A stretch of 32,909 nucleotides of DNA, from the NCBI GenBank assembly GCA_030523485.1, contig JAUNIJ010000003.1:1-32909 (forward strand), in the 5' to 3' direction. Both the position numbers and the translations under genes were made by a program. The notes under the pieces are model-generated. The model was not told the origin of the DNA. It saw only the letters and a list, made by a program, of their open reading frames with translations, and did no database searches. Positions within the stretch are counted from its first letter, which is position 1. Each line of letters opens with the position of its first letter. This document shows positions 1-32,909 of the stretch, piece by piece. This DNA comes from Bacteroidales bacterium (lineage in GTDB: Bacteria > Bacteroidota > Bacteroidia > Bacteroidales > Paludibacteraceae).

Positions 1-180
1 GTGCATCGCAAAATGAAATTTATTTCAGGAGAAAAACTTTCGTGACTCCCCACGTGAAATTATTTTCAGCGTGCACGAAACTGAAATTTCCCACAAGAAA
101 TTATTTTCAGCGTGCACGAAAAATTTTATCACCACAAGAAACCACATTTTTGCACTTTCGTCGGCTTTTCGTGCCAAAAT
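1..180. repeat. 41-bp-period direct repeat array (left end)
   Basis: Three consecutive 41-nt units are visible at 15-55, 56-96 and 97-137, preceded by the tail of another unit (1-14) and followed by a decayed unit from 138 to about 180. The two best units share the core TTCAGCGTGCACGAAA, which contains the 8-bp palindrome CGTGCACG, and most units end in CCACAA just before the next GAAATT. The first and fourth units are strongly diverged. The same family is found in the same orientation at the right end of the window. A period of 41 is not a multiple of three, so the array is unlikely to be coding, although open frames run through it. The rest of the stretch up to the TetR promoter (181-339) shows no gene that I can support. 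Confidence 0.85.
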
Positions 181-339
181 CGCCTCGTTTTTTCCTTCGC
201 CTCAAGCCAAAAACTTGGACTTTTATGCATTTTTTGCGGTGCAAAACTTGCAGTTCTTATCCGCAAAAACAATTAGAAGCACTGATGCACAACACATTAC
301 AAACCAAGAAAAATCTGCGAAAAAAATTCTGTCAAAAAA

Positions 340-370
340 TTTGCCAATCTTGTCCGAAATCGTATTTTTG
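340..370 (+). promoter_or_regulatory. Bacteroidota-type promoter of the TetR/RND operon
   Basis: A TTTG -33 box at 340-343 is followed after 19 bp by a perfect TAnnTTTG -7 box (TATTTTTG) at 363-370. This predicts a transcript starting around 375-377, only about 20 nt before the GTG start of the TetR gene. It therefore argues that the long open frame extending upstream into the repeats is not translated. No clear TetR operator palindrome was recognised around it. Confidence 0.65.
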
Positions 371-397
371 CACGCCGAAACTAAAAGAGTGCAAAAA

Positions 398-1009
398 GTG
401 AAAAAAACAGAGATAACAAAGACACGCATCATCGACGTAGCCGTCCGACTGTTCAACACCTTAGGGTACGAAAAGACATCGATGGACGACATCGCCCGTT
501 TTGCCAACAAAGCAAAGCGGTCGCTCTACTACCACTTCACCAGCAAGGAGGAGATATTTCAAAGTGCTGTAGCGCAAGAACTCACCACAATAAAAGAGCA
601 GTTGGAGCCCCTCTTTACCGACGAGAGCCAACTTCCTTCTCAAGTGTTTCGCAGCTACTTTAAGCAGCGCATGGCACTGTTTTCGGCGTCGAGAGTCTAC
701 CCCATCGTGTTAGGCTACGAGTTTTCGGAGCGCCATACCCTACCCTACGAAAACTTCCATTCGTGTCTGAGCAAATTCGAACAATGGGAACACGAGCAGT
801 TTCTGCACGTTTGCGAGCGTTTGCCACAAAAAGAAGGCAACAACCCCGTGGCACTCACCGACATGCTACAAATGCTCATAAAAAGTCTCGACACCATGTT
901 TTTCGTACAAGGCAAATACAACGACTACAAAGACACTTTCCTGTTTACGGTGAACGAGATTACGAAAGGCATCGAGCTACAAATAAGAGAAAATAACCAG
1001 ACAATATAA
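398..1009 (+). CDS. TetR/AcrR-family transcriptional regulator
   Basis: This is a predicted 203-residue DNA-binding repressor. The N-terminus has the TetR helix-turn-helix layout (ITKTRIIDVAVRLFNTLGY, then TSMDDIA and SLYYHFTSKEEIF at about residues 6-50). The C-terminal part is the variable ligand-binding/dimer domain and shows no recognisable ligand class. The open frame reaches back to position 71, but the promoter at 340-370 and the position of the TetR domain place the start at the GTG at 398 (a GTG at 389 is possible). The gene lies 29 nt upstream of the RND adaptor on the same strand, so it is probably co-transcribed with the pump, a layout typical of an autoregulated repressor controlling its own efflux operon. 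The effector is unknown. Confidence 0.85.
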   Translation: MKKTEITKTRIIDVAVRLFNTLGYEKTSMDDIARFANKAKRSLYYHFTSKEEIFQSAVAQELTTIKEQLEPLFTDESQLPSQVFRSYFKQRMALFSASRVYPIVLGYEFSERHTLPYENFHSCLSKFEQWEHEQFLHVCERLPQKEGNNPVALTDMLQMLIKSLDTMFFVQGKYNDYKDTFLFTVNEITKGIELQIRENNQTI

Positions 1010-1038
1010 TCATACAGTAACAGAAACAAAGACTAATT

Positions 1039-2070
1039 ATGCAGAAAGAAATGAGACTCAGCACAATAACATTGTTAGCCGCAACACTATTAAGTTTATG
1101 TTGCAGTGGCTGCACTCATGAAACAGAGAAAACGAGCGAAGCTGTTCGTGTTGAGGTGTACACCACGAGCGACTCAGCACAAGCAGAGATTCGCAACTAC
1201 GTGGGCACCATCGAAGGCGTCGTAACCACCACCTTGAGTTTTCCAGCGGGAGGTTATGTGGAGCACGTACGTGTTCACGAAGGCGACTATGTACATAAAG
1301 GTCAGAGCCTTGTGACGCTCGAGACCACCACAGCGCAAAGTGCGCTTCAAGCTGCCGATGCCACGTTGAAACAAGCAGAAGATGGTTATCGTCGACTGAA
1401 ACAAGTGTACGATCAAGGCAGTTTGGCAGAAGTGAAATGGGTGGAGATGCAGACAAAACTGCAACAAGCACAATCGACCCAACGCATCGCCGCCAAAAAC
1501 CTTGCCGACTGCAACCTTCGTGCCCCCTTTAGCGGCTACGTTGGCGAGTGCTCAGCAGAAAATGGTATGAACCTCCTGCCAATGCAACCCGTGATTACGT
1601 TGCACGACGTCGAGAGGGTGAACGTGTTGTTCACCGTTCCAGAAAACGAGATTGCCTCGTTGAACGTGGGCGACACAGGCACCATCGTGGTGGCAGCATT
1701 AGACAATAAAACCTTTCAAGGCAAAGTGGTAGAACGTGGTGTCGTTGCCGATGCGTTGGCACACAGCTACAACGTGAAAATTGAAATCGACAACCGCGAC
1801 CACGCACTGTTGCCGGGCATGGTGGGTCGTGTGCTTACGACCAACAAGACAGGCGAACGTGGCTACGTGATTCCTGCCAAAGCCGTTCAGACGGGTCGCG
1901 ACGGCACCTTTGTCTGGTTGGTTGTCGACGGTCACGCCACTCGTCGTGCCGTGACGGTAGCACACTACGTGGGTGGTGGTGTTGCCATCACAGGTGTTGA
2001 GCCAGGAGAACAAGTAGTGACATCAGGATACTTAAAAATAGGCGAAGGAACGGAGGTCTGCACAGAATGA
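1039..2070 (+). CDS. RND efflux periplasmic adaptor (membrane fusion protein), putative lipoprotein
   Basis: This is a HlyD/AcrA-type adaptor of 343 residues that would bridge the inner-membrane pump and outer-membrane channel. The N-terminus is a hydrophobic signal ending CCSGC, so Cys25 is the likely lipidation site, though the Cys at -3 makes the lipobox imperfect. After it come a barrel-sandwich/lipoyl half (GGYVEHVRVHEGDYVHKGQ, about 70-90), an alpha-helical hairpin rich in Gln/Ala (about 100-150), the second lipoyl half (NLRAPFSGYVGECSAENG) and beta-barrel/membrane-proximal domains to the C-terminus. A second Met, four codons in, could be the real start. The stop overlaps the start of the pump gene by 4 nt (ATGA), indicating translational coupling. 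Confidence 0.93.
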   Translation: MQKEMRLSTITLLAATLLSLCCSGCTHETEKTSEAVRVEVYTTSDSAQAEIRNYVGTIEGVVTTTLSFPAGGYVEHVRVHEGDYVHKGQSLVTLETTTAQSALQAADATLKQAEDGYRRLKQVYDQGSLAEVKWVEMQTKLQQAQSTQRIAAKNLADCNLRAPFSGYVGECSAENGMNLLPMQPVITLHDVERVNVLFTVPENEIASLNVGDTGTIVVAALDNKTFQGKVVERGVVADALAHSYNVKIEIDNRDHALLPGMVGRVLTTNKTGERGYVIPAKAVQTGRDGTFVWLVVDGHATRRAVTVAHYVGGGVAITGVEPGEQVVTSGYLKIGEGTEVCTE

Positions 2071-5000
2071 GAACATCCAACAATAACATGGTAGGGGAAT
2101 TGATGCGCAACCACAGCGTCGTCTTCCTTCTCGTCGGTGCGTTGGCCATAGCTGGCATCTTTGGACTGATGCAGATGAACAAGGATGAGTTTCCGCAGTT
2201 CACCATCCGCCAAGGTGTTGTGGTAGGCGTCTACCCCGGTGCTAAAACGGAAGAAGTGGAGATGCAACTGGCAAAGCCGTTGGAAAACTTCCTATTCACC
2301 TACCCCGAAGTGAACAAAAAGAAAACCTACTCGTTCGCGCAAGATGGCATGGTCTACATCTTTGTGGAGTTGGAGGAATCGGTGCAGAATAAGAACGAGA
2401 TATGGAGTAAAATACGCCACGGACTCAAAGACTTTAAACTGACATTGCCAAGCGGCGTGTTGGCGGTGTTGGTTCAAGACGACTTTGGTAACACCTCTTC
2501 GGTGTTGGTCACCATCGAAGCCGCCGACAAGACACAACGTGAGTTGGAACAATATCTCGACCAACTTTGTGCACAACTGCGCACCATTCCCACCATGGGC
2601 AACATGAAAATCAGTGGCGTAGAGAACGAAGAAATTGCTGTGACCATAGAACCGGAGAAATTGGCAAGTTACGGCATCAGTTCGCAAACCCTTCTCGCCA
2701 ACCTTTTCACGCAAGGTTTCATCACATCGAGTGGCTCCGCCACTGTCGACGAGATGATACATCCGCTTCACGTATCGTCGACATTGAAAAGCGAGTCGGA
2801 GGTAGCCGAACAAATCATCTACTCCGATCCAAGTGGTCACGTGGTGCGTCTGAAAGATGTGGCAACCATCGAACGTCGCTACGCAGAGCCGTCGAGCTAT
2901 GTGAATAAAGACGGCGCACGTGCACTGGTGCTCTCGTTGGAGATGCGGCCGGGCAACAACATCGTAGCTTTTGGCGAAGAGGTGGAGAAGGTGATGAACA
3001 AATTTCAAAGCACCCTACCGCCAAGCGTACACCTTTATAAAATAAGTAACCAACCGAAAGTTGTAAACGACAGCGTGTGGTCGTTCTTGCGCGACCTCGT
3101 GATTTCCATCCTCGTTGTCATTCTGGTCATGCTCATGCTCTTCCCTGTCCGCTCGGCTTTAGTAGCGGGTAGCGGCATACCCATCTGCACGGCGGTGTCG
3201 TTGGCGCTGATGTACTGCTTTAAGATAGAGCTGAACACCGTGACGTTGGCAGCCTTGATTATGGTGCTTGGTATGATGGTCGACAACTCCATTGTGATGA
3301 TCGACGGATACATCGAATACATCAACCGCGGCATGAGTCGCTGGCACGCCGCTATCAAGAGTGCAAAAGAGCTCTTCTTCCCGCTGTTACTCGCCACAGT
3401 AGCCATCTGCGGCATGTTCTTCCCAACGAAAGCCATATTTACCGGTGTGATGGGCGACTTCATCAAACTGTTCCCTATCACAGTCACCATTTCGCTGATG
3501 ATTTCGTTGGTTTACGCCGTGGCTGTCGTGCCATATCTGGAGTTTCAATTTATTAAGCCTCAGAACACACTGACAAAGAAGAACAAAGTGAGTCAAGCAC
3601 AAGACCGTTTCTTCTTGGCACTACAAAACGGCTTCGAGAAACTGCTGAATTTTTGTTTCCGCCGTCCGAAATTCACCCTGCTATTTGGCATTGGCACCGT
3701 GGTGGTTGGCATACTGATATTCACCACGCTCAACGTACAAATGATGCCAAAAGCAGAACGTCCGTGCTTCGCCGTAGAAATCACGTTGCCAATCGGCTCA
3801 ACACTCGACGAGACTGCCGCAGTGAGCGACAGCCTACAGCGCATACTCTCGAAAGACCGCCGAGTGGAATCAATCACCGCCTTTGTGGGTAGCAGTTCGC
3901 CACGTTTCCAAGCCACCTACGCACCCAACATTCCTGGTTCGAACTACGCACAATTCATCGTAAACACCACAGGCAACAAAGCAACCGAAGAACTGTTGCA
4001 GAAATATGCTTCCTATGCCTCGCACTTTCCGAATGCTTTCGTTCGCTTTAAACAAATGGACTACCAGGCAGTGAGCTGCCCTATCGAAGTGCGCTTTAAA
4101 GGCGACGACATCGAGGAGTTGAAAGCAGAAGGTGATAAGGTGATGGACTTCATGCGTCAACATCCCGACTATTTCACATGGGTTCACAGCGACTTCGGAG
4201 GCTCGCGCCCATATGTCGACATCAAACTGCGAACCGACGAAGCCACACGCCTCGGCATTACCAAAGGAACGGTGTCGACTCACCTGGCTACAACAATGGG
4301 CACATCGCCACTCACGACAATACGCGAAGGCGATTACAGCATACCGGTGAAACTGTACACCAACACCACCTCTGGACAAGGCGAGCTAAGCTACGAAGAT
4401 GTAGGCAACCAACTCATTCCTACCTCGTTTGGAACGTGGGTTCCATTGCGCCAAATAGCCGACATCACACCAGGATGGGAGCCCGCTCGCATCGTGCATC
4501 GTAATGGACTACGCTGTCTGACCGTTGGTGCCGACATGCCTTACGGCGGCTCACAACCAGAAAGCATGGCTAAACTACAAGAATTTATCGATACGGAGGT
4601 GACACCGAACCTACCAGAAGACGTAGAATTGGTTTATGGTGGACTGACAGAGATCAACAACGAGCTGATACCACAACTGATAGCCGTGGTGATTGCGGCA
4701 TTGGTTGTCATCTTCCTCTTCCTGTTGTTCGACTTCAAACGCATCCCTATCGCTGTGTTGTCGCTGTTGGCTTGCACACTCTGTTTCTTTGGTGCTTTCC
4801 TTGGTTTGAAAGTTTTCGGACTCGACTTTGGCATCACGTCGGTGCTTGGCATCGTCAGCTTGATAGGCATTATCGTACGCAACAGCATCATCATGTTTGA
4901 ATATGCAGAAGAACTGCGCGTAAAAATAGGCATGAGCGCACGCGACGCTGCTTACGAAGCAGGCAAACGCCGTATGCGCCCGATATTCCTCACCTCAGCC

Positions 5001-5189
5001 ACTACAGCATTAGGTGTGTTACCAATGATTATCAGCCGTAGCACACTGTGGATGCCTATGGGCGTTATCATCTGCTTCGGCACCGTGTTCTCCATCGTCT
5101 TAATTGTCACCGTGCTACCTGTAGCTTATTGGCAGATATTCAAAAAGTCGAAAACACACGTCAACCCTCAACTATCTATGCAATTATGA
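2067..5189 (+). CDS. RND-family efflux transporter, inner-membrane pump subunit
   Basis: This is a full-length 1040-residue AcrB/MexB-like proton-driven exporter. TM1 (about residues 17-36) is followed by a large periplasmic porter domain, TM2-6 (about 340-500), a second porter/docking domain and TM7-12 (about 535-555 and 870-1030). TM4 reads GMMVDNSIVMID: Asp406 matches AcrB Asp407, but the next residue, Asp408 in AcrB, is Asn407 here. In TM10 the AcrB Lys940 position is Arg938 (IIVRNSIIMFEYA). The sequence therefore belongs to the D-N/R variant common in RND pumps outside the enterobacterial AcrB group. Substrates cannot be told from sequence. The gene sits between the adaptor and channel genes, with 4-nt overlaps at both ends. 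Confidence 0.95.
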   Translation: MRTSNNNMVGELMRNHSVVFLLVGALAIAGIFGLMQMNKDEFPQFTIRQGVVVGVYPGAKTEEVEMQLAKPLENFLFTYPEVNKKKTYSFAQDGMVYIFVELEESVQNKNEIWSKIRHGLKDFKLTLPSGVLAVLVQDDFGNTSSVLVTIEAADKTQRELEQYLDQLCAQLRTIPTMGNMKISGVENEEIAVTIEPEKLASYGISSQTLLANLFTQGFITSSGSATVDEMIHPLHVSSTLKSESEVAEQIIYSDPSGHVVRLKDVATIERRYAEPSSYVNKDGARALVLSLEMRPGNNIVAFGEEVEKVMNKFQSTLPPSVHLYKISNQPKVVNDSVWSFLRDLVISILVVILVMLMLFPVRSALVAGSGIPICTAVSLALMYCFKIELNTVTLAALIMVLGMMVDNSIVMIDGYIEYINRGMSRWHAAIKSAKELFFPLLLATVAICGMFFPTKAIFTGVMGDFIKLFPITVTISLMISLVYAVAVVPYLEFQFIKPQNTLTKKNKVSQAQDRFFLALQNGFEKLLNFCFRRPKFTLLFGIGTVVVGILIFTTLNVQMMPKAERPCFAVEITLPIGSTLDETAAVSDSLQRILSKDRRVESITAFVGSSSPRFQATYAPNIPGSNYAQFIVNTTGNKATEELLQKYASYASHFPNAFVRFKQMDYQAVSCPIEVRFKGDDIEELKAEGDKVMDFMRQHPDYFTWVHSDFGGSRPYVDIKLRTDEATRLGITKGTVSTHLATTMGTSPLTTIREGDYSIPVKLYTNTTSGQGELSYEDVGNQLIPTSFGTWVPLRQIADITPGWEPARIVHRNGLRCLTVGADMPYGGSQPESMAKLQEFIDTEVTPNLPEDVELVYGGLTEINNELIPQLIAVVIAALVVIFLFLLFDFKRIPIAVLSLLACTLCFFGAFLGLKVFGLDFGITSVLGIVSLIGIIVRNSIIMFEYAEELRVKIGMSARDAAYEAGKRRMRPIFLTSATTALGVLPMIISRSTLWMPMGVIICFGTVFSIVLIVTVLPVAYWQIFKKSKTHVNPQLSMQL

Positions 5190-6535
5190 AAAAGAATAAA
5201 TACATACACATCAGTTTACTCGCTTTGGCGCTGACATTGGCAAACATCGCATCGGCACAAACACTGACACTCGACTCCTGTTTGTCGCTCGCCTTACAAA
5301 ACAACGTGGCTGTCAAAAACGCTTCGTTGGAAGTTGAAGCCGCCAAAGAAGTGAAGAAACAAGTGTTTACAAAATACTTTCCGCAAGTGTCGCTCAACGC
5401 CAATGCCTACCACGCACTGGATCCGTTGATTGAACTCACTATCGACGACATCGACAACACCAACATACGACAAGTAGTGTCAACACTCTACGATCTATTC
5501 GGACAAAACCTTGGCTTCGACGACAAAATCACCTTCCTACACTATGGTGTCGTGGCTGGCGCTACAGCAGTGCAACCCGTCTATATGGGAGGACAAATAG
5601 TGAACGGCAACAAACTTGCCGCTGTTGGCGTAGAGGCAGCAGAATACAAAGGGAAAGTGACAAGCGATGAGGTGCTGTTGCAAACAGAAGAGAGCTACTG
5701 GTTGGTTATCTCGCTCCGCGAAAAAAAGAAAACCATTCTCGAGGTGCAAGGACTACTCGATACATTATATAAAGATGTAAAGGGAGCTTGCGATGCCGGA
5801 CTGGTGACACGCAACGACTTGCTGAAAGTGACGCTGAAACAAAACGAGTTGGCACAAAACCTACTGAAAGTAAACAACGGCATCAAACTCGCCTCAATGG
5901 CATTGTGCCAAAGCATCGGCATACCATACACCGACGAATTAATGCTTGCCGACACACTGAGCACTTCCGCCGACGAACTAATGACCATCTACCGTGACGC
6001 CGACGTGGCTGTAGCTAACAGAAACGAATCGCATCTGTTAGACCTGAACGACGAAGCCGAACGTCTGAAACGTAAAATGACCATTGGTGAAACATTGCCA
6101 CACATCTTGGTTGGCGGCATGTACGGCTACGCAAACATTTTAGAGAAGAACACATTTAACGGTGCACTCTTTGCCACCGTGTCGGTGCCCATAAGTGGTT
6201 GGGGCGAAACAGCACATAAACTCAAAGAACAACGTCTGCGTCAAGAAATAGCTGCTAACAACCACCGAGACCTCAACGAAAAGATGCAACTGCAAACGCA
6301 ACAAGCATGGAACGAACTGCAAGAAGCCTATCACCAAACACTGCTGGCAGAACAAGCCGTGAACACTGCACGCGACAACATGAACGTTTGCTATCACAAC
6401 TATCAAGCTGGCTTAATCAGTCTCTCGGAATTGTTGGAAGCACAAGTGCTCTATCGTCAAGCCGTCGACCAACGCAACGACTACCGCATTGCCTACCGTG
6501 TGAGTCTTACAAAATACCGACAATTAACACGATGA
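5186..6535 (+). CDS. TolC/OprM-family outer-membrane efflux channel
   Basis: This is an outer-membrane factor of 449 residues. The ATG at 5186 overlaps the pump stop codon (ATGA) and gives a clean signal peptide, MKKNKYIHISLLALALTLA through ASAQ. An upstream in-frame start at 5048 would lie inside the pump gene and is rejected. The mature protein starts with LTLDSCLSLALQNN, the characteristic first OEP helix, and contains the two duplicated coiled-coil OEP repeats (about 25-215 and 230-445), including LREKKKTILEVQGLL and QQAWNELQEAYHQTLLAEQA. No lipobox Cys is present, so it is TolC-like rather than a lipid-anchored OprM. It completes the tripartite pump and is the last gene before the terminator at 6588. 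Confidence 0.93.
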   Translation: MKKNKYIHISLLALALTLANIASAQTLTLDSCLSLALQNNVAVKNASLEVEAAKEVKKQVFTKYFPQVSLNANAYHALDPLIELTIDDIDNTNIRQVVSTLYDLFGQNLGFDDKITFLHYGVVAGATAVQPVYMGGQIVNGNKLAAVGVEAAEYKGKVTSDEVLLQTEESYWLVISLREKKKTILEVQGLLDTLYKDVKGACDAGLVTRNDLLKVTLKQNELAQNLLKVNNGIKLASMALCQSIGIPYTDELMLADTLSTSADELMTIYRDADVAVANRNESHLLDLNDEAERLKRKMTIGETLPHILVGGMYGYANILEKNTFNGALFATVSVPISGWGETAHKLKEQRLRQEIAANNHRDLNEKMQLQTQQAWNELQEAYHQTLLAEQAVNTARDNMNVCYHNYQAGLISLSELLEAQVLYRQAVDQRNDYRIAYRVSLTKYRQLTR

Positions 6536-6587
6536 TACATCACCGAAAACAACGATAAATAACCACCACTATTCATTCGTTTTCTTT

Positions 6588-6626
6588 GTCCCGTTTTCAT
6601 CATTTGGATGTAAAACGGGACTTTTT
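6588..6626 (+). terminator. Rho-independent terminator of the RND operon
   Basis: A perfect 10-bp stem (GTCCCGTTTT at 6588-6597 with AAAACGGGAC at 6612-6621), a 14-nt loop and a T run (6622-6626) lie 52 nt after the channel gene. Confidence 0.85.
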
Positions 6627-6657
6627 CTTCCTATCAACCAAGAAAACCGCCGTAACA

Positions 6658-6689
6658 ATTGGCTATTTGAAAAAATATGGCTATTTTCG
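6658..6689 (+). promoter_or_regulatory. Possible promoter of the tldD operon
   Basis: ATTG (6658-6661, one mismatch to TTTG), a 20-bp spacer and TATTTTCG (6682-6689, one mismatch to TAnnTTTG) form a weak Bacteroidota-type promoter about 50 nt upstream of tldD. An alternative -7 box is TATAATTG at 6695-6702. The preceding operon is terminated, so some promoter is needed in this 110-bp interval. Confidence 0.35.
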
Positions 6690-6737
6690 CACTTTATAAT
6701 TGTACAGAATAAAAACATCTGACTCAACTTTTGACCG

Positions 6738-8162
6738 ATGAAAACATCAACAAAAGATATCGATTGGGCTTTGGCACATTTTCATGTGTCGCAACCACTG
6801 CTCCAGCAAACATTAACAACTGCATTGGCACACGGAGGACAATTTGCTGATTTGTTTTTCGAACACACCAACGCATTTGCTATGACCGTGCGCGACGGAG
6901 AAGTGTCGTCGTGTTCGCGTAATGTTGACTACGGCGTAGGAGTTCGTTGCGTTGCCAACGAACACACTGGCTATGCATATTGTGAAGAAATCACTGCCGA
7001 CAATCTTCTTCATGCGGCAGAAGCTGCCTCACAGATTGCCAACACAACAGCCACACAACCATCTGCACCCTTTCAGATAAAGCCATACAAAAACCATTAC
7101 GCCATAACGACTCCACTGGAACAAATCGAAGTAACGGCTTTTCGCAAATGGTTGGAACTCTCGTCGGAATGGGCACATCAACAAGATTCACGCGTAGTGA
7201 AACTATCGGCAGCAGTAGCCTATAAATACTCACACATTCTGATTGCCACCTCCGATGGGGTGCTCGCCTACGATTTTCGTCCGATTACCACCTTCTCAGT
7301 ACAATGCGTAATGATGCAGAACGGACACTACGAATCGTCGTCAGAAGCATTGTCGTATCGCATGGGAGCCGAGTTTTTTTCCGACGACATGGTGAAGAAT
7401 GTAACCTCGAAAGCGGTGAAGAAGACAGCACGATTGTTCGACGCCGTACAACCCAAAGGAGGCGAAATGACTGTTGTGATGGGCGCTGGCAGTTCTGGCA
7501 TTTTGCTACACGAAGCCATCGGACACGCTTTTGAAGCCGACTTTAACAGAAAAAACACATCGATATTCTCCAACAAACTGGGTAAAAGCATCTGCTCATC
7601 AGACATTACGATTATTGACTCAGGCATACAACCCCAAAATCGTGGTGCAGTAAACGTAGACGACGAAGGCATCGCAGGACAAGAAACCGTGATCGTTGAC
7701 CACGGCACGCTGTCAAGCTATTTGCACGACCGCATCTCAGCAGCACACTACGGCGTAGAACCTACAGGCAACGGCCGACGCGACAACTTTCGCCAACCAC
7801 CAGTGCCACGCATGCGCTCTACCTATATGCTATCAGGGGAAAAGACTGCCGACGACCTCATAAAAGATGTCAAACAAGGCATTTTCCTTTCCGACTTTTC
7901 CAACGGACAAGTTAACATCGGCGTAGGCGATTTCACTTTCTACGCCCGCTTTGGATACCTGATAGAAAACGGACAACTCACACAACCCGTCAAAGACATC
8001 AACGTAATAGGCAACGGACCACAAGCCCTCGCCGACATCACCGCCGTGGCTGACAACCTCGAAATGGCAAACTCAACATGGATGTGCGGCAAAGCAGGAC
8101 AAAACGTACCTGTTTGTTGCGGTATGCCAACAGTGACGGTAAAGAAAATGATGGTGGGATAA
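6738..8162 (+). CDS. tldD: TldD-like zinc metalloprotease subunit
   Basis: This is the catalytic subunit of a TldD/TldE (PmbA) heterodimer, 474 residues. The zinc motif HExxxH is seen as HEAIGH at residues 258-263, followed by AFEAD. A C-terminal MCGKAGQ provides Cys450, matching the third metal ligand of E. coli TldD. In E. coli the TldD/E complex is a cytoplasmic peptidase that cleaves unfolded peptides and trims the leader of microcin B17. Here the partner gene starts 14 nt downstream and the pair heads an apparent six-gene unit that also holds lpxH, two lipoproteins and a radical SAM enzyme. The wider role in Bacteroidota is not known to me. Confidence 0.93.
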   Translation: MKTSTKDIDWALAHFHVSQPLLQQTLTTALAHGGQFADLFFEHTNAFAMTVRDGEVSSCSRNVDYGVGVRCVANEHTGYAYCEEITADNLLHAAEAASQIANTTATQPSAPFQIKPYKNHYAITTPLEQIEVTAFRKWLELSSEWAHQQDSRVVKLSAAVAYKYSHILIATSDGVLAYDFRPITTFSVQCVMMQNGHYESSSEALSYRMGAEFFSDDMVKNVTSKAVKKTARLFDAVQPKGGEMTVVMGAGSSGILLHEAIGHAFEADFNRKNTSIFSNKLGKSICSSDITIIDSGIQPQNRGAVNVDDEGIAGQETVIVDHGTLSSYLHDRISAAHYGVEPTGNGRRDNFRQPPVPRMRSTYMLSGEKTADDLIKDVKQGIFLSDFSNGQVNIGVGDFTFYARFGYLIENGQLTQPVKDINVIGNGPQALADITAVADNLEMANSTWMCGKAGQNVPVCCGMPTVTVKKMMVG

Positions 8163-8176
8163 AACAACAAAACACA

Positions 8177-9496
8177 ATGACACCAATCGCAAACTACGAA
8201 ACGCTACTACGCGAAATAATGCAACTGTCGCTTGACAACGGTTGTTCGGCATGTAAGATGACACTTGAGACCTACGAAGGGACAAAGATTGACATGCTGA
8301 ATGGCGACATCGACACGCTCAAACAAAGTTGCTCAAACGGATTACTCATTCGACTCTATCTGCCTGACGGCCGTTCTAATGTTGTTGCTACCAATCGCCT
8401 TGACAAACAAGAATTAGAAAACCTCGTACGACAAAGCATCGAGACAGCACGACTACTCGCACCCGATGCTGCACGCACACTACCTGACATAAAACGCTGC
8501 TATCGTCACGATGGGAAGACACTCGACCAATTCGACACCACATTCTTTGAACATAGCATCGAAGAAAAAACAGCACTGGTGAAAAAAGAAGCCAACGAAT
8601 TAAAAAACAAAGAGTGCATCATGTCGCGCTGCATCTACACCGACAGCGTGATGCAAGACCTCTATCTTACGTCGCATGGCCTCTGCCTGACAAGCCAAAC
8701 GACACAATATGCCATGACGACCATGGTAACACTTAAAGGACTGGGAGACGACCGTCCCAATGGCAGCGATTTTTGCCATCGCATCACCTTTGAAGAGATG
8801 CTAAAAGCCGTCGAACCTCTTGCAGCAACAGCCTGGCAACGTGCCAAAGCACAAATAGCACCACGTGTCTCTGCACAAGGCAATATGTCGATTGTTGTCG
8901 ACACACACTGTGTGCTTACACTCGTCGAACCACTTCTTGATGCTGCATCTGGCTCAGCCTTGCAACAACATAATTCCTTTCTACAAAAACATCATGGCAA
9001 ACGCATCGGCTCTGACCTCTTTAACCTCATCGACATCCCACACAAAAAACACACTCTCGGTGCACGCCTCTACGACTCCGAAGGACTGGCAACACACCGT
9101 CGATATTTCATTCACAACGGCATCTTACGCTCCTACTTCATCAACACCTACCACGCTAATAAGATGAAGATGAAACCCACCTGCGACGAGCCGTCGGTAC
9201 TCGTAATGCCCAAAGGAACACTTTCGCTACAAGAGATGCTCGCATCGATAGACAACGGCATCTATATCACCGACTTCATCGGAGGTAACTGCAACGATGC
9301 CACAGGAGATTTCTCGTTTGGCATTACTGGATTTATCGTAAAAGATGGTAAAATCGGAGCACCGCTTGTTGGACAAAATCTCAGCGGCAACATGCTCACA
9401 TTTTGGCAGCAACTCGCCGCTGTTGCCAACGACGCCGACCGACACAGTAGCGTACAGATTCCCTCACTTCTCTTCACCAACATCAACATCGCTTAA
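8177..9496 (+). CDS. tldE: TldE/PmbA-like subunit of the TldD/E protease
   Basis: This is the non-catalytic partner of TldD, 439 residues. It has the same overall PmbA/TldD fold signatures (NGLLIRLYLPDGR near the N-terminus; ITDFIGGNCNDATGDFSFGI and GKIGAPLVGQNLSGN near the C-terminus). It has no HExxxH zinc motif, as expected for the E subunit, which completes the active-site tunnel of the heterodimer. The ATG at 8177 lies 14 nt after the tldD stop and starts directly at the conserved N-terminal helix; an earlier in-frame start inside tldD (8078) is rejected. It is separated from lpxH by only 5 nt, so co-transcription is likely. Confidence 0.92.
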   Translation: MTPIANYETLLREIMQLSLDNGCSACKMTLETYEGTKIDMLNGDIDTLKQSCSNGLLIRLYLPDGRSNVVATNRLDKQELENLVRQSIETARLLAPDAARTLPDIKRCYRHDGKTLDQFDTTFFEHSIEEKTALVKKEANELKNKECIMSRCIYTDSVMQDLYLTSHGLCLTSQTTQYAMTTMVTLKGLGDDRPNGSDFCHRITFEEMLKAVEPLAATAWQRAKAQIAPRVSAQGNMSIVVDTHCVLTLVEPLLDAASGSALQQHNSFLQKHHGKRIGSDLFNLIDIPHKKHTLGARLYDSEGLATHRRYFIHNGILRSYFINTYHANKMKMKPTCDEPSVLVMPKGTLSLQEMLASIDNGIYITDFIGGNCNDATGDFSFGITGFIVKDGKIGAPLVGQNLSGNMLTFWQQLAAVANDADRHSSVQIPSLLFTNINIA

Positions 9497-9501
9497 CACT
9501 C

Positions 9502-10263
9502 ATGGCCGAGGATTGCAAAAAATACTATTTCATGGCTGATGCTCACCTTGGTAGCATGCTAAAAGAAAATCAACGCGAACACGAACAGAAAGTAGTGCGC
9601 TGGCTCGACATGGCAGCCAAAGATGCCGACGAAATTTTTCTCCTTGGCGACATCTTCGACTTCTGGTTCGAATATCGCTACGTCGTACCCAAAGGATTCA
9701 CACGACTACTTGGCACACTCAGCCGAATGGTAGACAACGGCATAAAAATCCACTTCTTTCCTGGCAACCACGATTGGTGGACATTTGGTTACCTTGAAAA
9801 AGAAGTCGGACTCATCGTTCATCGCGAACCTACACTGCTAACGCTCAACGGACAAACATTCTTCCTTGCACATGGCGACGGACTCGGCGACAACAGCCGA
9901 TCATTCCGATTCGCACGATGGTGCTTCCACAACCCCGTTTTGCAATGGATTGTACGCACACTACCATGCACTTGGGGACAATGGGTAGGACTAAAATGGA
10001 GCGCTTCAAGCCGACAACAACACGAAGCTAACGGCGCAGCAACATTTAAAGGCGAAGACAAAGAACATCTCGTGCAATTTGCAAAACAATACTCCGCCCA
10101 AAACCCCGTCGACTTCTTCGTCTTCGGACACCGGCACCTCTACCTCTATCTACAACTCGCCACCAAAAGCCGCATCTGCATCTTAGGCGATTTCTTCAAA
10201 GACTTCACCTATGCTGTGCTCGACGAAAACGGATTTATGCCTGAGACATTCGAGTGTGAATAA
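9502..10263 (+). CDS. lpxH: UDP-2,3-diacylglucosamine diphosphatase (lipid A pathway)
   Basis: This is a calcineurin-like metallophosphoesterase of 253 residues. It would hydrolyse UDP-2,3-diacylglucosamine to 2,3-diacylglucosamine 1-phosphate (lipid X) and UMP at the cytoplasmic face of the inner membrane, the fourth step of lipid A synthesis. The metal-site motifs appear in order: DAH (13-15), GDIFD (49-53), GNHDWW (88-93), AHGDG (123-127) and GHRH (209-212). GNHDWW and the length fit LpxH better than generic phosphoesterases. The gene sits between tldE (5 nt away) and the first lipoprotein (62 nt away). Family identity is strong; the exact substrate is inferred from similarity to LpxH. Confidence 0.85.
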   Translation: MAEDCKKYYFMADAHLGSMLKENQREHEQKVVRWLDMAAKDADEIFLLGDIFDFWFEYRYVVPKGFTRLLGTLSRMVDNGIKIHFFPGNHDWWTFGYLEKEVGLIVHREPTLLTLNGQTFFLAHGDGLGDNSRSFRFARWCFHNPVLQWIVRTLPCTWGQWVGLKWSASSRQQHEANGAATFKGEDKEHLVQFAKQYSAQNPVDFFVFGHRHLYLYLQLATKSRICILGDFFKDFTYAVLDENGFMPETFECE

Positions 10264-10325
10264 AACAAATGAATTGCAACGAATTACATCGCTAAAACGT
10301 CATAATAAAAAACAACTACTGAACG

Positions 10326-10655
10326 ATGAAACAACGTACACTCACTTTTTTCAACCGCCTACTACTTTTAGCCATCGTTGCATTAGGCGTATGCAGTTGT
10401 AAAACAAAGCGTATTGCCAAAGACAGCAACAAAGACATCGAAATAGAATCGACCAAAACAATGCGATTGATGTACGGTGCACCACCAGTCAATTTCAGAG
10501 ACTCAGTAACAACAGACACCACTACAACACCAAACAAAACTGCAAGGGACACCATCAATCAACGCAAACTTAACCCTGGTATGATACACGTACTTTACGG
10601 TGTACGCCCCAGAGAATTCCAACAACCCAACGAAACAAAAAGCACACAAAAATAA
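10326..10655 (+). CDS. Small putative lipoprotein with duplicated YGxxPxxF motif
   Basis: I do not recognise a named family. The 109-residue product has a hydrophobic N-terminal signal ending GVCSC, with Cys25 the likely lipid anchor. The remaining 84 residues are polar, low in hydrophobic content and probably unstructured, with a Thr-rich middle. Two short similar segments stand out: YGAPPVNF at residues 50-57 and YGVRPREF at 91-98, each preceded by a Met and a short hydrophobic stretch. The next gene, also a lipoprotein, carries related MYGCP/MYGSP motifs beside its own anchor Cys, and the gene after that is a radical SAM enzyme. A role as a second substrate or partner of that enzyme is possible but unproven. 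Confidence 0.75.
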   Translation: MKQRTLTFFNRLLLLAIVALGVCSCKTKRIAKDSNKDIEIESTKTMRLMYGAPPVNFRDSVTTDTTTTPNKTARDTINQRKLNPGMIHVLYGVRPREFQQPNETKSTQK

Positions 10656-10671
10656 TAAAACCACCGCTGCT

Positions 10672-11124
10672 ATGAAAAAGAAATGGTTGAAAATCACCAA
10701 CGCACTCCTAATAGGAGCTTTGGGTGTTAGCTCATACTCTTGTGCTATGTACGGCTGTCCGATGTATGGCAGTCCTTACCCTTACGACGGAATCAACGGA
10801 GAATATTACGTGCAAGGCGTAGTAAAAGCCGAAGACTCAGTAGCTTTGGCTGGCATCAAAATTGAAATCTACGACGAAGTAGAACAAACCACCAACACCG
10901 CCTACACCGACGAAAATGGCAACTATCTCATTCGTCTAATTCATGCTGCTAGCAACCACATTTTCCAAATTACAGCTACCGACATCGACGGAGAAGAGAA
11001 CCACGGTGCTTACGAAGCAAAGGAACACGCTTTCATTCTGCCAGAATCAACACAGATGATTAACGTCGACTTCACATTGACAAAAATCACTCCAGAACCT
11101 GAAACCGAAGAACCAGCTCAGTAA
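10672..11124 (+). CDS. Radical SAM-associated putative lipoprotein
   Basis: The product has 150 residues. A signal peptide ends SSYSC (Cys24), followed at once by AMYGCPMYGSPYPYDG (25-40): two tandem MYGxP motifs, one containing Cys29. The remainder (about 45-140) looks like a small carboxypeptidase-regulatory-like beta domain (VQGVVKAEDSVALAGIKIEI, then TDENGNYLIRL), and the C-terminus is Glu/Pro-rich. This fits the database family of lipoproteins found next to a dedicated radical SAM protein in Bacteroidales (TIGR04134-type, from memory). The start at 10672 is the first Met giving a signal peptide; an upstream in-frame start lies inside the previous gene. The radical SAM gene follows after 27 nt. 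The anchor-proximal MYGxP region is the likeliest modification site, by inference. Confidence 0.85.
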   Translation: MKKKWLKITNALLIGALGVSSYSCAMYGCPMYGSPYPYDGINGEYYVQGVVKAEDSVALAGIKIEIYDEVEQTTNTAYTDENGNYLIRLIHAASNHIFQITATDIDGEENHGAYEAKEHAFILPESTQMINVDFTLTKITPEPETEEPAQ

Positions 11125-11151
11125 CAACACACCATCACTTGGGCTTAGTTT

Positions 11152-12234
11152 ATGAAAAACAACATTACGAAACTGGGGCTTAAAAAACGTGTAGCACTCG
11201 AGTTGAACCGTCGCTATCACCTCAACAATAAACAACTGCACCCATTGCAGCAACTGTTTTGGGAGTGCACTTTGAAATGCAACGTTCACTGCCGTCACTG
11301 TGGAAGCGATTGTAAAAGCGTGTCGGAAACTCCCGACATGCCACTCGACGACTTTCTACACGTCATCGACAACAGCATCACACCACATGTCGATCCTCAC
11401 AAAACGTTTATCATCATCTCAGGCGGAGAGCCATTGATGCGTCCTGATATCGAACGTTGCGGCACTGAACTCATTCGTCGAGGCTACCCTTGGGGCATGG
11501 TGACCAACGGTCTGTTCCTCACAAAAGAGAAACTTGACGCACTCATGCAAGCTGGGCTACACAGCATCACCGTAAGCATCGATGGTTTCGAAGATGATCA
11601 TAACTGGTTACGTGGACACAAACAAAGTTTTGAACGCGCTTCCGAAGCCATCAGAAACATTGCCGCTACGCCACACCTCACTTGGGATGTCGTGACCTGT
11701 GTCAACAAACGCACTTTACCAAAACTACCTGCATTCAAAGATTATCTCATCTCGCTCGGCGTAACTCATTGGCGTCTATTTAGCATCGTACCAATGGGAC
11801 GAGCAGCTAACGAACCAGACCTTCTCCTCTCGAACGACGAATACAAACAAATGATGGATTTTATTGTTGCCACTCGTCAAGAAGGACAGATAGAGGCATC
11901 GTTTGGTTGCGAAGGCTTTTTGGGCAGTTACGAGGGTGAAGTACGCAGCCATCTTTATCGCTGTGAAGCCGGCGTGAGCATCGCATCGATACTCATCGAT
12001 GGCAGCATCTCAGCATGTACCTCAGTGAGAGGGAAATACTACCAAGGCAACATCTATCGTGATGACTTTTGGGATGTTTGGGAAAACCGCTTTCAGCCCT
12101 ATCGCGACCGCAGTTGGATGAAAAACGGACAATGCGCCAACTGTAAAATGTGGCGCTACTGCGAAGGCAACGGCATGCATCTGCGACGCGAAGATGGCTC
12201 GCTGATGTTCTGTCATCTCGACCGACTGAAGTAA
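11152..12234 (+). CDS. Radical SAM/SPASM protein of the rSAM/lipoprotein system
   Basis: This is a 360-residue radical SAM enzyme. The 4Fe-4S/SAM motif CxxxCxxC is formed by Cys43, Cys47 and Cys50 (CNVHCRHC), and SGGEP (90-94) is the SAM-binding loop. The C-terminus is a SPASM domain with Cys271, G284-x4-Cys289, Cys328-x2-Cys331-x5-Cys337 and Cys354, enough to bind auxiliary clusters. SPASM enzymes commonly modify ribosomal peptides or proteins. The paired lipoprotein lies 27 nt upstream, matching the TIGR04133/TIGR04134 pairing as I remember it; the chemistry is, to my knowledge, not established. It is the last gene before a strong bidirectional hairpin. No separate RiPP-like short precursor was found nearby, so the lipoproteins are the natural candidate substrates. 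Confidence 0.92.
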   Translation: MKNNITKLGLKKRVALELNRRYHLNNKQLHPLQQLFWECTLKCNVHCRHCGSDCKSVSETPDMPLDDFLHVIDNSITPHVDPHKTFIIISGGEPLMRPDIERCGTELIRRGYPWGMVTNGLFLTKEKLDALMQAGLHSITVSIDGFEDDHNWLRGHKQSFERASEAIRNIAATPHLTWDVVTCVNKRTLPKLPAFKDYLISLGVTHWRLFSIVPMGRAANEPDLLLSNDEYKQMMDFIVATRQEGQIEASFGCEGFLGSYEGEVRSHLYRCEAGVSIASILIDGSISACTSVRGKYYQGNIYRDDFWDVWENRFQPYRDRSWMKNGQCANCKMWRYCEGNGMHLRREDGSLMFCHLDRLK

Positions 12235-12262
12235 GTGCCAACGAAAAAACAGAATAACAACA

Positions 12263-12313
12263 GATAAAGTGAACCCCGAAAGTTTTTGTCTAACTTTCGG
12301 GGTTCACTTTATC
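12263..12313. terminator. Bidirectional hairpin between convergent genes
   Basis: This is a perfect 22-bp inverted repeat: the left arm 12263-12284 is the exact reverse complement of 12292-12313, with a 7-nt loop TTTGTCT. It lies between the radical SAM gene (plus) and the VOC gene (minus), which converge here. There is no clear T run on the plus strand outside the stem, but the outer stem is A/T-rich (GATAAAG/CTTTATC) and the position is ideal for terminating both units. Confidence 0.75.
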
Positions 12314-12340
12314 AAAGTACTTTTGGAGTTCGATGATCCT

Positions 12341-13399
12341 TTAATCTTTTACTCGCAAGAAACGTAGCGCTTTCGTCACCATGCGAGAGAGAGGTTTTTC
12401 AGGGTCTTTGCCTTTCAGGTGTAGATAGATGCCAAGCTTCTTTATCACGGGTATTTTGAACGTCTCGACAAACTCTATCAGCGTGCCGTCAGGGTCTTCT
12501 ACATAGGTGAAATGTCCGTCAGCCTCTCCCATTTGGAAATCAGCACCGCTGTCGCAAACAAACGGATGTCCGATAGCTTCGGCATCGCGACGCACCGCTT
12601 CCATGTTGCGCACATCGAAGCAGAGATGTATGAAACCAGGGTCGCCCCACCAACGATTTTCGTAAATCTTCTTGACAGGCTCAAAAGCTTGCACCAACTC
12701 AATGTAGGAAGTGCCCATGATTTCACATAATGGTCCACGCATCGGTTTCGACGTAGCGAGACGAACACGACGCAACTTACGGTTGCCACCAGGCACAGCA
12801 GCGAGATCAGCAAATTGTGCGGTCTCATCGTATACGACCTTATCGTAGCCTAACAGCGTGCCATAGAATGCCATCGACTTATCCATATCGCTAACACCAA
12901 TGACAGCGCCACCAGCACCACCCGTAGCAGCACCTGTTTCGGTGAATACATACGAATCTTCTTCGACATCGAAAATATTGCCGTAAGGGTCTTTCACAAA
13001 GAAATGACTAATGCCTGCGGGGTTTTTTACTACGTTGCCAAGGAATTCAATCTGAGGTTGTTGTTTGAGATGGTCGAATGCTTTTTGCACATCGGCACAT
13101 TTGATTTTTCCGATTTCGATGCCATAGTCACCCAATTCAACAGGTTGACTTATCCATCTGAGTTCACGATGCATAGGTTGCCATATTTCAAAACCGCCAC
13201 CTCCTTTGAGATTGATGGCAAGAATGGCCCAACGGTCCTGCGGTTTGCCACCAGTGTAAGGTAACATTCTCTCGGCAGTACCTTCTGCATCAAGAATTTT
13301 TACATCGCAGCCAAAAGCGTGACGATACCACGCAAAGGCCTCATTAACGTTAGGAATGCCAATACCAATTTGTTGCATTCCACAAATGATTTTTTCCAT
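12341..13399 (-). CDS. Two-domain VOC (glyoxalase/bleomycin-resistance fold) protein
   Basis: The product has 352 residues with two tandem VOC domains: about 5-150 (MQQIGIGIPNVNEAFAWY through SHFFVKDPYGNIFDVEED) and about 165-315 (GVSDMDKSMAFYGTLLGYD through VEDPDGTLIEFVET), plus a basic 35-residue tail. DPYGN and DPDGT, each followed by an acidic residue, are the usual end-of-domain metal-site motifs of VOC enzymes such as glyoxalase I and dioxygenases. The specific reaction cannot be told. It follows the SDR gene by 16 nt and is probably the last gene of the envelope unit. The neighbouring oxidoreductase hints at a shared small-molecule pathway, but this is inference. Confidence 0.85.
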   Translation of the reverse strand: MEKIICGMQQIGIGIPNVNEAFAWYRHAFGCDVKILDAEGTAERMLPYTGGKPQDRWAILAINLKGGGGFEIWQPMHRELRWISQPVELGDYGIEIGKIKCADVQKAFDHLKQQPQIEFLGNVVKNPAGISHFFVKDPYGNIFDVEEDSYVFTETGAATGGAGGAVIGVSDMDKSMAFYGTLLGYDKVVYDETAQFADLAAVPGGNRKLRRVRLATSKPMRGPLCEIMGTSYIELVQAFEPVKKIYENRWWGDPGFIHLCFDVRNMEAVRRDAEAIGHPFVCDSGADFQMGEADGHFTYVEDPDGTLIEFVETFKIPVIKKLGIYLHLKGKDPEKPLSRMVTKALRFLRVKD

Positions 13400-13415
13400 T
13401 GTGTAAAGTAATTAT

Positions 13416-14204
13416 TTAGGTAGCAGACACTTTGCGGGCGAGTTTGAAGAAGAGTGGCGGACACCATTTTTTGATGTAAACCATCAACAACTCCGAGCCC
13501 CCAATGAGTTTGCGATGTTTATGTTTTGCAATAGCTTTAAGTGCTTGTTTTGCACACTTCTCGACAGGTATGCCGTTAGCTTGTCCGGCATCCATTTGGT
13601 TGTACCGTTCACCATTGGCAAGCATGGCGCTTTTGCTGATGGGCGTGTTGACACGTCCGGGAATAAGGAACGTGACAGAGAGGTGCTCGTTTTCGAGTTC
13701 TAACGACTCAAAGAATCCAAACAGCGCATGTTTTGAAGCACAATAGGCTGAGCGTAATGGGAATCCGAACAGTCCAGAAATAGACGATGTAACAGCAAGG
13801 TGAGTGCGGTGAGTTTTCAAGCTATCAAGATGTTTCACCAACAACACAGGGCCGAAGTAGTTAGTCTGCATGATTTGCTCGTCGACTTCGAAAGCGGTTT
13901 CGAGCGTCTTTGCTCTTTGCGAAATGCCAGCATTAAGCACGATATAGTCGAAGGGTTTCCTGTTATCGTTGCATTCCTGAGCAAAAGTGATGATTTGTTG
14001 TTGGTTTGCCATGTCGAGTTGTTGTACGTCGACCTCCAAGGCTCCCTGTTTTCTGCATTGTTCTGCTACAACTTGCAGTTTGTCGAGACTGCGTGCTGTG
14101 AGTAGTAGGTTTGCTCCCTCGTGAGCAAAAGCCAATGCCAAAGCTTCGCCAATGCCAGAGCTGGCTCCTGTGATTAATATGTGTTTTGCTTTAAAACAAT
14201 CCAT
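13416..14204 (-). CDS. Short-chain dehydrogenase/reductase (SDR)
   Basis: This is a classical SDR of 262 residues with an NAD(P) Rossmann fold. The cofactor loop is TGASSGIG (12-19), NAG at 91-93 stabilises the central sheet, and the catalytic set is Ser140/Ser141, Tyr154 and Lys158 (YCASK). An Arg at residue 38 after the second strand (TARSLDK) suggests NADP preference, as in other TARS-type SDRs. The hydrophobic C-terminal end (LLMVYIKKWCPPLFFKLARK) resembles SDRs that associate with membranes. The substrate is unknown. It lies 20 nt downstream of murI and 16 nt upstream of the VOC gene, so it is likely co-transcribed. Confidence 0.9.
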   Translation of the reverse strand: MDCFKAKHILITGASSGIGEALALAFAHEGANLLLTARSLDKLQVVAEQCRKQGALEVDVQQLDMANQQQIITFAQECNDNRKPFDYIVLNAGISQRAKTLETAFEVDEQIMQTNYFGPVLLVKHLDSLKTHRTHLAVTSSISGLFGFPLRSAYCASKHALFGFFESLELENEHLSVTFLIPGRVNTPISKSAMLANGERYNQMDAGQANGIPVEKCAKQALKAIAKHKHRKLIGGSELLMVYIKKWCPPLFFKLARKVSAT

Positions 14205-14224
14205 TGTCGGTTTGTTGGGTGTTG

Positions 14225-15043
14225 CTATTCCTTAATAGACAGATGTTTTACAGTGATATTGCGTTGTAGGAAGAGTGATGCTGATTGTTGAAATTTCTCT
14301 GCATTCTCGGTAGTGTAGAACACTGTTTGTCCATTTTTTGAGCATAGCGACTCTATTTCTGGGTGTCGTTGCAGATAGTCGGCCAAACTGTCAGCCACAA
14401 TACCACCTTGTTCGATGATAGCGACGTGGTGCGGCGTGTATTGTCGTATCTTGTCAATTAAGAGTGGGTAGTGTGTGCATCCAAGAATCAGTGTGTCAAT
14501 CAGTTGGTTTTGTTCGAAGAGTCGATCAAGATATTTCTTTACGAAAAAATCAGCTCCCTCGCTGTGATGTTCGTTGTTTTCAATGATTGGCACCCACATC
14601 GGACATGCTTGTTCAACGAGTTTAACATCGGGACACATCTTTGCCAATTCCAATAGATAGGAATGTGATTGTATGGTAGCCTCGGTGGCAACAAGTCCTA
14701 CAACATTAGTTTTTGTGAGCGTATCGACGGCTTCAACGGTTGGGCGAATAACACCTAACACTCTTCGGTTGGGAGCGATGCGTGGCAAGTCGTGTTGTTG
14801 AATGCTTCTCAATGCTTTTGCCGAGGCAGTGTTGCAGGCGAGTATCACGAGTTGACATCCAAGATCGAAGAGTGTTTGCACGCATTGCAGTGTGTAGTTG
14901 TAGACCACTTCGAACGAACGTGTACCATAGGGCATTCGTGCGTTGTCGCCAAGGTAGATATAGTCGTACTGTGGCAAGCGTTGCTGAATGCGGTTCCATA
15001 TGGTTAACCCACCATAGCCAGAGTCGAAGATGCCAATTTTCAT
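14225..15043 (-). CDS. murI: Glutamate racemase
   Basis: This cytoplasmic, cofactor-independent racemase makes D-glutamate for peptidoglycan. At 272 residues it is the usual family length. IGIFDSGYGGLT (3-14) carries the conserved Asp7-Ser8, LACNTASA holds catalytic Cys70 and LGCTHYPLL holds catalytic Cys189 followed by His191. It follows the third OmpH-like gene by 5 nt. The linkage of murI to bamA and ompH genes matches the order I recall in other Bacteroidales. Confidence 0.95.
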   Translation of the reverse strand: MKIGIFDSGYGGLTIWNRIQQRLPQYDYIYLGDNARMPYGTRSFEVVYNYTLQCVQTLFDLGCQLVILACNTASAKALRSIQQHDLPRIAPNRRVLGVIRPTVEAVDTLTKTNVVGLVATEATIQSHSYLLELAKMCPDVKLVEQACPMWVPIIENNEHHSEGADFFVKKYLDRLFEQNQLIDTLILGCTHYPLLIDKIRQYTPHHVAIIEQGGIVADSLADYLQRHPEIESLCSKNGQTVFYTTENAEKFQQSASLFLQRNITVKHLSIKE

Positions 15044-15048
15044 AGGTA

Positions 15049-15570
15049 TTATTCTTGCAATAAGACTGTTAGTACGTAGGCGTTGAGGTCGATACAGCGT
15101 TTTGAGACGTAAAGTTCTGTGCCTTGATTAAACACGTAGTCGATGTTGTTGTTTTCTGCTACTAGCTTGATGGCAGCATCGACACGGGCATTAATTGGCT
15201 CGTAGAATTTGTTACGTTGCTGTTGAAGCGTTTCAGTGTAACGTTGTTTGAAGAGCACCATCCGTTTTTCAAGTTCTGTGATTTCTGTCATTCGAGCCAT
15301 ACGAATGGGTTCACTCATCGTTTTATTGTTTTCGATGTAGTGTTTCACTTTTTCGTTGTACTCTTGCTCCATACGTTGGTACTCCGTCTCAAATTCTGAT
15401 TGTTGTTTTGCCAACATAGCTTCTGCTTGAATTGCTGCTGGCAATGCGGCAACTATTTGTTGTCGGTTGAGGTAGCCAATGCGCATGCCCTCTTCTCGTT
15501 CAGTGGTTTGAGCCAAAACAGACAACGAGAGTAGTAGGCAGAGAACTGTGATCAGATAACGTGGTTTCAT
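15049..15570 (-). CDS. OmpH/Skp-like periplasmic chaperone (third copy)
   Basis: The 173-residue product has a signal peptide (MKPRYLITVLCLLLSLSVLAQ) and then the OmpH core: a short strand (RIGYLNRQQIVAALP), a long Glu/Gln-rich coiled-coil hairpin (about 40-130), and a closing segment AIKLVAENNNIDYVFNQGTELY. Skp-type trimers carry unfolded outer-membrane proteins across the periplasm to BamA. The ATG at 15570 is preferred over an alternative in-frame start at 15588 because it directly begins the signal peptide. It is the most divergent of three tandem copies and the only one separated from the others by a terminator-like hairpin (15581-15615). It is tightly linked to murI (5 nt). Confidence 0.85.
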   Translation of the reverse strand: MKPRYLITVLCLLLSLSVLAQTTEREEGMRIGYLNRQQIVAALPAAIQAEAMLAKQQSEFETEYQRMEQEYNEKVKHYIENNKTMSEPIRMARMTEITELEKRMVLFKQRYTETLQQQRNKFYEPINARVDAAIKLVAENNNIDYVFNQGTELYVSKRCIDLNAYVLTVLLQE

Positions 15571-15580
15571 CGTGGTACGG

Positions 15581-15615
15581 AAAAACAAAGACTACCCCCA
15601 CAGGAGAGTAGTCTT
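15581..15615 (-). terminator. Terminator-like hairpin between the second and third ompH copies
   Basis: On the minus strand an 8-bp perfect stem (AAGACTAC/GTAGTCTT; plus-strand arms 15588-15595 and 15608-15615) with a 12-nt loop is followed by a T-rich tail TTTGTTTTT, ending 11 nt before the third ompH start. It has the form of an intrinsic terminator or attenuator inside the gene cluster. Confidence 0.6.
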
Positions 15616-15632
15616 ATGCTTATGATGGTTGA

Positions 15633-16139
15633 TTATAATATGCCAAGTTCTTTTTTTACTTGAGACGATACGTCGACGGCATTATCGCCTTTATAAAGTA
15701 TCGAGCCAACGGAGATATCAAAGATAAAAATGTAGCCGTTTTTCTTACCTACTTTTTCTATAGCATCGCGTATGCGTTGGTTGACTGGTTCGATGAGTTC
15801 TGCTTGTTTCTTTTGTGTTTCAGCCTGTAGGGTTTGATAGGCAGTCTGATAGCGTTGATACATAGCTTGTAGCTCCTCTTCTGTAACCTTACGGATTGCA
15901 TCAGGAAGTTTATCTTTTTCTTGTTCGTACTTTTCAGCTTTTTCTGAGAATTCCTGTTCCATAGCTTGCATGTACTCCAGGTTTTTAGCATTGTATTCCG
16001 ACATTTCTTTTTCGATACTGTCGAGTTCAGGCATTAACGAGAAGATTTCTTGAGCATTAATGTAGCCCATTTTAATGCTTTGCGCATTAACGAGGAAAGG
16101 AACGATTGCCAAAATGGCAACAAAAAATAATTTCTTCAT
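15633..16139 (-). CDS. OmpH/Skp-like periplasmic chaperone (second copy)
   Basis: The product has 168 residues with a signal peptide MKKLFFVAILAIVPFLVNAQ. The mature OmpH domain begins IKMGYINAQEIFSLMPELDS, followed by a long Glu/Lys/Gln-rich coiled-coil hairpin (about 40-125) and a terminal IEKVGKKNGYIFIFDISVG strand region. The expected role is to chaperone unfolded outer-membrane proteins toward BamA. It ends at the Leu of the KKELGIL tail. It is followed by a terminator-like hairpin, so the core porG-uppS-bamA-ompH-ompH transcript may mostly end here. Confidence 0.88.
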   Translation of the reverse strand: MKKLFFVAILAIVPFLVNAQSIKMGYINAQEIFSLMPELDSIEKEMSEYNAKNLEYMQAMEQEFSEKAEKYEQEKDKLPDAIRKVTEEELQAMYQRYQTAYQTLQAETQKKQAELIEPVNQRIRDAIEKVGKKNGYIFIFDISVGSILYKGDNAVDVSSQVKKELGIL

Positions 16140-16183
16140 TTTCTATTCTTTAGGTATTAATTTTCACTTGATATTACTGTTGT

Positions 16184-16708
16184 TTATTTTGCATAGCCAA
16201 GTTTGACGAGGACTTCGTCGCTGACGTCGATTTTCGGTGCTACAAAGATGAGTCCGACCGTCGATGCTTTGTCGAGTATGATTTGGTAGCCCTTTTCGTT
16301 GCAGTATTCTTGTAAGGCGTTGTAAATCTCATCTTGTATTGGTTTCATCAAGCTTTCGCGCTTTTTGAAGAGGTCACCGTCAGCACCAAAGTATTTTCGT
16401 TTTAAATCGTTGGCTTGACGTTCTTTGTTTAAGATTGCTTCTTCGCGTTGTGTTTTCATCTCTGCTGAAAGAAAGACTTGTTCTGTCTGATATGCTTTGT
16501 ACATGTTCTGCACTTCAGTAAGTAGTGCTTCCACCTCTTTCTGCCATTTTTTCGACAGTTGTGAGAGTTGTTCGTTGGCTGTTTCGTAGGCAGGAACAGC
16601 TTTGAGGATGTATTCCATATCAATAACCGCTACTTTTTGAGCGTTGGTATTCATTACTCCGACGAGGAGCAATGCACACAAAGAAACGAGGACTTTTTTC
16701 ATATTCAT
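16184..16708 (-). CDS. OmpH/Skp-like periplasmic chaperone (first copy)
   Basis: The product has 174 residues with a signal peptide (KKVLVSLCALLLVGVMNTNAQ) and a mature start QKVAVIDMEYILKAVPAYE, the most canonical OmpH N-terminus of the three copies. A coiled-coil hairpin covers about residues 40-130 and the closing element is EYCNEKGYQIILDKAS. The Met at position 3 (16702) may be the real start. It directly follows bamA (40-nt gap), as in most Gram-negative skp genes, so it is probably the main Skp orthologue. Confidence 0.88.
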   Translation of the reverse strand: MNMKKVLVSLCALLLVGVMNTNAQKVAVIDMEYILKAVPAYETANEQLSQLSKKWQKEVEALLTEVQNMYKAYQTEQVFLSAEMKTQREEAILNKERQANDLKRKYFGADGDLFKKRESLMKPIQDEIYNALQEYCNEKGYQIILDKASTVGLIFVAPKIDVSDEVLVKLGYAK

Positions 16709-16748
16709 TTTCTGTTTTCTTTATTTGACATGCTGTGATACAAAAGGT

Positions 16749-19346
16749 TTAGAACTCTTGTCCGAGCACGAATGTGAACTGACTCTTTGAATTGTCGCGT
16801 GAGCCACGTATCGCATCGAAGCCATAGCCCCAGTCGACACCTAACAGTCCGAACATAGGCAAGTAGACACGCACACCAACACCAGCAGAGCGTTTGAGGT
16901 CGAATGGGTTGAACTCTTTAAAGTTTGCCCAACAGTTGCCCGCTTCGAGGAAAGCAAGTGCCCAGATGCAGGTGCTTCCTTGCATCATGATAGGGTAACG
17001 GAGTTCAACAGTTGCACGTGTGTAAAGATTGCCATTGTAGTTGCCGTTAGCATCCAATGGGGTTAATGATGAAGAGGCATAACCACGTAATCCAATTTGT
17101 TCTGAACCAACGGAGGTATAGCCCGACATACCATCGCCACCGACATAGAATTTCTCAAATGGTGATACTTTATTTTTATTGTATGAGCCTAAGAATCCGT
17201 ATTCAAGGCGGCACATCAGCACCAGTTTTTCGTCGTGAGTAAGTGGAGTGAATATTTTACCACCAATTTTCCATTTGTGATATTCTATCCACTTGTGTTT
17301 TTGTGCATCGGTAGCGGTGCTGTAGTCGACTTTATCCCAGGCAGAATAAGGAGGAGTAGCACTGACAGAGAATGAGAATGCAGAACCGCGTCGTGTGTAG
17401 ATGGGGTTATCGATAGAGTTACGTCCGAGCGTTAGATTCAACGAGAGATTGTTGGCGATGCCATCTGAGAAGCCATAATAGTAGGAGTACCAGTTTTTCA
17501 AATTGAAATGTTGGTAGGCCAACTCTGCATAGAAGGTGAAGTAGTCGTCGGGCCAATTGAGACGTGTGCCGAAGCCAAGACTTGCGCCAAACACACGCAC
17601 GTGTTTGTTGGAGTCGTATTCTGGTGTTGTATAACTACTATTGCCATAGGTAGAGCCGTATTGGTTGTAATAGTAATTATAGCTGTTGTAATAGGAGCTA
17701 TTTAATGATTTTAAATAGCGTTCTGAATAACCTGTTTGTATTGAATAGTAAACGCCTAAAGACAACGAGTTAGGACGTTTGCCGCCAAGCCATGGTTCGT
17801 AGAATGAGAGGCTGTAGTTTTGGTAGTATTTACCATTTGTTTGTATCTTCAGTGCAAAAGTTTGTCCCTCACCTTGAGGCACCACATGATACATTTTTGG
17901 TTTGAAGAGGTTTTGAATTGCAAAGTTGGTAAATTTCACGCCGACAGAGACAACAGGTCCTGACTGTCCCCAACCAGCAGAAAATTCGAATTGGTCGCTA
18001 TTTTTACTTTCCAAGTTATAAGTTAAGTCGACGGTACCATCTTCTACATTGGGTTGTACATCAATACCGCTATAAAGTTTTTCTTCAACAAAATATTGAA
18101 GTTGTGCGATATCACGTAATGAACGTATGATATCGCTTTGACTATAAAGTTGTCCCGGTCGCGTACGAAGTTCGCGTCGAATGACATGTTCATATACTCT
18201 GTCGTTACCTTTAATAGTGACATTATTAATGGTGGCAGGTTGTCCTTCGTACATGCGCATCTCATAGTTGATGGTGTCGCCATTAAATCCCACTTCTACG
18301 GGGTCGACGTTAAAGAAGAGATAACCACGATCGCGATAGAGTGCGCCGACAGCATCTTCGTCTTGATCAAGGCGTTTCTCAAGATGTTTTAAGTTGTAGG
18401 TGTCACCTTTTTTGATGTTTAAATATCTGCTAAGTAGCTCGCTGGAATAAAGTGTGTTACCACTCCATGTGATGTCGCCAAAATAGTATTTTTTTCCTTC
18501 TTCTACCCAAAGATAGAGGTTAACGTGTTCGTCGTCGACTTTTGCCACACTATCTTTTAATAAAATAGCATCGCGGTAACCTATTTCGTTATATTTAGCT
18601 ATAACAGACTGTTTATCTTCTTCGTAAGTTGATTGCACGAATTTCTTCGGACGGAAAAGATTGACCAATACCGATCGGTTGGTTTTTTTCATTGCACGGT
18701 CAATTTGATTCACCGTCAATGCATTATTACCAACAATAAACATTTGGTTTACTTTTACTTTGTTCTTTTTGTCAACACTAATGTCAAGAGTGACGCTACC
18801 TGGTGTTGTGGGGTCTTTTTTCTGATAAATCAGTACGTCGGTATTTAGATATCCTTTTTCAGCGAAGTGTTTCTTAATCAATATTTTTGAGCGGTCGATG
18901 AGGTCTGGAGTTACTTGAGCGCCGACATTCAAACCAGCTTGCGGTTCTACGTCTTCGCGTTCTCCTTGACGCATACCATAATAGTTGATTTTTGAGATTC
19001 GCGGCCGTTGTTGCAATGCGATGGTAAGCCAAATACTGTCGCGTGCAATACTATCGGCATAGATTTTCACGTCGGAGAAAAGTCCTTGCTTCCAAAATCT
19101 ATTTACTGCACTGGAAATGTCGTTACCTGGCACTTTGATGGTTTTGCCAACCGATAAACCCGAGAAACTTATTAAGACATAGTCTTCATAGGTATCTGAG
19201 CCTGTTAATTTAATGTCAGCAATGGTGAGTGTTTTGGGAGTACTGGTGTAATCGATTTCGAGTTCGCCATGCTCTTGTGCACGGAGTGTCGAAACTGTCA
19301 CCAGTAGTAACAATATCACGATTAAGATATTTTGTTGTCGTATCAT
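16749..19346 (-). CDS. bamA: Outer-membrane protein assembly factor BamA
   Basis: This is the Omp85-family insertase of the BAM complex, 865 residues. After the signal peptide (cleavage after LRAQ, residue 24) come five POTRA domains, judged from the repeated strand/GN-turn pattern: about 40-113, 116-192, 195-281, 285-366 and 370-445. A 16-stranded beta-barrel follows from about 450. The conserved loop-6 motif appears as GLRGYAS, and the barrel ends in Phe (VLGQEF), a typical outer-membrane C-terminal signal. An insertion very rich in Tyr, Asn and Ser at about residues 543-581 lies in a predicted surface loop. A small 7-bp inverted repeat (TGTTGTC/GACAACA, 19370-19393) sits in the gap to uppS. 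The product is essential for outer-membrane biogenesis in other species. Confidence 0.95.
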   Translation of the reverse strand: MIRQQNILIVILLLLVTVSTLRAQEHGELEIDYTSTPKTLTIADIKLTGSDTYEDYVLISFSGLSVGKTIKVPGNDISSAVNRFWKQGLFSDVKIYADSIARDSIWLTIALQQRPRISKINYYGMRQGEREDVEPQAGLNVGAQVTPDLIDRSKILIKKHFAEKGYLNTDVLIYQKKDPTTPGSVTLDISVDKKNKVKVNQMFIVGNNALTVNQIDRAMKKTNRSVLVNLFRPKKFVQSTYEEDKQSVIAKYNEIGYRDAILLKDSVAKVDDEHVNLYLWVEEGKKYYFGDITWSGNTLYSSELLSRYLNIKKGDTYNLKHLEKRLDQDEDAVGALYRDRGYLFFNVDPVEVGFNGDTINYEMRMYEGQPATINNVTIKGNDRVYEHVIRRELRTRPGQLYSQSDIIRSLRDIAQLQYFVEEKLYSGIDVQPNVEDGTVDLTYNLESKNSDQFEFSAGWGQSGPVVSVGVKFTNFAIQNLFKPKMYHVVPQGEGQTFALKIQTNGKYYQNYSLSFYEPWLGGKRPNSLSLGVYYSIQTGYSERYLKSLNSSYYNSYNYYYNQYGSTYGNSSYTTPEYDSNKHVRVFGASLGFGTRLNWPDDYFTFYAELAYQHFNLKNWYSYYYGFSDGIANNLSLNLTLGRNSIDNPIYTRRGSAFSFSVSATPPYSAWDKVDYSTATDAQKHKWIEYHKWKIGGKIFTPLTHDEKLVLMCRLEYGFLGSYNKNKVSPFEKFYVGGDGMSGYTSVGSEQIGLRGYASSSLTPLDANGNYNGNLYTRATVELRYPIMMQGSTCIWALAFLEAGNCWANFKEFNPFDLKRSAGVGVRVYLPMFGLLGVDWGYGFDAIRGSRDNSKSQFTFVLGQEF

Positions 19347-19401
19347 TTGCAGTTTATTTCTTTATGTTTTGTTGTCCGCTTCAACAGACAACACCCATAT
19401 A

Positions 19402-20151
19402 TTATTTTGCGCAGAGTTGTTCGCTTGTTTGCCCGAAACGACGTTCGCGCTGTTGGTAGTCGACAATGGTTTGATAAAATGCTTCTTTATCAAAATCTGG
19501 CCAATAGGTAGGTGTGAACAACAATTCTGTATATGCCAATTGCCAAAGTAAGAAATTACTAATGCGGCATTCACCTCCAGTTCGAATCAAGAGGTCTGGC
19601 GAAGGGATGTCGGCAGTATATAAGTGTTGTTCTATGGTTGTTGCGGTGATGTCATCCACACTAAGCTGCCCATCTTTCACTTCGGTAGCTATTGTTTTAA
19701 TGGCATAAGTAAGTTCTTCCTGACTAGAATAGCTCAACGCCAAAATAAGATTCAAGCCTTTGTGATGTGCCGTTTCTTGCAAGCAGTGGTTTAGTTGTGT
19801 TCTTGCTTTTTCTGGCAACATAGCAAGATTGCCAATAGCACGGAGACGGATGTCTTGCTTGTTAAACGTGGGTAGTTCTGCCACAAGATTTTCCACCAAA
19901 AGATTCATTAAACTATCTACTTCTGCTTTTGGCCTTTTCCAGTTTTCTGTGGAAAAGGTGTAGAGTGTAAGATATGGGATATGAAGTTCTGTAGCGGCTT
20001 CGGAGATTTGACGCACCGACTCAACGCCTTGTACGTGACCAAAGACACGTTCTTTTCCGCGTTGTTTAGCCCAACGTCCGTTGCCATCCATAATGATTGC
20101 AACATGTTGAGGCAATTTGGTTAAGTCGATATGTTGTTTCACCGATTCCAT
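19402..20151 (-). CDS. uppS: Undecaprenyl diphosphate synthase (cis-prenyltransferase)
   Basis: The enzyme condenses FPP with IPP to make the C55 carrier lipid for peptidoglycan and O-antigen. It has 249 residues, the usual length. The signature HVAIIMDGNGRWAKQRG (16-32) carries catalytic Asp22, Asn24 and Arg26. STENWKRP follows at about 75, and the C-terminal signature PDLLIRTGGECRISNFL leads into LWQLAYTELLFTPTYWPDF. It sits 11 nt after porG and 55 nt before bamA. Confidence 0.96.
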   Translation of the reverse strand: MESVKQHIDLTKLPQHVAIIMDGNGRWAKQRGKERVFGHVQGVESVRQISEAATELHIPYLTLYTFSTENWKRPKAEVDSLMNLLVENLVAELPTFNKQDIRLRAIGNLAMLPEKARTQLNHCLQETAHHKGLNLILALSYSSQEELTYAIKTIATEVKDGQLSVDDITATTIEQHLYTADIPSPDLLIRTGGECRISNFLLWQLAYTELLFTPTYWPDFDKEAFYQTIVDYQQRERRFGQTSEQLCAK

Positions 20152-20162
20152 GTGGTTGTGAT

Positions 20163-20858
20163 TTAGTATTGATATTGGCTAAAGCCGTGTTTGCTTTTAT
20201 AGTAATTGTAGTTGTGACAAGGGGCACATATCTTCCAAAAATCAATGGAAAGATAGACGGCTACGGTGGAGTTCCAGTCACGATTCATAAGGAAAGTGCC
20301 GTTGAGATGGTCGGGGTTATCGACTCCATCGAATTTATCTGACGACAGTTTCTGCATGCTCCAATATGCACCTAAATTAAATCGTTTACCTATACGCCAT
20401 TTCACACCTAAGCCGAAAGGCATTGAGGCGGCAACGCCACCTTCAAAGACCATCAACCCAAGTCCCCAAAAGACGTATGGTGTTACATTTGAGGGGTAAT
20501 CTTCGTAAGGCGAGCCGCCATAGTTGTAGAAGTTATATTCTCCCATGATAGCTCCTTGACCGAAAGGTGTTGCTTTGTAGGTGTTATTGACCATACCAAC
20601 ACCCGACTTCCAACCTGTTCCTTCAAATTTTATCTCCCAATGTCCGTTAAATTTATATTTTAAGAAAGCGCCCAATGTTGGTTCGAGATGCGCAAAGGGG
20701 ATGTGGTTCACATCGCCAAGCGAAAACGAACCACCACCCAAAACACCTACTTCCATGCGATACTTGCGGTAGGTTTGAGCAGATAATGTTGTGGTTATCA
20801 GCGCTAAAAAAAGGCATAAAACCACTACTATCTTATGTTTTCTCGAATCAATTTTCAT
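20163..20858 (-). CDS. porG: PorG-like outer-membrane protein (DUF6089 type)
   Basis: The product has 231 residues, with a signal peptide ending TTTLSAQ and then a beta-rich barrel-like sequence (YRMEVGVLGGGSFSLGDVN, LGAFLKYKFNGHWEIKFEG, GLGVKWRIGKRFNLGAYW). Its position directly upstream of uppS and bamA matches, from memory, P. gingivalis PorG, an outer-membrane part of the type IX secretion system. The name is based mainly on this synteny and general barrel character, so it is moderately secure. The ATG at 20858 is preferred over a GTG at 20882 because it fits the predicted transcript start at about 20894 and the signal peptide. It is the first gene of the envelope cluster. Confidence 0.72.
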   Translation of the reverse strand: MKIDSRKHKIVVVLCLFLALITTTLSAQTYRKYRMEVGVLGGGSFSLGDVNHIPFAHLEPTLGAFLKYKFNGHWEIKFEGTGWKSGVGMVNNTYKATPFGQGAIMGEYNFYNYGGSPYEDYPSNVTPYVFWGLGLMVFEGGVAASMPFGLGVKWRIGKRFNLGAYWSMQKLSSDKFDGVDNPDHLNGTFLMNRDWNSTVAVYLSIDFWKICAPCHNYNYYKSKHGFSQYQY

Positions 20859-20898
20859 CCTACTTTTTTTAAACGAGGACACTCCACAAAAATTGCCA

Positions 20899-20906
20899 CA
20901 AAGATA
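20899..20906 (-). promoter_or_regulatory. -7 box for the porG-uppS-bamA operon
   Basis: On the minus strand TATCTTTG is a perfect TAnnTTTG box, about 40 nt upstream of the porG ATG. No good TTTG is seen at the expected -33 distance, so only the -7 element is annotated. Confidence 0.5.
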
Positions 20907-20951
20907 GGGATTTTTTCTAATCTACAGGCAACAAACTTTCTTAAGAAAGCG

Positions 20952-20986
20952 AAAAAAGCAATGCTTTTACGTAGGCATTGCTTTTT
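20952..20986 (-). terminator. Rho-independent terminator of glmS
   Basis: On the minus strand a 12-bp stem (AAAAAGCAATGC at 20953-20964 pairing with 20975-20986) has a 10-nt loop, and its T run is formed by the A tract at 20952-20957. It lies 38 nt downstream of the glmS stop and just upstream of the porG promoter. Confidence 0.85.
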
Positions 20987-21023
20987 CAAGAGTGTAAGGA
21001 AGATTGTGATATATCAACTTCGA

Positions 21024-22868
21024 CTATTCTACCGTTACCGATTTTGCTAAATTACGTGGTTGGTCAACATCTTTTCCCTTATGTACAGCCACGTGATATC
21101 CAAGCAATTGCAATGGTATTGTTGTAATTAAAGGGTCTAAGCATTCTAATGTTGACGGTAATTCTATGACGTGGTCAGCTAGTTTCGACACCACGGTGTC
21201 TCCTTTAGTCACCAAAGCAATAATCTTTCCTTTTCTTGCTTTGACTTCTTGGATGTTCGATACTATTTTTTCGTACAAGGTGTTATGTGTAGCAATGACT
21301 ACAACAGGCATCTCGGCGTCGATAAGTGCAATTGGACCATGTTTCATTTCTGCTGCCGGATAACCCTCTGCATGTATATAACTGATCTCCTTAAGCTTCA
21401 GTGCTCCTTCAAGAGCTACGGGATAGCAATAACCACGACCTAAATAAATGAGGTTGTGTGCATAGGTAAAGATTTTCGACAAGTCGGCAATGGCATCGTT
21501 TTGTTTTAGCACCTCTTGCATTTTTTCTGGAATTGCATCTAACTCACGAATTATCTTTTGATAAGCCACATTACTTATCGTCCCTTTTTCTTTTGCTAAA
21601 GCCAGCGCCAACAAAGTGAGCACAGTAACTTGTCCGGTAAAGGCTTTTGTCGAAGCCACACCTATTTCTGGACCTACGTGAATATAAGAACCAGTGTCGG
21701 TTTCGCGTGGTATAGACGACCCCACTGCATTACAAATGCCGTAGATAAATGCCCCTTTTTTCTTCGCTAATTTCAGAGCGGCAAGCGTGTCAGCGGTTTC
21801 GCCCGATTGAGAAATAGCTATCACCACATCGTTTGGGGTGATGACGGGGTCGCGATAACGAAATTCTGATGCATATTCCACTTCTACTGGCACATGACAC
21901 ATCGACTCTAACAGATATTTACCAATTAAACCAGCATGCCACGAGGTGCCACAAGCTAAAATAATGAAACGATGAGCGCCGAGCAACCGTTCTTTGTAGT
22001 CGATTACCGATGAGAGTTTTACTTCTCCAAGGTCTTGGCTGATACGTCCCTTCATGCAATTAGCAATACATTGTGGTTGCTCAAAAATTTCTTTAAGCAT
22101 GAAATGAGGGAAGCCGCCCTTTTCTAATTGTCCAATCGACAATTCCACATGTTTTACTTCTGGATTATGCTCTACATTGTTTAAGTCGAGAATTCTAAGT
22201 GCATCGCCTTTTCTAATCACAGCAATGGTGTCGTCTTCTACATAAATCACACGTTTTGTGTATTCTACGATCGGCATGGCATCGGAAGCCAAGAAATATT
22301 CATCATCGCCTATTCCAATCACCAACGGACTGCTTTTACGAGCAGCTATGATTTGTTCGGGTTGCTCCTTATCGAGTACCGCAATAGCATAAGCACCTAT
22401 CACTTGTTTCAGAGCCAACTGTACGGCCGATACTAACGAGACGTTTTCTGTATCTTGAACGTATTGAATCAACTGAACAAGCACCTCGGTATCTGTGTCG
22501 CTACGAAAGATAAAGCCACATTCTATCAAATGTTTCTTTATCTCCATATAGTTTTCGATAATACCATTATGAATGATGGCAAGACGACCGTTCGAAGAAT
22601 AATGAGGGTGTGCATTTTCTTGGCAAGGTTCTCCATGGGTAGCCCAACGGGTGTGAGCAATGCCTATGTTACCCGTAACGTCTTTATCCGACACAAAGGT
22701 TTCCAAGTCCGATACTTTTCCTTTGGCTTTATATACACCTAACTCGCCGTTGCTATTGATAAGTGCTACACCAGCACTGTCATAGCCACGATATTCCAAA
22801 CGATGCAATCCTTTCATTAAGATAGGAAATGCTTCACGGTTTCCAATATATCCTACGATACCACACAT
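21024..22868 (-). CDS. glmS: Glutamine-fructose-6-phosphate aminotransferase (isomerising)
   Basis: The enzyme makes glucosamine-6-phosphate from fructose-6-phosphate and glutamine, the entry step to peptidoglycan and LPS amino sugars. It has 614 residues, the usual length. The N-terminal Ntn glutaminase begins MCGIVGYIG, with Cys2 as nucleophile, and includes GIAHTRWATHG. Two SIS sugar-isomerase domains follow (ACGTSWHAGL with ISQSGETADTLAAL; GRGYCYPVALEGALKLKE with HAEGYPAAEMKHGP). The C-terminus ends DQPRNLAKSVTVE as in other GlmS proteins. No glmS ribozyme-like leader is evident: the gap to the upstream gene is only 20 nt. Confidence 0.97.
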   Translation of the reverse strand: MCGIVGYIGNREAFPILMKGLHRLEYRGYDSAGVALINSNGELGVYKAKGKVSDLETFVSDKDVTGNIGIAHTRWATHGEPCQENAHPHYSSNGRLAIIHNGIIENYMEIKKHLIECGFIFRSDTDTEVLVQLIQYVQDTENVSLVSAVQLALKQVIGAYAIAVLDKEQPEQIIAARKSSPLVIGIGDDEYFLASDAMPIVEYTKRVIYVEDDTIAVIRKGDALRILDLNNVEHNPEVKHVELSIGQLEKGGFPHFMLKEIFEQPQCIANCMKGRISQDLGEVKLSSVIDYKERLLGAHRFIILACGTSWHAGLIGKYLLESMCHVPVEVEYASEFRYRDPVITPNDVVIAISQSGETADTLAALKLAKKKGAFIYGICNAVGSSIPRETDTGSYIHVGPEIGVASTKAFTGQVTVLTLLALALAKEKGTISNVAYQKIIRELDAIPEKMQEVLKQNDAIADLSKIFTYAHNLIYLGRGYCYPVALEGALKLKEISYIHAEGYPAAEMKHGPIALIDAEMPVVVIATHNTLYEKIVSNIQEVKARKGKIIALVTKGDTVVSKLADHVIELPSTLECLDPLITTIPLQLLGYHVAVHKGKDVDQPRNLAKSVTVE

Positions 22869-22888
22869 AACTTATCTATCTGTTTTTT

Positions 22889-23452
22889 TTACTTTTCTTT
22901 TTCTATCGATTCTATCTGATACACCTTTATATATAGTGTTTGTTTTACATCATCAACATGTACGTGTAACCATTCGGGACAATTACTCAACAACCACAGC
23001 GCTACACTTTGTTTGCCACCCCCATAAGGTGGTTGTAAGTAATTATAATATGGTTGCACAAATCCCATCGATTGGTAAAACAATAAACGATTGTGTGTCC
23101 ACTCATCGCTATCGGGTTCTACCTCAAGAACAATCGGTTTACCCTTCAAACCAACATGTTCAATCAGTGTTGTGCCATAATGTTGACGGCGACAAGATGT
23201 TGTTATGGCAAGATGTTCAACATACAAGAATGCACTAAACTCCCAATAACACATCAAGCCTACAGGTTCCTGTTTCTTGTTGTCGTCGCTCCATAAAGCA
23301 ACTATCACATGAAACCCTGCGTTTTCTTTCATCAATTCGAACCACATCAGACTTTCCCGACGTTCGTCAACGGGAAAAGAACTGACATACAACGCATCGG
23401 CGAAACGAAAATAAGCGTCTTGTGGACTAACTATCTCATGAAATATCAACAC
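22889..23452 (-). CDS. GNAT-family N-acetyltransferase
   Basis: The product has 187 residues. The acetyl-CoA-binding region is seen as FLYVEHLAITTSCRRQHYGTTLI (about 75-97), where RRQHYG corresponds to the GNAT motif A (R/Q)xxGx(G/A), with a variant first glycine region. The C-terminal beta-strand/helix FYQSMGFV is the usual GNAT motif B. The substrate is unknown. The start is a GTG at 23452 that overlaps the end of the upstream DUF1294 gene by 7 nt, indicating translational coupling; it is 20 nt upstream of glmS. The acceptor cannot be inferred from this context. Confidence 0.82.
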   Translation of the reverse strand: MLIFHEIVSPQDAYFRFADALYVSSFPVDERRESLMWFELMKENAGFHVIVALWSDDNKKQEPVGLMCYWEFSAFLYVEHLAITTSCRRQHYGTTLIEHVGLKGKPIVLEVEPDSDEWTHNRLLFYQSMGFVQPYYNYLQPPYGGGKQSVALWLLSNCPEWLHVHVDDVKQTLYIKVYQIESIEKEK

Positions 23453-23721
23453 GACAGCTTCTTATATAGCAATATTGCCACAACACCCAACCATAACAAA
23501 GCAATCAACCAAGTGATCAAAAAGTACTTTGCTTTCTTGTTCTTATGATGAATCGTATACATCAACAACAATATGATTGGGAATGCACCAAACGCCTCAA
23601 AGAGATGGAGTGTAGCCTCTGGCACACGTGTTTTCTCCTTCTTCGCCAATTGTTTGTCGACAGCAAAAACAATGCCACCAACAACATTGATTATTAGCAG
23701 ATAATAAATAATATATCTCAT
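23446..23721 (-). CDS. DUF1294-family small membrane protein
   Basis: The 91-residue protein has three predicted membrane helices (about 2-20, 43-60 and 65-85). The family signature is visible as FAVDKQLAKKEKTRVPEATL (19-38), the D-K...R-(I/V)-P-E pattern typical of DUF1294, followed by a His-rich turn HHKNKKAKYF. The function is unknown. It is the first gene of a likely DUF1294-GNAT-glmS unit and overlaps the GNAT gene by 7 nt. Confidence 0.8.
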   Translation of the reverse strand: MRYIIYYLLIINVVGGIVFAVDKQLAKKEKTRVPEATLHLFEAFGAFPIILLLMYTIHHKNKKAKYFLITWLIALLWLGVVAILLYKKLSC

Positions 23722-23773
23722 TACCTCTATTTATTCTATCGATTGACTATTATTAGAGCTATAATATAGAGCA

Positions 23774-23781
23774 CAAAGATA
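23774..23781 (-). promoter_or_regulatory. -7 box for the DUF1294-GNAT-glmS unit
   Basis: On the minus strand TATCTTTG is a perfect TAnnTTTG box about 53 nt upstream of the DUF1294 start. No convincing -33 TTTG was found at 19-20 bp. Confidence 0.45.
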
Positions 23782-23904
23782 AGCAAAAACTTGTGCCCCA
23801 TCACACCATATCCCATTTTTTTAAGAATACACCCCAAAAAAAATGTTTACTTAACAAACGCAAAAAAAACAAACTCAACACTTCTCTATTTCAGCGAAAA
23901 CCGC

Positions 23905-23912
23905 TACCTTTG
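23905..23912 (+). promoter_or_regulatory. -7 box for pyrG
   Basis: TACCTTTG is a perfect TAnnTTTG box 25 nt upstream of the pyrG ATG, predicting a very short leader of about 20 nt. The -33 region is weak. A leader this short leaves no room for a long pyrimidine-sensing attenuator. Confidence 0.55.
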
Positions 23913-23937
23913 TATCCCGTAAACAAACATACGCATC

Positions 23938-25539
23938 ATGGCTGACACAAAGTATATTTTCGTTACGGGCGGTGTTGCTTCTTCCCTCGGAAAAGGCATC
24001 ATAGCAGCCTCATTAGGTAAACTCTTGCAAGCCCGCGGCTACAAAGTTACCAATCAAAAACTCGACCCCTATATCAATATTGACCCTGGCACGCTCAATC
24101 CTTATGAGCATGGCGAATGTTACGTGACCGTCGACGGCACCGAAACGGACCTCGACCTCGGTCACTACGAACGTTTTCTCAATGTGGAAACACACAGAGC
24201 AAACAACATCACCACTGGACGCATCTACCAAAACGTCATCAACAGAGAACGTCGGGGCGATTTCCTCGGAAAAACAGTACAAATCATTCCACACATCACC
24301 AACGAAATTAAACGCAATATCCTTCAACTGGGTAAAACGGGAGAGTTCGATTTTATGATTACAGAAATCGGTGGCACCGTTGGCGACATCGAAAGTCTGC
24401 CTTACATCGAAAGCATCCGACAACTGCGTTGGGAAATGGGCAACAACACCTGTTGCATACACCTCACCTACGTTCCCTATGTTGCCGCTGCTGGCGAATT
24501 GAAGACGAAACCAACGCAACACTCCGTAAAAGAGTTGCAACAAGAAGGCGTGCAACCCGACGTGTTGGTGTTACGCACCGAACGTGCGGTGTCGATTGAC
24601 ATCAAGAAAAAAGTTGCACTCTTCTGCAATGTCGACCCTAACTCTGTAATAGAAAACCGAGACGTTAAAACCATCTACGAGGTGCCAATTAAAATGATGG
24701 AAGAAGGACTCGACACTGTTGTGCTACGCAAATTCGGTATCCCCGACGACCGCAAACCCGACATGGAGGCTTGGAACAACTTCCTATACAAGTTGAAAAA
24801 CGCAACCAAAGAGGTAAAAATAGCACTCGTCGGAAAATACGTTCGTCTGCAAGACGCCTACAAATCAATTAGCGAATCGCTCATTCACGCTTCTGCTTAC
24901 AACGATAGGAAATTGAAACTGTCGTACATACTCTCTGAAGACATCACAGCCGACAATGCTGAAGAGATGCTCAGTAAATACGACGGCATTCTCATCGCAC
25001 CAGGTTTTGGCGAAAGAGGTATGGAAGGCAAAGTGCACGCTGCAAAATATGCACGCGAAAACAACAAACCTTGTCTCGGCATTTGTTTCGGCATGCAATG
25101 TATGGCCATCGAGATTGCACGTAATCTATTAGGCTACAAGGATGCCAACTCCACAGAAATAAAACCAGAAACCACACATCCGGTTATCGACATGATGGAA
25201 AGTCAAAAACATGTGCTTGAGAAAGGTGGTAGCATGCGACTTGGAGCCTACGCTTGCCAACTCAAACCGGGTTCAAAGGTGGCTGATATTTACAAAGACA
25301 GCATCATCTACGAAAGACATCGTCATCGTTTCGAATTCAACAGTAACTACGAAGACGAGTTTGCTAAAGTGGGTGCCGTTATTTCAGGAATAAACCCCGA
25401 AACGAATCTGCCAGAGATTCTCGAAATCCCATCGCATCCTTGGTATATCGGCGTACAGTTCCATCCAGAATATCGTAGCACAGTGCTCAACCCACACCCT
25501 CTCTTCGACGCTTTCATCAAAGCAGCAATTAAAGAGTAA
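23938..25539 (+). CDS. pyrG: CTP synthase
   Basis: The enzyme converts UTP to CTP using ATP and glutamine. It has 533 residues, the usual length. The N-terminal amidoligase domain (1-265) begins KYIFVTGGVASSLGKGI, with the P-loop-like SSLGKG, and includes DPYINIDPGTLNPYEHGE and the metal-binding ITEIGGTVGDIES. The C-terminal class I glutaminase (about 290-530) carries the nucleophile Cys383 (CLGICFGMQ) and the His509-Pro-Glu511 pair (QFHPEY). It is a single-gene unit with its own promoter and terminator. Confidence 0.97.
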   Translation: MADTKYIFVTGGVASSLGKGIIAASLGKLLQARGYKVTNQKLDPYINIDPGTLNPYEHGECYVTVDGTETDLDLGHYERFLNVETHRANNITTGRIYQNVINRERRGDFLGKTVQIIPHITNEIKRNILQLGKTGEFDFMITEIGGTVGDIESLPYIESIRQLRWEMGNNTCCIHLTYVPYVAAAGELKTKPTQHSVKELQQEGVQPDVLVLRTERAVSIDIKKKVALFCNVDPNSVIENRDVKTIYEVPIKMMEEGLDTVVLRKFGIPDDRKPDMEAWNNFLYKLKNATKEVKIALVGKYVRLQDAYKSISESLIHASAYNDRKLKLSYILSEDITADNAEEMLSKYDGILIAPGFGERGMEGKVHAAKYARENNKPCLGICFGMQCMAIEIARNLLGYKDANSTEIKPETTHPVIDMMESQKHVLEKGGSMRLGAYACQLKPGSKVADIYKDSIIYERHRHRFEFNSNYEDEFAKVGAVISGINPETNLPEILEIPSHPWYIGVQFHPEYRSTVLNPHPLFDAFIKAAIKE

Positions 25540-25560
25540 TCCGTACACAAAACAATACAA

Positions 25561-25602
25561 CAACAATGCCTCCCGAATCACTCGAGAGGCATTGTTGCTT
25601 TT
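25561..25602 (+). terminator. Rho-independent terminator of pyrG
   Basis: A perfect 12-bp stem (CAACAATGCCTC at 25561-25572 with GAGGCATTGTTG at 25586-25597), a 13-nt loop and CTTTT lie 21 nt after the stop codon. Confidence 0.87.
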
Positions 25603-25663
25603 ATCTATACTCACCCACACAAAAACAGAAGAGAGAAACATCTACCATCATGTCTACAGCCAC

Positions 25664-26128
25664 TTATAAATCAAAACATCTCACCGCCTTTTTAAACGAA
25701 TCATAATCGAATCCCCTGCCCGCCACAAAACGATATAACTTAGGCAATAGCTGTGGATCGTCAGCTTTCAATGTTCGTAGTTTTTCGTTGATAAGCCTCG
25801 ACAACATCTCCAAATATTCCTCTTCGTCTATTTCCTCATCAAGGGCTGTCTCAATAGCCGTCGAATCTAAACGTTTTGCCAACAACATCGCACGTATCTT
25901 TGCCTTTCCCCAATGGTTAAAGCGGAATTTATCGCGAACGAAAGCCACGCAATATCGCTCATCAGAAAGGAAATGCTCTGCATACAATTGGTCAACAATA
26001 GCCTCAACATCTACCTCTTCGTCGCCTTGCCAATTTTGCAGTTTTGCTCTTACTTCACTGGCACAATGTTCCGACTTCGCACAGTAGTTTGCGGCTTTAT
26101 CGTATAGTTTGTCCTTCAATGTTTCCAT
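25664..26128 (-). CDS. recX: Regulatory protein RecX
   Basis: This predicted modulator of RecA filament activity has 154 residues and is made of three-helix RecX repeats. Typical features are YCAKSEHCASEVRAKL (first repeat, the usual R/C-S-xxE-L pattern), VDQLYAEHFLSDERYCVAFVRDK (second, with the conserved F-LSDERYA-like motif) and NHWGKAKIRAMLLAKRL (the G..KI...L-K pattern). RecA is not in the window. The gene begins 25 nt downstream of the tRNA-Leu terminator and has no promoter that I can recognise, so it may depend on read-through. Confidence 0.88.
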   Translation of the reverse strand: METLKDKLYDKAANYCAKSEHCASEVRAKLQNWQGDEEVDVEAIVDQLYAEHFLSDERYCVAFVRDKFRFNHWGKAKIRAMLLAKRLDSTAIETALDEEIDEEEYLEMLSRLINEKLRTLKADDPQLLPKLYRFVAGRGFDYDSFKKAVRCFDL

Positions 26129-26153
26129 CGTTGTCTTTAATAGAAATCAACAA

Positions 26154-26182
26154 AAAAAGCTTGCTTTGTCAGCAAGCTTTTT
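26154..26182 (-). terminator. Terminator of tRNA-Leu
   Basis: On the minus strand a perfect 12-bp stem (26154-26165 with 26171-26182, AAAAAGCTTGCT/AGCAAGCTTTTT) has a 5-nt loop and ends in a T run. It lies 3 nt downstream of the mature tRNA 3' end. Confidence 0.85.
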
Positions 26183-26185
26183 CCG

Positions 26186-26269
26186 TGCCCGAGACCGGAC
26201 TCGAACCGGTACAGCCGCAATGGCCAAAGGATTTTAAGTCCTTCGTGTCTACCATTTCACCACTCGGGC
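26186..26269 (-). tRNA. tRNA-Leu (anticodon UAA)
   Basis: Read on the minus strand it folds as a class II tRNA. The 7-bp acceptor stem is GCCCGAG/CTCGGGC with discriminator A at 26186. The D-arm is GGTGAAATGGTAGACAC, the anticodon stem AAGGA/TCCTT encloses the loop CTTAAAA (anticodon TAA), and a long variable arm is present. The T-arm is CCGGTTCGAGTCCGG. The 3' CCA is not encoded, as is common in Bacteroidota. Its length is 84 nt. Confidence 0.97.
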
Positions 26270-26278
26270 AAAGCGGTG

Positions 26279-26309
26279 CAAAAGTACAACATTTTTTTCG
26301 TTCGACAAA
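26279..26309 (-). promoter_or_regulatory. Promoter of tRNA-Leu
   Basis: On the minus strand TTTG (plus 26306-26309), a 19-bp spacer and TACTTTTG (plus 26279-26286) match the Bacteroidota -33/-7 consensus perfectly, about 10 nt before the mature tRNA 5' end. The -33 box abuts the argS terminator. Confidence 0.8.
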
Positions 26310-26343
26310 AAGAAACAGAGAAGATTTCCTTACTCTGTTTCTT
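26306..26343 (-). terminator. Terminator of argS
   Basis: On the minus strand a perfect 11-bp stem (AAGAAACAGAG/CTCTGTTTCTT; plus 26310-26320 with 26333-26343) has a 12-nt loop and is followed by TTTG. It begins 34 nt after the argS stop. Its T tail overlaps the -33 TTTG of the tRNA-Leu promoter. Confidence 0.75.
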
Positions 26344-26376
26344 ATATTTGTCTATGCGTATGTTTTTTTGCGTGTT

Positions 26377-28170
26377 CTACATCCTTTCTGGCACTTCAAT
26401 GCCAAGCAGATGCATGCCTTGAGCTATTACTTTAGCCACAGCTTGCGAGAGCACCAAACGGAATCGACGCTTTCTCTCGTCCTCTTCTTTCAACATTGAG
26501 AAGTCGTGATAGAATTGGTTGTATTCCTTCACTAGGTCGTACACATAGTTAGCAATCAATGCTGGACTAAACTGTGTGCCAGCCTCTTTAACAACACCAG
26601 GGAAGTTACTCAGCATTTGTATCAAATAGGTCTCCTTTTCGCTCAATGTCACATCTTTATCGAGATGGTCATAAGCAATGTTTTGCTCTGTTGCTTTGCG
26701 CAACACCGACTTAATACGTGCATGTGTGTACTGTATGAATGGTCCTGTATTACCATTGAAATCGATTGATTCCTTGGGGTTGAACATCATATTTTTTCTT
26801 GGGTCTACCTTTAATATAAAATATTTCAACGCACCCAAACCAATCATGCGACAGGTGTTTTGGAATTCTTCTGGAGTGCAGTCGGCAAGTTTTCCCGACT
26901 CTTCCGAGGTTGTTCGTGCCGTAGCCACCATTTCTGCCATGAGGTCGTCGGCATCTACCACCGTACCCTCGCGGCTTTTCATCTTGCCTTCTGGCAGTTC
27001 TACCATGCCATAGGAGAAATGTACGAGGCTTTTTCCCCATTCAAAACCCAATTTGTCTAACAACAGCGAGAGTACCTGAAAGTGATAGTTTTGTTCGTTA
27101 CCAACCACATAAACCATCTTATTGATGGGATAGTCGGCATAACGCATCTTAGCTGTGCCGATGTCCTGAGTCATGTACACCGAGGTGCCATCGGTACGAA
27201 GCAACAGTTTTTCGTCTAACCCATCGTTGGTAAGGTTTGCCCATACAGAGCCATCTTCGCGACGATAGAAGATGCCAGCTTCCAAACCACGTTCTACCTC
27301 TTGTTTTCCTACTAAATAGGTTTGCGACTCGTAGTATATTTTGTCGAAACTGACACCCATTTCTTTGTAAGTCTCATCGAAACCAGCGTAGACCCACTCG
27401 TTCATTTTTTGCCACAACGCACGCACTTCTGGGTCGCCTTGTTCCCATTTCAGCAGCATGGCTTGCGCTTCTTTGATGATTGGCGACTCTTTTTTGGCAT
27501 CCTCTTCGCTCATGCCTTGTGCCATCAGTTCTTTCACTTCTGCACGGTAGGCTTTGTCGAAGGCAACATAGAAGTCACCTACCAAGTGATCGCCTTTCTT
27601 ACCTGCTGTTGCTGGAGTAACGCCATTGCCGAAACGCAACCAAGCTAACATCGATTTACAGATATGAATGCCGCGGTCGTTCACAATATTGGTTTTCACC
27701 ACATTCCAACCGTTGGCTTTCTGAATCTCTGCTATTGAGTGACCCAACAGATTGTTGCGTACGTGTCCTAAATGAAGTGGTTTGTTGGTGTTTGGCGACG
27801 AGTACTCCACCATCATCAGAGGAGCATCGGGCGTAGCAACACGATAGCCGTAGTTGTTGTCGTGCGAAATCTCGTCGAGCAAGTCGAGCCAATGACTTTG
27901 TGAGATGGAGAGGTTTAGAAAACCTTTCACTACGTTATAGTTGGCTATCAGACCACTCTGTTGTTTCAGATGTTCGCCAATCTCCGCACCGATCACATCG
28001 GGCGATTTGTGCGCTTGTTTTGTGAATGGGAATGTGACCACGGTCAAATCCCCTTCAAACTCTTTTTTTGTTTTTTGGATTTGGATGTTGCCACATTCGG
28101 CATCGATGTCGTACAATGCTTTCACTGCAGCAACAATGCCTTGTGCCAATGTCTGTTCTATATTATTCAT
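26377..28170 (-). CDS. argS: Arginyl-tRNA synthetase
   Basis: This is a class I aminoacyl-tRNA synthetase of 597 residues. The N-terminal Arg-tRNA-synthetase-specific domain spans about 1-100. The catalytic domain has SPNTNKPLHLGHVRNN, with the HIGH-type motif HLGH at 133-136. There is no canonical KMSKS; the expected region reads EGKMKSREGTVV, the usual ArgS variant. The C-terminal DALR anticodon-binding domain ends LSQAVAKVIAQGMHLLGIEV followed by PERM, the characteristic ArgS terminus. It is 8 nt downstream of a lipoprotein gene. Confidence 0.97.
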   Translation of the reverse strand: MNNIEQTLAQGIVAAVKALYDIDAECGNIQIQKTKKEFEGDLTVVTFPFTKQAHKSPDVIGAEIGEHLKQQSGLIANYNVVKGFLNLSISQSHWLDLLDEISHDNNYGYRVATPDAPLMMVEYSSPNTNKPLHLGHVRNNLLGHSIAEIQKANGWNVVKTNIVNDRGIHICKSMLAWLRFGNGVTPATAGKKGDHLVGDFYVAFDKAYRAEVKELMAQGMSEEDAKKESPIIKEAQAMLLKWEQGDPEVRALWQKMNEWVYAGFDETYKEMGVSFDKIYYESQTYLVGKQEVERGLEAGIFYRREDGSVWANLTNDGLDEKLLLRTDGTSVYMTQDIGTAKMRYADYPINKMVYVVGNEQNYHFQVLSLLLDKLGFEWGKSLVHFSYGMVELPEGKMKSREGTVVDADDLMAEMVATARTTSEESGKLADCTPEEFQNTCRMIGLGALKYFILKVDPRKNMMFNPKESIDFNGNTGPFIQYTHARIKSVLRKATEQNIAYDHLDKDVTLSEKETYLIQMLSNFPGVVKEAGTQFSPALIANYVYDLVKEYNQFYHDFSMLKEEDERKRRFRLVLSQAVAKVIAQGMHLLGIEVPERM

Positions 28171-28178
28171 TTGTTTAT

Positions 28179-28700
28179 CTATTCTATTAGTACTCTTGTG
28201 GCAGGAATATCGCCACCCGCACCTATTTCAAAGGTGTTCGGGTAGTATACGATGACATCGGCGCCGACCATTATGTCGCTCTCACCATAAATCAATGCTT
28301 TGTCGATAGAGAATTTGAAACTGTCGACATCAGAGACAATCACGATGCTGTGCTCGTCCACACTCACAACAATGCCTTCAATCCAATGTTCCAACACTCG
28401 AATCGACAACGCATTAATGGTGTCGCCATCTTGTTGGTCGTAACCAACAGCAATGATGTCTTCGTTGTAAATCGAATCGGATTGCTCTACGGTGGAATCT
28501 ACACTGACGAGTAAGGTTCTGTCGCCCTCTGTCGACTCCAACAGCATGAAGTTGCCTGCCTTCAGCACCAAGCGCCCCATCACCTCGTATTTCGTTTTCA
28601 CGTCAGCATCGGCACCGCCACCTTCTGCCTCCTTGTTTTTGTTGCAACCAACGAGGGCAAGAAGCAGTGTCAACACAAGTAAAGTTCGAACTGTTTTCAT
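28179..28700 (-). CDS. Putative lipoprotein of unknown function
   Basis: I do not recognise a family. The 173-residue product has a clear lipobox LVGC with lipidation at Cys19, then a Gly/Glu/Asp-rich linker (20-35). Two similar beta-rich halves follow: VMGRLVLKAGNFMLLESTEGDRTLLVSV (about 40-67) and IEGIVVSVDEHSIVIVSDVD through LIYGESDIMVGADVIVYY (about 108-155). The pattern of short strands with acidic turns suggests an OB- or small-barrel-like fold, perhaps duplicated. It lies between ychF (14 nt) and argS (8 nt), so it is probably co-transcribed with housekeeping genes. Confidence 0.8.
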   Translation of the reverse strand: MKTVRTLLVLTLLLALVGCNKNKEAEGGGADADVKTKYEVMGRLVLKAGNFMLLESTEGDRTLLVSVDSTVEQSDSIYNEDIIAVGYDQQDGDTINALSIRVLEHWIEGIVVSVDEHSIVIVSDVDSFKFSIDKALIYGESDIMVGADVIVYYPNTFEIGAGGDIPATRVLIE

Positions 28701-28714
28701 CTCCTTTATTTAGT

Positions 28715-29818
28715 TTAAACGTTGAAACGGAAATGCATGATGTCACCGTCTTGCACCAGGTAGTCTTTTCCTTCAACCGACATCTTTCCGGCTTCTTTCA
28801 CGGCATTTTCGCTACCCAACGCCACAAAATCTTCGTATTTTATGACTTCTGCACGAATGAAGCCGCGCTCAAAATCGGAGTGGATAACGCCAGCGCACTG
28901 TGGTGCTTTGTAGCCGTCGCGGAAGGTCCACGCACGCACCTCGTCGCTTCCTGCTGTGAGGAAGGTTTTATAGTTGAGCAAACGGTAAGCCGATTTTATT
29001 AAGCGTGTCACACCCGACTCTTGCAAACCGAGTTCTTCCAAAAACATCTGACGCTCATCGTAGGTTTCCAACTCGGCTATCTCTGCTTCTGTTTTTGCAG
29101 CAAGCACAAGCACTTCAGCGTTTTCTGCTTTCACTGCTTCGCGAACCATTTCAACGTATTTGTTGCCTGTCACTGCCGACGCATCGTCGACATTGCAAAC
29201 ATACATCACGGGTTTAGCTGTCAACAGAAAGAGGTCGTGAGCCACTGCCTCTTCTTCCTTGTTTATCAATTCAACGGTGCGTGCCGACAGACCTTGCTCG
29301 AGAGCTGCTTTGTAGCGAGCCAACACTTCGTAAGCCACTTTGGCTTGTTTGTCGCCGCCCGTTTGCGCCTGTTTGTACACTTTTTGAATACGACTCTCTA
29401 TGGTTTCGAGGTCGCGCAGTTGCAACTCAGTATCGATAATTTCTTTATCGCGCACTGGGTTTACACTGCCATCGACATGCACCACATTGTCGTCGTCGAA
29501 GCAACGCAACACATGTATGATGGCATCTGTCTCTCTGATATTTGCTAAAAATTTATTGCCAAGACCTTCGCCTTGTGATGCTCCTTTTACCAATCCTGCG
29601 ATATCAACAATTTCGATGGTTGTAGGAATAACGCGTTCTGGTTTGCACAATTCTGCCAGTTTATTCAATCGTTCGTCTGGCACTGTGATAACGCCAACGT
29701 TCGGCTCAATGGTGCAGAATGGGAAGTTAGCAGACTGTGCCTTTGCATTCGACAGGCAATTAAAAAGAGTTGATTTGCCTACATTAGGCAAACCAACGAT
29801 TCCGCATTGTAACGACAT
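28715..29818 (-). CDS. ychF: Redox-responsive ATPase YchF (OLA1 family)
   Basis: This is a TRAFAC/OBG-family P-loop protein of 367 residues that binds ribosomes and is linked to stress responses. G1 is GLPNVGKST (9-17), with FPFCTIEPNVG as the G2/switch I region and DIAGLVKGASQGEGLG as G3. The G4 position reads NVDD instead of NKxD, consistent with the ATP preference of this subfamily. A coiled-coil insertion and a C-terminal TGS domain (TFRDGYKAPQCAGVIHSDFE, ending DIMHFRFNV) complete the protein. It follows gyrB by 38 nt and precedes the lipoprotein gene by 14 nt. Confidence 0.96.
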   Translation of the reverse strand: MSLQCGIVGLPNVGKSTLFNCLSNAKAQSANFPFCTIEPNVGVITVPDERLNKLAELCKPERVIPTTIEIVDIAGLVKGASQGEGLGNKFLANIRETDAIIHVLRCFDDDNVVHVDGSVNPVRDKEIIDTELQLRDLETIESRIQKVYKQAQTGGDKQAKVAYEVLARYKAALEQGLSARTVELINKEEEAVAHDLFLLTAKPVMYVCNVDDASAVTGNKYVEMVREAVKAENAEVLVLAAKTEAEIAELETYDERQMFLEELGLQESGVTRLIKSAYRLLNYKTFLTAGSDEVRAWTFRDGYKAPQCAGVIHSDFERGFIRAEVIKYEDFVALGSENAVKEAGKMSVEGKDYLVQDGDIMHFRFNV

Positions 29819-29856
29819 ATTTTAATGTGAGTTATTTGCTAGATTAGAAATATTTA

Positions 29857-31854
<1,998 letters not shown>

Positions 31855-31881
31855 TTATTTGCTTAGGAAAATTATATGCTA

Positions 31882-31912
31882 CAAAGATACGTCTTTTTAT
31901 TTATTTTTCAAT
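31882..31912 (-). promoter_or_regulatory. Promoter of the gyrB operon
   Basis: On the minus strand ATTG (plus 31909-31912, 3 of 4 to TTTG), a 19-bp spacer and a perfect TATCTTTG (plus 31882-31889) lie about 40 nt upstream of the gyrB ATG. Confidence 0.65.
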
Positions 31913-31974
31913 GCCTTTCCACCTCATTTTTCGCAACAAAAATGCAATATTTTCTCACCGCGATTTCTCAGACT

Positions 31975-32006
31975 ATTGCCAAATCAAGAAAAAAGAATTA
32001 CCTTTG
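31975..32006 (+). promoter_or_regulatory. Promoter of the secreted-protein gene
   Basis: ATTG (31975-31978, 3 of 4 to TTTG), a 20-bp spacer and a perfect TACCTTTG (31999-32006) predict a start near 32012. The resulting 5' leader of about 70 nt begins with a small hairpin (32018-32040). Confidence 0.65.
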
Positions 32007-32017
32007 CACCGAATGTG

Positions 32018-32040
32018 CCGTAACTTACAATTTGTTACGG
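32018..32040 (+). promoter_or_regulatory. 5'-leader hairpin
   Basis: A perfect 7-bp inverted repeat (CCGTAAC/GTTACGG) with a 9-nt loop lies directly after the predicted transcript start and about 40 nt before the start codon. No T run follows, so it is not a terminator. It may protect the 5' end or be a protein-binding site. Confidence 0.4.
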
Positions 32041-32081
32041 ACGATAGATTCAAGAAAAACCTTACAACAGAAAAAAGAGAT

Positions 32082-32657
32082 ATGAAAAAATTCTATTTGT
32101 TGTGCGCAGTTGCTATGCTCTCACTCTCGCTTAGTGCTGCCGGACACCTGAAATTCAAGGGTGTAGAGATTCGTGGTTCCGTGAATGCTTTCGTGCAAGA
32201 AATGGAACAACAAGGGCTGAAGTTCGTCAGCCGCAACGACAACGAAGTGACACTGAAAGGCTCGTTTGCTGGTTATAAAGACTGCCAAATCCTCGTCGTC
32301 GCTTCTGAAAAAAGCGACAGCATCAGTCAAGTTATCGTAAAACTGCCTGACGAAGATTTGTGGAACGTGTTGGAAGAGGTGTACCTCGACCTACAAAAAC
32401 GCTATTCTGAAAAATATGGCGAACCATACACCGAAGAATACAACAAGAACAGCGCTGGCACCGACTTCTCGAAAATGGTAGCATTGAAAGACGGCGAAGC
32501 AAGCTACCGCTCTGTTTACTCACTACACGGAGGTGCCGTGACGGTGAAAATCGCTTATTCAAACTATCCTTACGCTGTGAAAGGTCACGTTGAAATCATC
32601 TACAACGACACAATCAACGAGACAAACAGACAGAAAGAGCTAAACAACGACATTTAA
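32082..32657 (+). CDS. Secreted protein of unknown function
   Basis: I do not know a named family. The 191-residue product has a signal peptide (MKKFYLLCAVAMLSLSLSAA, cleavage near residue 19-20). The mature N-terminus HLKFKGVEIRGSVNAFVQEM resembles the start of many small Bacteroidales secreted proteins of unknown role. A beta-strand region with DNEVTLKGSFAGYKDC follows, then a helical stretch around DLWNVLEEVYLDLQKRYSEK and a second strand-rich part ending VKGHVEIIYNDTINE. There is no lipobox and no transmembrane helix in the mature part. The start at 32082 follows a purine-rich AAAAAGAG stretch; the open frame extends upstream but that part lies before the predicted promoter. It is divergent from gyrB. 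Confidence 0.85.
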   Translation: MKKFYLLCAVAMLSLSLSAAGHLKFKGVEIRGSVNAFVQEMEQQGLKFVSRNDNEVTLKGSFAGYKDCQILVVASEKSDSISQVIVKLPDEDLWNVLEEVYLDLQKRYSEKYGEPYTEEYNKNSAGTDFSKMVALKDGEASYRSVYSLHGGAVTVKIAYSNYPYAVKGHVEIIYNDTINETNRQKELNNDI

Positions 32658-32685
32658 TCAGCCTTAGCTAACAACGCATAAAAAG

Positions 32686-32720
32686 GAGCAATTTCCAATT
32701 GTTGGAAGTTGCTCTTTTTT
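32686..32720 (+). terminator. Rho-independent terminator of the secreted-protein gene
   Basis: A 13-bp stem (GAGCAATTTCCAA at 32686-32698 with TTGGAAGTTGCTC at 32702-32714, one G-U pair), a 3-nt loop and six T residues follow 28 nt after the stop. Confidence 0.88.
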
Positions 32721-32773
32721 ATATTTAGACTGACACAGAAAACGTTGCACAAGAAAAAAAATCATGACGGCAC

Positions 32774-32909
32774 AAAATTGTTGTCAGCGTGAACGAAAAA
32801 ATTTATGCCCACAAGAAATTATTTTCGGCATGAAAATTTCCGTGCATCCCAAAATGAAATTATTTTCAGCGTGCACGAAACTGAAACTCTCCACAAGAAA
32901 TTATTTTCG
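32774..32909. repeat. 41-bp-period direct repeat array (right end)
   Basis: Units of exactly 41 nt start at 32774, 32815 and 32856, and a fourth begins at 32897 and is cut by the window end. The unit at 32856-32896 matches the left-end unit at 56-96 at 38 of 41 positions and has the same CGTGCACG palindrome. The unit at 32815 ends CGTGCATCCCAAAAT, resembling the first 14 nt of the window. The array lies in intergenic DNA after a terminator and has the same orientation as the left array. Confidence 0.85.

Follow-up and report, generated by a model that had tools for sequence, protein, structure and literature searches.

An XYGxP motif in lipoproteins adjoining a radical SAM/SPASM enzyme of Bacteroidales points to a possible splicease-like modification

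Introduction

The PlpXY splicease of Pleurocapsa and its products, the spliceotides, were reportedly described by Morinaka in 2018 and Scott in 2022. PlpX, a radical SAM (rSAM)/SPASM enzyme, cuts tyramine from Xaa-Tyr-Gly, and the backbone is rejoined as an alpha-ketoamide (PMC11002830). The natural sites of PlpXY are MYG and LYG; the splice tag GPIRPLYGLPI is itself of the form XYGxP, and every excision of tyramine (C8H9NO) shifts the mass by -135.0757 Da (PMC10533398). Several splicing events per precursor are possible via its XYG sites, and spliceotides act as protease inhibitors (PMC10373908, PMC11117315).

The pairing of an rSAM enzyme with a lipoprotein, which is the subject of this study, is already curated as NCBIfam TIGR04133/TIGR04134 (rSAM_w_lipo/lipo_with_rSAM), two "hypothetical equivalogs" without known chemistry. 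Our literature searches, which lay outside the primary splicease papers, found no papers on TIGR04133, TIGR04134, or the "SAM-associated putative lipoprotein", and none that gives TIGR04133 a function; the 939 splicease systems that PMC10533398 cites as predicted may already include it. The initial annotation of the locus described below had called the pairing known and its chemistry undescribed. This agrees with the curated families, while its suggestion of an unusual class of modification need not hold, as XYG is a known splicease site.

Two lipoproteins precede a radical SAM/SPASM enzyme

The window analyzed here, a 32,909-nt stretch of DNA from a Bacteroidales bacterium, encodes on its plus strand lipoprotein 1, lipoprotein 2, and an rSAM/SPASM enzyme in a row. 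Lipoprotein 1 (109 aa; 10326-10655) is a predicted substrate recognized by its open reading frame and lipobox. Its signal peptide ends in FNRLLLLAIVALGVCS directly before the lipid Cys (lipobox GVCS, then C), and its mature part is of low complexity. The protein has no family assignment: it showed (i) no Pfam match, (ii) no NCBIfam match above threshold, with a sub-threshold match of the PG1828 type restricted to the signal peptide region, and (iii) no match to TIGR04134 (cut-off 39.8 bits). It carries two motifs, MYGAPP and LYGVRP; the former holds site 1 (M-Y-G-A-P, followed by PVNF; 10470-10484), which is backed by both the sequence and the motif statistics given below, and the latter is site 2 (L-Y-G-V-R-P, followed by REF; 10593-10610), a YGxxP variant.

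Lipoprotein 2 (150 aa; 10672-11124), also a predicted substrate, scored 51.7 bits against TIGR04134, above the cut-off of 39.8, has a lipobox, and lies next to the TIGR04133 enzyme; its score on PF13620 (28.9 bits) is slightly below the cut-off of 32.3. A GTG at 10600 lies in the same frame, but the signal peptide comes from the ATG at 10672. The mature N-terminus reads C24-A-MYGCP-MYGSP, in agreement with the two tandem MYGxP motifs that had been proposed there; site 3 (M-Y-G-C-P; 10747-10761) thus begins two residues past the lipid Cys and is followed directly by site 4 (M-Y-G-S-P; 10762-10776). In the AlphaFold2 model, strands span residues 43-136, whereas residues 20-39, which hold both XYGxP sites, largely have pLDDT values below 50. 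Lipoprotein 2 is therefore predicted to consist of a low-confidence tail after the lipid Cys, followed by a carboxypeptidase-regulatory-like beta-sandwich.

The enzyme gene (360 aa; 11152-12234) starts 27 nt after that of lipoprotein 2, and all coordinates and cysteines given in the initial annotation proved correct. The protein scored 596.8 bits against TIGR04133 (cut-off 425) over positions 1-349 of 350 of the profile, and contains the domains PF04055 and PF13186. Its radical SAM motif is C43-x3-C47-x2-C50, and its six invariant C-terminal cysteines are C271, C289, C328, C331, C337, and C354, so that its assignment as a SPASM-type radical SAM enzyme stands. The AlphaFold2 model (pLDDT 89.7) matched SkfB, anSME, SuiB, and PqqE in Foldseek, and the predicted fold is that of a general SPASM peptide maturase; a PDB sequence search with the enzyme returned general rSAM relatives only. 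We predict that the enzyme modifies XYG sites, for the reasons developed below.

Downstream, a perfect 22-bp inverted repeat with a 7-nt loop (12263-12313, no strand assigned) is likely a bidirectional terminator that closes the operon. Across it lies, convergent with the rSAM gene, an opposite-strand gene for a 352-aa protein (12341-13399) that by eye resembles a two-domain glyoxalase/VOC-like protein. Just upstream of the locus, a TldD/TldE-like metalloprotease pair (6738-9496) was also recognized by eye. Elsewhere, TldD/TldE pairs function in RiPP leader processing; across 80 TIGR04133 loci, neither TldD/TldE nor LpxH was found in a conserved operon with the enzyme. Further along, the minus strand carries three successive Skp/OmpH-like genes next to one that is BamA-like (15049-19346, by eye).

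The XYGxP motif is conserved next to the enzyme

TIGR04133 loci were gathered by genome searches and a contig scan, and 102 lipoproteins adjoining the enzymes were picked by lipobox and position only, blind to the motif. YGxP was present in 88 of these 102 lipoproteins, compared with a mean of 1.8 and a maximum of 8 in 2000 shuffles; the runner-up pattern of the same form occurred in 27. Of 51 other lipoproteins encoded at these loci, 50 lacked it. In 134 loci, the 1.2-kb stretches preceding the enzyme contained 198 occurrences of.YG.P in forward frames versus 36 in reverse frames, with at least one in 113 loci and none in the remaining 21, while downstream of the enzyme the counts were 19 forward and 11 reverse. 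With its four sites and adjacent genes, the window conforms to this arrangement.

Among 12 aligned TIGR04134-type lipoproteins, the others being 20-35% identical to that of the window, the Y, G, and P of site 4 are invariant, and the short lipoproteins linked to TIGR04133 have little else in common beyond the lipid Cys and the signal peptide. The Y-G-x-P part of the motif is thus kept much more strictly than the remainder of the lipoprotein, as the initial annotation had asked of its MYGxP segment. Its methionine did not hold up: the Tyr is mostly preceded by E, M, K, L, or A, and because this first residue varies, we define the motif as XYGxP. An aromatic residue follows at Tyr+7 in about two thirds of cases, and proteins carry one to four copies. 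A position beside the lipid anchor is common (median distance from the Cys to the first Tyr, 11 residues) but is not a rule, with some sites located mid-protein or near the C-terminus. A Bacteroidetes LES-type surface export signal was considered as an explanation of the motif and discarded, given the repeated copies and their occasional location near the C-terminus.

The enzyme-linked lipoproteins also stand out in their signal peptides. An LG[FLVIMY] sequence within seven residues of the Cys occurs in 64 of 88 of them versus 2 of 51 control lipoproteins, with Asn frequent upstream of it, and the L-G feature is found in both window lipoproteins (IVALGVCS and IGALGVSSYS). Five loci (L124, L142, L147, L149, and L166) encode recurrent PG1828-like lipoproteins of ∼65 aa upstream of the rSAM gene, with CYGPxP or CYAPxP after the signal peptide IKLCxLTGVAFTFAA.

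The motif tracks the enzyme across genomes

In an order-wide sample, 53 of 57 genomes with TIGR04134 also had TIGR04133 (p=2e-35), as did 72 of 80 in a sample of the window's own family (p=8e-30). Because profile searches for TIGR04133 overlooked a few enzymes (in genomes G636, G883, and G949, where the genes are present but were missed by the profile or split between contigs or frames), absence of the enzyme was re-tested with the protein itself. In the remaining eight genomes, this protein search found no TIGR04133-like enzyme (in G696, only a 24%-identical rSAM protein), and in seven of the eight, YGxP was lost from the TIGR04134 protein. The losses often spare the following residues (GNGSPYAKF, DNKTPHADY, and KEIDYADF); in one of the seven (G618), YG is kept and the Pro is gone. 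The eighth genome (G881, 76% complete) keeps VYGCP. Most TIGR04134 proteins of the enzyme-less genomes still have a lipobox.

By comparison, 102 of 117 TIGR04134 proteins in enzyme-bearing genomes keep the motif. Several of these are encoded away from the enzyme, which suggests that it acts in trans. The losses are spread over six genera and two families, two of the eight enzyme-less genomes being only 75-76% complete, and a sign test for independent YG losses had only two usable pairs on a poorly resolved lipoprotein tree. That the motif is kept with the enzyme and mostly lost without it suggests that the enzyme chemically edits the lipoproteins at this motif, and supports the earlier view of the two genes as a modification pair. 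The link between enzyme and XYGxP is an addition to the curated TIGR04133/TIGR04134 pair, to which the window otherwise corresponds, with a lipoprotein directly upstream of the enzyme and both genes above their cut-offs; the window departs from the family definition in its second lipoprotein (lipoprotein 1), which falls outside TIGR04134.

Comparison with the PlpXY splicease

The likeness to PlpXY lies in an rSAM/SPASM enzyme that adjoins XYG-bearing substrates (the four sites of the window being MYG or LYG), in the possibility of several sites per substrate, and in the YGLP of the splice tag. Likeness to the PlpX family itself was judged by the score on TIGR04103, which we take to be PlpX's own family (IPR026482 in PMC11002830). 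Here the two systems differ: the window enzyme scored 117.5 bits, far from the cut-off of 725 and below NirJ2 (122 bits). A search of 198 Bacteroidota genomes found no TIGR04103 member above the cut-off. The window enzyme lacks one residue of the C-x2-C-x5-C-x3-C cluster, the fourth Cys, which the XYG-rSAM relatives have. In the enzyme tree, the branch of TIGR04133 is long and its position among the XYG-rSAMs lacks support, and we therefore dropped phylogeny as proof of splicease membership.

The substrates also differ, PlpXY acting on peptides that have Nif11 or nitrile-hydratase leaders and the window enzyme having signal-peptide-bearing lipoproteins as its candidates. Moreover, no gene for a conserved RRE partner, a peptidase, or an exporter was seen at the TIGR04133 loci; clustering of open reading frames of at least 80 aa in 80 loci yielded no conserved RRE or PlpY-like third gene. 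In three loci (L064, L091, and L092), the TIGR04133 genes are tandemly duplicated, and in the latter two an XYG lipoprotein lies between the duplicates.

A model for the locus and its alternatives

We propose that the three genes would form a self-contained protein-modification operon. The two pre-lipoproteins would be made in the cytoplasm, and their signal peptides, which are atypical (...N...L-G-[FVIL]...C), could serve both as the export signal and as a leader recognized by the enzyme. The TIGR04133 enzyme would then act on Tyr-Gly at every XYGxP site, presumably before export. Given sites with a variable X and a fixed Y-G, a target motif identical to that of the spliceases, and the neighboring families described below, we somewhat favor a splicease-like modification of the pre-lipoproteins as the overall explanation. 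The parts of this model differ in strength. XYGxP is very probably the site at which the enzyme acts; for the chemistry, we lean towards excision of tyramine, as predicted by analogy with PlpX, at up to four sites in the window, with X being Met or Leu.

A different rSAM/SPASM reaction on the Tyr or on X (cross-link, thioether, epimerization, oxidation, or decarboxylation) would leave XYGxP as the modified element, and the general SPASM peptide maturase fold shared with SkfB, anSME, and SuiB is as compatible with it as is the placement of TIGR04133, which shows no specific affinity to TIGR04103. Also in its favor are two extra features of the sites, Pro at Tyr+3 and an aromatic residue at Tyr+7. 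Nevertheless, X varies while Y and G are fixed, as expected for splicing at XYG, and a cross-link would lack any conserved partner residue except the loosely conserved aromatic one, so we hold a different reaction to be possible but rather unlikely. We find it improbable that XYGxP is a docking element and that some other residue of the lipoprotein, or the lipid Cys, is modified: docking would equally explain why the motif tracks the enzyme, but the short lipoproteins have almost nothing else in common except the lipid Cys and the signal peptide, and because the motif occurs in one to four copies, also near the C-terminus, a target fits better than a single dock.

The frequent location of the site near the lipid Cys would also suit a motif for export, sorting, or surface binding that is unrelated to the enzyme, the genes adjoining for some other reason. 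This we consider very improbable, since the motif is missing from nearly all other lipoproteins of the same loci and from most enzyme-less genomes although the lipobox mostly persists there, whereas several lipoproteins distant from the enzyme keep it where the genome has the enzyme.

Under the splicease-like modification that we favor, the lipidated proteins would display a reactive ketoamide, which in lipoprotein 2 would lie on the predicted flexible tail between the anchor and the beta-sandwich. Such an anchored electrophile would, speculatively, most likely be a protease inhibitor with the variable X as its P1 residue, and inhibition of proteases at the surface by the modified lipoproteins is likewise speculation. 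As a tentative and rather doubtful extension, Bacteroidales may widely carry lipid-anchored surface proteins with backbone ketoamides made by the enzyme, for which the signal peptide is also the leader, neither an RRE nor a leader protease is required, and X sets the P1 specificity of a tethered covalent protease inhibitor.

TIGR04133 was found above its cut-off in 86 of 393 sampled Bacteroidales genomes (about a fifth) and in 86 of 200 genomes of the window's own family (about two fifths), with hosts that include gut and rumen bacteria. The XYG link provides a specific prediction for TIGR04133, namely a loss of 135.08 Da per site. If it is true, backbone-edited residues would be common in Bacteroidales lipoproteins and would matter for proteolysis, host contact, and protein-labeling tools.

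Relatives and neighboring rSAM families

Neighboring rSAM families also came up with the TIGR04133 profile. TIGR03913, the "GDL motif peptide" rSAM family, resembles TIGR04133 in cross-family HMM similarity and in its adjacent multi-copy small proteins with mostly N-terminal XYG. When five sister rSAM proteins were scanned, TIGR03913 and TIGR04103 were the best two models and TIGR04133 the third or fourth. TIGR03913-type enzymes of a Flavobacteriia-class group (flavobacterial, at a guess), Aureibacter, and Azospirillum adjoin several DUF1843 proteins, most of which start with motifs like MPYGVAI or MLYGGA. In contrast to the TIGR04133 lipoproteins, the DUF1843 proteins lack both a signal peptide and a Pro following YG, and in some copies the Gly is missing (PMYMAT and VLYAAG); the TIGR03913 enzymes are about 475-518 aa long, with a C-terminal extension. 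In a Bacteroidales locus (L005:1504-3644), a 487-aa rSAM protein precedes a 216-aa protein that contains six repeats of KYGYP, resembles a multi-core XYG precursor, and has no family assignment. Before an Agathobacter enzyme lies a short reading frame with PVMYGTGVRM near its end.

Outside Bacteroidota, a plasmid of Treponema saccharophilum bears the TIGR04133/lipoprotein pair, with an enzyme 46% identical to that of the window and a higher score on TIGR04053 than on TIGR04103. Its lipoprotein contains CYGMP, in which the lipid Cys itself is X. On this plasmid (pTS1; L175:2806-3450), the pair adjoins the gene for an Mpi-family DNA invertase, which might phase-vary it.
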